NCBI GenBank assembly: GCA_963971425.1
Contig: OZ020519.1
Span: 20,295,397 to 20,359,396 of the forward strand
DNA length: 64,000 bases
Source: Bryoerythrophyllum caledonicum
Lineage: Eukaryota; Streptophyta; Bryopsida; Pottiales; Pottiaceae
Direction of reading: 5' to 3'
A model generated the notes under the pieces. The model saw only the letters and a list, made by a program, of their open reading frames with translations, searched no databases and was not told the origin of the DNA. The stretch's first letter is position 1, and every line of letters begins with the position of its first letter. The position numbers and the translations under genes are program-made. Positions 1-64,000 of this stretch are shown piece by piece.

Positions 1-1633
1 TAATTATAGGAAAAACCGTTTTTCCAAGAGGTGTGCCTCTTGGGTTTGAGTAGAATGACTAGCTTGAATTTTTAGCATTCTTGGCCATTACCATAGAAAT
101 TCCTTGGAAGAAGGTTGGAGTGAGCCCTAGCTTAGGTGAAAAAGCTAGTAATTGAAGAAATCTCTTATGTTGTAAGAGTATTATGTGATGTGTAAAATTA
201 TTAATATATAATTATTATTGAATTTGCATGTGTGGAGTCTTGTGTGTGACTTGAATCATATGTATAATTATAATAATATTTGAACTTCATTGAATAAATT
301 TAATATTGTGTTTTGTAAATGCAATTATATGTATGAGGTATTAATTGTGAATAAATTCCTATGCATAAATGCATTAATTATTTATTTAGATCTTCATTGT
401 AAAAATTAGGATACTATCCTAATTAATTATGTGATATGAAATTGTGTGTGTGTGTGTGATGAATTAAATTTAATGTATTACATATGAGTGAAATATGAGT
501 ACTTAATAATGTTAAAACTTCAATAGATAAAGTTAGGGAAGATCCTAACTATGTCAAAGTGACATTGTGAATATTAATGTAATAATTCTAAGTGTATGTA
601 AGGCATTTAGAAATTAATTTGGAGTAAGAAACTTAATGCATTAATGTGAGGAATGCATAAGTAATTGATGAAATACTTAAGTTCAAGTGTGGAAACTTAA
701 GTATTAAGACATAAGACGGGAGTCTTGTGCATGTATAAACAACAAAACTTAAGTCTAGAGTTAGGAAGGACTTAAGTATGAATGACAGGACTTAAGTCCA
801 AAGTGAGAAAGAACTTAAGTCTACAGTGGAATAGAACTTAAGTCTGAATGATAAAACTTAAGTCTAGAGTGAAGAGGGACTTAAGTATAAGTGACAGGGC
901 TTAAGTCCAGAGTGAGAAAGAACTTAAGTATAGACGATGGGACTTAAGTCTGAGTGTTAGAACTTAAGTCTACAGTGAGTAAGGACTTAAGTCTGAATGG
1001 TAAAACTTAAGTCTGAGTTATAGAACTTAAGTCATGCAAGTGTAAGAGTGAAGATACTCTTTTTGTATTTAAGTGTTAAGGACTAATAGATAGGTTAGAT
1101 TTAAGTCCGGACTTAGAGTAGAAATATTTAGAGGCTTAATCTAACTTGTGTGTTGTTCGAGATTAACACTTGTGATAAGTACGTGAGTACGTGAACCGTG
1201 GGACGTACGTGAGAAGTGGAGCGAATTACACGAGGTAAGTTCGTGAATTCTAAATGGAATTAATTAAGGAATCAACCATGAGTGCCATGGATAGTATCCA
1301 AATGCCGAAGATGGCAAAAGTATAGGAAACTAACAAACGTGCATATTCATAGTTAACTCAAGAGCAAGGCTCTTTGGAGGAGCAAGGCTCTACCTAAGCA
1401 CTTAAATCCTTGGGATTAATACCTTAAGAGTGGAATGTTAAGGGTGATATGTTTTAAGGCTTAATTCCCTAAAAACGAGTGCATAAACTTAAGTATTTCA
1501 ATGGAAAGATAGCTTTTTGACCTATAATTAAAGACAAACTACTTAACGGTTGACGCTAGACCATCCCGGGAAGAATTTAGAATCAAGGATAGACTTGTGT
1601 GAGTCTTGGGTGTTTTGCGAAGGTGAAATTTCA
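1..1633 (+). mobile_element. Partial LTR (3' part) of a Ty3/gypsy element
   Basis: AT-rich sequence that matches, in the opposite orientation, the LTR at 48266-50246. Shared blocks include the segment around 15-180 (TAGAATGACTAGCTTGAATT followed by the AGCATTCTTGGCCATTACCA block), the CTTAAG-rich stretch and the AAAAAGATAGCTTT/GGGTGTTTT region near the 3' end. The homology stops at GGTGAAATTTCA, so the LTR ends with CA at 1633. The 5' end lies left of the window. Divergence from the right-hand LTR is obvious, so the two are members of one family and not the paired LTRs of one insertion. It could be a solo LTR or the 3' LTR of an element extending leftwards. Confidence 0.75.
660..1040 (+). repeat. 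Degenerate CTTAAG tandem repeat inside the LTR
   Basis: A unit of roughly 20-23 bases built on ACTTAAGTCTGAGTG or ACTTAAGTCTAGAGTG recurs many times in near-tandem order. Each unit carries the palindrome CTTAAG. The same motif punctuates the related LTR at about 48690-49150 on the other strand. No coding capacity is visible. Confidence 0.85.
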
Positions 1634-2567
1634 CGATTACAACGGGGCACAATCTGCAGCAAAGAAAGCGTATCCGCATACATTCCTCCTCCCCACACCG
1701 CACCCTGAAATACATCTCTTGCAACCATCCAATTGTTTCACAGCTTCATCCACGTCTACAGAGACAACCTTGCTTAATGAATTTTCTACGATGTACTCGA
1801 AAGGAGCCAGTCCCATAGGTGGGTCTTCTGTGACAACCACGACAATGGGAATCTGTTCACGACCACCAGACAAATCAAAAGACCATTGTACAAATCCGAC
1901 ACCCTACATGCATGAAGCCAATATCTGCATTACAAAACCACCCATAGCATGTACGCTTCCATGATGTGATAGGGGCCAATGATTTTAAGAATGACGCCCA
2001 TCATTGAAAGAGAACTCTAAGATCTCTATTCCTTGTACAAATCAAGAGCACAGTGAAGTCTAAAATAGCGCAACATCTTGAACACTACTGTACGCTACAC
2101 TATATTGCAATACATGACAGTGACCTGAAGTATACAATAGTGTTTTACAGTATAATATAGTATGTTGTAGTATTATAGAGACTTCTGCAGAATACATCAA
2201 CATATTACAATATTGAAGTGAACAAGTATCCCTGCCCATGTAAGTATAGAAAAATACAAATCAAATACGCCCATCTCCCATTGCTTAGAGTGCAATACAT
2301 AATACGCAGAATTGGGAGGGAGTAAAGTGTATGCGTTGCACTCAAGAACCGAACAGACGAATGGAATCTCGGCAAATAGACATACAAACGATGTATGTAT
2401 GGCGACCTCACGTCTCCATACATACTGCCCAGTCTAAGATCAGAACTACTTCCCCATAACTAAAGTCAAAACTTCTACAACGTGCCATAGCACATTGTCT
2501 GGCTACAAAAGATGAAAATGCGCTTTCCGCATATACTGCCTACAATAACTCTTATTAGGCACATGTA
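1634..2567. other. Intergenic DNA, no gene recognised
   Basis: Sequence between the LTR end and the first exon-like block. Short open frames at 1539-1964 overlap each other on both strands and show no domain. Around 2060-2200 there are many TACTA/TATAGTA-type short palindromic words, similar in style to 6280-6380. Nothing else is recognised. Confidence 0.5.
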
Positions 2568-3722
2568 CTAATACCGCTGCTTAGTCTTTGCAATCTTTAC
2601 CTTTCCAGCTTTCATCCCACCAGCCTCGTCCCTCACTCCATCCTTAGTACCTGCAGCATCAATATTATTTCTCTTACCTGGATTCTTCTTTGTAGTATGT
2701 ACAATGGCCGCCACGTCAACAGCTCTATGGCCGCGTGTCCGCATCTTGCCCTTCCCCTTTGCCCGTGTCTGTGCGCCAAGAGAATCTGTATCTGCAACCG
2801 CATTTGCAGCATCTTTGCCACTGGCTACGGCCTTTCTATGCTTGTTTGTCTTCAACCCCTGAATCATGTCTCCACACTCCGCAATCAGCCGTGCCTCTGC
2901 CATGAGCTCGTCTTCACCTTCCAAACAAGGCACTTCATTGTCCACGTGTTCACTCCCTGCGGATGTAAAATATTTAACAAGTTTGAACATGTGCATACAA
3001 GGTGGTCGCAATTAACATAGGCATGTCAACCTAACTTGATTCATCCATAACAAGATTGAAGAGAGCATGGGCAAAGACACAAAGACGTCAAGACACCGAT
3101 TCGTGGACTCTGCCTACCTGATTTTATGATAACTTCCTTCTCGTTCGGGTGAACACACGTACTCTTATTGGATGTTGCCACGCCTGTGGGTCTATCCGTA
3201 CGACTTAGAGGTGACTTCACCTCCTTTGCTGGACGCTCAGCTGGCATTAGTTGCTTCGTGAAGTCCACTGTTGCAGGCGCAGGTGAGGCTGCACCCTTGA
3301 ATCATTGGTGACATACACAATAAGATAGGTGGAGATGAATTTGGCTGTGTGGCGGGGTCCACAGCTGTCCGAGGAGTTGTTCCACCTCCGACACCTGTAG
3401 ATAGGTACGAGATCGTCGGAGTGGTGAAAACAACGTCGTCCTTCTCTGAGTTGTACAACACTCGACGTGGGGTGCTAAATACATCATGTAAGGCGGGGTC
3501 CTTCAATGTGCCCGTTGAGAAAAGAGCAGGGTCAAGCTTTGGTAACTCGGAAGTACCTCCAGGTCGAGAGGGATGACGAGAGTCACAACTAGTCACATAA
3601 TTGACCCTGACCTGGCTAGTCTCACCAGCGTTGTGTGTGCCCGTGGTGGTTGAATTGGGGCTATGCTTCACATGGGATGAACCTGCAGTCTCCAATGTCC
3701 AACAAAACCCATGAGTGAGCAA
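2568..3722 (-). CDS. Intron-containing gene fragment, unknown product
   Basis: I do not recognise the product. Two blocks can be joined with confidence: an exon ending at 3118 with donor CAG|GTAGGC and an exon starting at 2956 after acceptor CCGCAG. They define an intron at 2957-3117 (161 bp, GT-AG, phase 1) that keeps the frame open on both sides. The last exon encodes an acidic helix-prone start followed by a Lys/Arg/Gly-rich tail (KGKGKMRTRGHR, KKNPGKR) that could be a nuclear localisation or nucleic-acid-binding segment, ending in TAA at 2568. The upstream block (about 3670-3270) is Ser/Thr/Pro-rich and starts after a possible acceptor (GACTGCAG). Its link to the frame used at 3268-3118 needs another splice or a frameshift. 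It lies downstream of the RING-like gene at 4602-6134 on the same strand and may belong to the same transcription unit or element. Confidence 0.4.
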
Positions 3723-3829
3723 CTAAAGACACTCCATCACTGGGGTCATACAAATATACTAATTTTGTGAACATGAAAGTAGTTTATGACACATAGAGAT
3801 ATAAAATAGCGGAGTCTTTAGTCTACAAC

Positions 3830-4400
3830 CAAGTATACAACCCTCAGCATCACATCCCAGGCACGCACCCTACATATAAAGCCCAGGTATACATTCCACC
3901 GAAGTTGACAGTACGTAGAATATAATACCCCATCCAAGTACAAGTGACATGACCCAAGTATACATTCCCATACAGAAAACTATACCCCACCCGAGTATAC
4001 ACTCCTATCTTGTGTACACCGGAAACAGTCATGTACAACCCACCAAAGGTTACGCCTACCCAAATGTATATCCGTGTAGTTTTGTATACTCCACCTGAGT
4101 ATATACACCTATCAAATTTTAACCCCGTACTGTTCTATATACCCCACCATGGATATACAACCCTATCAAATACATGCCCGGTACAGTTGAATATACCCCA
4201 TCAAGGGTATACACACCTCTCAAACCTAAACCCCTCTAAAATATACACCCATTATAGTTCTATATATCCTTGTGAGGGTATACACACCCATTAAATATAT
4301 ACACGTTACAATTCAATATATCCCACGGAGGGGATACACCCACCCAAATATACACTGTTCATATATATATCCCACCCATGTATTGATCCCTCCCTACGTA
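3830..4400. repeat. Degenerate GTATAC-rich array (left)
   Basis: Irregular repetition of a roughly 20-25-base unit containing the palindrome GTATAC followed by a C-rich word (for example GTATACAACCC, GTATACACACC, ATATACCCCACC). It lies directly downstream of the minus-strand gene ending at 4602. A similar array lies upstream of that gene at 6780-7400. Confidence 0.75.
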
Positions 4401-4601
4401 GCCCTGTTAGATAGCCCACCCTACGCACCCTAATACTTCATCAAAGTATACAGTCTCCATCACTATTCTCCTAACCCCGTCCGGTTAGACATCCACGGAG
4501 GTCCATGCATACACCTAGATGAAGAGCATATCCACACTTACAATATATCCTAAACCGATCATATACCCCAACACAATCTAGGCAGACTGCATCTACCTTA
4601 T

Positions 4602-6134
4602 CTACAGACCCGACCTTATCGCCATAACTCTCAACAACTCACAGTTTTGGATTTGAGCCTCATGATCAAGGTCGTCAGGCAGCTCTCCAAATCCATTGCT
4701 CTTGTACCACTCGGGATGCACTAGTCCGCAATCTTTGGATGCACATTTTGCACTCGTCTGAAACCACACCGTTGCACACCAGGGGTGATATACATGTAGG
4801 CAACTACAGACTTGGATGTCATTGTGAGGAAAGGGAAGGTCGCAAACCACGCATGTCCTCCAAGTCAATGTATTCCATGAGGTACCCTCTACCTCATTGA
4901 GGTACACCATGGGATGTGGAAAAATCCCTAATCCGTTATATCCTGTCTTTAACATCCCACCGAGCTTCACCAGGCCTTCTACCTGCGTCCCTAAGATTCG
5001 AACTCTCCATTCCATCTTGAAAATCAACTCCACTTTGCAATCCAAGTTGGCCTTGAGGATGCCAAGCTGGTCGCTAGCTTGCCTATACATGTCGCTGTAG
5101 AAATTGTTCTGCAGCATCAAGTGCTGCATCTGGGTGTCATCCTTGCAGTCACCGATACGCTTCTTGGCAGCATTCATTGTTGCCTCCATGGTAGAAACCA
5201 GCTGACCCTGACCAAGGATCTGCTGCCGGAGACTCTCGTGATCCTTTTTCATGGTTTCCAACTCCTTCCTAGCAGCTATAGTCTCCAACTTCACCAAGGC
5301 GAGGAATTCCTAAACCTCCTTCCTCTTCAGACATGTCCACAACGAGGAGCTCTGAGGTGGCTTCACGTCCAACATCCCCGAAAGAGGGTCGACACCCATG
5401 TGCTTCAAAGAATTTCCCCCTTCCAAAGACGTGAGCAATCCATCTTCCTCGAGAATTTCAGCAAGGCCCTTACCTGTTAGACTTGCCTTCTCCTTCGCCA
5501 ACCGCAACACCTTCTTGCGCCATGTAGACCTTTGAGTGGTATTGGTGACAAAGGCATACCCTGCCCAGTCCACCTCCATCCCCTTCACCACCTCTGCAAC
5601 CACCCCGAGTGCGAAGTGCCGACCCACGAGCTTTCCTGGCGGGCCCCCAACCTTCTGATAACATATACAGTAATACCTATCAATGGCCTTAAGTGTGACG
5701 TTGTCGGACACCTTCCGATAAGAATACCCGGACTTTCCCCCATGCTTTGGTCCAAAGATCTCAACGAGATCATTCTCACACACGCCATTCTTCTCATGGT
5801 ACTTGTGTGGATTCAGACCACCAGCGTGAAGCCTGTAATCGTCCCGAAACATGTCGTACGTGATCGCACGTGGTGGCGGACCTCTCAACAACACTCCTAA
5901 GGCGCTGTCAATGTCCTCAAGCGCAAAGTCCTTCTCCTCCACACTGTCGTCAAGATTGACGACATTATCCTCTTCCTCCTCTTCCTCTTCTTCCTCCTCC
6001 GACTCTTTCTCCTCCGACTCTTCTTTCGAGTCATCATCGCTCTCACTCATCTCCTCTGAGACGGAGTCGCTCCTCGCAATGGACAGTGCTACCTTTTTGG
6101 CCAGCCGCCTGTCCTTCTTCTCCTGCCTCCCCAT
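4602..6134 (-). pseudogene. Acidic, coiled-coil, RING-like zinc-finger protein (one in-frame stop)
   Basis: A single frame of 511 codons starting with ATG at 6134 and broken only by one TAG at 5310-5312 (KEV*EFL). In order: a basic start (KKDRRLAKK), a strongly acidic run around residues 45-57 (a stretch of consecutive Glu), a globular segment around 85-215 with a 'EVDWAGYAF' motif, a Lys/Glu-rich coiled coil after the stop (about residues 280-370), and a Cys/His-rich finger at nucleotides 4853-4728 (CVVC, CSCLHVYHPWC, CASKDC). The finger follows the general RING-H2 spacing but the last pair is atypical. Family knowledge: RING fingers usually act in ubiquitin transfer; this role is an inference. 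The overall order (N-terminal VDW-type domain, coiled coil, RING) matches the RH copies elsewhere in the window, although sequence identity is low. The TAG could be a CAG-to-TAG decay mutation or an assembly or allele difference. Confidence 0.6.
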
Positions 6135-6779
6135 GTCTGTCCACTAAAGTTGCTCTGCTTATTCACACCGTCTACAATTACATTTAGAGGATGTTATAAA
6201 CTGAAGACAGATACCATAGGCAAGCTATCAAATTCTGACCGAAATGAAAACCAACTACGAGAAGCATAGCATACTCTGTAGTATACTACACTGCCAAGTA
6301 TTAAGAGTACATGGGTGTGACATATACACAGCAGTATACAAGAGTGTAATACATAATAGAGTGTTTGAGTACGACATGTAAATTACTACTCTCACAATCA
6401 AGGGATGGAAGGGCTATCATCTGAAACAACTTCATAAGTTTAGGACTTCAACGAGCAATATACTAATGAAGTGCAACTCATCCCATGTACAAACTTTGGT
6501 GCTTACCTCGAAGGTGTAGAGGAACTATTGTAGACACGGTGACGCGTTGACCAAACGCGGCGCCACAGGCTCCTTGAAATATGGACTAGTTTCTAAAACC
6601 ATTACCATCACGGTTGCCTTCCCATATCGCCTCGTGCTTCAACGCCTCAGAATCACAACCCACAAGGTTGATATCACACCATATAGTGGACCTCAAAATA
6701 CTACAATGACATGTGTCGGAAGAAATTTATTGCAATATAGTATACTACAATGTATATGAGTATATTCCATGCAACATTC
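6135..6779. other. 5' flank of the RING-like gene, no gene recognised
   Basis: AT-rich upstream region of the minus-strand gene. The stretch 6280-6380 has many TATAC/GTATAC words (AGTATACTACACTG, CAGTATACAAGAG). A 70-codon open frame on the plus strand at 6547-6759 has no recognisable domain and is not called. Confidence 0.4.
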
Positions 6780-7400
6780 CTACTTGCTCTCATATGCTTT
6801 CAGTCGTCCAAATACACACCCAGTCAATACAACCCCACTAGATACACACCATAAACAAGGTCCACATCCTCAGCAAAGAAGACACACCCTCAGCGAAGCA
6901 TACACACCATCAGCGAAGAATACACACCCTCAACAAAGATGACACACCCTCAGCGAAGCATACACACCATCAACAAAGAATACACACCGTTAGCAAAGCA
7001 TACACACCATCAGGGAAGAATACACACCATTAGGGAAGAATACACACCCTCAACTAAGAAAAGACCCGGGTATACATCATACACCCGGGTATACAATTTA
7101 TAAGTAGGTAAACATCCAACCTGGGTATACACCCATATCCAAGTATAGATCATACATCTAGGTATACAATTTATAAGTAGATATACATCCAACCCGGGTA
7201 TACATCCATACCCAAGTATACAAGGTACCCGTGTATACAACCCCACATATGTAACATCACAATCCCACGTATGTAACATCAAAACCCCAGGTATACAACT
7301 GAACCCGGATAAACAACCCAGACATGTAACCTACCCGGATATACAACCTAACAGGGTATACAATCTACTTAGGTAAAGTACCTACCCGGCTATACAACCA
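6780..7400. repeat. GTATAC-rich array (right) with 22-bp tandem repeat
   Basis: From about 6840 to 7060 a 22-base unit close to CATACACACCATCAGCGAAGAA is repeated in tandem with single-base variants. From 7060 to 7400 it passes into the same GTATACAACCC-type array seen at 3830-4400, with CCCGGGTATACA words. The edges of both arrays share an ACCCTCARCATCACA word (3841 and about 7410), so the two arrays could be remnants of direct terminal repeats around the 4602-6134 gene. Confidence 0.7.
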
Positions 7401-9047
7401 CGTCACAAGTTGACCCTCAACATCACAGCTTCATCCACCCTAAATCCTGAACACCACATGCTCATCCACTTCCATCCCGACGTATGAACTCATCCTTGCC
7501 TATGTACCCTTTGAGTTCTAGATGCATATTTCTATGGCTATATACTAAGTTGTAATGGGAACAGAAACTGGTTTTGCCCATACACGTATCTAATTGCAAT
7601 AAAGTCATGACATACCTAAATACTTTGTCAATCTTCATGTGGAGCTCGTCTTCACCACCTTCTAAGTACGCTAGGCCGAACTGACCAGCATTCGGGGCTG
7701 ATCATGCAACATCTCCATCTACTTAGAAACTTGTGACGGCAAGGACCAGAATTAAACCCTACAATGTGTTATAGGTGACATGAAACATCAACACCAACAC
7801 GAAGTTATCCTAAAACTGAAGATGAACTTTATCATTCGACAACCAATTCGTGTCAACAAAGAGAGCACAAACCTCAGACTCCCCGCACCTCCCAGCGCGC
7901 GCCTAGAGTACAGTAGAGCTTCCGATGGCAGTGTTGGAGGCCACCCTAAACCCTCTCGACCTGTCCGACCTGACCACCCTGCGGAGACCACGTTTCCACG
8001 TCCCTGCAGCCGCTCTCAACCCTGCACATAGCACCCTGTAGATAGTGTGAAGATGACATCCACGACAAAATGGCGCTCCAATAAACCCTCTTCTTCTCTT
8101 CCTCTCTCTTCTCACAGTCTCCCTAACCTTCACCGTGCTTTCCAAGCGGATCGTAAACGAGGAAACACGAAGGAGTATCTACTACATCCACCCTAAACCC
8201 TAAACTCTAGAGTAGAAATCTAGAGCAAGAGAAGGGCTTAGCCAGCGCGGTTGGAGTACAAAAACAACAAAACCTTCCAATCATGCACACGAGCGTCAGC
8301 TCCACCGTTGCTCCAAAATACTGCGCCGAAACGGAAATTATTCAGGAATAGAGCCGAGATCAAACCTCTCCTAGAACCCTACTGCAAGCCCGCCTACCAA
8401 GATGAAGACCGCGATACCTCCTGACAACTATCTTCAGCAAAATGACGTGAAACTCACCATGATAGCTGAAATTTAGAACGAGATGCGAGGGATGCTTATA
8501 GTGATGGCTGAAACGCGCATCTAGGACTGGCTCCGATGTTGCGCAGGTGAAGCCCATAGCCATGACGCACACCCTTTCGTCATATCTAAATTTGCAACGT
8601 TCCTGAGTCGCTAGGCGTTGGGGCTTCACAATCTCTTCCTCGATCGCACGACGCCTTGCCAACGCCTCCAACGTCGTAGAACCCTAATGCGCACACGCAA
8701 AGTCCAGCTTAGATCGATGAACTCGCAACATTCTAAACCCTCTTCACCGAGCAAACACCCACAGCTGCACAACAAAGAATGAGAGCTCCTAAGCAGGAAC
8801 GGCCCAGCTAGTTCCCCCTTGAAATGCGCGCAAATCGATTAACTGCCACGCCACGCGTCGATACACCATACGTTCACTTCAATGCGCCGTTGTTGACCAT
8901 TAAGTCACATCTAAGATCAACTCAACTGCCACAATTAGCCAAGGTACAGGAAATGGACGGTGCTAATTGATCGAGCTGGTTTACAAAGGGCTGCGGGAAA
9001 ATATACGTGGAGGTATATTTTTTTTTCCCAAAAGTGAGTAACCCTAG
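7401..9047. other. Intergenic/leader-like DNA with telo-box motifs
   Basis: No gene recognised. The minus-strand open frame at 8360-8671 has no recognisable domain. At 8191-8204 CCCTAAACCCTAAA gives two telomere-type units, and AACCCTAA words occur again near 8687. In plants such telo-boxes (AAACCCTAA) are common in 5' leaders of translation-related genes, so a decayed promoter or leader is possible. This is an inference only. Confidence 0.35.
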
Positions 9048-10517
9048 CTGACTTTCACCCTTGAAGTCAATGATAAAAACATTGTTATTGACCAGCAACG
9101 ACGTGATATGGAGGAGCTCCAATTTGCCCTACAAGCTAGTACAATGACCACAGAAGATCGGAATCCACGACGGGAGGAGGAAGTGCTTGTACACGTGTCA
9201 ACCCAAGACGATTCATTGTCGTTTGATGAGGCCCCTACCAACGCAGACAAAACTATGGTCAACAAAGAAGAGGGTGCGGGGGGTGACGGTGGCAAAGAGC
9301 TCGCTAAAGCGCTTGAAGAGAATTCAAGACTACAAAGTTGCTTGGATGTGTTGGTAGAACATTACTATCAATGGAAGTTGGCCTACGTCTTCACGGTCGA
9401 TTGGTCCCGACAATTGGTTGCGGAATTCCAAAAAATCGACAACAACTATATCGAAAACAACCAGGAGAGGGTGTTTGGTTTGACATCGTAGGCCCTTGTA
9501 GATGATCTTTTCAAGATGGATGAAATGGCGATGGTGAAAACCGCCGGTGGGCAAACAACCATCGATTGGTCCCATTACAAATGGGATTTTAAAAAGGAAT
9601 TTTCATCCACCCTCGATCATCGGGGCAACCCGATGTTATTGTAGCCACAACCTTCGAGCTTCGTATCCGATGGTACGACTTGCTCAATTTATCTAAACCC
9701 ATTTGGTCCAGAAGGTGGGATGCATCTAGGCACTTGTGAGCACTTGTACCATCCATTTTGTTTGATTAGCTTGATGGTTGTACGCCGGCGGTGCTCATTG
9801 TGCAAGGTCCCTTTTCACGAGCGATTGTACAAACTTTTTGGATTAGTTCCATACATGCCTCCGCATTGGGAGTTCAATGTGACGAACGCCCCTAATCAAT
9901 CACAAATGTGGGGAAAGGATTTGATGTGGAGCTGGAAACTGAAGATGCACTCGTTGGATAAGACGCACCTCTCAAACGAGTGGGGTTGGAAACGGGATTC
10001 GGAGCAGATTGTTCGGGTGTGCAAGAATTTGATCCCGTTGAAGGACAAATACGGTCAAGGAAAATGAAATTTCTTCTACCAATGATTTAACGGGCATTGG
10101 GACGAGAATGGGGAGCAATTTCGATTCGGACCTCATCCACAGCAATGGTTGTGGGCCGTTGACGGAGTTCGCATCACTGACGACAATGGGGATCGCATTT
10201 CTCACGACGTTGACCAACCGGACCCGCAAGAACTAAGACAATTATCGGAATTAGAGTGGAAAGAAATTTTCCGAAATAACGGAATGGACTTCTTGCTCGA
10301 TGTGCACAGTCTAGGGACACGGCAAGCACTCGATCAGCTCATGCAATCCCAAATCCTAAGGGCCGTGTTGGATGAATATGGACCAGCGAGGAGAACACGA
10401 TCGGCATCTCGTAGACTTGTATTGGGCTCAGATGAAGACCTCCATATGCACGTAGGGGCACAGGACAACGAGGCAGGGGCGAGTGGCACTACTAATAGCC
10501 CGATGAATATTGACTAG
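9048..10517 (+). pseudogene. RH-family RING-H2 protein, C-terminal two thirds (copy B)
   Basis: One frame runs from CTG at 9048 (just after a TAG that could be an acceptor CCCTAG) to TAG at 10515-10517. It is broken by four in-frame stops at 9489 (TAG), 9642 (TAG), 10065 (TGA) and 10083 (TGA), with no indel. The first part is a coiled coil (KELAKALEENSRLQSCLD). The finger region (about 9670-9815) keeps PFGPEG, GTCEHLYHPFC and RCSLCKVPFH, but the second Cys of the first CxxC is Tyr and the internal Cys is Gly, so zinc binding is likely lost. The C-terminal part (after 10149) is charged, with a TRSASRR motif. Copies D and E show the intact form. The N-terminal domain is missing here; an unrelated partial copy of it (C) lies downstream. 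Confidence 0.75.
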
Positions 10518-10734
10518 GTGTATTTTTTTTTTGCGGTACCAAGAGACATTATTCTTACAATGCTTCATCTTTTAGCGTTTAATGTATTTTCCCATTTTCG
10601 TACTACATTATGGATACTAAAAAAATATGAATAGTAGTGTCTACATTCTACTTGATAATAGTGGTGTGATTATGGATGTACTTATGCCTCAGAAGGATTT
10701 GTGCGTTTGTGTAAAAAAAATGGTGTGGACCAAG

Positions 10735-11480
10735 TTTTAAACCTCCAAACATTTTTAATCCCTAAAGGACCAAGGCATTTTTGCACCAAAAACACTTCAA
10801 AACTGCGAGGCTATAGTATAATGCCTAAGAAGGGAGACAAAACCTTTTTATTTCTACATCTAACCGTAGGGTCTCAATAAATACTTCTTTGTTATTGTCC
10901 CCACAAAATTTCATAAATTTTAATCGCACGGATTGAAAGGCTTGCATAGCTCCCATGCTGTTTACTACTTGGTATCAAATTTTTGCACTAGATAAGGCCT
11001 AAATCCATTACTAATGGTAGTTTAGGATGATGTTAGTTCCTTATACACCAATTGTTAGAGGTAGAAAAAGGGTGTAGCTTATTCAAGTCAACTATGCTAG
11101 TAGTGGAAGCTAAAAAATAGGCAATTAACGTTTTAAATTTTAGATACTTGATATGTTTTAGATTGATGATCCAAACGGTCAATATGAAGGTCTACACCAC
11201 ATATTGTTGTGGAAAAAATCAAAAGTATAAAAAGTTAAAATCTCTAAGTTTTATGTGGTAAGACGTTTTTGTTTTTGGTACCTTGCCCATTTTATTTTTG
11301 GCAATATGTGAAAATCTTTGACTTGAGTTGAAGCGTTATTTTCCACTATAGACAAGGAATTTTTTTTTAATTTGAAAGGAAATAATTTTCTATACTCTTA
11401 TGTTTGCTCCAAAACTAATAGGGAGCTAATAAAGGAGTTCCTTATTGGAGAGCATGCTATCAAAGTACAAAAGTTGTACT
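10735..11480 (+). repeat. RH-family 3' repeat (single copy after copy B)
   Basis: Noncoding AT-rich block starting around CCCTAAAGGACCAA. It shares ordered words with 34500-36070 and, inverted, with 40140-40600: CAAAAACACTTCAAAA, AACCGTAGGGTCTCAATAAA, CGCACGGATTGAAAG, TATTGTTGTGGAAAAA, TTTGGTACCTTGCCC. It always lies downstream of an RH-family C terminus, so it is part of the mobile unit or its 3' untranslated region. In this copy the segment after GGATTGAAAG is replaced by CTTGCATAGCTCCCATGCT. Confidence 0.8.
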
Positions 11481-11701
11481 TTTCATTTTGCCTCCCTCTC
11501 TAGAACTAGGGAAAGACATAATCTGCATGTTATTTTAAGTGCATTAGAATCTTGTCGGAACCAAAAATAATACACCCCATATTTAATTGTGCACCCGCCT
11601 CATGGAGATGAGGAGTGCCTTGGCCAAGCAAAAGTGGCCTCAAACGCCTCCTTCATGAGTTTTGTGAGGACAAACCCCCCCCCAAATTTACAACCAAACG
11701 T

Positions 11702-11729
11702 CCCCGCCCCTATTGACGCAGGGGCGGGG
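11702..11729. repeat. Perfect GC-rich hairpin upstream of copy C
   Basis: Arms CCCCGCCCCT and AGGGGCGGGG (10 bp, perfect) around the loop ATTGACGC. A further partial arm CCGCCCCTA follows at 11736. It lies about 160 bases upstream of the ATG of copy C, within an otherwise ordinary stretch. Confidence 0.85.
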
Positions 11730-11892
11730 ATGTCTCCGCCCCTACTGGATTATTATTTTAATGGAGGGACTCCTCATTTGTCCCCGCCTCGCATACTTCT
11801 ATCCACCATCTCTTCATTGAGCTCGATGTTGGCGTCGTGCGAGGTCTAATTCATCCATCCATGCCAGAATTTTGCATTCACACGTGCACACC

Positions 11893-12549
11893 ATGTCTTC
11901 ATCCGGACAATTGGCCAAGGAGGAGCAAGACAAGACCCGTGCACAAACGGGGAACGCCCATCGGAAGCGGTTGCACGTTCTTCGTAATCCGGAGAAGTTG
12001 GCTTTTCGAGGTTGGGAGGACGTAGTGGAGCCATGGAGTTTTGATGATTGCGCGAACTACATCGAGTGGTGCCACATCGACAAGGCTTTCCCAGAGGCGC
12101 GACACAACTATCACCGGCGCTTCCACAAGGCAAACTTAAAACATTGCGTCGACGAGGCGTTTAAAAATCGATGCATCGAAGTTTACCAAGTGTTGTATGA
12201 CATTCCATTTATCAAACGCAACGAAGTAAATCTCTTCATTGCGCAGGGTGTTCATGCGGAGGTGAAGTTGGGCAAGAGAGTGGATTGGTCCACTTTGAAG
12301 TCGATGCCGGGGAAGGTAAAAATTCCTAGCTCAGAATATGGAATAATTCCAATGGGATGGCACAAGTATCCGGAAGGTGGATTGGGCAAGTTCATGATTG
12401 TGATAGACGACACACCGAGCTACGATACAGACACGTCGAGTTTAGATGCTGACTCCGACAGAACCCACGTCCAAGTCGCGAGCGAAAAGGCACAAGCACG
12501 TGGTAGGCTGAGGAGGACCGAACGAGCCCTTCACCAACTTTACTACTGA
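11893..12549 (+). CDS. RH-family N-terminal domain, truncated copy (copy C)
   Basis: Open frame of 218 codons from ATG 11893 (MSSSGQL), chosen because it is the first ATG in frame; the frame is open 21 bases further upstream. It aligns along its length with the first 180 residues of copy E (32238): GWE..VEPW, ..YI.[WF]...D, LGKRVDWSTL. The LGKRVDWSTL motif is identical in both. Unlike copy E, the frame ends at TGA shortly after the domain (LHQLYY) and no coiled coil or RING follows. Either it is 3'-truncated or it encodes a stand-alone domain. The domain has no family name that I recognise; the arrangement recalls the helical N-terminal domains of plant transposon accessory proteins. Confidence 0.7.
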   Translation: MSSSGQLAKEEQDKTRAQTGNAHRKRLHVLRNPEKLAFRGWEDVVEPWSFDDCANYIEWCHIDKAFPEARHNYHRRFHKANLKHCVDEAFKNRCIEVYQVLYDIPFIKRNEVNLFIAQGVHAEVKLGKRVDWSTLKSMPGKVKIPSSEYGIIPMGWHKYPEGGLGKFMIVIDDTPSYDTDTSSLDADSDRTHVQVASEKAQARGRLRRTERALHQLYY

Positions 12550-12804
12550 CTAGGAGTATTTAAAGGTTAAGGACGTAGCAAATCTATTTTGTGAACAATA
12601 CTTTTGCTCAAAACATTATATGATTTTAAATATCTTTTTTGTTTGTAATGGTACAATTTATTTAGAGAACTTGCACATTACATTCTACTAGAGGCTTATA
12701 CCACCCGTTATGGATGGGGACTTGCATAGCTCCCATGCTATTCCCATCCCTCTGGAATGCACCCAATCATCACTAGATGCCTTCCAGAGTAACCGCTCCG
12801 GTTT
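12550..12804. other. 3' flank of copy C with hairpin word
   Basis: Noncoding. At 12712-12752 a stem-like segment GGATGGGGA ... TTCCCATCC encloses GCATAGCTCCCATGC. The inner 19-mer CTTGCATAGCTCCCATGCT (12721-12739) is also present at 10941-10959. Confidence 0.5.
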
Positions 12805-15800
12805 CGTTCCCACAGTGACCTAATGTTCTTTTTCCTATATTCCGGATTACTAAGCTATATTCCAGCAATTTATTTATGAGTTAGCTATAGTCATTACTTA
12901 CGTAAGGTAGATCCGGATCCTTCCGGATCCTGAATTATGTACAGTGATTTCCGGCAAGAAATCTCCGGAAGTCTAGAGGGTGGTTTGTTTTATCTCTATT
13001 CCTCTTCAGAGAGTCTCCTGGAGTTTTTAAACAAGTGGCCGAAGTCCACTGACCCTGTTTTGTGTAAGTGGCTGGGTTTCTCACTGCCCGGTGATTTTAA
13101 GTGGTTGGGCACCCACTGTCCGGAACTTATAGTGACCGAACACCACTCTCCCTACTCTGCTAACTGGTAATTGGATTGTTGCTGCCGGACCACTGCTCTC
13201 ACGACATCCGGAAGGCCTTCCGGATGCGGTCACACAAAGACTAATCCGGACTACAACGACATTCCGGCGGGTATGGTTGCAAATTTCCGATTCAGAGACT
13301 CACTATTCACTATGGTTATTCCGTCTAGATATGGGTATCCGGCTTTTTCCTATCTTAGGGGAGAACTCCGGCCGTGACCGGAATGTAGTTTTGCACGGTT
13401 ACTTCCGTGAACTAGAGATCACGAAGAATACCTTTGCAGTTCATCTCCTCCCGTCCTGGCTACTTCCGGACCCTGGAGACTACCAAGAACACCTCTGCAA
13501 TAGTTCTCTTTAGCTCTCCCAAGCGATCTCCCGATATTGACCTTGACAGATTCCCCCTCCGGCAAAACAGTGGACTTACCCTATTACGGAAAAATCACTC
13601 ACACAACCCTACCCTCAAGAATGGATCCGTCCCTCACAGGTTCTTTACACCACAAACAACACAAGGTAGCAAATCTAGTGTAAGTGACAGCGTATATTTC
13701 CGAGTGAGAAGAACAAGATAGAAGGTTTTTCCCCAAAACCTCACTACTAAGTACTCACTGAATTCTCTAAATTCAGATTTCCTTCTACCTACACCTACGA
13801 AAAATCCGCTAGATCTTATCTAAAAGACCCGAGAAATCCGGAAAAGTTCCACATCGGATCTCAAATCCTAAAATCTCGGAACAGTTCCGTCCTCCGGAAT
13901 TCCTTCTCTAACAAAAATTGGCCATTGATTCCGGCAGCAGCCGGGTGCACTTGGGGCCCCATCGTTAGTCGCTGCTGATCCGGACTCTAACCCTGAGAAA
14001 AAGAGAAAAAAAAGAACATGCAACCTAACTAACCCTAAGTGGGAGCACCGGGACCCCGATTTCTCCCACTCCGGCGGGAGGGGGAAATCTTCACCGGAAC
14101 GCACGACTTGCCCTTCGCCTTCTTCGATGTTGCAGGCAAAAGGTCGGTCTTCTGGGTTGATGGTCCTGCTGTTGGAGGGGCAGCCACCACCTGGGTACTG
14201 GCGACCGGAGGTGGAAGAGGCTGTTTCGGCGATCCTTCCGGGACCGGGGGTGCTGGTGTTTCCGTCGCGGAAGCTAACTTGGTCTCTTGGGCCAGGTCTC
14301 TGTAGCTCTCGGAAGGACTCCTCGGTCCAGACGCCAATCTCCGGGAGATGGACCTTGGTGGGATAGGGATGCCGCCTTCCGCCGGAGGATCTGGCAGACG
14401 CATGTTGGGTGGCGACAGGAGATCCGGAAGGGTCTTCAGGATCTCACTCGTACTTGGGTTGGGAAGTACAATGCCCTCTGCTAGCGTCCGGGGTGACAAA
14501 GTGTCCAGCGACTCCGGGTTTGCTGACGTGCCTGGAGTTAGAGTGGAGTTGGCCGGAGGTCCCGGAGAGGCTGTGGTCCGGGTTGGTGTCGTGGTCCTGT
14601 CCGGTCCAGGGGCTGCTGGGTCTTCCGGAGGCTCCACGCTGACGTTGTCCACCAACATCTTCATCTGGTCCTAGGTCCGGCCCATTTTCTCCGCTTGGTC
14701 TAGGAGAAACCAGATGATGTTGGCCCTAGTGACCTTCTCCTTCTTCTCCACGAGTTCGATGAAGAGCCGGCTCCGGTTGACCACGTCGACCGGAATGTGC
14801 AAGGCCGCCCGGACCTCTGTAAAGGGCGCTACGGAAGCAAGGGCTTTCGCCTCGGCTTCCTTCTGGGCCGTCACCGCCAGGGCTGCTTCAGCGAGGTAAG
14901 GCTTCATTTTCTTCTCTATGTCCGTACTGGCCTTGTACATGGAGGAGAGTTGGGTATGCAGCGCCTTCGCATCCGTCTCCCGGTTCCGGAGCTCCTCCAC
15001 CCTGGTGATGGCGTACTCCAGCCGGTCGACGTCCAGACTTCGGAACATTTGTTCCACGCAAGTGGTGATGATGTAGTTGGTCTCCTTAAGGAGCCCAACT
15101 CTCCAACCAATATCCCGGGTGAGCTCATCCATCAGCTTGAGCTGACCCTTGGAATCGCTCTTGTCGGCCTTTCTCCTCTTCCGGCTCATCCCCTCCGACG
15201 GTCCGGACTCGTCTTCTCCGGATGATGCAGAGGAGCTGCATATTTCCGGACTCTCCGCCTCGGGCTCCTTCCCTCGAGGTCTCTTAGGAGCCTTCCGGCC
15301 CTCCGGAGTGCTGGTGGTTGCTGCTTTTGGCATAGTCTCCTTCTCCCCGGACTCCTCTTCTTCCGACTCGTCCCCTCCATACTTTTGGAAGTTAAGGACT
15401 TCATCATACTGCCGGATTTCTGTCTGGGTCAGCTGCTCGTGGTGAGCATAAAGGTGCACCACATACGAGGCCAGAGGTGTTGCTGATTTCTTCACCTTCT
15501 GAAGATTGGCCACGAGCCGGTTGATCAGGTCGGTCATCAACGTCCCCCAGTCGACGACGATCTTCCCCCGGAGTGCTCCGAGGAAAGTGCAGGCCCACTT
15601 CGCCACCACCCGCTTCGGCTTTTCCGGATGGAAGATAGGGTTTAAAAACCCTAGCACGAGCTGGGCATCCAGGTGCCAAAGGTCTTGGAGGTTGTAGCCA
15701 TCCTTTGGGTCTGCTGGTCCTCCGAATTCCTCTGTCAGGAACTCGTCCCGCCGTTCCACCACCTTGGTGCGGCCGGCTCGGAAGTTGTAAGCCTGAGACC

Positions 15801-16613
15801 ACTCCGGGACTCCCCAGACTTCCGGATGGGCTCTCATCAACCTCTTCTACTTCTCGTCCAGCACCCCGACAAGTTCCCGGACGTAGACCTCTTCCCGAAT
15901 GCCCCACAGAACCTCGAGCAACCCGTCATAGCCCATGTACTTCAGGCTGGTCTTCAGCATGTCGACTTCGTCCGGGTCTTCTGGTATCTCCGGAAGAACA
16001 CGGGTTAAAGGCGGCAGTGCAACTGCCGGCTCGTCGTCTCTTCGGCCGCGCCCATCTCTGTCCGTCCTCTTCTTCTTCGCCATCGGCACAGACTTCATGA
16101 GACTTGCCTATCCCCTCACAATCTCTCGAGGTTGTCCCTGCACGCACCGACCTCACAAAAATCCTCCCTAACGGACACAGGTCCGTTCTAACCGTTTTTG
16201 TTCGAAAACCCTAAGGGCAAGAGGTTAGAAAAAACCGTAAGCGGGATAGCGGAAGCGAGCGCGGGAGAAAGAAAGAAAATCTAGACCCTGGAAGACGAAG
16301 TGTGATGAAATAGTGTCCCACCAAACCCCAACTTTAAGTAGTCTGGCCGTTAGTACGGTCATCATGATGGCGGTTGATGGGGACAGTTCCGGCTGACAGT
16401 TCCGGATGACTGACTGCCCTGGAATTCTGGTAACTGCTCCGGTTCCGCTTTTAACATCTTTAGGCTTAATTAGGGTGGGCAGTCAGGTTGATCCACCTTT
16501 ATTCCTACCTGAAGGCTATTGGTTGTATCCTGGCACAATCTATCCTAAGTAATTATTAAGTTTTTGTGTTTTGGCCGGAACTTAAGGTTAACTTCCGGCA
16601 TCATGTGGGAACG
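12805..16613 (-). mobile_element. Small LTR-like element carrying one coiled-coil ORF
   Basis: Exact inverted 10-mers CGTTCCCACA (12805-12814) and TGTGGGAACG (16604-16613) bracket the region. They have the TG...CA form of LTR ends facing an internal domain of about 3.8 kb. The interior is conspicuously rich in TCCGGA and contains one long minus-strand ORF (14035-16098), with no gag or pol. The LTR bodies beyond the 10-mers are not clear; the right side shows a compressed TGTGGGATTC next to CGTTCCCACA on the minus strand. A non-autonomous LTR element is the likeliest reading. A foldback element is an alternative. Confidence 0.4.
14035..16098 (-). pseudogene. Element-borne coiled-coil accessory protein (two in-frame TAG)
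   Basis: A 688-codon frame from ATG 16098 (MKSVPMAKKKR) interrupted only by TAG at 15847-15849 (DEK*KRL) and TAG at 14671-14673 (GRT*DQM). In order: basic start; a globular N-terminal domain of about 250 residues containing PEVWGVPEW, AKWACTFLGALRG, KIVVDWGTL and ASYVVHLYAHHEQLT; an acidic Ser/Glu linker (GGDESEEEESGEKE) with basic KRPRGK and SRKRRKADK words; a coiled coil of about 180 residues; and a Pro/Ser/Thr-rich tail ending with a basic patch (KKAKGKSCVPVKISPSRRSGR). The layout parallels the 867-residue accessory ORF of the giant element at 53368-55971. It resembles plant transposon proteins of the putative-gypsy-type class; function unknown. Confidence 0.65.
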
Positions 16614-16689
16614 GAATCCCACACTAGAACATCATGTAAATGACCGTGAAATTGTAACAGGGTTTCGGGTCCTTCAAGAAGTGTTTGAG

Positions 16690-16930
16690 GTCCAAATTTA
16701 AACGACGGTCTGAGAGGACCCTTAGCTACCTAGGGAATAATGTCGTATACTAAGAAGTATGAAGTCTAGGGTTCGATTCCTGGTTGAAAAATCTTCTACT
16801 TTACAAGATAGCAAAAAGTAGGCACTACTGTAGGAACTCCGACCCGGGAAAAAAAAAAAAAAACAAAATAGTAAAAAAAAAACAAGAAGAAAAAACAGGA
16901 AGAAAAAACAGGAGGAAAAAACAAGAATAG
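16690..16930 (+). mobile_element. Probable tRNA-derived SINE with A-rich tail
   Basis: A perfect RNA polymerase III B box, GGTTCGATTCC, lies at 16770-16780. An A-box-like word TTAGCTACCTAGGG lies at 16722-16735, at a spacing typical of tRNA-type promoters. The unit ends in a run of As at about 16850, followed by an A-rich tail with AAACAAGAAG-type interruptions to about 16930. It cannot fold as a complete tRNA from the bases seen, so I call a SINE rather than a tRNA gene. I could not find a convincing target duplication. Confidence 0.5.
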
Positions 16931-17026
16931 TTCATATTGATGCAAATCCAACGGTGGCCCTGTAGTCTCACCGTCTCTTATATACTATAGAAAATAAGTA
17001 CAAGGGTGACTTCCTGAAATCAAACA

Positions 17027-20000
17027 CTATGTGCAGCCCTCTTTCTGGAGCAGGACTTCGAGAACACACTTTATCTCGTTGAAGCTAAAACTAGGGGCGT
17101 GCTTAAAGACATCCACCTCTGGATCTAGCTCACAAACAATGGTGAAGATAAAATAAAGGTGTTTGCAATAACACCACTGAGGACGTCTGCCAAGAGACTT
17201 GCTCGACATCTCTTTGAAAGACAGGCAGTCACAACTATGAAATTGATTGATAGAAAGCATGTAGTTTGAAACCTTAGTAATGGATTTGGACTCTCGAATG
17301 ACAGAATGGAGCCAAAGGCGGGATCAGGGAGCATAAGAAGCTTACTGACTTTTCCAAGAACGGAAAGCGCAGATGCGCATGTGTTCCGATGTCTCGTGGT
17401 TGGGGCCTTCGGATTCCGACGGATGTTCTTGCCAAATCTCTACTTCGGATGTTCATATGAGTTAATCAGAGTTGGAACAGATTTCAAGTCAAACATTGCA
17501 TCATCCTGAGAGAACAATTTCCGGAGAGAGAGCATTACGCACTCGGCGAGTCGAAAACCAACGTTTCCAAGACGTAGAATCTCGGCCTTCATAAGGGACG
17601 TGCCAGCTTTAACCAGCCAAACGTTAGGGACGGCTGGCTTAGAAATAACCCAGTCCTTCTTTGATTCCAGCACACAGCGATGGATGTCATCGTTACAAAA
17701 GAAAAACTACATCCTCTCCAATCTTGTCTTCTTATAGTTCTTCATCATACAAGTGTAGGTTGGTGCGGCAGTACTCTTGTTGTTTTGCACAATTCGAGCA
17801 ATACACTTCTTCTTCGTACCAGCCTGTTGTGCAAAACAGGCTTTCGCTGATGTCCTAGGTAGCCTTGCAACAGGCCATTTGCTTTCATCGCAGGCAGTCT
17901 CCAAAACACCCAAATTATTAGTAACCTTTGCTAAAGTACCTGTTTCAGGGAGATTGGCCTGGTTGGATGGTTCTTCTGCAATTGTTGAATAAACACTCTC
18001 GTCACTAGTAAGGTCCACGGTAATTTGTGAAGATGCCCTAGTCGTGACCCTAGGGCGTGAAATGTTGATTTTGTCTAGACGATGAGAATCGAACTCAGAT
18101 CCAGGAGGTAGGTCTGGCTTCCGTTTCAGGGACAGGAAGACTCCCTCTCCTTCCAAATGAGGAGGGCGAGTGCAAAACTCAACAACTCCAGACATATTAG
18201 AGAAAGCCTCATGAAGTGCTTTGGAGTTCCCCGAACGTTGAGCAATGCGATGAGCAGCACAAAGACGAAGCTCTTCCTTCCTAGGCCCTTGCCCTCCTCG
18301 CTCTCCTTTCAAAAATTGATAGCAAGCCACGACTTGCATGAAGGCTCGAACCATGTCATCAACAGTGGCAACGTAGAAATCGTTTCCACGTTTTTCCGAC
18401 TGTTGCAACCACTTATGGTAGATAGTTTCTGCTAAATTGCAAGATGGCATTTGAGCCAATTCAGAATCGGTAAGTTCCTGCAGTAATCAATCAAGAAATT
18501 GTGATGAATGAACTTGTGAAAAAGAAACAGAAAATATGTACTACGTCCAATCCACTAGAGCAAGACGGCGAAGCAAGACAACTTACAAAGAAGTTCTTTT
18601 AAAATTGAGGGTCTAACTTAATGAAAAGAAAGAATTTGTGAGGTATTAACAACGTTACGAAGGTGTGCCGGCAACGACACACCCATTTTCCAAGCAAGAC
18701 ACTGTTCCAGCTTAATTAAAAAATAGGAGGTCAAGGGGAAATTATAAGTCTACTGAAAATGGCTGTTCTAAATAATATATTCGCCAAGAGATGGGACAGA
18801 ATAAGAATAATCAGTTGAGAAAACTCTAAACTGACGCAATGCACATGCCCAATCTGAATTGCCGCTGGCGGCAGTGAACAATTGTGGGCTTGCATGAAGT
18901 TAGGATATGTGTACTGTTGGAGGCAGATACTTCTGCTTGTAACTCAACAAGGTTTTATGAATAACAGCAAGTTGGTATGCCGTCAGCGGCATAGCAAACG
19001 AGTGGTACAATTTTCACTTTCAAGATCTACGTAGCAAGGGTGTGCCGCTAACGGCACACCTTCTTAGACATCAAGATCCAGACTGCCATTACAACGGTGC
19101 CCAATTATATAAATAACTTGCTATTCAATTAAAAAAATACAACACCTATAAAATAGATGTGAGATGAATGAAAAAAGTACTTACCGATACCATAAACCCA
19201 CCCCATTGTCGATACCGAAAATGCCAGAAGACTAGCCATAAATCAAGACGTACGGCACCAGCATCAGATGTTGCGCCCGACGATAACCACCACGCTTTGA
19301 TCGCCAAATACTTTGCTTCAGCTTTCTCAATGGTCTTTGCATCTTTGTACAGCTTGCAGAGCTGACGATGTTGCTCTTGAAGGTCGGCTCTAATGTCAGC
19401 CTTCGTGTGCTTTTCAAGGGATTGAGTCTAGTGAAAAAGGCACGTTCTCTCCCGATTGTCCATCCGTAGTGACGCATCTCCGCTCCCATAAAGAATGCGC
19501 ACTGCATTCTAGTTGGCCTGTGCGCTATCAACCATGAATCCTTTGAAAGAAACTGTCGAAACATCGTGTCGCGCAGCAAGTGCATTCAAGTTCTTCCAAA
19601 ACACTAGCTGAGCTTTGACGTTTTTGGATTGCATGTCACATACGGCAATCGTCATCACACGGCAATAGGTTGAGTCGTACACATGACAACCCATCGTGGT
19701 CCATCCCTTTACTCGTTTGACATGGTCAAACATGATCCATGAATCTTCAAGGTTCCCTTCGGGTTGCATTGGCTTCACAAGATCTACGCTGCTACCAGGA
19801 CCAACTTCTACCATCTTAAACACAAACACTTTGTCTGAATCAACGCCTTGCCCAGGAAATCTATTCTCCTGTACAAAAGCCCAGTTGCTTGATCCCCGAA
19901 GTTTAGTGATGCTATCCATTACACCAAAACGTCGTAAGTATCAGAAAGTTGTAACCTCGTTTCGGATACTAGGAGATGTCATTTGCTTAAATTTCTCTAA

Positions 20001-21248
20001 GACCAACACTGATTCTTCTAAGACTAGTGGCTTCTGTGATACTCCCTCTGGACACAGCAGTAGCTCACCAATAAACTCCTTACTTTCTTCTAAAATAATG
20101 GAAGAGTTTGTGGCAGTTGGGGTCCGCTCTACTTGCTCAGAGATTAGGGTCTTCAACTTTGTGGAGGAATCCCGACAGCTGCCTAATTTAACAGGATGCT
20201 CATGTGTTCCAATATGGACACATACACGGGACATGGTGTCCTTCCCCAACACATAGTAAATTTTTGTTGGGCAGGTTGTTAAGCAAGTAGGCTGAACTCG
20301 GCAAAGTTTACACACAACTGTTGAACCAAGAGGAGAAGCCCCACCGACCCCAAAAACAGATGACAACGTGCCCTCCCATTCGGTCTCATTAACGTTTGAC
20401 GCTCTATGCTTCCGCTCCAAGTATTCGCATTGAGGATTAAGACATTGCAAATGTCCCAAACATGAAGAAGTCCTGAAGGTGAGGTTAGAATCATTCGCAA
20501 TATGAGTGGTGACGGGTCTAGTCCAACTATGACCGTCATGCTTCCTATCCATACCGAGGAGCAATCCAGCCTGTGATGAGGCAATTCCTTTGCCAATCGG
20601 TGGAAGTTCAAATATGACATCTTCATTAAAGGCTGCTGGAAGGAAGTCAACCTTCTCGACTCTAAGGGAATTAAAGTCTAACTTGGTTAAAAGAGATTTT
20701 GATCTAGATCGAGACCAAAGATTACGTAGACAGTCGATTGTACTAGAAGAATGAATAGGATTCGGATTCACCCCGAGTTTGGATCTTGGAGGCAGAGAGG
20801 AAGTGGCAGCCGCTGTCGCAGCCATGGCTGGAACTGGCGTTTTCTTCTCGGATTCAGAGGGACTAAAACCTAGACTGTCATTGTTGGAGTCATCGCTTAG
20901 GATGTGAATCAGATTCTCTACCGGTTCTAATTTCACTCTCTGCATCAAAGGTGTAACTTGAGTTGTAGTGGTAGACAACTTGGGAGTTAAGGAAAGTGAA
21001 GGAGAATCGTCAGGAACCTCCCTAGCTCCATACACTTTGTACTTCCCACATCAAAGTGACCAGACTACAACGTTGTTCCAATTTGTAGAGGACTGAGCTA
21101 CAGTGTGTGTGAGCTCTCCTGAAAACTCGTCAAATTCCTCTTTCTCAACATTCAAGGACCCCTCAATGACATGGAAACGCTGACTTAAATGAAGGGAAGT
21201 AGTAGTCGCAATTCCCTCAGAATTAGTAGAAAACAGATTGGGACGCAT
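17027..21248 (-). pseudogene. MULE-type transposase with WRKY-GCM1-like and SWIM fingers
   Basis: A continuous frame from ATG 21248 interrupted by point-mutation stops: TGA 21051, TGA 19941, TAG 19509, TAG 19428, TAG 17707 and TAG 17440. Exon 1 ends at 19185 with donor GTAAGT. The phase-0 intron is 18478-19184 (707 bp, acceptor TTACTGCAG). The frame then runs to about 17275, where a one-base shift or a further splice leads into the last segment. Domains: a Cys/His cluster at 20444-20196 (CLNPQC, CKLC, HIGTHEH) of WRKY-GCM1 type; a DDE-like core with WIMFDHVKRVKGW and FMVDSAQAN; and a SWIM finger CDC ... CKH at 17233-17159. Two TAG codons replace Trp expected from the family (AQAN*NAV, LFH*TQS). 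MULEs of this class excise and reinsert DNA. This copy is dead. The ATG at 21248 follows a TGA, so the original start may lie upstream in another frame (MASLADHEASS at about 21294). Confidence 0.8.
18478..19184 (-). other. Intron of the MULE transposase with four GC-rich palindromes
   Basis: GT-AG intron (donor GTAAGT at 19184, acceptor CAG at 18478) whose removal keeps the transposase frame in phase 0. It contains four short palindromes with a TGCCG-4-CGGCA core: 18662-18683 (one mismatch), 18860-18873, 18976-18993 and 19039-19060 (9-bp perfect arms GGTGTGCCG/CGGCACACC). They stand out in otherwise AT-rich sequence. Confidence 0.65.
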
Positions 21249-21977
21249 TCACTATCTCCACAAATAATGACTGAACTAGCCTCATGATCCGCCAAGGAAG
21301 CCATTCTAAGCACAGAACGAAGCTGCAAGTGAAAAGAATCAAGATGAAACAAGGGGTTCTCCTTTACTGTATGGAAGGTGAAGCATGGGACATTTTAATC
21401 CAGAAGTGCTTAGAATTAATGCTTTAGCTAGATTTCAGAGGTTTGTGCCAAATAACATCTCTTGCCGTCAAGATTGGATTCCTAGGCATCAAAATAGATG
21501 GCGGTGAAGGAAATTCAAGAGTAACTGATTTCATAATGATAAAAATGGCGTCTAGCTAAACTTTAAAATATGATTTAAGGTCAGACCAAATCACAGGATA
21601 TTAGTACGCTCATAGAAATGAATTGAATTAAAGTCGGGAACTGATGCACTACATTTCTGATATTGGAATTTAAAATGGATATGCGGACGTCATCTAATTT
21701 ATGGGAGCACTACGTAGAACAGTAATTAGAGGTTAGGCCATATAAAAGCTAATTGAATAAGTAAATCGAAATGGCTATGGCGGTTTGATGCAATTATGCT
21801 GGCAGAAGACGGTGCCACTAGGGTATGACAGAAAGTAATGAGCAGCACAATTAAATAAAGTAGTACAGACTCACCGTACAGTGACACGACTTATGTCTTT
21901 TCAAGCGAGGCACAAAATATGAATCCAATAAATGTTGAGTACCAAGGCTAATCTTTGTTGATGAGTCTCTTGCTATT
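21249..21977. other. 5' flank of the MULE gene, no gene recognised
   Basis: AT-rich DNA upstream of the minus-strand transposase. A short open segment at about 21300-21250 in a different frame may be the lost N terminus. No terminal inverted repeat of the MULE could be identified by eye. Confidence 0.4.
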
Positions 21978-22286
21978 ATGAAAAGACGAAGGCAGAAGCT
22001 CTATTTTAGTGATTGTAAAACATTGATGAGAAGTAGAGAAGTGAGAGGCATTGCGATGGGAAAGTCTAAGGATTCTTTCTCTGAAACTTCTAAAAAATTA
22101 GAGCTTGATGGAGTACAAATTGGTGATGACAGGGAGAGAAGTACTGGGCTAACTATAATTCCAGAATGCTTCGCTGGAAGCCGACATTGCCCTGAGGAGA
22201 GAAATGATCTTGCTGATGTGCAGATGTATGAGGGGACCACATCTGAACCGGACGTGAGAGAAATGACAGGTTACTCACGTACTTGA
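21978..22286 (+). CDS. Small hypothetical ORF
   Basis: A 102-codon frame starting MKRRRQKLYF and ending MTGYSRT. It is charged (Lys/Arg and Glu/Asp rich) with no domain that I recognise and no supporting context. It may be chance, or a decayed exon divergent from the MULE. Confidence 0.2.
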   Translation: MKRRRQKLYFSDCKTLMRSREVRGIAMGKSKDSFSETSKKLELDGVQIGDDRERSTGLTIIPECFAGSRHCPEERNDLADVQMYEGTTSEPDVREMTGYSRT

Positions 22287-23340
22287 GAGGATTGGCCATA
22301 ATGATTTATGTGAGCTGTAAATTCGTGATGGACATGTGTTTAGAGATTGGATATGTGAGTGAATTAGGTTTATGTACGAAGATGAACTCCATCGAGAGCC
22401 AATATGCGATTGTGGTTTAGGGTATTCTTGTTTGAAGTAGATTTTCTCGGATTTGAGAACGAGTTTGCGAATAGGGTGCGATTGGGGTCTAGGTTTTTTT
22501 CGATTGAAGTTGTTTTACACGGTGCGTAGCTCCTACTACGTTCCCCGTGCCGGACCTTTTAGCATCGGTACAAGTTTTCTGCATGCACTTGAATTGCTTC
22601 TACGGCGTCTGACCTAAAAGTTAAAGAAGATATGTGGTCGTTCCTCTTCGATTGATGGCGCATTGGATTGATGTTTTCTGATGTTAAGGAAGTTGGGGTT
22701 GCAGGAGAGAGCAAAGGGCGTGCGGAAGGGCTCGGCACATCATTGAAGATGGACGGCGGAGAAGCAAACCCGAAACCGAAATCCTCATGTGAGATTGACG
22801 CGTGCTTTTAGTTGTTTGGGTTGCTGTGTTATGGTTTAAGGAATTCGCGGAGGGGATACACGACTATCTCGTATTGTGAACTGCGATATGGTTTCGGGAA
22901 TTCGCGGGAAGGGGAATCGTGATGTTGTTGTATTGTTGACTGCGTTAGGTTATTGGGAATAGTCAGAGTTGGGAACCACAAGTTCGTGGTAGCATACATT
23001 GCATTCGTGACCCGAGATATGGTAGAGTAACACTGAACTTGTAGTAGAGGGATTCAGGGTTTCAGAGGTCGATAATTTTGTTTGGGGAGGGTTGTCGTAG
23101 TACGTGTTGGCAACTATTCATATCTTAACACAAAGATACCCTTAAGGTAATCCTTCCCACAGAGAATCACGGAGAACTACAACGACTAACAACTCATCTA
23201 TATGTATACCAGGTTACCTATATCACAATAATTACATCAAAAGAAGGAAAAGGGTTAGATTACAACGCCGGAGCGTTTATCTACAGCCACCATCCCGCTC
23301 TCTGTACGAGCGCTTTTCCTCCCGGGTAAGAGCCTACTTC
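22287..23340. other. Intergenic DNA, no gene recognised
   Basis: No convincing ORF. At about 22525-22557 the word GGTGCGTAGCTCCTACTACG followed by TTCCCCGTGCC resembles a diverged form of the motif at 10941 and 12721. Two related stretches (around 22835-22865 and 22890-22920) repeat GGTTT..GGAATTCGCGG, a short local duplication. Confidence 0.35.
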
Positions 23341-23470
23341 GCTCGGAAGGTAGCGACCTTCAGGTAGAGACCTACCTCATCGGAAGGTAGGGACCTTCGG
23401 GTAGGGACCTTCGGGTAGGGACCTACCTCGTCAGAAGGTAGGGACCTTCGGATAAGGACCTACCTCGCTT
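23341..23470. repeat. Local tandem repeat GGAAGGTAGGGACCTTC
   Basis: A unit of about 20-37 bases built from GGTAGGGACCTTCGGGTA and GGGACCTACCTCG is repeated several times. The unit contains inverted words (GAAGGTAGGGACCTTC), so it could fold. No coding potential. Confidence 0.75.
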
Positions 23471-23948
23471 AGTCCCGGTTAAGGGAGGGGGGAAATTATC
23501 TTTACAGTTCTACACACTATAGACATCCGGGGTACACGAGTACCCGGATAAAGATTATATCACCACGGATGGCAGTCCGTGGACTCGCCGAGAGTTTTTA
23601 GCGTTGGACACAAGTAAGAGCTACTCTACCTCCCATTCTCTCCTTCTAACTCTACTCACTCACTTGGATGGTTATGGTGTCACTGAGATCCCCCCGAAGG
23701 GATGTTAGACCCGTGTTTCCGAGGCTGCGAGCGGCATAATGTAAGTGAGCAAGGGGCCTATCCACCCACTATCCGTCCTCCTCTCAGTCTCCCTCCACAT
23801 CCGATGCGGCAGGAGGTAAGATATGTCAGGGAATGATACGAGTCTTCACAATCGACACCAACCGGTACGCCGGAAGGTCACTCAAGACTCGCTAGGACCC
23901 TTACACATCCATCACTCCCCCCTCGTCCTTCCCTAGACGCGTACAATC

Positions 23949-24105
23949 TCACCTGATATTCCCATCCACCCAACTAATCTACTTGATGGAACAAGGAAAC
24001 GATTGTAACGGTTAGAGTTGGAGTCACGCCCCTACTAGCTATCTTCTCACCTCACCTGTTATTTCCACCCACCCGGACTAATCTACTTGATGAAACAAGG
24101 AAACA
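23949..24105. repeat. Direct duplication of about 52 bp
   Basis: 23949-24000 and 24052-24105 are near copies (TCACCTGATATTCCCATCC versus TCACCTGTTATTTCCACCC, both running through AATCTACTTGATGRAACAAG and ending GGAAAC), separated by 51 bases. Purpose unknown. Possibly part of an LTR or promoter of the truncated minus-strand ORF ending at 24498. Confidence 0.6.
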
Positions 24106-24497
24106 GTGATTAGACAATTAGTATGGACTTGAGGAGTGGACTACTTGAAATGACACTCACAGTCATGTATGCAATCCGAGCTCTCCAACCATCGAAGGTC
24201 TTCTCAGAGCGTAGGTTTAGAATTAAACAGAAAGCAAATACACACATCAAGCAATGAAGAGAGAGGCCACGAGACTCCTCTCTTATACTGCCAAAGACTC
24301 TCACAAGAGTCCAAACTCAACGATACCTTCTAACGGTGACATTAACTACTCTTGGCAGCGATGGCTGCCACTCCACACGACGTGCACCGTCAGAGGTAAC
24401 TTATTACACAAAATCCAAGGCAAAACCAAGTCAAAACCAAAGTCAACTGGGGGCCAAATCCTGGACTGAACACTGACCTACGAACCAAGATCCTGGC

Positions 24498-24650
24498 CTA
24501 CTTCCAGGCCAACTCCTCGAGTCTCTTCTGCTCCTCTCTTCTCTTGCGCTTCCGGGAACTCCGGCTTGAAGTCGGGGTGGCTGCGCCTGCCGCAAGAGTC
24601 ACTGTGAGCCGCCAAAACGACTCCCGAGGATGAATGGACCGCACTTCAAT
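24498..24650 (-). pseudogene. Truncated C terminus of an unknown protein, cut by an LTR insertion
   Basis: Minus-strand frame ending RSSRKRKRREEQKRLEELAWK* at 24498. It is basic and helix-prone. Upstream it runs into the LTR that begins at 24651, so the rest of the gene is displaced or lost. The C-terminal style resembles accessory proteins of plant retroelements, but I do not recognise a family. Confidence 0.3.
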
Positions 24651-26930
24651 TGTGTTAGGTTCAACTAGTATTTGAAGTGGGTAATCCAATAGGATTAACC
24701 CATGATTTTTGATCAATACAGCTAAATGGCCTTTCCGTTCACTAATTCCTTAAATAGGAGCCACTCTATGGCGACCACGGATTTTATTAAGTTAACCAAA
24801 AAAATAATTAGGAAGGAAAAAAAGAAGGAGGTTTAAAAGCCCCTAAGAAAATGGTTGGAAGAGTCCAAAAGGTGGGGCAAACCCCTCGTCGATCACTAGG
24901 GAAAATTAGGAATTACCCCAAGCAAGGGGAATTCAATCTAGGTAGATTAATTGATTCACAACCTTGGAATTAACTTAATGGCTCACTTATTGGAGATCAT
25001 GCACACCCATGTGGCATGGAGTCAATGTTTAGATTTAGATATTCCTTGGTTAGTGGGACACCCACTCTTGTTAAATGCAAGGGTGGCACGGAATTAGTAG
25101 CTATAGGTTTAATAGGCTTTGTAAGAAGGAAGCCATTTATGGAAGAAGGCCAAAGGCGGCGGGGAACGCCCATGGGAACGCAGGAGAGCAAGGCTGGAGA
25201 GAGTCTCTAGTCGAAGGTCGAGGCAGTTGGAGAAAAATTGAAGGACGAGCGTAGGGAGAGAGAGGGTGTGAGAATAGGGAGTGTGAGAGCCGGAAGCCCC
25301 GGCCACTGTGAGAAAGGAACCAAGAAGAAGATCACGAAGAACACGAAGATCACAAAGAGACAAAGAACACGAAGAGGAGCTGCACCTGGGCATCAAGAAG
25401 ATCAGGAAGGGGAGCTGAACGAAGAGATGAAGAACACGAAGAGGAGCTGCACCAGGGCATCACGAAGATCACGAAGGGAAGAAGATCACGAAGGGGAACT
25501 GAACGAAGACAAGAAGATCTCGAAGAGACGAAGAACGCGAAGAGGAGTTGGACAGAAGCACACGAAGATCACGAAGAGGGCTGAACCAAGAAGAAGATCA
25601 CGAAGAGAAGAGGAGCTGCACGAAGAGACAAAGAACACGAAGAGGAGCTGCACCAGGGCATCAAGAAGATCAGGAAGGGGAGCTGAACGAAGAGACAAAG
25701 AACACGAAGAGGAGCTGCACCAGGGCATCATGATGATCACGAAGGGAAGAAGATCACGAAGAGAAGAGGAGCTGCACGAAGAGACGAAGAACACGAAGAG
25801 GAGCTGCACCAGGGCATCACGAAGATCACGAAGGGGAGCTGAACGAAGACAAGAAGATCACGAAGAGACGAAGAACACGAAGAGGAGCTGGATAGAAGAA
25901 CACGAAGGTCACAAAGAGACGAAGAACACAAAGAGGAGCTGCACCAGGGCATCAAGAAGATCAGGAAGGGGAGCTGAACGAAGAGACGAAGAACACAAAG
26001 AGGAGCTGGACAGAAGCACACGAAGATCACAAAGAGGGCTGAACCAAGAAGAAGATCACGAAGAGAAGGGGAGCTGGACTGAAGGGAAGAAGATCACGAA
26101 GAACTGAAGGAAGGAGGGTGAATTGAACCAAACCAGGGAGCTCTCCTTCCCCCTCTCTAGTAATCAATTCCGCCTGCTTGAGAAACCCTAATTTTTCAAG
26201 TCTCATACGTCGCGCGGAAGCGCTGTCAAAATTTCACTAGAATTAGGGTTACAATCAATTCAACTTAACTAGGTGATCACTCTATAAAAGTAAGAGAACG
26301 CAGCTGGATGCTCATGAGTAGCTTAGTGTTAAGGAGGTTAATCAGGTGAAGTATATGGGCGTGCATGTGAATGCTTGGCTACAACTTTTGAGTAAAGATG
26401 TATGTTGAAGGTGCGCTGCTGGTCGCTGGCTGTGAGGTCCAGGGTCGAGTCAAATGATTAATTGAAGGCTGCCATCATGTTAAGCATAAAAAACTAATAG
26501 GAATTGAAAAAACAAACACAAGAATCAGAGTTAGAGTCGAGGAGATAATTAGGATTATAAATTGTAGGAAGTAGGGAAGCCTGTCTGCTGCCAACTGGTC
26601 CCAGGGTCACACCTAAGCCTGAAACTGATTAGTAAGGGTCTAGTCAAGTTTGGAATGATGAATTGAACCCATAAGAGTTGGAAACGTTGCATTCGGGGCC
26701 TTAGAGTGAAAGTTACACTTGTTCAAAGGTGGGTTCAATTAGAAGGCTGGATTAAGTCACCACCTCACTAATCAACCACAAGGAACCTAAGTGAACATGA
26801 GATGGGTCACCATGCTTGTATGAGTCGTGTATGAATGGGCTGAGGATTGGTTACACAAGGATCTAGGCCCCATATTAGGATCTTGTGTTCAAGATAAGCC
26901 ACTCTTTAGGGGCGGTTTATTTGGCTCACA
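24651..26930 (+). mobile_element. 5' LTR of a Ty3/gypsy element
   Basis: Starts TGTGTTAGG and ends GGCTCACA, directly followed by a degenerate primer-binding site. It is related to the solo LTR at 36292-38920. Both begin TGTGT. Both contain GCGGAAGCGCTG followed by an AGAATTAGG word in the middle (26216-26247 and about 38248-38276). Both end in a CTCT..AGGGG..TATTT-GGCT-ACA segment. The left boundary is inferred from this comparison and is the weaker end. The interior has expanded tandem repeats. Confidence 0.6.
25238..26107 (+). repeat. GAAGATCACGAAG minisatellite inside the LTR
   Basis: Purine-rich tandem array made of recombined blocks such as AGAACACGAAGAGGAGCTG, CACCAGGGCATCAAGAAGAT and CAGGAAGGGGAGCTGAACGA. 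The array stays open in one frame for 289 codons and would give an Arg/Glu/Lys/Thr/His-rich repeat protein. I treat this as a by-product of a repeat unit lacking stops. There is no sign of a start context or of codon selection. Confidence 0.8.
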
Positions 26931-26933
26931 TTT

Positions 26934-26950
26934 TGGTGCGTCCGCCGGGA
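26934..26950 (+). promoter_or_regulatory. Degenerate retroelement primer-binding site
   Basis: TGGTGCGTCCGCCGGGA lies three bases after the LTR end. It resembles TGGCGCCGTTGCCGGGGA, the site complementary to the 3' end of tRNA-Asp used by many plant gypsy elements, with several differences. Confidence 0.5.
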
Positions 26951-27644
26951 GGAGGCGTGTCCATTGCTTGGAAGGGTGAATCATTCTACCGTTGGATGTA
27001 GGGGTACAAACGCTAAGAGACTCATGGTCTAAGGAGCGGCATTGGGTAGCTTAAAGGTAAGTGCCCAACCTTGCTCATGAATGCTTGATTGAGTGTCAAT
27101 TGTGTGCATGTTTGAAAGTCTTGTGAATGAATGAACGTGCCAAGTTGTGTTTTAAGGTGGGGGTCTAGAAGGGAGTGTGGTTTCCCGACCTTCCAACCAC
27201 AAAACACCTTGTGTTGGAAGGATCCCCTTCTAGTCTTGTGGCTTGAGTCGAGCAAGGGGCCTAGGGGTGAAAGGTTGCGGCCCTCCCACGGTGTTCGTAA
27301 GAATTCCAGTGAGCTCCTAGGCCGAAGGAGAAGGGTGCATGAGCCCGGGTATGGGACAAGGGCGCCCCTTCCTTCCCCCGCGCTTGACTAACCACCAAGG
27401 TAAGTACAACTTGGAATGGAATGAGGTGTTTGAATCATGTGTTGCAAGTAATGGTGTGTGTGACCAATTGAGCCACCGTGGACGGAAGTTGGAGTCGTGG
27501 ACGCATCCAAGACGTAGGGGCGCTGATTGGAAGGAGCGCTGCGTACGATCCACCCATGACCTCGACAACTCGACGGGAAGCCTTTTGGAGGACATGACTA
27601 CCATCCACGACCCACTGGACCCTATTTTTTGGATCTTAGAGTAG

Positions 27645-30165
27645 ATGTCCCGTGCCACAAGGTCCCAAAGACCTTCCCTCACACCACCGTGGGAACCGGC
27701 GAGTGAAAGAAGGAGTAGGTCTAGGGAACTCACCGAGGACACAGCAGAGGGATTCTTGGAGGTACAACTAGAGGCTCTACCAGCCCCCTTCCTTCCCTTT
27801 CCTCCATCTCTTCCTTCCACTTCATTCAATCCGGTGAATACCACCAACACCACTAGTCCACGGGGCAACACCTCAGCCCCTACCATGGCCTCTGGAGGAC
27901 CACCCCCGGTACGGCCTCCCATTAATCCCTTGGTTCAGCCAAGGGGTTTACCCATCTTAGTACCCGAGGGCTTGCAAGCGGCGCCTATGCCACCCAATTT
28001 GCCCACCTTTAGAGGAACCAAAGATGAAGACCCCTCCGCACACGTAGAACGTTATCTGGAGCTCCTCTCGACGTGCCTCATCACCAACACCGGTTATTTC
28101 CTAGTGTGGTTCTTGTGTACCTTGAAGGACGCCGCCTACGAGTGGTATAGGAATCACCCCCCTGGTACCTTTGAAGATTGGGATAGCCTCATGAGGGCCT
28201 TTTTGGACCCGAGGTAGGTCAAAGTAATGCCCTCACAGCCCTAGCCGCGCTACGCCAAGGCCCAGGGGAGGAGATCACGACCTACATTAGGAGGTTTGAG
28301 CTGGTGGTTACAAGGTTTGTGGGGAACCTCTTCACCAATGACACCCTAACCCAATTCTTTATCCAAGGGTTCAACAATGAGGGAACCATTAGGGAGATTT
28401 TGAAGGTCCGCCCCACATCTTTAGACGCTGCCAAGGCACAAGCTAGGCTAATAGAGCAAGTTGATCGAGACCAAGAGCGTATGTGGCGGAAGGAAGAGCA
28501 CCACATCCCTAGTTTTATACCTATCCATGCCAAGGGCAAGGGACCAACCCCAGAACCTAACGCAGGAGCCCCGGTTGCCCAAGTCCCCCTGTGGAACTAC
28601 TATGCTCCACCCTTGAATGTTAGGCCACCGGTAGCTCTCCCCGAACTCACCTATCACGAAGAGCGGGGCACATGGAAGGAGGAAATGAAGAATGAAATCC
28701 TCCAAGGCCAACAAGGCTTCCAGGACCAATTAGCTCTACAAATCAAGGCCATGCAAGAACAAATGGCCTTGTTAATTAAAAACCAAGTCCCTAATCCCAC
28801 ACCTCCACCTATAGAGTCTGGTAGACATGCCTCGGGCCTATGGTGCACTCAATGTGGCCAACCGGGGTACACCAATCCCTTCTGCACCACCCCAGCGGCA
28901 GCACCGCAGTACCAGGTCGCTCAAACCCCGTATGTGCCTCCCCATAGGAATCAACCACCGGTGGCAACTAGCTACGTGCCTCAAGGCTATGCATCTCCAA
29001 GCCAGGCTTATGGGGGACCTCCGAGACCACGATATGAGATCCATCACCCGTGTGGCAAGAGACACCCACCGGGGCAATGTTGGGTCAAAAGCGGGGTGGT
29101 ATGCGGTAACTGCGGGGGTAATCACCCCACCCAAGTATGTCGTAGACCGGACAAGGTAATTCCCATGCCTTTCCCACCAGAGAACTACCCTCAACAAGCC
29201 CAAGACCATTTGAGAGGTGCATGTAACCCCACCTCCGATAATATCTCTAGACCTCCTAGTCTCTACTACGACTACAACAATAATCGCCAAAATCAGACCC
29301 CTCCAATAGGGGTCAATACCAAGGCCAGTTACATCCCTATTAACCAAGGGCAAAACCACGAGGGCCAACAAAACCAAGGGCAAACCCACGGTGGCAACGA
29401 AAACCAAGGCCCATAGGATGTGCGCTATGCCACCATGTCAAGTGAGATCGTGTCCACCCACAGCCCTTCCCTCACTGAGCTAAATGTAGCTTTCCACGAG
29501 GTGAGCACAAACAAGGAAGCAGAAACTTGTGAGTTGCCCGCATTGGCAGTCCAAACTCGGTCTAACCGACGGGAGCCTAGGTACTCGAGTCCTCCTCCAC
29601 CCATACCAGAGGAAGGTGAAACCTCAGAGGAGGATTCACCTCACTTCTCTGACTTGAACGACACCACCAAGGAGGCGGTGGAGGGCACTAAACGGGCCAA
29701 CTTAGGGTCCCCCCATGGGAAACCCAGGTCCCGAACACCCTTGTCCACCCCCCAAGGACCATGGGAGGGTCCACCAGTCCCTAGTCCCGAGGTAAACACG
29801 TTCCCGCGTGTCGAGGAACAAGGAGGAGAAGGGCCTTACAATTTATGGGCGGACTTGAGTCGCCTAAAAGCAGACATCACCATAGCCCAACTATTAGAAG
29901 TGTCACCACCCATGAGGAAGGCCCTTAGGTCGGGCACCCCGGTGAAGCGAAGGCCTAGGGCAAAGGTCAGGCTGGCGGCTCGAGTTAAATCTGCACACCC
30001 CAATATCGAGGTCAAGGCGGTGCAAATTGAGGTGACTTTCATTACCCCCTCCTTGAATTTATCTAACTTCACCTTCAATTCTTCCCACCCAGATATCACA
30101 CGACCTTCTTTTGTTAATATCTTGGCTTGTACCTCCCAAAGCGTTACGACGGGGTTAAAAATGGC
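27645..30165 (+). pseudogene. Ty3/gypsy Gag (frameshifted and truncated)
   Basis: Begins ATG 27645. The retrotransposon gag core is visible: LPTFRGTKDEDPSAHVERY, LKDAAYEWYRN and FEDWDSLMRAFLD up to 28215, then after a frameshift near 28210 GQSNALTALAALRQG, EEITTYIRRFE and RPTSLDAAKAQARLIEQ. Two zinc-knuckle-like motifs follow: CTQCGQPGYTNPFC (about 28843) and CGNCGGNHPTQVC (about 29103). One TAG at 29414 interrupts the frame. The remainder is Pro/Ser-rich and no protease or reverse transcriptase is present: the element stops at about 30165, where an unrelated minus-strand ORF begins. This is the Gag of the element whose 5' LTR is 24651-26930. Confidence 0.75.
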
Positions 30166-30924
30166 ATTCTGAGTGTATTCCTTTACCCACTCTTCGTAAG
30201 AAAAACGGCGTTTGTCTTCGGCAAATGTTTCTTCATTAGCAATGCCATCGACAATTGTTTTCAATCTCTCCCCCAACGATTCCAATCCAACAGCACCTCG
30301 ATTCAAGTAGCGTCTCTCCAGCTAACCTAGGTCATGATCTTTATACCATGATAATAACTCGACCACAACCTTGGTCCTGAAAGGCTTGCTCATCTGATCT
30401 ACATGAGAGGTCCTTTGCCTTTTCTTCCCACGTCCCGAGTCCTCTGAATCTGCTGGTCGTTTGCCCCGTCCGCGTCCTCTTGCGTCTGAAGGTTCGCTAG
30501 GAACTAAGGACTCTGATGGTGTTGGTACCACATTATGTGAAAGTGGTCGTACCGATGAGGCTCCACGCTCGGGATCAACACTGGAGCCACCTGAACTACG
30601 ACCTCCAAGGTTTCGATCCCCAACCAAGCTTTCTGATCTTTGAGACCGCCCAGCTCCACGTCCTCCCCCCACAGATCCTCGTGTACCTTGTGAATGTGAT
30701 TGTGATCCACGAGAATTACTTCGTCCGAGAGCAAAAAATTCTTGGTTCATTCCGACGCCTCGTCTGCCACCTCTCTTGCTTGGTCCACCTCTGCTGCCTT
30801 GGCCTCTTCCTAAGTTACCACCGTTGACATCGTTAGGAGCTGCAATAGCAGATGCAATTTCCACATGATAAGCTTCATGGAGTTGCATATCTGCATCTTG
30901 GTAATGCACCCTATTGTCAGCCAT
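30166..30924 (-). pseudogene. Gly/Arg/Ser-rich protein, C-terminally truncated, one TAG
   Basis: Starts MADNRVHYQDAD at 30924. The N-terminal half is rich in Gly, Arg and Ser (RGG-like and SRGSQSHSQ stretches) with KRPADSEDSGRGKKRQR as a likely nuclear localisation signal. Then a helical segment (VVVELLSWYKDHDLG), a TAG at 30322-30324, and an in-frame continuation (RYLNRGAVGLESLGERLK, FSYEEWVKEY). It ends where the gag element of the other strand is joined. The layout resembles small DNA-binding or accessory ORFs of DNA transposons, but I do not recognise the family. Confidence 0.45.
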
Positions 30925-31149
30925 TGTGTGAAAAAATGTTAATCGGTTATCCGGTGTGCAACGTTTATGTGAGTGAGTCTGGAAAAAAAACTGCAAGGGT
31001 TTCCCCGCAATTCGTCACTCCAAACTCCAGTACCGTCGAAACCCGTGCAATGCTGCTCACGCAACAAGGTCTCGGGTTCCCATTGGGCAAGGAGAGGAGT
31101 GCAAAAAGTGAAATCGTCAATGGCCTCGTTGCCTTTATATAGGCCCCGA

Positions 31150-31790
31150 CGGATCGCGAACATTGGGAACCGCACGGTCAAGGAGCGGACGGGCCGCGGA
31201 TGGACGCGGATGGGGAGCGGATGGGGATCGGTGAGAGCGGATGGGGCGCGGATGAGGAGTGTACAGGGACTGTGGATGGGGGCTGCGGATGGTAACTGCT
31301 GATGGGGAGCGCTTATAGAGCGGATGGATGCGTATAGAGCGTGGATGAAGAGCAGACACGGGGTGCAGATGGGAGCTGCGGGTGGGGAGCGGGTGGGAAG
31401 CGGATGGGTGCGGATAGACGCGGATGGGCATTGGACAGGGACTGCGGATGGGAGTTGCAGACGAGGAGCGGGTTGGGAGCGGATGGAGGCGGGTGGGGAG
31501 CGGATGGAGGCGGGTGGGGAGCGGATGGGAGCGGGTGGGGAGCGGATGGAGGTGGGTGGGAAGCGGATGGGGGCAGGTGGGGAGCGGATGGAGGTGGGTG
31601 GGAAGCGGATGGGGGCAGGTGGGGAGCGGATCGGTGCGGATGGGCATCGGATAGGGACTGCGGATGGGAGCTGCGGATGGGGAGCGGGTGGAGAGCGGAT
31701 GGGTGCGGATAGGCGCGGATGGGCATCGGACAGGGACTGCGGATGGGGAGCGAGTGGAAAGCAGATGGAGCGGATGGGGGCGGACATGGC
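31150..31790. repeat. G-rich GCGGATGGGGA minisatellite
   Basis: A 22-bp unit close to GAGCGGATGGAGGCGGGTGG is tandemly repeated around 31470-31640. It is embedded in a higher-order duplication containing GGGACTGCGGATGGGAG, seen three or four times. The plus strand has dense runs of three or four G, with potential for quadruplex formation. All six frames are largely open through the array; the 174-codon and 293-codon frames here are repeat artefacts. Confidence 0.85.
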
Positions 31791-32237
31791 CGACGTGTTT
31801 AAAAAAGAAGAGGAGCTCAATGTGGCCTCACTCTTTCTTACTCATTAAGACGCCCTAACGCACTTGCCTCTACGTTGACGGCGGGTGTGTAAGGTTTTCA
31901 GATGGGGAAGTGGCCCTTTTGAGGTCCAAGATTCTTCCAAGGGGGGGAATTTTTGTCCTCAAACGTAACTGATCAGGTACAAAAGACATCAGATATTCCA
32001 AGAAGGATTTAGGGTCTTAATACTCCTAGGTAGCACTATTATGAAGTGCATGATTGGGACTTTATTTCAGTACTACTTTGAAGTGCAAGTAGTTGTGGTA
32101 GTTGTTATAGTTGTTTTAGTTGAGCAATCATTTGGAACTCTCATATTACAATAGATAATATCGCCAAGATAATAGGTTCAAACATAGTATTGTTTTGTAT
32201 TGCGGGAGCCCATAGAGGTTTCCAATAATTATCCACC
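31791..32237 (+). other. Upstream region of RH copy E, no gene recognised
   Basis: Moderately AT-rich leader before ATG 32238. It contains no ORF, and no similarity to the upstream region of copy C was seen. Around 32085-32130 there is a GTAGTTGTGGTAGTTGTTAT stretch of short repeats. Confidence 0.4.
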
Positions 32238-34329
32238 ATGCATAGTGGAGGTCGAGTTGTTAGTTCAGCGAAGAAGCCGAAGAGGAACCCTGCGGATTTG
32301 GAGCTTGAAGTATATCAAAATCGTGATGTTCTAGGGGAACCAGGATGGGAAAGTGTTTGCGAGCCATGGACTGCCACAAATGCTATGGACTATATTAAGT
32401 TCGCGCATCTTGATAGATGGTGGCCGGAAGAGCTCCACAAGAAACATTGTTCAGCAAAGGCTGTAACGTACCGCGACATCAAAGACGTGGATGTGAAGTG
32501 GAGGTTCCTTGAGATTCTATGTGCAATTTCCAACTTGAAGCGATGGCCCAAAAACAATATCCCTAGAAGTATCGCGGCATTGATGTATGCGGAACATCAA
32601 TTGGGGAAGAGGGTGGATTGGTCAACGCTACACAAACCTTATTGTGGTGGGAAGATTCTTGGACACCCCCTTTCTGCAAAGAAATCGGTAGAGATTCCAA
32701 GAAAATTCGTTCTTGCATGGTTCCGCAATAACCCAAGCTTGGTTGACGACCCTGATGAATCATTGTCAGTGGACTGAGAAGCATCTCCTAAACAAAAGAG
32801 GAAAGTAGTTAAGAGGATAAAAGTAGTGGATGCCATTGAACAATCATTGCGCGAGCCCGAAGTCACAGATGCGAGGCAGTTGGGCATCCATATGAGTAAT
32901 GAAATTAACGTGGAGTCAATGCCATCCCCATTATCTCTGGAGGTGACCAATGCGGATCAAAACGAAGCCATTCAGATATCAACAACATGCATGCCGCATG
33001 GTACTGTAAGTGACCATGGGGGGTTTGAAAATTATCAAGTTGAAATTGGAGGCTTGAAAAAGGAACTAGAAGAAGTCAAAGCACAACATATTACAAACAA
33101 GGCGACATGTGCAAATTTCCAATGTGAGGTGGATGAATTAAAGGCAATTAGTGCAAACGACAAATCGAAGATAAATAAATTGACAGCCTTAGTTTTAGAA
33201 ACCATTGCCGAGCGGGAAGAGATGATGCTTACAACGGTGTTTGCGGTGGCACGAGCACGGCAGTATGAGGCGGAATTCAAGAGCATTGTTGCCGAATGGA
33301 CGTTGGAAAATAAATTGAGGACCCTCTTGCTCACATCGTGGCCTCTAGAGGAAACTATGTATTTGAAAAGTTGGGACAACAAGGAACCGTCGATACAAAA
33401 GAATAACAATAGCATTGATTGGAAGCACGTCAAAGAAGACGATCATCATTGGAACATCGAGGATGTGCATGACTATCCGCTAGATATGATGGGGAAGCCG
33501 TTGTGGCTAAAACCACATCCAATGACATCCGACGGATCGTCATGTCCTATTTGCGGAAATGCTTGGGGCCCAGAAGGGTGTTTTACGATTGGATCATGTG
33601 GCCATTCATTCCATCCACAATGTCTAATCAAGAGTATGATTCGCTCATGTATGTGCTGTATCTGTAGAGCGCCATTACATCCACGTTTGTATCTGCAATT
33701 TGGCATCCGGGATTTCATGCCTAACCATTGGGTGTATCGCCAAGATGATTATGATTTTGAACTTGGCGACTTCAATGGCCACCCTGTTGAGTGGAGCTAG
33801 GGACACAATATATCAAAGGCAGAGGTGTGGCATAAGTTTGGGGGGGGGGGGAACTTCTAAGATGATGCAGAGAAACTAATTCAAGCTGCGAACGAGATGT
33901 ATCCTGACAACCCGCTTGGGTACGGCATGAAGATGTTTTTTTTATCAAACTAAGGAATGGCATTGGAATCCTCAGAGGAAGGAGTTGGTGCACGGTTTAG
34001 GACCAAAACCATATTACAACTCATCTGGTGAGCGAGCGGTAGAGACCCTGGAACTACGCAGATCCTATCGTGGAACTCCTCTAGCTGTAAACACCGGTAC
34101 AGAAGACTTGTTTTGGGAAGAACGCTACCATCGTAAACGACTACTGGTGGCGGCGCTCGATGCCATATTGGATGAAGTTGCCCCGGAGGTAAAGGAATGG
34201 CTCAATGGTGGGGACATACCTCGATATTCGGAAATGGTGATTCGCCATGAACGCCATGGATATGGGACACGGAGTAATGTTTGTGCACAAGGCGGTGACT
34301 CCTCCAACCCTTCAAGACAGCAACAATAA
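32238..34329 (+). pseudogene. RH-family protein, most complete copy (copy E): VDW domain, coiled coil, RING-H2
   Basis: Frame from ATG 32238 (MHSGGRVVSSAKK). Residues 1-180: N-terminal domain with GWESVCEPW and LGKRVDWSTL, then TGA at 32775 (SVD*EAS), after which the same frame continues with a basic patch (KQKRKVVKRIKV). A coiled coil follows (about 33040-33330; LKKELEEVKAQ), then TLENKLRTLLLTSWP and the RING-H2 finger at 33542-33667: CPIC, WGPEGC, GSCGHSFHPQC and CICRAP, with spacing C-x2-C-x13-C-x-H-x2-H-x2-C-x-C-x2-C. Next comes a conserved YLQFGIRDFMPNHWVYRQ block. A TAG at 33798, a G10 run at 33839-33848 and a T8 run near 33937 then break the frame. The C-terminal part (to TAA 34329) contains YYNSSGE and ALDAILDEVAPEVKEWL, matching copy D. 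RING-H2 proteins are usually E3 ubiquitin ligases; that role is inferred. Confidence 0.8.
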
Positions 34330-34489
34330 TTTGCCAAGGTTTAGGCAAGGAAACCGGGTAATATGATCGGCAATAGATTCCCCCTTCAATTAGTATCTTG
34401 GAAAATCCTCGTCCATGTTGTTGCCATTATGGACATAGCCATATAGGTACAATAATTTATGAAGGGATTCTTTGCCTATTTTGAATTTA

Positions 34490-36070
34490 TTAACCCCTAA
34501 AGGACCAATTGTCAACAATGGGCTTTTAGAAAGTTTGGTCAAGTTCCTCGGGTTTAAATTTCCAACATTCCACTTTCAAATTTTTATTGTAGAAGGTCAT
34601 TACTAAGACCTTGATAGGAGAACAATTTTTCCCTAAATCCGCCATTTAACCCCTAAAGGACCACGACCACTTGTGCTCTAAAACCAGTCCAAAACTGCCA
34701 CTGCAAAAAAGAGACATGAAAATCACAATTTAAAGTGAATTTCGGATTTCCAACCGTAAGATCTTAAAATATACTTCTACAGAAACATCTTGTTTAATTT
34801 TGGTTGCAATCCACTGCACGGATTGATAGATTTTAGTGTTTAAAGTCAAAACAATGGTTCATTTTCTTTCCTGGGTTGAGTAGATCAACAGACTTTGACT
34901 TCACTTTGTATCAAAAAATTTCATTGTACAAGGTCAAAATATTTTATCATTGTCTTAAGCCTGATGTTATTTCCCAACACACCAATTTTTTGAGGTAAAA
35001 AAGGGGTGTAGCATATTCAAAACAAGTGTGCAAGGAGTGGAGGTTCAAAAATTGCCATTTCATGTTTTATTTTTTGACCAATTTTTGTCCGGTGTGATAT
35101 TGAGTGTAATGTGTGGTGAGAGTTGTTTTTGGACACAATGCGAGCCCAATGTCGTGCTTGTTGAGTTTCCTCCTCATTGTGAAGGTGAGCTATACCTTTA
35201 CTGGCCCATTTGTGGTCAAAGGCCTTACTGAAGGACCCAAATATTAATCTCTTTCGAATGGTTAATAAAACTTTTTTAATTTGGTGGAACATGTGACGGG
35301 GGAAGAGAAGTATGATTGTTCGATGTTGAAGGAAGATAATAACCCCTAAGGTACCAAGACAGGTTTACACCAAAAACACTTCAAAATTAGTGGATTCTAG
35401 TGCAATGAATAAAGAAGGTAACAAAAGCTTTGATTTTTAGTTTTAACCGTAGGATCTCAATAAAGGTTATTAAGTAATACATGTACAAAATTTCATAAAC
35501 TTTGACCGCACGGATTGAAAGATTATAGTGTTTGAAGTCAAGCAAATGGTTCATTTTCTTCCCTGCGTTTAGTGGATCAATAGACTTTGGCTTCAGTTGG
35601 TGTCAAAAAATTTCACTACACAAGGTCTAAATCTATAACCATCTTTTTAAGCATGACGTTAGCTCCTTACACACCAATTTTTAGAGGTAGAGATAGGGTG
35701 TAGCATATTCAAAATAAGTGTGCAAGGTGTAGAGGCTCGGAATTTGTTAATTCACACTTTAATTGTTTTTGAACTTAATATGCTTTTGATTGATAATCCG
35801 AATGGTTAATAAGAAGGTTTACATTACATATTGTTGTGGAAAAAATAAAAAGTGAAAAATATGAAGATCTCTAGGTTTTATGTGGAAAAGAAGAAGTTTT
35901 TTTTGGTACCTTGCCCGACAATGAGTGACAATGTGTGAAAATGTTTGACTTGGGTTGGTATGCTATTTTTCACTAAAGACAAGAACTTTTTTTTGACAAT
36001 ATGAAGGGAAATAATATTACTTGCGAGTACTGAAAATCTCACTTTCAATAGAGTGTCCTATCAAGGCTAT
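34490..36070 (+). repeat. RH-family 3' repeats, two tandem copies
   Basis: Two successive copies (about 34490-35100 and 35335-36070) of the block also found after copy B (10735-11480) and inverted after copy D (40140-40600). Diagnostic words: AACCCCTAAAGGACCA, CGCACGGATTGAAAG, TGGTTCATTTTCTT, TTTTTAGAGGTAG followed by GGGTGTAGCATATTCAAA, TATTGTTGTGGAAAAA. Noncoding. Its constant position after RH C termini marks it as part of the RH unit. Confidence 0.8.
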
Positions 36071-36291
36071 AGTATCTACATACGACATTAAAGATGTTTT
36101 TAATATGGATGAGACTGGTTTTTTTACAGATTAGAGCCTAATCGAACTCTAGCTACAAAACGAGTCTCGGAAGAAGAAACTAAAAGAGCGCATTTCGGTG
36201 GCTTTGATTGCAAATGGGGATGGAAGCATTTGTCTTCTTCCATTAGTTATAAATCAATATTTGAAACCACGAGCATTTACTTCAAGGCATA
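36040..36291 (+). pseudogene. pogo/Tigger-like DDE transposase, first fragment
   Basis: Reads DVFNMDETGFF in frame with the first catalytic Asp of the DDE_1 (pogo/Tigger) family. After small shifts it continues as LEPNRTLATKRVS and KERISVALIANGDGS..LPLVIN. Stops and frameshifts are frequent, and the N-terminal DNA-binding domains are missing. It is cut at 36291 by the LTR insertion and continues at 38926. Confidence 0.75.
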
Positions 36292-38920
36292 TGTGTGGCC
36301 AAAGTGGGCCCTCACTCTTTTTCTTCATTTTTTTGAGTTTTTTGATAGTATTAACCAAGTTTTAGTTAAATTGGTGGACAACCCATCTATTAGGGTCAAA
36401 TTCCTAGATTAATAGGCCTAGAGCCATTATGTGACATTAAACTTCCCATTCGTCCTCCTTCCTACTAATATGCTTGAAAGTGTAAGTGGAAGTAGAATGG
36501 AAATGAAGAAAAAGATAAAAAATGGAAAGAAAGTCCTTGGAAAATGACCAAAAATTGTGTAATGGGTAAAAAATATGGGAAAAAAATTGGAAGAGTGTCT
36601 CCTAGCAGGTAGAAGTAGTGGTAAAATTTCTAGAATTTTCCGAGTTGAATTGCTATTTATTTCTAGGGTTTGACTAGTGGATCGGCGGTTGACCGATCGG
36701 GAAAAATACTTAGGAAACTTCAAAAATACTAAGAAAATTTAGGTATACTAATTAGGGTGCTGGAAGTCCAGCTGTGTGGTTAGTTTTTGAAGTTAGAAGT
36801 AAATTGCAAATCATCAGTAGATAGTATTAGATCTAGTGTAATAGTCTTTAAAAGATCAAAAGGAAAAGAAAAAAAGAAGAAGAAAAGAAAAGAAGGTGGT
36901 TGGATGTGCTTTCCCATGCACATGCCACATGAAAATTCTTGCCACCATGGATTTAATTTTAGGGAGGCTTGTCAGGAGCAAAGCGGCGAGTTAATGCTAG
37001 TGGTAAACTTAAACCATGCCAAAACGGCTGTAAGTAGCCAATCCTGCACTTCTATGAGAGGTCGTGGACTGCCTCATTAAAACTAAGCCAATCTTGTCGG
37101 GGAAGAAAAAGAGATAGGCAGAGGGAAAAAAAAAAAAAAAAAAAGGGGAAGGGAGGAGCCAGGCGGAATCCCTGGCGAGGAGAGCTGGGCTCTCTGTTGT
37201 TTTGGGAGACCCGTTCGAGAGGTGCGCGCTGGGCGCGCGAAGGAGAATCGTAGGGGTGTGCTGCACCGCGATCGGCGTGTGGGAGAGGAGCTCCTGCGAG
37301 CAAGCGAGCTGGAGCTCGTTGTTTTCGTGTGTTGTTTTCTTTTTTTTTAGGGCACCTGTGTGAGAGAGTCGTTTTTTTTTTTCTTTGCGCACATGTGTGT
37401 GCGAGAGCTGGAGGATCGGGAGATGGAGCTCTCGTTTTTGTGTGCTGTTGGGAGAGGTGCGCCGCTGAGCGCGCGAGCAAGGAGCTCGTGCGAGCGAGGG
37501 AGCTGGAGGATCGGAGGCTGGAGCTCTCCGGTTTTTTGTGGTGTTGTTTTGTTGAGAGGTGCGCATCTGGGCGCGCAAAGGAGAATCGTGTGCGTGCGTC
37601 GCGGCTGCGTGGGAGAGGAGCTCCTGCGAGCGTGGGCGAGCTGCGGACCTGTGTGGTTTTTTGGGGGAAGAACACGCGGAGTGCGCGGAGAGAGAGGAGC
37701 TCGTGCGAGCTGGGCTCAGTTCCAGGAAGCTGTTCGGCGAGGAGAGGCTCGCAGGAGGGTGCGCGAGGTGTGAGGAGAGTGCGCGCCTGTGTGCGCGAGG
37801 TACGAGGTGCGGGTTTTTTTTTTATGCTTATTTTTTTTTCTTTTCTTGTGTGTGTGAGGCGGTCGGTGTTGTGGCTGCTGGGATTGCGGGGTTCGTGAAT
37901 TGATCACGAGGTCTGGTTCTGAGCTCGGGAGAGAGAGCCATTTTTTTTATTTTTTTGGTGTTGAGAGAGCGCGCTGGAGTGCGCGGAGGAGCTGGTACGA
38001 GCTGGAGAAGACTCGAGGAGGAGGATCGATCTGGAGGGTGCCGGCGTTTGTAAACGCCTCTGACCACAGGTGTTGTGTCGAAGTGTGAGTGTGGTGTGAA
38101 TTGCCGGAGGTCGTCACCCGGCTTGTCACGGAGCTGCGGGCGTCTGTGCGAGAGATCAAGAGCCTGCGCGCGCGGTGCGATCCGGAGAGAAGGTGCTGGA
38201 GAGCTGCGAGGAGCAAGGTGTTAAAATTCTGGTGGCCGAATCTCATGCGGAAGCGCTGGTAAATTTTTGTTAGAATTAGGTATTTGGCCACAAGTTCCAT
38301 CAGAGCTGAACCGGTCCACAGCCCATTGACTCTATTTTGTATGCATCAGTTCGTCTTTGGTTCACAATGATGTGTTGAGATCGTTGGTGCATGGAAAATT
38401 CTTGTGATGGTAGTTTCTATGTCCTCGGCCTGCTGGTATTGGTTCTAAGTGGTTCATTCAAGTTGGAAATGAGTTGCTGATCATTGTGAGAGGAAATGTT
38501 TTTGGATTCGGAGTCACGAATCAAAAGATAAGGGCTGCCGAAGTTGCTGCCACAAAACAGGATCTGGATCAGGCCTGATCAGCCGACCTAAACACAAAAT
38601 AATAAAATAATAAAATAAAACAAACCAAAAAATAATAATTATAATTATCCCATAACAAATAATTAAATAATTACTTAGACCTATTTAAATTTATCCAGAG
38701 TTAAGTGTTTGATTACAAGGAAAAGTTAACCGAGTCCACTTAACTGGGTCAAAGTAATAGTACTATTAAATTCTGAATACATAAATAGATATGCCAAAGA
38801 TCCAAATCCAGTAAAATTAGAATTTACAGTTAAGCATAAGGAATGGTTTAAGTGGTGTAACAATAGGACCTTGTAGGTTTAAAAATTGATTCTCTAAGGG
38901 GGTCTATTTTTGGGCTTACA
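36292..38920 (+). mobile_element. Solo LTR (2629 bp) with 5-bp target duplication GCATA
   Basis: Begins TGTGTGGCC and ends GGGCTTACA. It is flanked by GCATA at 36287-36291 and 38921-38925 and sits inside the pogo/Tigger transposase. The family match to the LTR at 24651-26930 is described there. The interior has AT-rich flanks and a GC-rich core (about 37170-38250) with GGAGCTCSTGCGAGC repeats, where long open frames appear on both strands; I treat these as compositional artefacts. An A20 run lies at about 37123-37144. No gag or pol. Confidence 0.8.
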
Positions 38921-38925
38921 GCATA

Positions 38926-39420
38926 TTTTAAATCCTAAAAACTTGGGCATTATGTGGTTTGCGAATAAGTAGGCATGGATGACAACAACTATCTTTGAAC
39001 AATTTATTATGGATTTTGAAAGGAAGATGGTTTTGGCACGAAGAGAGAAGGTTATTTTTCTCGTTGATAATTTTCTGGTCATCAATTGCCAGCTGTAGCT
39101 TCACGGTTGAGGGTGACAAAACTTTTATTTTTGCCTCCAAATACAACAAGTCGTTTCCAACCTATGGATGCATGCATTGTAGTCTCTTTTAAGGCTCATT
39201 ACAGGAAATTAGTGATAGAGCATCAATTAGAATGTGTTACGGTAGAAAAAGAATTCAAAATTGATGTGTATCAAGCAGTGATTATGGTTGAAAGAGCATG
39301 ACGTTTTGGGGTTACACTTCAGACAATTAAGTTTAATGACGCAAAGCGTTGCCTTGAGACTTTGAAGAATTTCTTGCAACAACAATCGGAGAATGTTCAT
39401 TCGGATGTGAAGAATTTATA
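38926..39420 (+). pseudogene. pogo/Tigger-like DDE transposase, second fragment
   Basis: Resumes exactly where 36291 left off, with GIMWFANK and AWMTTTIFEQFIMDFERKM, then VIFLVDNFSGHQ (second catalytic Asp region), LLFLPPNTTSRFQPMDA (the hallmark of the third acidic residue), VVSFKAHYRKLV and DVYQAVIMVERAW. Frame 39001-39300 is mostly open. This is typical of DDE_1 transposases, which cut and paste into TA dinucleotides. Decayed and interrupted by the solo LTR. Confidence 0.8.
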
Positions 39421-39871
39421 TTTTTTTGTACTTTCGTTATTTAGTTTTATAAAAGTTTTGAATCTATGTTTGACGTCTTACAAATTGAATCTTTGATATT
39501 TATATGCAATTATTTTCCAAGTATTATAAAAGTTTTAAAACTATATTTGAAGTCTTAGAGAACTTGTGGTTTTTAATATTTGTTACACATTCATTTTTTA
39601 AGTATTATAAAAATTTTAAAACCTAGTGTTTGAAGTCTTAGAAATATGTTTTTTCATATGTATTGTTCATTCATTTTTTAAGTATTATAAGTTTGATACC
39701 TTGATAAATGTTATAAATTAATTTCTCATGGCTTATAAGTGTTATTCTCGATATGTGTTATAATTATTTTTTTCCAAAATTTATAAGTGTTATTTTCAAT
39801 GTGTTAGACCTCGATAAGTGTTATGCTTTTGGCCGCTCCCAAGGAGTAACATTTAAAGAGGGTCCACTGTA
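39421..39871 (+). mobile_element. 3' end of the pogo/Tigger element with TIR and TA
   Basis: AT-rich tail containing two or three near-tandem copies of an AGTATTATAAAAGTTTTAAA block, then TTATAAGTGTTAT-type words common near pogo termini. It ends in AGAGGGTCCACTG (39857-39869) followed by TA. A CAGTGGACCCTC-type terminal repeat fits the family. The matching left end was not found, so the element is 5'-truncated. Confidence 0.6.
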
Positions 39872-40139
39872 GTGCATGTGGTGGGGCATGTTGGATGACA
39901 AAAAAGTTTTTTGGCAATATGTAAGGCATTTGTTATTAGTTTGGATGGGGTGAAGTGGAAGGTTTTGAAGTCCTCATTATTCATGATGTGTGTGCCGTTT
40001 GGTAAAGTAATTTGTTTTAGTTTGATAATAAGAAATGAGAGGATTTTTTGTAAGAGGTTTTGGGAGAGTTGGGCGTTGAGTGTGTTATGGTTTAGTGTTT
40101 CGTGATGCCATAATATTTCTAATGATGTTTGATAAAGGA
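39872..40139. other. Short intergenic stretch
   Basis: Between the pogo end and the RH 3' repeat. A 64-codon plus-strand frame (39911-40105) reads MAICKAFVISLDGVKW and ends ESWALSVLWFSVS; no domain recognised. Confidence 0.3.
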
Positions 40140-40620
40140 TCTATTTTTCTACATAAATCTTAGAGATCTTTTCATATTCAAATTTTCATTTTTCCCACAA
40201 CAATATCTAGTGTAAGCCTTCCTATTTAACATTCGGATTATCAATTTAAAACATGTTTACTTCACAAAAAAATTAAAGCATGAATTGGCAAATTTTGAAC
40301 CTCAGTCCTTGCACAACTGATTTGAATATGCTACACTCTTTTGCCTCTAAAAATTGGTGAATAAGGAACTAATATCATGCTTAATATGATGGTAATGGAT
40401 TTGGACCTTGAATAGTGAAAAAAGTTGACACCAAGTGAAGTCATCCGCGTTGATCCACTGAACGTAGGGAATAAAATGAACCATTTGCTTGACTTCAAAC
40501 ACTATAATCTTTCAATCCGTGCAGCCAAAGTTTATGAAATTTTGAGAGTATGTTGCTTAATAAGTCTTAATTGAGATCCTAAGGTCAAAACTAGTAATAT
40601 TATTTCTTTTCACATTGTTA
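40140..40620 (-). repeat. RH-family 3' repeat after copy D
   Basis: Reverse complement of the block at 10735-11480 and 35335-36070. It reads on the minus strand from the C terminus of copy D outward, with GGATCTCAATTAAG, TTTGGCTGCACGGATTGAAAG, TGGTTCATTTTATTCCC and TATTGTTGTGGGAAAA. Confidence 0.8.
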
Positions 40621-40624
40621 CAAA

Positions 40625-40989
40625 CTATTTGTCTTTAGTGGAAAATTGCATTTCATTCCTAGTCAAAAAATTTGCACATTGCCACACATTGTCTGGCAAT
40701 CCATGAGAAGCATGAGGCACTTCCATTCCCCGTCTCTGTAGGTTTCTCTCACGTTCTAGCCAAGCCTTGACTTCTAGGGAAATATCGTTTAATATAACGT
40801 CTAGTGCCGCGGCCCTCAGTTGTGCGTGATGGTATGTTCTTTCTTCAAGCAGATCCTCTTCTGCACTTCGAGCTTCTTGGATATCTTGCACACGCCGATA
40901 TAATCGGTTGAATCTTGCATTGGTGAGCGCCTCTACTCCCGTAGAGTTGTAATGCACTCCGTTTCCCATTCCCGGCAATAACGTCATTC
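40625..40989 (-). pseudogene. RH copy D, C-terminal part (beyond the transposon)
   Basis: Minus-strand frame from the target-duplication ATG-ACG at 40987-40982 onward: MTLLPGMGNG, YNSTGVEALT, EEDLLEERTYHHAQ, LDVILNDISLEVKAWLE. It aligns with 33985-34290 of copy E. It continues exactly, with one copy of the 8-bp duplication, from 47533 on the other side of the DNA transposon. Confidence 0.85.
40982..40989. repeat. Target-site duplication, left copy (CGTCATTC)
   Basis: CGTCATTC immediately left of the transposon end. The identical octamer lies at 47533-47540. Confidence 0.95.
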
Positions 40990-41004
40990 CCCGGGGGGGT
41001 CACT

Positions 41005-41604
41005 TAGAAAATTTTATTAAACAACGTGCGGCATAATATAGGGTGGTATTAAATCACGGTGTCCAAAAATTAGAAAAATCTTTGAGGTAATAAAGGGTAT
41101 TCAAATCGCTTCACACTCAATTATAAGTAATATATAGAGGTAAATAATGGGTCATATTCTTTTATTTTTTATCTAAAATACCCTGTAGGAAAAAGATATG
41201 AATAAAGTTTTTTTTATAGATTCAATTATTACTCTGAAAATGGTGCTTAGGATGGATGGAAACGGGTTGGTATGATGGATGAATATGCGGGTTGGGGCTG
41301 GGATGGATGAAAAAGGAGATAACGGCCGAGTGGGGTCTTCTCTCTCACCTTCGCGTGAACAACAAGCTCTGTGTTTGTGGCCGGGTTTTTCGAGTTGTGT
41401 TTCTGAGTGGCTGCAGTTTTAGAGCGTTCTTTTCATTTTCAAATCTTCTCGTGCTCTTGCTCCGTGCTCTCGTGCTCTTGCTCCGTTAGGGTGCATGCAT
41501 AGATTTGGGGTTTCTGCAGAGAAAAGGTTTAGAGTAATCGCTTTGCTGTGGTGAAGTTGCTGTGCCGTGGGTTCTCCTTCACTTAGGGTTTTTTGCTGAG
41601 GTTC
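41005..41604 (+). promoter_or_regulatory. Leader of the transposon transposase
   Basis: Noncoding left arm of the DNA transposon. AT-rich to about 41270, then a transition to mixed sequence with a near-perfect local duplication of TCTCGTGCTCTTGCTCCGT at 41448-41485. The promoter and leader presumably lie here; no TATA element can be singled out. Confidence 0.5.
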
Positions 41605-44600
41605 ATGGCATCTCCGAGAGAGAGGCACGTGAAGTTTTGGACTCGGGAGCACGAGGATGCGGACGCTGAATACTTCGGGAAGGTGAAAGTTGGGGACGGT
41701 TTATCGTATGCCTCGTTACGGGAGAGGTTAGAGGCCGTGAAGGTTTTGGACTAGCCTTTCGAGTTCTGGGATGTTGAAGAGAGTTGCAGAATCCGAAAGA
41801 AGATCGAAGCTCTGAACGACATCCTCGAGGAGGTGCATGTGATACTTGTAGGCGATGGCAACTCTGTTCCAGCCAAGCGTCGGAGGTTGGAGGGTGAAAC
41901 GCGTGGCGAATTCGAGCCCGCAGTCGACTCAGATTGCGGTCTTGTAGACCCTGAATCGCAGATTGAAGCATCCGCCGAGCCTCTGGGATCTTCTAGGGTT
42001 AGCTGCAAAGGTAACGACAGCGAAGAGAATGAGGTAAGTTGGAAATCTACTGTAATCCCTAAAGAAATCAGGGATCGATACATAAGGGCGGCTGAAAGAT
42101 TGAGGAAGGATTTGAGGGATGTTTCACTTGAGGACAACAAATGGGTGCTGAAATCGTGGGATCAAGATGGTATGGGGATTGTCAAAGTATTTTGCTTGGA
42201 ATGCCGTAAAGAATGCGGTGGTGATAGCGGAAGTCATAGCAATACTACTGTTGCTAATCTGTTTTCAAATTTTAAGTCCAGTCATCTGACTAGTACCCAA
42301 CATATTAAGAACTGGTGTCGGAAGCACAATGTGAATTTCCTTGACCACCCCGCATCAGTCCCAACAAAGGGGAAAGCTGTTCCATTGTCTCCGAGCAGAC
42401 ACAAGGAGTTGATCAAGGAGGGGATTTCCATAATGGAGGAGGTGAATGAGGGACTTGATTTTGGTGTGCTGCCATTTTCTGTCGTGGCGAACGTTGAAAC
42501 ACCGAACCCTAAGAGTTTCTGGTTCAAGGTTAAGTGTCCCTACTGCAAAGACTTGCTAAATCTCTGTCCTCCAAAGAGGAATTTGGAGGCGAATTTGCGC
42601 AATCACATCCGAGGTTCGAAGCACATGATGGCGGTTGAAGAAGCTCAGAACCAGCTCTCAAAGTCGGTTGGATTGCTTTCGGGGAGGCGTGGCAGGCCAG
42701 GTCGGTCATTTACCACAAGTGCTCACTCGAACCAACCTGATTTGCATTCGTGGTTCAGTAACGGGAATTCAGGGGACAGCAGAGGAGGTAAGTATTTCAC
42801 CGAGGCCTTAGATGCGAATGTTGTGAAGGGTTTCATGTGTTGGGGATTTCGGGCGTCTTTTTCGAATTACAACCGTGTTCCGAATGTTGTAGGAGGCTTG
42901 TTAGCGGATCAGATGTGTGGTGCTGCCTGGTTTAGTGAGCCGCACCTTTCTGCGTCTGTGATTGTCAATGGGCAGGTAGTAAACATTAATGGCGCCTTTA
43001 GGCATAGTGAATGTGTTAGGTTTTGTGCTGATGGGAAAGGCTTTCGGGACCTCACATGCTCAATGTGCGCTTAGATACCACAAGAAAATGATTTCAAGAA
43101 GAGGGTGTTCAGAGAGGACCGCTCAATCGACAAAAGGGGCAGTAGGACTACTTCCGGTGGTAGGAGAGTTGGGTACTTGACAGTTGCCGAGCTTGTTCGT
43201 CATGGCAGGGACATGAAGAAGAAGTTGAGGTTAGAAAAACTAAACCATTGGTCTACTAGAGCTAGGATAGTGCAGTTGAAGGTGAAACGGCCTACTCTTA
43301 AAGAGATGGCTAAACAGTCCTCTTCTGAGCATAACTTGTTAAAGTTTTGCAATAATATTCTGAATGCTCACAGAACTGGTGCATTCGGAGGTAGAGCTGC
43401 GTTATGGGACTTTATCCAAGATGTTGCACAGAACCTGAATCGTGACAATAGAGGGAATCGGTATAGCGACAACACTAAATCTTTCGCTCAGGTTATGAAG
43501 GTATACGGAGGTAACAGAATGTGTGACGTTTTTAGTTTGAATTATTGTGGACCAAATTATAGTACTATCAAGCAGGATCATGCTAAGGGTGTACAGTTCA
43601 TTCCCGGTGAGCATTCTGAAATCTTTGCGGCTGTTGCAGAGATTTACAGAAACTCTAAAGCAGCGCATGGTATTACCGGACCTGTTCCTGTGATACTAGC
43701 TGAGGACGAGACGAAGGTGAGAGGTCGAGTTGCGTATGAGCCCAAGTGAGACACACTAGCAGGTTTTTGTGGTCCAAGTGATGATCATCAGTGTGTTTCA
43801 AGTTTTAAGCCTTTGGTGGGATCGGGAGAAGAAGGATACAACAACATTCTTGACTCGTGTAGAACTAACAAAGTAGGGGGATTTGCTCGAGTTATTGTTG
43901 TGAATCCCATGCATGAAAGATTACCTCGTCTGGTCTTGGTTGCATGCTGCACTTGTAACTGCTTTGATTCAAGTTGGATAAGGAGGCAATGGGATGTTAT
44001 AGATGGATTGTGGGAAAAAGAATGCTTGAGTGCTGTGGGTCCTATTGTGGGTCACTCAAGTGATGGTGATTCACGTAGAAGGCAGTTAATGTTACAAGAT
44101 TACCGCAGTACTGTAGGACCCCGTTTGTCGGTTAACTGGGAGGGTTGGAATCTAACATCTGCTGTTGATGAACTTGGAAATGCTCGCAGCCTACATGACC
44201 AAGATTCCATTCATAACAGAAAAAAGCTAATCAACCCTCTTCTTTCAACGGTGCGTGTTCTGCAGCTAGGTGGGGATGTCTGTACACATGAACACTTGGG
44301 ATTAGTATATAATCGTTTTACCGCTGACCAGCATGGATTGAAGCAGGAGGATGTTGATCATAAGGATAGAAAGAATTGGGCCTCAGCCCAAAGAATATGT
44401 CAGCAAAAGGTAAGAACGTGCTTGAGACTCTTACGTGAGTCCCCGGATGTTAACAGGGAACGCACTCTAGGTACTGAGATGTATCTGGAGATTTGTGCAG
44501 AGTACATTGATATTTTTTGTTCACAGACTGTAGATTTGCGAGGTAGAATTGTGCTGGCATCAAAGGTAAGTTTCTTCTTTCGCTTGTGGAAGTTATGGCT

Positions 44601-46098
44601 GAAACACGGAGATCACTTTGTCCTTGGAAATTCTAGGCATATGGTAGAAGCTCAGAATTTTGTGAGTCAACAGTGCTTCATAGATATTCAACTATCTAGT
44701 AGCTTTGTTGTGCTACTAATCTGTCATTTTAGGGATCGTTATGCACACCTCCCTGTACCATTACACCTGACAGGTAGTGACTCCTGCGAGATTTTCTTCT
44801 CAAAGATCGGTGGAATGAATGGTCAAGAGCGGGCGTACGATTTTCACGAACTTGTCAACACTGCCAACACTCTGAACCAGTTGTCGGCGATCGAGTACGG
44901 GGAGAACGGACTGAAATTCAACAAAGTCTACAATAAGATGGAGAATCTCTGGGCAAAGCTACACCCAGTAATGGAAGGAGAAGTGCAGAGCAATTTAAGT
45001 GATTACAGCAAGATACCTTCAAATGTCGAAGTGGTGGAAGCGCTCCAGGAAGGCTTTGTAGAAGCACAGCGGATGTTCAGAGGGCTAAACATGGCTCCAA
45101 CTGTGCATGCCGCCGCTTCCAGAAAGGTATGGTTCAATAAACCATGGCTGATCAAGAAGGTGGACCCCAAATTCATGGCGTACACTCCCCCAGCAAGGCT
45201 TGTGCGTGGTGAAGACGGCGACAGTGAAGTGTTGAGAGAGGCCGCTGCTGCGTCTTCCTCGAATGCTGAAGGTACCATCGCTCCTTCTACGCTGAATCAG
45301 GACGTTGAAGATGAGATCCTTGACGATGGTTTGGATCCTCAAGTTGTCGTGGAGGACGAGACTCGGGATTCCATTTCCAACGTCTTGAGTGCACATGAGC
45401 CGCAGGTGTCCAGCCGTGTAGCACCGTCAAAAGTGCTCCCGGGCGTTGAATATGATGGTCATGTCATTTTTAAATCTACTCTTGTTTCACAACTTAATGG
45501 TAACCCTTTCCTCTCTAAGGACCGTTTGACGAGAGTTAAGCACTCAATATACTTTAACAACCATGATGATTATATCATGGCTGCTGCTTCTTCTAGCACA
45601 TGTCTTCTAGGACTCGGATCGGATTGCGGGGTTTACTTTGTGTAGAGCGCCAGCACCAGGACCACGTCAATAGTGAAGGCTGTGGCCCGTAGGAAGAGAG
45701 GACGGCCAAATGTTGCCTCAAAGAGCGGGACCCCGACGAATTGCCGTGAAGGAGGTGCAGATCACGGAACCTGGTGGATCGGCCGCGTGTAGAAGATTCG
45801 TCGCAAAGTTGGGGCTCAACAGTGGGGTCTCTTGCGACACCCAGTCGACTTGCTTGACCGCACCGACATAATAGGGAGAAAGAATACTCGTCCATGCTCT
45901 CTTCAAGTTATGTTACAATACTTTAGTAAGGCTGCAGGTTTGAATAAGTTTAAGTACGATCACACTGATACTAACTGGATAGATGTTGATTCTATTATTA
46001 CTACAGTGACTCTTTCAATCAATCCAGTTACTTCCGTGTACACTTTGAACCATGAAGATGCTCATGCTCTAAACAAGATTGTTGCAGATCGAAGTTAA
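41605..46098 (+). pseudogene. P-element/THAP9-like transposase, five in-frame stops, no frameshift
   Basis: A frame of 1498 codons from ATG 41605 (MASPRERHVKFW) to TAA 46096, broken only by TAG 41752, TAG 43072, TGA 43747, TAG 45643 and TAG 45790. In order: two zinc-finger-like motifs (FCLECRKECGG..H..H near 42195, and CPYCKDLL..H.RGSKH near 42538); a basic helical region (KKKLRLEK); LAEDETKVRG (43699) as a possible first catalytic acidic residue; SSDGDSRRR (44056); QDSIHNRKKLINP (44200), resembling the D..H..K..RN motif of P/THAP9 enzymes; TGSDSCEIFFSKIGG (44770), resembling their E.FFS..R..GG end; an acidic linker; an AT-hook KRGRP; and a WWIGRV..WGLL..PVDLL module after the last stops. The superfamily assignment is an inference from these motifs and the 8-bp duplication. 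Confidence 0.75.
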
Positions 46099-46188
46099 GC
46101 TTGGGCAACAAGTTTGATTTGTGGGATGTAGCCAATTGATCGTTAAGCTTGTCTAAGTTGATCTAAGTTTGTCTAAATTTTTGCTTGG

Positions 46189-46656
46189 GTGTGCAAGAGG
46201 CCTGGTCTTAAATACCAGCAGCATGATTTGACTGCATTCCAGGAGATCAACGCTGCGTGCGTGGAGGGAATCCCCTACGGCCATCTAGTGCCAATCTTGG
46301 CAGCTCACTGTTTTGCGTCAAAGGATCCGTGGGAGCTCGACAACGGAGCTCGTGTTTGTAGACTGCGGACGATCCCCATGGCGTTGGCCACCTGTAGGGA
46401 ATGGCGCGGTATGCTGTCAACGCAGACGGAGTACGTAGCGCTCCGCTACGCCGAGTTCGAGGTTACTGGAGCCACACTCCCCCATTCCACCAGCGCTCAC
46501 GAATTTGTTGTGTCCAGGTTTGACTCCAACATCGCCCTACTCTCGAAGTCGTGGGAGCTTCACACACCCATGCCGCATCGCCTCCGCACCGCGCCCCTCC
46601 CGGAGTTGTCGAACGTAAAGCTGGACGCGCTCGTTTGCAAGTTGTCGGCAGGTTGA
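46189..46656 (+). CDS. Second ORF of the DNA transposon, unknown function
   Basis: An open frame of 155 codons, in the same frame as the transposase but separated from it by several stops. The first usable start is unclear: GTG at 46189, or an exon beginning after GTGCAAG. It is more GC-rich than its flanks. It reads YQQHDLTAFQEINAACVEG, PYGHLVPILAAHCFASKDP and LATCREWRGM. No family recognised. It may be a terminal exon of the transposase (GTTAAG at 46094 could be a weak donor) or an independent accessory protein. Confidence 0.5.
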   Translation: MCKRPGLKYQQHDLTAFQEINAACVEGIPYGHLVPILAAHCFASKDPWELDNGARVCRLRTIPMALATCREWRGMLSTQTEYVALRYAEFEVTGATLPHSTSAHEFVVSRFDSNIALLSKSWELHTPMPHRLRTAPLPELSNVKLDALVCKLSAG

Positions 46657-47517
46657 TAGATTGAGGCGTTCGTGCCCCTAGGCGCAGATTGGAAGCGCAT
46701 GGAGCATGTGTGGGTGACCCCGTCCCTGCGTGGCTGACTCTCGTCACCGTAGGGATCCTTGCTGTTCCTTGTTTTTTCTCATTACCGGCCCAAGAGAACC
46801 TGTTTTTTTTTCCATTATTGTAGTATTTGTTTCAGCCCATGAGTATACTCTTCGTTTTCCACCGGATGTATAGACTAGTACAGGATTCAGCGCCCTGCGT
46901 GGAGGAACTCAACTTTGATTTTGAACTGTAAGGGAATTCTGTTTGTAAATACACTCCCTAATGCATATACACTTCTCTGGGATCGTTTTTAGTCGTCTTC
47001 CTTGCATGTTGAGGTATGTTTGAGGAAGAGTACTCTTGTTCGTCATGCCTAAAGCCAGCTTTTGCTTCCTTGTATTTGATCCTTCCTGAAATGGAAATGG
47101 AAAGGAGATTCATGGTCCTTAATTTGTTTTCAGAAGTGGAGGTTAGTGTATTGGATTGTGATCGTGGTTGTTATATTCGTTCTTTTCATATGGCGTTGTT
47201 CGGTAGCTTTGTTGTGCAAATTTTGAGTTGAGCTTCGTCTGTAATACCTTGGTTTTTATCATGCTTCTATCATGAATGTGAAATTTTTGTCTTTAATCTT
47301 TAAAATTCACTTTTCTAATTTACTTTATTTTGTTACAATAAATTAAGGGACTTAAAAATTGGTCCTCTCCTGAAATTATAAGTAATGATATGGACCTTAA
47401 AAACAAGAACAATTAGAAAATTAGGTAATGGAAGGGTCCATTTAATTAGTCCAGCCCATCAAAATACCCCCTAAAATATTCCCCTTGGCCGCACGTGATA
47501 TACAACACCTCCTAAGG
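46657..47517 (+). other. Right noncoding arm of the DNA transposon
   Basis: No convincing ORF (a 71-codon frame at 47016-47231 has no domain). Becomes AT-rich toward the terminus, with the subterminal GCCGCACGT at 47488-47496. Confidence 0.6.
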
Positions 47518-47532
47518 AGTGACCCCCCCGGG

Positions 47533-47540
47533 CGTCATTC
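47533..47540. repeat. Target-site duplication, right copy (CGTCATTC)
   Basis: Identical to 40982-40989 and immediately right of the transposon terminus GTGACCCCCCCGGG. Confidence 0.95.
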
Positions 47541-48265
47541 TCTCTCGATCGTAATGCCACCCCAAAACGTTATAGAAAAACATCTTCAAGCCGAAATCCG
47601 GTGGTTGATTTGGATACATGCCCTCTGCCGCCTTCATTAAATTCTCTGGATCATTTAATGTGTCAACTTCTTCATTTGCGGCAATAAGTTGTGCGGATGA
47701 GACGTTGTATCTCCAATTCCACGTGACAGGTTGACCGACATCAGCGCCAATGTCAAAATCAGGGAAGTCTTCTTGGCGATACACCCAATGTCTTGGCATG
47801 AAATCCCGAAGGCCAAATTGAAGATACAAGCGGGCATGATAAGGCGATTTGCAAACCGTGCACGTACACTTTCGTATCATATCCTCGATTAGACATTGAG
47901 GGTGGTACGAATGACCACATGATCCAAGCGTGAAGCACCCTTCTGGGCCCCACGGATTTTGGCAAATGGCACACCGCGATCCATCATTGGTCTTCTCATC
48001 CACGTGGCCCCATATTTTATGGACATCTCCGATGCCACCAACCGTCTTGTGAATATTCCATCGGTGATCCTCTTCGACAATATGCCCCAAGTCAATGCTA
48101 CCGTTGGCCTTAAACACTGGTAGATCTATGTCATCCCAATTGCTTGGATACCTATCATCTAACGTTGGCCAAGACGTGAGTAACAATGTTCTCAGCCTAT
48201 TGTCAACCAAAATTCACCCTATTTAAATTCATCCAACCTAAATTGCATGGATGAAACCTGTGGAG
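47533..48265 (-). pseudogene. RH copy D, RING-H2 part, cut by the LTR on its 5' side
   Basis: Frame on the minus strand from about 48210 (VDNRLRTLLLTSWP) down to the transposon at 47533. The RING-H2 finger at 47973-47851 is intact: CAIC, WGPEGC, GSCGHSYHPQC, CTVCKSP. It is followed by YLQFGLRDFMPRHWVYRQ, nearly identical to copy E. Between 48211 and 48265 the same frame has four stops in about 20 codons, and then the Ty3 LTR begins. The coiled coil and N-terminal domain are therefore missing. The core finger residues are all kept, so this copy was functional until recently or decayed slowly. Confidence 0.85.
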
Positions 48266-50246
48266 TGATTTTTCACCACTCTAATAAAACACCCAAGTGT
48301 ACCCACACCTCATAGGATTCGTTACGGGGATGATCATACGCCTAGTTTTAAGTAATTGGAGATTAATTGTGTCGTTAAAGCTATCTTTTTGGTTAATTCT
48401 TAAGGTTATCTATCTATTTCTAGGAAATTAGGGCTGTTAGCATTACTCTTAAGGGATCCACAAACAAAGTTTAAACCCCAAGGATCTCTTGTGCCTTAAG
48501 ACGGAACATTAGTCCTTTTAAGATTGTGCTTATGCCACTAATCCTTAAACACTTGCCACACTGGGCTAATGGAAGTTTCCATTAAGTCTCATTGCATTGG
48601 TTCTTTAATTACAATCTTAAAGAATTCAAATTCTTACCTCATGCAAAAACGCTCCACTTTTCACGTCCGTCCACTCGGTCCACGTGATCACGTTCTTAAG
48701 ACAATGGTTAGTCTCAAAAATCCCATACACAAGTTAACTTAAGTCTTAAAGGGTTCACCTCTTAAGTCTCCACTTAAGTTCTCTTACCCACAATTATCCC
48801 TTAAAGACCACGGTGTTCCACACTTACTCGTACCACTTAGTCTTTAAGATGTCTGAATTTTACTTAAGGCTTCTCTCTTAGTCGGGTCCATGTTCTTAAG
48901 AACACAGTTTCTGTCCTTGAGTTCTTAAGCACTTCTTTTCTTACTTAGGACTGATTCTTAAGAACCTGCACTGTCTAGACCAATTCAGTCCTACAGTGTT
49001 CTTAAGTTTCTGTCTTTAAGACTTCCAGAACCGGGAGTGCATCTCACTGAATGCCAATATTGTCCCGTATTCTCACTCATACAAACCTTTAAGTCCAAGC
49101 CCTTAAACTTAAGGGTCTCATGGTACTTAAGGTCTCACTCCTCATAAGCTTATGTATCCAAACTTGGACTTAAGATTCTTAAGTTTCTATGTTTTCTTCT
49201 TAAGTCTTTCTTTGGGATTTGTTCTTTATTTTCTCTCTTATGATAGATTCTTAAATACTCACAACTTAGTCTACCTTAGAGAATCCCTTCTATTAAGGAT
49301 AGACTTAATGCCAATTTTTTGTATGCATAATATGACACTCTTGCCATGCATCAAGGTATGTCACTCTTGATGTTTATTGCATAAATTGCATTAACATAAA
49401 TAAGAACTCCACTCTTATTCTTATGATACTCAAGTTATTCTCACTCACACTTGAGATCTTCTTAAGTACTTATGCATCACACACCTTATGCACTAAGTCA
49501 CTTAATTTCACATTATCTCCATTAATCTTCACAATTATAATTATTGCTCCAACACACACACAAGGTCACACACACGACCTTAGTAGTTAGGGTATTTCCC
49601 TAACTTATTCCATGAAGAATAAATATACAATGCATTCATGCATAAGAATTTTATCCACAATTAATACCTAATGCATGCACTTGCATTTACAACACACAAT
49701 TGTCAAATTTATGCAATGAAGTTCACATAATATTGCAATTATACATATGACTCAAGTCACAAGACTCTACATATGCAAATTCAATAACAATTATATATTC
49801 ATATATAAAATTAAATACTCTTACAACATTAAGAGTCATCAACTAGCTTTTTCACCTAAAGCTAGGGCTCACTCCAATCTTCCTCCAAGGAATTTCTATG
49901 GTAATGGCCAAGAATGCTAAAAATTCAAGCTAGTCATTCTACTCAACATCCAAGAGGTACAACTCTTGGAAAGAGGTTTTCCCTAGTAGTATTAACCATT
50001 AAGATTAATTCCACTAAATCTTCACATCTCTTCATATCCATTCATGAAAAGGTACACTCTACCCGAAGGGTGTGAGTTCAACCCTTTTCCCATTATTTCC
50101 ATATTCTTGGATATGAATAGGTACTTTTCAATTAATTAACTACTTAGTGTAAACTTAATCATTAATTATCTAATTCTCCATATATCTACAACCCTTTTTA
50201 TACTTAATTTTCGGAAAAAATCTATTTTTGTCATTTTGGCTCTACA
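48266..50246 (-). mobile_element. 3' LTR (1981 bp)
   Basis: On the minus strand it starts TGTAGAGCC, right after the polypurine tract, and ends GGTGAAAAATCA. Homologous to 1-1633. CTTAAG-containing repeats are dense at about 48690-49150. Plus-strand open frames here (for example 49152-49370) are not called. Confidence 0.8.
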
Positions 50247-50259
50247 TAGCCCTCCTCTT
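50247..50259 (-). promoter_or_regulatory. 3' polypurine tract
   Basis: AAGAGGAGGGCTA on the minus strand, directly before the TG of the LTR, as required for plus-strand priming. Confidence 0.75.
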
Positions 50260-52506
50260 AGCTTGGAGACGTCCTCGTCGACTTCAACGACCTTTGTCCT
50301 TGAACTTGATCTTTCACACTCCATCTTGCTTTCTATCATTTTCTTGTAGGCTCTTTAAGCTCCATATAGATTTCTTCTTACTTGTCTTTATTCTCTAAGA
50401 ATTATTTATTTTCTTTATTTGCTTTCCATTGTTCTTCTCTTTAATGAGTATGTCTCATACATACTTGGCTTCAAGTTCCTCTTTTTAACTTAACTATTTT
50501 AGTTAAGTCTTCCATTTGTAGATTTCCATAATTTTTCATTTTAGCTTTGAATTTTTTCATTTTCTTCTAAATCTTCATTTTTAATTTTCATTGCTTTTCA
50601 AATTTTTCTTTTCAATTTATTTTTTCTTCGATATCTTCCTTTATACTTCACTTGCACTCATTCTTTATTTTTTTTAATTTTATTTTTACTTCATTCATCA
50701 TTTTTTCTTCATATATATATATATATTTTTTTTTATTTTTTATTTTTTATTTTTTTAGAAAATTAGCACTCATTAGTCCTCACATCTCTTGATTAGTAAA
50801 TTAGTAGTGCATCTTCACAACAAATTACTAATCCTAGATTACTAATCTTTTTTCCACAATCTTTTATTTCTATTTTCTAACTTGTGTGAGCTATCCTATC
50901 ATACAATTCAAGTAGTGTGTGTATTACTTCACCACTAATCGTCTCATCTACATTACTCACATTGTTTTCCATAGCCTTTTTGCTTTATCTCTCAATATTA
51001 TCATGTTCTTTCTTATTTTTCCCTTTCATGATACTCTCTCATTAGAATTATCATGTTCTCTCCCTCTTATTTTTTCCTTTCAGCTATATGCCTTAAGTTT
51101 ATTATATTATTTTATTGTTTATTTTTTATTTTTACAAATTCAATTGAATTTGCTCTTTCCTTAAGACACTATCCCTCCACATATTCTTAAAACTCTCACT
51201 ACATGTAAGTCTTAAGATTTTTGTTTTATCCAAAGTGTAACTGACTTTGGTTTTGTTCTTAAGAAAACTCACTCATTAGAGGTTTTTTAAGAACTGACTT
51301 ACTTAAGGAAAATAAGGATCTATCCTATTTGTTCTTTTTCCTTAAGGAACTAAATTTCTCTTGCTTGTCTGGTTCTTAAGGTTCTAGTCTGCTCAAGGTT
51401 GTAACTTAAACTCTCACTTTCCTTAAGGTCACAAGAAAAGATGAGCTCACTCAAAACAGTGTTTTTAAGGGCTCTTACAATTTTGTACTTAAAGGGATCT
51501 TTTCTAAAATTTTGAACTTAAGGAGTTGGACTTTAAAGTATAAACTTACTACGTACTGGTTTTTTAATTAGGAAAATTATCTGTTCTTTCAGCTGGTTCG
51601 TTTCTTCCTGAACATGTTCTTACCCACGTATAGACAGATTCTTTAAAAGTCACAGACTCCGAAAATCAATCTTTTTTTTTCATTCTTTCCTAAGTTCTTT
51701 ATAATTGTTCCTTCATTGTGATTCATCACGCTTCAGATTGTGAAAATAGGTTGTGCATATGTCTCCAAATAATTGAAACAGTGAGAGAAGTTATTATTTT
51801 TCTGTATACTAGGTTCAGCATTTGTCCCATATCGTTTGGTAAGGCTCCTGCGGCTCACGATATATAGGCTAACAGACCCGATACCTTCATCTAGCAGGCC
51901 TTGGTGGTCGGTTAACGTGTGCCGCGGGTACATACTGTCGTGGCAACCTCCGGGTGCTAGTGCCGGGTATGTATCATCACACGTGGATCATCCCACCACG
52001 CTTGATTAGAGTGCTGACTCCTGTAGTTACAGGCACTTCAACATGGTTTTTTTTTTTTTTTTTTTTTTCTTTCTTTCTTCTTCATAACTTACTGCTTAAT
52101 ATTTCCTTCTTTGTGTGTACACTCCCAAGTCACCGATCCTCCTTTCAGCTGACTTCCACTTGTATATTTTTTTATTTTTTTATTTTTCATAGAACATTCC
52201 TAGAATTCTTCATTCCCAGACACTTTCTCCTCTTAATTAGTTGTTGACTCCATTTCTTCGTGTTCATAATCTTATGACATCGTATCATGCAGCTAATGTC
52301 ATTCATTTTTCCAGAAGATTGCAGCTTTACAGGTTTTTGTTCAATCTTTCAAAATCAGCTATCAGCTCATTATCCTGGCTTCCACAATAAGCCATATCCT
52401 AAGTTCTCGAAGCTGCAAACTTCTAAACTCTAGCTGCAATCACAAAATTCCATCATAATATTTTCATTGTCTGCACAGAGCTTCTCCTAAAAAACCTCAT
52501 GTCTAC
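50260..52506 (-). other. Long noncoding spacer between accessory ORFs and 3' LTR
   Basis: About 2.2 kb, strongly T-rich on the plus strand (A-rich on the element's sense strand). It includes ATATATATATATATTTTTTT near 50720, a T22 run at about 52047-52068 and CTTAAG words at 51200-51560. No gene recognised. Confidence 0.6.
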
Positions 52507-53367
52507 TCAAGATCTTGGTCTGGCTTCGAGTCGAGGGCGCTTGTGCTTGTACGCATCCTTGAACTCACACTCCTGGAGAATCAGCTGCAGCTCACCTATC
52601 TCCACATTACGACGAACATCCTCATCATGCTTGAAGAGATACGTCTCGTGTGCCTTCTGGTAACTCAACCAGGCAACCAGCTGCTCTTGACGCTTGCTGG
52701 AATTCTCCAAGGCAAACACCGAGCTCGCACCGTGGAGGAAGTTGGTAATTACCATACATTCCAAAGTCCTCATATGGCGACTTGGCATCTGTTGCATCTT
52801 CGTCCATAGGTGAAACTTGGGCTTGGTCTCGTCAAATCTGTTGACATTCACCACGCACTTGTATCGCATACACATATGAGATAGGATGTTGCAAAACACT
52901 GCAGCTCGAAAACACACGGGGTCCGTGTGTCTTCGGTGAATCTCAAAAAAGGCTCGATAGGAATCACTGCATTCCTGGGGAGAAGAAAAACTCCCTGGAA
53001 TCTGTGGCCAGTTGTAAGGCACTGTGTCGAGCTTACTCCAGGGCGCCCACTTGTAACGCCGATATCCCTTCAAGGGACACTGGTGGTAGCTCGTCGTGAT
53101 CGCTGCTGGTGGCACCGTTGACCACGTCTGGGATGCCTTGGGATATAGTTGATCCCACTGTCTCCAGACCTGCGGTGACAAGCCAAAGTCCTCCAACAGC
53201 CAATCTATGGCTTGCCATGAGGGAAATGGCACCTCCTCTTCGCTATTAAACAGATTCTCGTACTCTCCGAGAAATCGTTGCTTGTTCAACGATCCGGTCA
53301 CTGGTAGTGGCAAGCCTCCCCAGATCGTGTGTCTATAATCTGGAGGGGGTGACATGAAAGTGGCCAT
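52507..53367 (-). CDS. Accessory ORF 2 of the giant element (286 aa), unknown
   Basis: Starts at ATG 53367, immediately after the TAG of the upstream 867-residue ORF and in the same frame (TAG-ATG), so it may be translated by readthrough or be the C terminus of one protein. It is rich in Trp, Tyr and Pro in the first half (WGGLPLP, WRQWDQLYP, YRRYKWAPW) and then helical with CNILSHMCMRYKCVVNVNR and a charged end (KHKRPRLEARPRS). No membrane segment or known domain. Confidence 0.6.
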   Translation of the reverse strand: MATFMSPPPDYRHTIWGGLPLPVTGSLNKQRFLGEYENLFNSEEEVPFPSWQAIDWLLEDFGLSPQVWRQWDQLYPKASQTWSTVPPAAITTSYHQCPLKGYRRYKWAPWSKLDTVPYNWPQIPGSFSSPQECSDSYRAFFEIHRRHTDPVCFRAAVFCNILSHMCMRYKCVVNVNRFDETKPKFHLWTKMQQMPSRHMRTLECMVITNFLHGASSVFALENSSKRQEQLVAWLSYQKAHETYLFKHDEDVRRNVEIGELQLILQECEFKDAYKHKRPRLEARPRS

Positions 53368-55971
53368 CTAAACCGCATCTGCCACATCCACCGTTTTCTT
53401 CTTTGCTCCCTCGATCGCACGCTTAAGTCGGTGGTGAGCTCGGACCTTGGCGTAGAGATGCTGCCCCATCGTGATCTCACCTCGCTGAGCCAAGTCCTCG
53501 CGCTCCTGGACTTGAGTCATGCATCCCACAAAGCTCTGCTCGTTCTGTTGCAGCCTTGTCAGCTTCTCCATCTGGTTCTTCCATTCTCCCAGATAGTCCG
53601 TGGAGAGGGGGACTGTCTTGAGATCAACCTCCGGAATGACTACCATTCGTTGAGCTACATCCGGTTGATCATACTGCCTCCGCATCTGCAGCTGCCCCTC
53701 CAAGTGCCAGTAATATAGTAGCACTCTGGCTCCAATATCACCGATCGGCACCAGCAGCTGTCTCGAGTCCTCCAGCTGAAGGTCTTGTCTCACAATCATT
53801 TCGCAGATTAGATTCTGCATATTGGCAAAGTTCGCCGCTACGGTCCACAGGTTCTGAAATTCTCCTCGGCTCAGCTTGTCTCCATGATTCAAACACATCA
53901 TGGTTAAACAAGCGGTCCTCTGCAACTCATAGGCTCGGAAGAGTGCAAAGGTTGGCTGACTGTGTAAGTCCTGGCGCCAAATTGCCTCTTGGAGTTTGCT
54001 CTTCACTCCTCTATCTGTGGTCGTCTGTGCAGTCAACCGGGCATTAGTCTCAGTGACATCTCGTACCTTCTCTTCCAACTCTGCTACCTGTGAAGAGTCA
54101 GGCGTAGCTACGGTCGACGCTTCCCTACTCGCCTGCACCTCCCTCTTCTGTTGAGCTAGGGATGTCGCTAACTCCGTCGCCAAATTTTTCTCAGCCTGAT
54201 ACTGCTCCTTCACCAGCTGGTGTTGAGTCTTAAGACTCTCAATCTCGAGCAAGTATTCTTCAACTTGTCGCTCCTTCGCAGTGTGGAGATCCTTCCAGTG
54301 GGCAGCGCTCCCAGAAGCTTGCCGGAGCTCTTCTTGCAACGTGTGCCAATCTCGCACCTGTGCTTCCTTGTCTCCAGATAGAGCTGAATTTTCCTTCTCA
54401 GACTCCGCCTTGAAGCGATGGTACTCCTGCTCCATGTGGCTCAGCTTCTTCTGCAACTCCTCGCATTGTTGTGCCTTAGTGGTCTGTTCGTTGCACAAGG
54501 TCTCCCAGCGCTGAATTTCTTCAGTTGTTTGGGCCAACTTCCCTCGCAGCTCACCTCGCTCCCTGTCCAGCAGCTCTTTAGCTCGCTCTGCTTCCAAGAG
54601 CGCCTTCTCTAGCCGGAGCTTCTCGCGTTGGAAGTCCTTCTGCATCTGATCCTTGGCCAACAAGATGTCCTTGTTGGTGGCTTGGTATTGAGCTACGAGA
54701 TCATCCTTCTGGATCACCATCAGCTCGAGATTCGCCTTGTTCAACTCCCGAACCTCACCCTGTTTGGTGCTATCTGCCCCCTGCGATCTCTTCTCTGTCC
54801 GCTTGAGAGGAGCTTCATCTTCAGGGTCCTCCATTGTGGCAACCTCGGGAGCAGCGTACGGAACAATCTGCTTGGATGGTGTCTTGGACAGCTTCGCTGC
54901 TGCTGGTGGACGTGGTTCCTGTCCTGAGGTGATACTCAAGACACCTCCAGTGGAGATCGGGGGCTTCACCTTCTTCTTCTGCACTTCCGCCAACTGTTTC
55001 TTCCCCTTGTCTTTCGCTGGTGCAGGGGCTTCAGGTGACCCTGGCATCTCCTCTTCTGCGTCCTCCCCTGCTGGACTGGTCATGTCTTCATCTCCTACGT
55101 CTTCTTCTTCTTCAGAAGCCTCTTCCGGTTCCTCTTCTTCCTCCGGTTCCTCCACCATCTTGCGCAATCTCTTCTTCTTGGAACTCCTCCCTGATTCTTC
55201 TTCCACCTCTTGTGCTCCTCCAGTCAAGCTCTTCCTCAGTGGGGGACAGATTGCTGAGAAGTACGTGGTCCCATGAAAGAAGATGTTGTGGCGGGTATTC
55301 TTCCCTGCTAGCTCCAGTCGGAGATGCGCGTACATGATCTTGGACCAATTGAGTCGCTCTCCATTCCAGCTCTTGTACGCTGCAGCCAATGCGCTGGGTG
55401 ATAATACCTCCGTTCCATCGAAAGCCATCAAAAGTCGAAGGTTGATAAATTTCAGCCATTCCTTCCACGAAGCCTTGGCCTTCCTGATCGAATATCCCCG
55501 TCCCACCTTGGCGTCGTCTGGCCTCTCGAACACCCGACTGAGCTCAGTCTTGGTTAGCAAAGGCAATCCCACCAGCGTAGGTCCTGTCTTTGGCAAGCTT
55601 GGGCAATGCTGCTGGACGACCTCGACGTCGAAGCGAACCACTTCACCGTTGATCAAAAATTCGTCTTGTGCGCCTCGCTTGGAGTTCAGCATGAAAGCCA
55701 GCACTCGCGGTAGATCCGCCTCCGGCCATTGCTGCTCGATGAATTGCAGGAGACCTGCCTTCTCCAAATTCTTGCGGTTGCCCTCATACACCTTCTTTGG
55801 CAACTCCCTCAGCGGAGAAGGATCGATCTCGAAATCCTTCTTCGTTTTCCGTTTCTGGCTCATCTTGATTTCTCTGTCTGCTGTTCTCTTACAACCAACG
55901 CCACTCTGTGAATTTGGATTCACCATTTTGCACCTGTCTTTAACAACAAAGCAAAGCTCTTTTCCCTGCAA
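53368..55971 (-). CDS. Accessory ORF 1 of the giant element (867 aa), long coiled coil
   Basis: Open from about 55971; the first clear ATG is MVNPNSQSG at 55926. Residues 40-270: globular N-terminal domain with LPKKVYEG, WPEADLPRVLAFM, LTKTELSRVFERP, ERLNWSKIMYAHLRLELAG and FFHGTTYFSAICPPLRKSL, a pattern seen in plant transposon-encoded proteins. Residues 270-330: acidic linker with KKKRLRK. Then Pro/Lys-rich KGKKQLAEVQKKKVKPP. About 400-650: continuous coiled coil (LEKALLEAERAKELLDRERG). The C-terminal 200 residues are helical. No transmembrane helix, so it is not an envelope-type protein. It sits where Athila elements carry their extra ORF. The domain order matches the 14035-16098 ORF. Confidence 0.7.
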   Translation of the reverse strand: MQGKELCFVVKDRCKMVNPNSQSGVGCKRTADREIKMSQKRKTKKDFEIDPSPLRELPKKVYEGNRKNLEKAGLLQFIEQQWPEADLPRVLAFMLNSKRGAQDEFLINGEVVRFDVEVVQQHCPSLPKTGPTLVGLPLLTKTELSRVFERPDDAKVGRGYSIRKAKASWKEWLKFINLRLLMAFDGTEVLSPSALAAAYKSWNGERLNWSKIMYAHLRLELAGKNTRHNIFFHGTTYFSAICPPLRKSLTGGAQEVEEESGRSSKKKRLRKMVEEPEEEEEPEEASEEEEDVGDEDMTSPAGEDAEEEMPGSPEAPAPAKDKGKKQLAEVQKKKVKPPISTGGVLSITSGQEPRPPAAAKLSKTPSKQIVPYAAPEVATMEDPEDEAPLKRTEKRSQGADSTKQGEVRELNKANLELMVIQKDDLVAQYQATNKDILLAKDQMQKDFQREKLRLEKALLEAERAKELLDRERGELRGKLAQTTEEIQRWETLCNEQTTKAQQCEELQKKLSHMEQEYHRFKAESEKENSALSGDKEAQVRDWHTLQEELRQASGSAAHWKDLHTAKERQVEEYLLEIESLKTQHQLVKEQYQAEKNLATELATSLAQQKREVQASREASTVATPDSSQVAELEEKVRDVTETNARLTAQTTTDRGVKSKLQEAIWRQDLHSQPTFALFRAYELQRTACLTMMCLNHGDKLSRGEFQNLWTVAANFANMQNLICEMIVRQDLQLEDSRQLLVPIGDIGARVLLYYWHLEGQLQMRRQYDQPDVAQRMVVIPEVDLKTVPLSTDYLGEWKNQMEKLTRLQQNEQSFVGCMTQVQEREDLAQRGEITMGQHLYAKVRAHHRLKRAIEGAKKKTVDVADAV

Positions 55972-57384
55972 TGTCTACTTCGTTTTTGCAATCTTCTTCA
56001 CGCTACGAACACTCTTAAGACATGCATCTACACTCATAGAATTCCCTATCATCTGTGCAGACTTATGTCTTAAGATTACATGCAAGGTGGTTACAACGGT
56101 TATTCCGTTTCTTGATTTTCTTTAACAAACTCTTTGATTTTACTCTCGTAGATAGTTATCTACTCTTAGTAAATTTTATTCCATTAATCTCATACCTTAG
56201 CAAGGAAGATCAGTTGAATTCTGTTGTCTTAAACAACCTTATTCACAACGACATGGCATAATCCAACAATTCTGTGAACTCTCATTCAGCATGACTTAAA
56301 CGACGAACTTACCACCAGAACGTGTGACGACCTCTGCCTTAGCTCTTGGTGACACTTCGCTTCCCCGACGCAGAGTCTCACAAAACTCACAGCTTTGCAA
56401 CAATTCTTCACGATACACTCTGACTCTCAACAATGCAAACTAACCTCTCGACTCTGCTTCGGCAACTGAACAATGCACTTGTGAATTCTCTCTGATGAGC
56501 CATAGCCAAGTTTGGCAGCTCGTTTTCTTAACGGCTCATCAAGTTTGCCACTTGGTTTTAAGTCTCGCCCCCACTCGTCCTTATCATCACGTTTTTCAAG
56601 TCATGGCAATGATCTTTTTTACGTGATTGATTATTATTCCCTCGAGTGAAGTGTCCACTTTTGTCTCTTCCATGGCACTTTAATTTGATCTTTCAACATG
56701 ATGAGATTTCTCCACTTTATGACAAGGTCGCTTCTCACAGATTTCCTACCAACTTAATCATCATTTTTATTTTCTTAAGTTTTTCCATTTTCCATAATTT
56801 GCTTCGGCTTATTTCTGTCTTAAGGCATCTCCTTGCTTAAGTTTATTGTTGTTTCCCAACTTTACTTTTTAAGATGAACTTCAGGGACAACCCTAGACTT
56901 ACTGTCTTAAGGTGTCTACTCAAGTTCTGGAGTTTTGATATCTTCTCAAATTTGATAAGACAACTCAAGTTCTTAAGTCACTTGTGTCTTTAAGACTATT
57001 TTGAGTTCTTAAGGCGACTGCAGATCTGACGTCTCTTGAGTGTTTTAAGATAGCTTAAGTTCTTAAGACAACTGGCATGACATTACACTTATGATCTTAA
57101 TTCTGTGACTTAACTTGAGATGACTTCTTAAGTACTGTTCCTTTATGCAAAATGATTTAGCTCTTAAGAATCTTTATTTTTGAATTTTATTTTTTTTCAA
57201 TAATACCTTATGACAAGGTTTCTCTCAAGAAAGTTTTTTGTGAATATTTTTTATGAATGATCATAAATTAACTATGACTTAAAACACAAAATTTTACACT
57301 TTCCCTTTGGTAGTTTAGTGTCGTTCCGGACTACTTAAAAATTCTTTCTTAAGATTTTCTTAAAATTTCCTTTAAGTAGGGGTG
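55972..57384 (-). other. Spacer between pol and accessory ORFs, CTTAAG-rich
   Basis: Noncoding. Between 56870 and 57200 TTCTTAAGT/CTTAAG words recur as they do in the LTR (660-1040; 48690-49150). No ORF of note. Confidence 0.55.
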
Positions 57385-57397
57385 TAGCCCTCCTCTT
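57385..57397 (-). promoter_or_regulatory. Second, internal polypurine tract after pol
   Basis: AAGAGGAGGGCTA on the minus strand, identical over 13 bases to the tract at 50247-50259. It lies 19 bases downstream of the pol stop, at the position expected for the LTR-priming tract of an element without accessory genes. Confidence 0.7.
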
Positions 57398-57415
57398 TTA
57401 AAAGGTAACTTGCCC

Positions 57416-60400
57416 TCAAGTTACGTACTTTTTGAGCCTGTAGCCATTATAGCGTGTTGCATGCACATTACCTGCAAAATCTTGTAATTCCACAGAACCA
57501 TTAGGATAAGATTTAAGTATTTTGTATGGTCCAAACCATCTCATTTTAAATTTTCCTGGAAATTTCTGGAATCGACTGTCATAGAGTAAGACTAAATCAT
57601 TTTCTTTTAGAGTTTTTGGTTGTAATTTACTATCATAATAAGTTTTCCTTTGTTTTTGTATAGCTTCCATATTCATGTAGGCTTGACCTCTAATTTCATC
57701 TAGACGTTCTAGATTATCTAATCTTTCTCTTAGAGATTGTTCATCATCTAATCTTTCAGAAATTGCCACGCGTAGAGAAGGTAATGCCACTTCTATCGGG
57801 AGCATAGCTTCCAATCCATATACTAATTGGAAAGGGGTTGCTTTAGTTGTAGTTTTTATTGTACATCTATATGCCCATAATGCATTATTCAACTCATAAT
57901 CCCAATTAGATGCATTGCCTTGTAATGTCTTAGTGATAATCTTGCAGAGAATACCATTAGACTTCTCAGTTTGTCCATTAGCTCTAGGGTGATTGGGTGA
58001 CGACTTACGGTGCTTAATAAAATACTTTTGCAACATTTTCTCAATAGTATCATTGATGAAATGAGTCCCTCTATCACTTACAATTTCTTTCGGACACCCA
58101 AATCTAGTGATGATATGCTCATAAATGAATTTTGCCACAGTGTCTGCGTCATCAGTTCTAGTGGCAAGGGCCTCTACCCACTTAGTCACATATTCTGTTG
58201 CAACCAAGATATAGCGTTTTAGACCCTCACGACTAGGTGGTTTAATGGGACCTACAAAGTCAATTCCCCATTTTTCAAAAGGAATTTGTGCTAAAATTGG
58301 TGTTAATGGCATAGCCTTAGTGGCTGTCGGTTTACCGACTCGCTGACAAGGATCACATTTTTTAACATAATTAGTGGCATCGGCAAAAAGTGTGGGCCAC
58401 CAATAGCCTGCTCGCAATGCTTTTTGAGCGGTAGCCCAACCCGCAAAATGCCCTCCGCAGACATCATCATGACATCCTACTAAAATCATGGATACTTCAC
58501 TAGGATTTACACATCGTCGAAGTACATCATCTTTACCTCGCTTATAGAGAACACCACTGATCATAGTGTATGGTAAAGATTGATGGAATAGTTTAAGTTT
58601 ATCTTTGCTAGTGTATTCAATAGGAAAAGTAGCCTTAGTTAAATAGTAGATGATGTTGGCATATTCTTTTGGAATTACATCAAGTACCTCCACACCCTCT
58701 TTAACAGAAAAGATGTGTGCATCTGGAAAGTTATCATCTAAGGACTGTGGGTTTTTAGTCTCACTAAGTCGTGATAAAAAATCTGCATTTTGATGTATTT
58801 TCCCTGGTCTGACATTAATGGTAAAATCAAATTCTTGTAATAACAAAACCCACCTTGCAATTCGACCACTTAATTGAGGCTTGTTGATCATATACTTTAA
58901 GGCATTATGATCAATATGGAAAGTAAATTTGTAACCCAATAAATATTGTCTATATTTTTGAATGGAGAAGATCATGCCAAGACCTTCTCGTTCAGTTACA
59001 GAATAATTCCTTTCTGGGGCACTCAACTGTCGACTTGCAAAGTAAATTGGTCTATCATGACCTTTAGAATTTTTCTGACTTAAGACACTTCCAATTGCCA
59101 TATTGGAAGCATCAACATACACTTCAAAAGGTTTTGTCCAATCCGGGGGAATTAGGACAGGTGCTTTACTAAGGTGGCGTTTTAACTTGTTAAAAGCTTT
59201 AGTACAATCATCTGTCCATACCCCTGGAAGTAAAGTTTGTTTTGTTAAGACATTTAAAGGTGCTGCTATAAAGGCAAACTTATAAATAAATCTTCTATAA
59301 TAACCTGTTGCACCAAGAAAGCCTTTTAGTCCTGTTAGATGTTTAGGTATTTCCATTTGAAGAATAATGTCTACTTTGTCTAGGTCTACCGATATTCCTT
59401 CTTTTGAAACAACATGACCTAATAATTTACCACATACAGTGGCAAACTCAGACTTAGCAGCATTTATGGAAATCCCATATTCTCTACATTGATCAAAACA
59501 TTTCTTTAAATTTTGTGCATGATCTTTCTTAGAACCAAACACACAAAAATCATCTAAAAATATCTCCATAAATTTTCTAAGATATTTTGTGAAGGCTTGA
59601 GTCATAGCTCTTTGGAATATTGCCGGAGCATTGCACAATCCAAATGGCATGACATTATATGCAAAAGTCCCCTAGTCCGTAGTGAAAGTGGTCAATGGTT
59701 TATCTTCTGGGGCAATCTGCACTTGATTATAACCCGAGAATCCATCAAGGAAAGAATAACACTCATGACCCGCTACACCATCTAGGACTGCAACAGAAAA
59801 TGGTAAAAGAAAGAAATCTTTCTGAGTGGCTTTGTTCAACTGTCAAAAATCCTGACAAATACGGATCTTACCATTCTTTTTAGGTACTATGACAATAGGT
59901 GACACCCACTCGCTAAATGGCACGGGATAAATGAAATTACACTCCAGTAATTTATCAATTTCCTCTTTGACCATTAGAGAATAATTTGGGTTCATCCTAT
60001 ATTGCCTTTGTCTAACAGGTTTAGCATCCGCCTCTAGGATAATTCGATGTTGACAAACATCAGGAGGTATGCCTTTCAAGTCTTTATAAGTCCAAGCAAA
60101 GGCATCCTTTTCCTTCTTAAAGAATTCCAACCATTCTTCATATTCTTTAGAACTTAATTCATCATATATTTTAATAGGCTTAGGATCTTCCGTAGTGCCT
60201 AAATTTATTTCGATAGTATTTTTTACTAAAGATCGAACATTAGGTGTTTTCTTATCACCTAGCAACTCATCCGAGTCTGACACATAAGGGATTTCCTTAT
60301 TTGACGCTCCCTCAGTAGTAATGTTAAAAATAGGAGCATTTTGCCATGCTTCAATAGCTGCATCCGAGTCATCATCTTGACTGGGAGGGACAAAATACTC

Positions 60401-61541
60401 TCCAGGACCTAAGCCTTTAAACGTAGGCATGTCCTGGATAACATTAGTATCTTCAGGCTCAGATTCTGAGTTTGGATTAGTAGTCCAATCTGAAGCATCA
60501 TCTTGAGTCTCACCATGATAGTTTGCAGGAAACATGGGAAGAATAATTTTACTTTTGCCCTTCCCAATTGTCAAAGTTCCCTTGCCCCAATCGTCCTTGG
60601 CTTTAGCTAATGACAACCAAGGTCTGCCAAGGAGAATAGGATATGTGGAAATAGACTCACTCACCTTAAAGACAATATAGTCAATTTTATAATCAATTCC
60701 ACCAATTATTGTATTTAATTGTATCAATTTTCCCAAAGGTTTGACTCTACTTTGATCGGCCATTCTTAAAATAATAGGAGTAGGTGCTATGGTAGTTATG
60801 CCTAACTCTTCCATAGTATCAACACTCATAAGGTTGACACTACTCCCACTATCAATTTGGACTCCATCAATTAAAGTTCCATCTATAATTACATCAACTG
60901 TAGGTGCACCTGGATCTAGAGAGATATCATGAACGTTCACAATTTCGGGTTGAGATTTACTTGTTTCCTTATTTATTTTTTGTTTAGTTTTTTTAACATT
61001 GTCCTCCTCTTGTATTTTTGCTCTCTTTCTAATTAGAGAAGAGGTTAACTCATTCTTACAATAAGGTGACAATGCAAGTAATTGTCTCAAAGAAATTTGA
61101 GGTTGTAATCTATCTAAATCTGTGAGAATATCATATGGATGCATACCCACTGCTAATCTCATAATCCTATTATGTTTTCTCTTTTTTAAAGACATAGATG
61201 ATTCTTTCATTATCTTTTTTGAAGGCTTATAAAAAGTAGGTTGTTCCAACGGTTTCATGGAAGTACTTGGTTTTTCCACATTTGGAATTATAGGTACAAT
61301 TTTTTCTGGCGAAGAAGGTGTTATAGGTACTTGAGTAGGATTTTCCTGAGAATCACTATTTGTTATTTCTATTATTTGTGGTGATGGTTTCAGAATTTCT
61401 GGTCTTTTTAGTATAGCTGGCATATCTCTAGCAAGCACAAGATTAAGTTTTACTTTGCTATAATCACTCTCTGAACTACTAACGGGTTCTTTTTCAAGGG
61501 CCTCTTGGCTTGTGATCTCGTGATAAAGACATCTTGAGGTG
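57416..61541 (-). pseudogene. Ty3/gypsy Pol: protease, RT, RNase H, integrase (two in-frame stops)
   Basis: Frame overlapping the end of gag by about 90 bases in the -1 frame (open after a TGA near 61541) and ending TGA 57416. Protease: IDGVQIDSGSSVNLM (active site DSGS) near 60860. RT begins SEWVSPIVIVPKKNGKIRIC. TGA at 59843 (DF*QL) and TAG at 59672 (TD*GTF, normally Trp) interrupt RT; then MPFGLCNAPAIFQRAM and the catalytic FLDDF. RNase H: EVYVDASNMAIGSVLSQ. Integrase: H2C2 finger (HFAGW, CDPCQ), then IDFVGP, VSDRGTHF and a Glu in SNGILCK. C terminus GNVHATRYNGYRLKKY, with no chromodomain. Both stops are single transitions, so RT is inactivated unless suppressed. Confidence 0.85.
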
Positions 61542-63993
61542 TATCAATTGCCATATAGTTTACATTTCTAGTATTAGAAGACTCTACTTCTTGAATTTGA
61601 ACTTGTTTCCTAACATTAGGAAACTCAGTAATTATGGCTGTGCAAAAGGTAGAAACATGCCCCGTTTGCCCACATCTTCCACACAAGGGATTAAAACCAA
61701 CTTGTTGGCGTGCATTTGTGCCTTCCCTAGAATAATGACCTGGCTCTCCACATCTATAACATACTACTTCTTTGTTTCTATCTTGATTAGGTCCTCTCCA
61801 AACTTGGTGTTGATTATATCCATTATTTCCTCTCGGATGGTTATTATTGTTTCCTGGTCTTGTAAAAGGTTGTTTGGATGTAATTCTATAAGGTTGTTTT
61901 TGGTTATTATTTTGAGAAGGTTGCTCTTGTACTAGGGCCTTTACTTCCTTGATATTTCTACAAGTAGTTATATCATGGCCCTTAGCACCGCAATAAGCAC
62001 ATTTAAGCTTAGGTATTCCTCCTATTGGATATTTACACTCGGTGGCCAAGTGTCCATGTCCCTTACAATTACTACACCAAATATTAGTTCGTTGATTAGT
62101 AGCCTTAGGTCTTTTATTTCTACCTTCATTAACTTGGACTGACAATTCTCTAAATTGTTTTTGTAAGGCTTGTAGCTCATTTTCCTCATGACTAGGAAGC
62201 ATCAACGCAAGTTGTTGCTCTCTAGGATGAGGTGGTCCTTGTATAGTTAATTGGGGTTGACTGGATATTGACCTAGGATAATAATCTCTTCCACTATTAT
62301 CCATCCCATATTGAGTAGATACAGGTAAAAGATATGGATCCTGATATGGAATTCTTTTTGTTTGTAACAACATATTAGATCGCTGCATAGCAGCTTCCCA
62401 ATTTCTAGCAGCTTCATATGCTGCATTTAAATTTGCCGGGTTGGAAAGTTTAACCTGGTATATACACATAGGATCTAATAAACCTCTGGTAAAGGTATTA
62501 GTGATCCATGCTTCTGGCATATTATGATCTCGCCATCTATTCAATAAGTTTCTAAGCCGAGTATAATATCCGGCTATAGTTTCTGTGGGATACATTTGAA
62601 AACTTTGTAACTGATCCTGCAAAGTATTATGATAAGACTGGGGTCTGAACCTGGTCAAAAATGCTTCTTTTAAAGCATCCCAGTTTATTGGTTGAGGATC
62701 TAATGCTGCATACCACCTCTGAGCTTCCCCTAGTAAATTACCAGGAAAACTAGTGATGTACTTATCAATTGCTAAATTATTAGCTATTGCTACTACTTGA
62801 AATCTTTCCAAGTAGGAATCAGGATCTTCTCCCAAGTCACCATAGAATATGGGAAATGGAGCTATATTAAGCATCCTATGATGCGCCATAGCAAGGGGAT
62901 TAACAAAAGGGACGTCTGGAGTAGGAGGGGTTGAAGGTGGTGAGGATAATGAGGACCTGCTAGAGGTAGAACTAGCAGAAGAAGAGTCAAAAGGAGAAGT
63001 CCTCCCAGAAGTATGTGAGGGCAGTCCAGCTGGACTCTCTTTTCGCACTGGTGGTTCTGAGTGCTCTTCTTCTTTACTTTCACTATTAAATAAACTTTCA
63101 CCTTCTTTAGGCTCACTGTGCTCACCTACATCTAACTTTTCCTCTTTAATAGGATTATACTTAAATTCCGCTCCTTCTACATTAATTTGTTCAATCTCTT
63201 CTTGTATGTCAAAGTTTAAAGTAGTAGGTCTAAGAATTTGACTAAAAGCTTCTAATAACTCCTTACGAAACTTATGCTTTTCTTCTTCATTTTCCAATGG
63301 TCTATCATTCAGAAAATGGTCAATAGATTCTTTTGCTTCACTATGAGTAAATATTGGTATTGACTCAAATTCTTGGGCAAAAGGACTTGGATAGGGAGTT
63401 TCAAAGTTTGTTTGGTCTGAGGAGTTACCTACTTCATAAGTACGATTTATTAAAGATTGGGGTATGGGGGTTCTAAACAATCGCTCCAACTCATCAAGTT
63501 GTTGATCATGAATGTTAGGTTTTTCATCCACTTCTTCCTCTTCTGAGGATCCTTCCTTTTCTAAGGATTTAGACCAAACTTTCTTACTTTGGGTCTCCCA
63601 ATTTACTTCTTCCGGGCTACTAGAACAACAAGAGTGACTCGTATATTTTTTATCTTTTCTTTTTCCTATATATTTCTTCCTAGGATTTTTTAAGGCTGCA
63701 AATACTAACTCTTCTGGGGTAAATTGTGGTGTCTTTGTGTCTGACTGAGGAGAATTTGGAGGATCAGGTAGTGTTTTATATGTTGTCTCCCTTTTTGTTT
63801 GTCTCAATGCCTTTTCTAAGGCTATTTCTATTTCCTCATCTAGTTTGAAGGGAGAAGGAGTTGTAACAATGTTAAAGGTAGGATTATGTACTCCTAACAC
63901 TATAGTTGGTTGTTTCCTCTCTACCCTTTTCTTATAACGTTGAGCTCTCTCGACTTTTTGTTTCTCTCTTTTCTCTTTGTCTTTTCCTGACAT
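61450..63993 (-). CDS. Ty3/gypsy Gag, intact frame
   Basis: 847 codons starting MSGKDKEKREK at 63993, seven bases from the window edge, so the true start could lie further right. The first 370 residues are charged and disordered. The gag core (about 380-530) has FPIFYGDLGEDPDSYLERF, LLGEAQRWYAAL and WDALKEAFLTRFRP. Four zinc knuckles follow: CSNCKGHGHLATEC, CAYCGAKGHDITTC, a third that has lost its last Cys (CYRCGEPGHYSREG) and CGRCGQTGHVSTFC. Gag coats and packages the element RNA. It ends TAA 61450. pol is in the -1 frame. Confidence 0.85.
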   Translation of the reverse strand: MSGKDKEKREKQKVERAQRYKKRVERKQPTIVLGVHNPTFNIVTTPSPFKLDEEIEIALEKALRQTKRETTYKTLPDPPNSPQSDTKTPQFTPEELVFAALKNPRKKYIGKRKDKKYTSHSCCSSSPEEVNWETQSKKVWSKSLEKEGSSEEEEVDEKPNIHDQQLDELERLFRTPIPQSLINRTYEVGNSSDQTNFETPYPSPFAQEFESIPIFTHSEAKESIDHFLNDRPLENEEEKHKFRKELLEAFSQILRPTTLNFDIQEEIEQINVEGAEFKYNPIKEEKLDVGEHSEPKEGESLFNSESKEEEHSEPPVRKESPAGLPSHTSGRTSPFDSSSASSTSSRSSLSSPPSTPPTPDVPFVNPLAMAHHRMLNIAPFPIFYGDLGEDPDSYLERFQVVAIANNLAIDKYITSFPGNLLGEAQRWYAALDPQPINWDALKEAFLTRFRPQSYHNTLQDQLQSFQMYPTETIAGYYTRLRNLLNRWRDHNMPEAWITNTFTRGLLDPMCIYQVKLSNPANLNAAYEAARNWEAAMQRSNMLLQTKRIPYQDPYLLPVSTQYGMDNSGRDYYPRSISSQPQLTIQGPPHPREQQLALMLPSHEENELQALQKQFRELSVQVNEGRNKRPKATNQRTNIWCSNCKGHGHLATECKYPIGGIPKLKCAYCGAKGHDITTCRNIKEVKALVQEQPSQNNNQKQPYRITSKQPFTRPGNNNNHPRGNNGYNQHQVWRGPNQDRNKEVVCYRCGEPGHYSREGTNARQQVGFNPLCGRCGQTGHVSTFCTAIITEFPNVRKQVQIQEVESSNTRNVNYMAIDTPQDVFITRSQAKRPLKKNPLVVQRVIIAK

Positions 63994-64000
63994 TAGTAAT

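Follow-up and report, generated by a model that had tools for sequence, protein, structure and literature searches.

A complete-ended insertion in a RING-like reading frame

Which kind of transposon has split a RING-like reading frame in the moss Bryoerythrophyllum caledonicum, and is it, as a first reading of its transposase proposed, a plant relative of the P/THAP9 elements? The element is 6,543 bp long and occupies positions 40990-47532 of the stretch of DNA analysed here (64,000 nucleotides; hereafter the window). It is a cut-and-paste transposon with both ends complete, the coding content of which has decayed. The original prediction of a complete-ended 6.5-kb element was borne out by perfect 15-bp terminal inverted repeats (TIRs) and an 8-bp target-site duplication, and the symmetric subterminal repeat that it described was recovered as ACGTGCGGC, which occurs in the window at 41024 (+) and 47488 (-) only.

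40990-41004, + strand: left (5') TIR, CCCGGGGGGGTCACT, exact, 15 bp
47518-47532, - strand: right (3') TIR, CCCGGGGGGGTCACT, exact, 15 bp
40982-40989, no strand: left target-site duplication, CGTCATTC, 8-mer flanking the left TIR
47533-47540, no strand: right target-site duplication, CGTCATTC, 8-mer flanking the right TIR
41024-41032, + strand: subterminal inverted repeat ACGTGCGGC, left copy
47488-47496, - strand: subterminal inverted repeat ACGTGCGGC, right copy
40628-48210 (about 40628-40989 + 47541-48210), - strand: RING-like host ORF, interrupted by the element

Allowing up to two mismatches, the TIR matches the window twice; 100 shuffles gave 0.10 matches on average. The element's ends are also the only pair within the window in which an exact 8-bp duplication flanks inverted ends that match perfectly over 11 bp; for pairs with 15 + 8 matching bases, the chance expectation is ~4e-5. 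The subterminal repeat lies near the ends of the element's other genomic copies as well, with one change in three copies.

Joining the flanks at one target-site duplication yields an uninterrupted minus-strand frame of 345 codons, in agreement with the expectation that removal of the element would restore a frame at the empty site. The frame is RING-like: the best RING model matches the split ORF at E 3e-4, and none of the matching models reaches its cut-off. Aligned to this frame, a paralogue at 33303-34290 falls into two pieces, the second of which crosses the junction (34% identity), and a weaker paralogue lies at 9456-10103. The RING-like protein family is multicopy in the window, and both of these further copies contain stops.

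Copies of the element in the host genome

A search of the genome (437,360,962 bases in 894 contigs) returned 16 exact TIR matches, against none for the reversed control. Judged by the neighbouring sequence at the element's ends, 15 of these belong to its family; the one at C2:23362205 was dropped because its neighbouring sequence differs. The 15 family matches resolve into nine distinct insertion sites, with L024, L025 and L026, which have identical flanks and stem from duplication of the segment, either in the genome or in the assembly, counted as one insertion. Both ends were located at eight of the nine sites, and 8-bp duplications are present at all eight, seven of them exact (CGTCATTC, CAGTTTAG, TATTATTT, GGTCCATC, TTCCACGC, AGCTGGGC and CATCAACC) and one with a single mismatch (GATGTGGT/GATGCGGT). 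Checked genome-wide for copies with different ends or without the duplication, the description of the ends thus survived.

Window element: full-length copy, 6,543 bp
L012: full-length copy, 6,552 bp
L029: full-length copy, 6,549 bp
L014+L015 (G000:C15:5914684-5924615): full-length copy, 9,932 bp
L013: derivative, 3,810 bp, part of its sequence non-matching
L024, L025, L026 (C2:14157457, C2:14197863, C552:7289): derivative, 2,883 bp
L027: derivative, 1,461 bp
L028: derivative, 614 bp
L030 (C9:26160577): one-ended site, the ninth insertion site

Copies range in length from 614 bp to 9.9 kb, deletion derivatives among them retaining their ends, and those compared are 96.4-98.5% identical in pairs. 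The right TIR of L029 has a longer G run, and single changes occur in the right TIR of L025 and in the left TIRs of L027 and L028. None of the four full-length family copies has an open transposase frame. About 3.4 kb of the L014+L015 copy is without match to the window's element. The excluded site at C2:23362205 (L006 / L018), an exact 15-base TIR match in an unrelated neighbourhood, has CGGGACAGAGAG on both sides.

A transposase pseudogene

The coding content of the window copy centres on a single intronless frame, in which the following features were placed.

41605-46098, + strand: transposase pseudogene, a single frame without introns, 1498 codons with the terminal stop counted
42193-42303, + strand: first C2H2-like zinc-finger motif, CxxC...HxxxxxH
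42535-42624, + strand: second C2H2-like zinc-finger motif
43360-44904, + strand: predicted P-transposase-like core (HTH, split RNase H, insertion domain), approximate, mapped from P0097 220-732
43699-43713, + strand: first catalytic Asp motif, AEDET (beta-1)
44059-44082, + strand: second catalytic Asp motif, SDGDSRRR (end of beta-4)
44197-44226, + strand: DQDSIHNRKK, the D(2)H motif preceding the insertion domain
44773-44790, + strand: catalytic Glu motif, GSDSCE (last RNase H helix)
45628-46062, + strand: BAH-like C-terminal domain, approximate, mapped from P0097 963-1107, fold only

Five internal stops, at 41752, 43072, 43747, 45643 and 45790, make the window copy a pseudogene, a status absent from the original prediction, and it is dead as a coding sequence. 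The frame can be aligned with relatives 1,423 to 1,530 aa long and has no frameshift relative to those of full length. Introns were ruled out as the source of the stops, as one full-length relative (P0096) aligns from 41629 to 46083 in a single frame with all five stops inside. Among the copies compared, three of the stops are unique to the window's, one recurs in L012 and one in L029; the four full-length copies are about equidistant from one another (96.7-97.1%), and the neutral estimate is 2.9% per site. We do not claim that an already-broken copy was mobilised: the neutral estimate fits ordinary decay after insertion.

A predicted P-like core and its rivals

All catalytic motifs (AEDET, SDGDSRRR, DQDSIHNRKK and GSDSCE) are kept in the pseudogene. 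For a relative 57% identical to the window frame, the predicted structure is closest to Drosophila P transposase, far ahead among the matches listed, with a structure-comparison score of 25.7 against 8.6 for Hermes. P-element Pfam models were matched in some relatives, PF12017 (P-type HTH) lying above its cut-off in two of nine distant relatives and not in the window's ORFs. The Pfam scan of the window's transposase ORFs gave no P and no convincing family, and sequence-profile searches of PDB did not recover the P structure, so the link to P consists of the predicted fold and the distant relatives. From these we conclude that the element is very probably a class II cut-and-paste transposon whose plant lineage is akin to the P superfamily. 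Because the D(2)H motif occurs in other superfamilies too, it is not diagnostic of P; as DQDxxHNxKK it matches 42 of the 45 core sequences by regular expression. Its definition, after beta-5, is taken from a passage of PMC8230255.

No THAP domain, described in a section of one review as restricted to animals (PMC7776569), was listed in any Pfam scan of the window ORFs or the relatives. What stands of the proposed P/THAP9-like transposase is therefore the P-like part, carried by the predicted fold and by the P Pfam models in relatives; the THAP9-like part falls with the missing THAP domain. That absence, together with the unusual G-run ends, N- and C-terminal domains that differ from those of P and a sequence similarity to P that is nearly undetectable, would also suit a separate superfamily, sister to P rather than a member of it, with a P-like catalytic core and insertion domain. 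We entertain this arrangement tentatively, as possible though not favoured; it is compatible with a relationship to P.

The comparison with Hermes bears on a hAT identity, which would share with the element an 8-bp duplication and an RNase H fold with an insertion. The Hermes fold score is far below that of P, and the element's proteins had no hAT Pfam domain listed (E up to 1; E up to 0.1 in one scan) and no hAT C-terminal dimerisation domain with a hAT-type core, making a hAT element extremely improbable. Zisupton, too, makes 8-bp duplications, according to part of PMC12730594, where the two Kyakuja families described have 7-bp duplications, CA..TG ends and no TIRs. The KDZ-like option originally raised found no support: no KDZ-named Pfam model was listed in the proteins scanned, and the fold points to P. 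We judge a KDZ (Zisupton-like) element highly unlikely. Both hAT and KDZ were rejected on fold ranking and missing Pfam matches.

With Drosophila P (DmTNP), the P-related element here shares the predicted HTH, split RNase H and insertion domain and the order of DDE and D(2)H. As in the element, internally deleted derivatives of Drosophila P keep their ends; its termini differ, and its TIRs measure 31 bp, against 15-bp G-run TIRs here. In place of a listed THAP domain, the element has two C2H2-like motifs plus another cysteine-rich region; it further departs from Drosophila P in its BAH-like C-terminus and its intronless frame of ~1,500 codons. Both have an 8-bp duplication and internal inverted repeats (PMC7776569, in the part on P structure). 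Zebrafish Pdre2 / THAP9 resembles the element in having a short TIR of 13 bp, 12-bp subterminal inverted repeats, an 8-bp duplication and internally deleted copies (as given in an excerpt of PMC10983969), and differs in its THAP domain, its ends (5'-CATACCTGTCAAC) and its animal host.

Relatives in plants

Named plant relatives come from the liverworts Riccia sorocarpa and Calypogeia fissa and the fern Adiantum nelumboides, and a more distant one from the coral Desmophyllum pertusum; searches of prokaryote and viral collections confirmed no relative. In a tree of 45 core-spanning sequences, drawn from 137 proteins plus the window frame and leaving out the coral protein, the window falls within a clade of 19 rows (support 100/100), to which all three named plant rows of the tree belong.

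P elements are a classic animal transposon. A spread beyond animals was already known, because part of a 2014 survey records distant homologues in Amoebozoa and Chromalveolata (PMC3985635). For land plants, the relevant passage of a 2022 review gives six TIR superfamilies (Tc1-Mariner, hAT, Sola, MULE, PIF-Harbinger and CACTA) and no P (PMC9033089), which fits the suggestion that this is a little-described plant lineage. Open-licence PMC literature yielded no plant P-like or BAH-bearing transposase, and Repbase or subscription papers may have entries.

Zinc-finger motifs and a predicted BAH-like tail

The Cys and His residues of the first zinc-finger motif are near-invariant in the relatives' alignment, with strands and helices predicted. 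At the other end of the frame, two of the five stops fall inside the BAH-like domain. Thirteen of the 50 matches listed in the structure search cover residues 961-1114, and all 13 we take, by title or recall, to be BAH-containing proteins, three of them plant H3K27me3 readers. In the relatives' alignment of the domain, conserved aromatics appear as W/Y-I/L-G-R and W/Y-F/Y, and most sequences also have a W ahead of I-D. Plant-type relatives carry, just before the domain, a motif resembling KSTLVxQLNxNPxLSKDRLTRV, of which the coral-type ones have a looser form.

On this modelled fold, the tail may read a histone mark and so bias landing sites. We see an even chance that the likeness is structural alone, without a chromatin role; the uniformly BAH-containing set of matches over these residues speaks against it. 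A wider proposal, that seedless plants harbour an old, diversified THAP-less P-like lineage in which fingers and HTH would recognise the G-run ends and a BAH reader of a repressive mark would steer integration, is speculative and, in our estimate, unlikely; if true, it would be the DNA-transposon counterpart of chromodomain retrotransposons. Passages of PMC10952607 report H3K27me3 on ~40% of transposons in the liverwort Marchantia, and mostly H3K9me2 on those of the moss Physcomitrium. Reading of either mark would direct new copies into chromatin already silenced. The chromovirus integrase with its chromodomain is an analogy only, the likeness being an integrating enzyme joined to a histone-mark reader (PMC12477314, in part): a chromovirus is a retrotransposon with a chromodomain, the element here a DNA transposon with a BAH-like domain. 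If the BAH-like tail does read chromatin, it would allow the idea that a DNA transposase integrates under chromatin guidance to be tested directly.

Related ends in the wider transposase clan

Searching the genome with the transposase gave at least 35 matches, at least 32 of them long and the window's included; these are lower bounds because 32 of 283 candidates were scored and L012 is absent from the matches. Five of the 32 long matches are stop-free inside, three of these near full length, which suggests a lineage amenable to bench study. Flanks were read for eight of the 29 long matches other than the window, L029 and the C15 copy. Related ends with an exact 8-bp duplication were found at four of the eight, three with a G run and one G-rich: CACGGGGGGGGCACT/CCCGGGGGGAGCACT with duplication TTCCTAGG, the same ends at a second site with TTCTTGAA, CCCGGGGGGGGGGGCACT/CTTGGGGGGGGCACT with AGTAATCT, and, G-rich rather than a G run, CTAGGGGAGGACACTC/CCCGGAGAGGACACTC with TAGATAGA. 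Over 16 bases, the inverted-repeat score of three of the four pairs beats the reversed control (13 versus 8, 7 and 9). The pair with duplication AGTAATCT ties with its control (10 and 10) because its two G runs differ in length; it was accepted on the common G-run-CACT motif. Among the remaining four copies, two present a single end-like site, a third is ambiguous (11 versus 10) and the fourth has none. G-run-CACT ends therefore seem widespread in the clan rather than confined to the window's family.

A proposed route of transposition

In the mechanism that we propose, a dimeric transposase from an autonomous relative would bind the TIRs and the subterminal ACGTGCGGC through its N-terminal zinc fingers and HTH, and its coiled coil would hold both ends together. 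The predicted DDE RNase H site would then cut, the insertion domain carrying bound GTP, and the ends would be joined to target strands 8 bp apart. Short derivatives would have to be mobilised in trans, by relatives whose frames are open. A plant branch that combines a related core with other DNA-binding and C-terminal domains and G-run ends would separate the essentials of P transposition from animal add-ons.

A further reading frame in the 3' region

Downstream of the pseudogene, the 3' region contains one further frame.

46189-46656, + strand: 155-aa ORF in the GC-rich part of the 3' region

A Pfam scan of this ORF at E up to 10 gave no match, and it is possibly a captured fragment. The GC content of its region is 0.56-0.61, against 0.39-0.40 on both sides.
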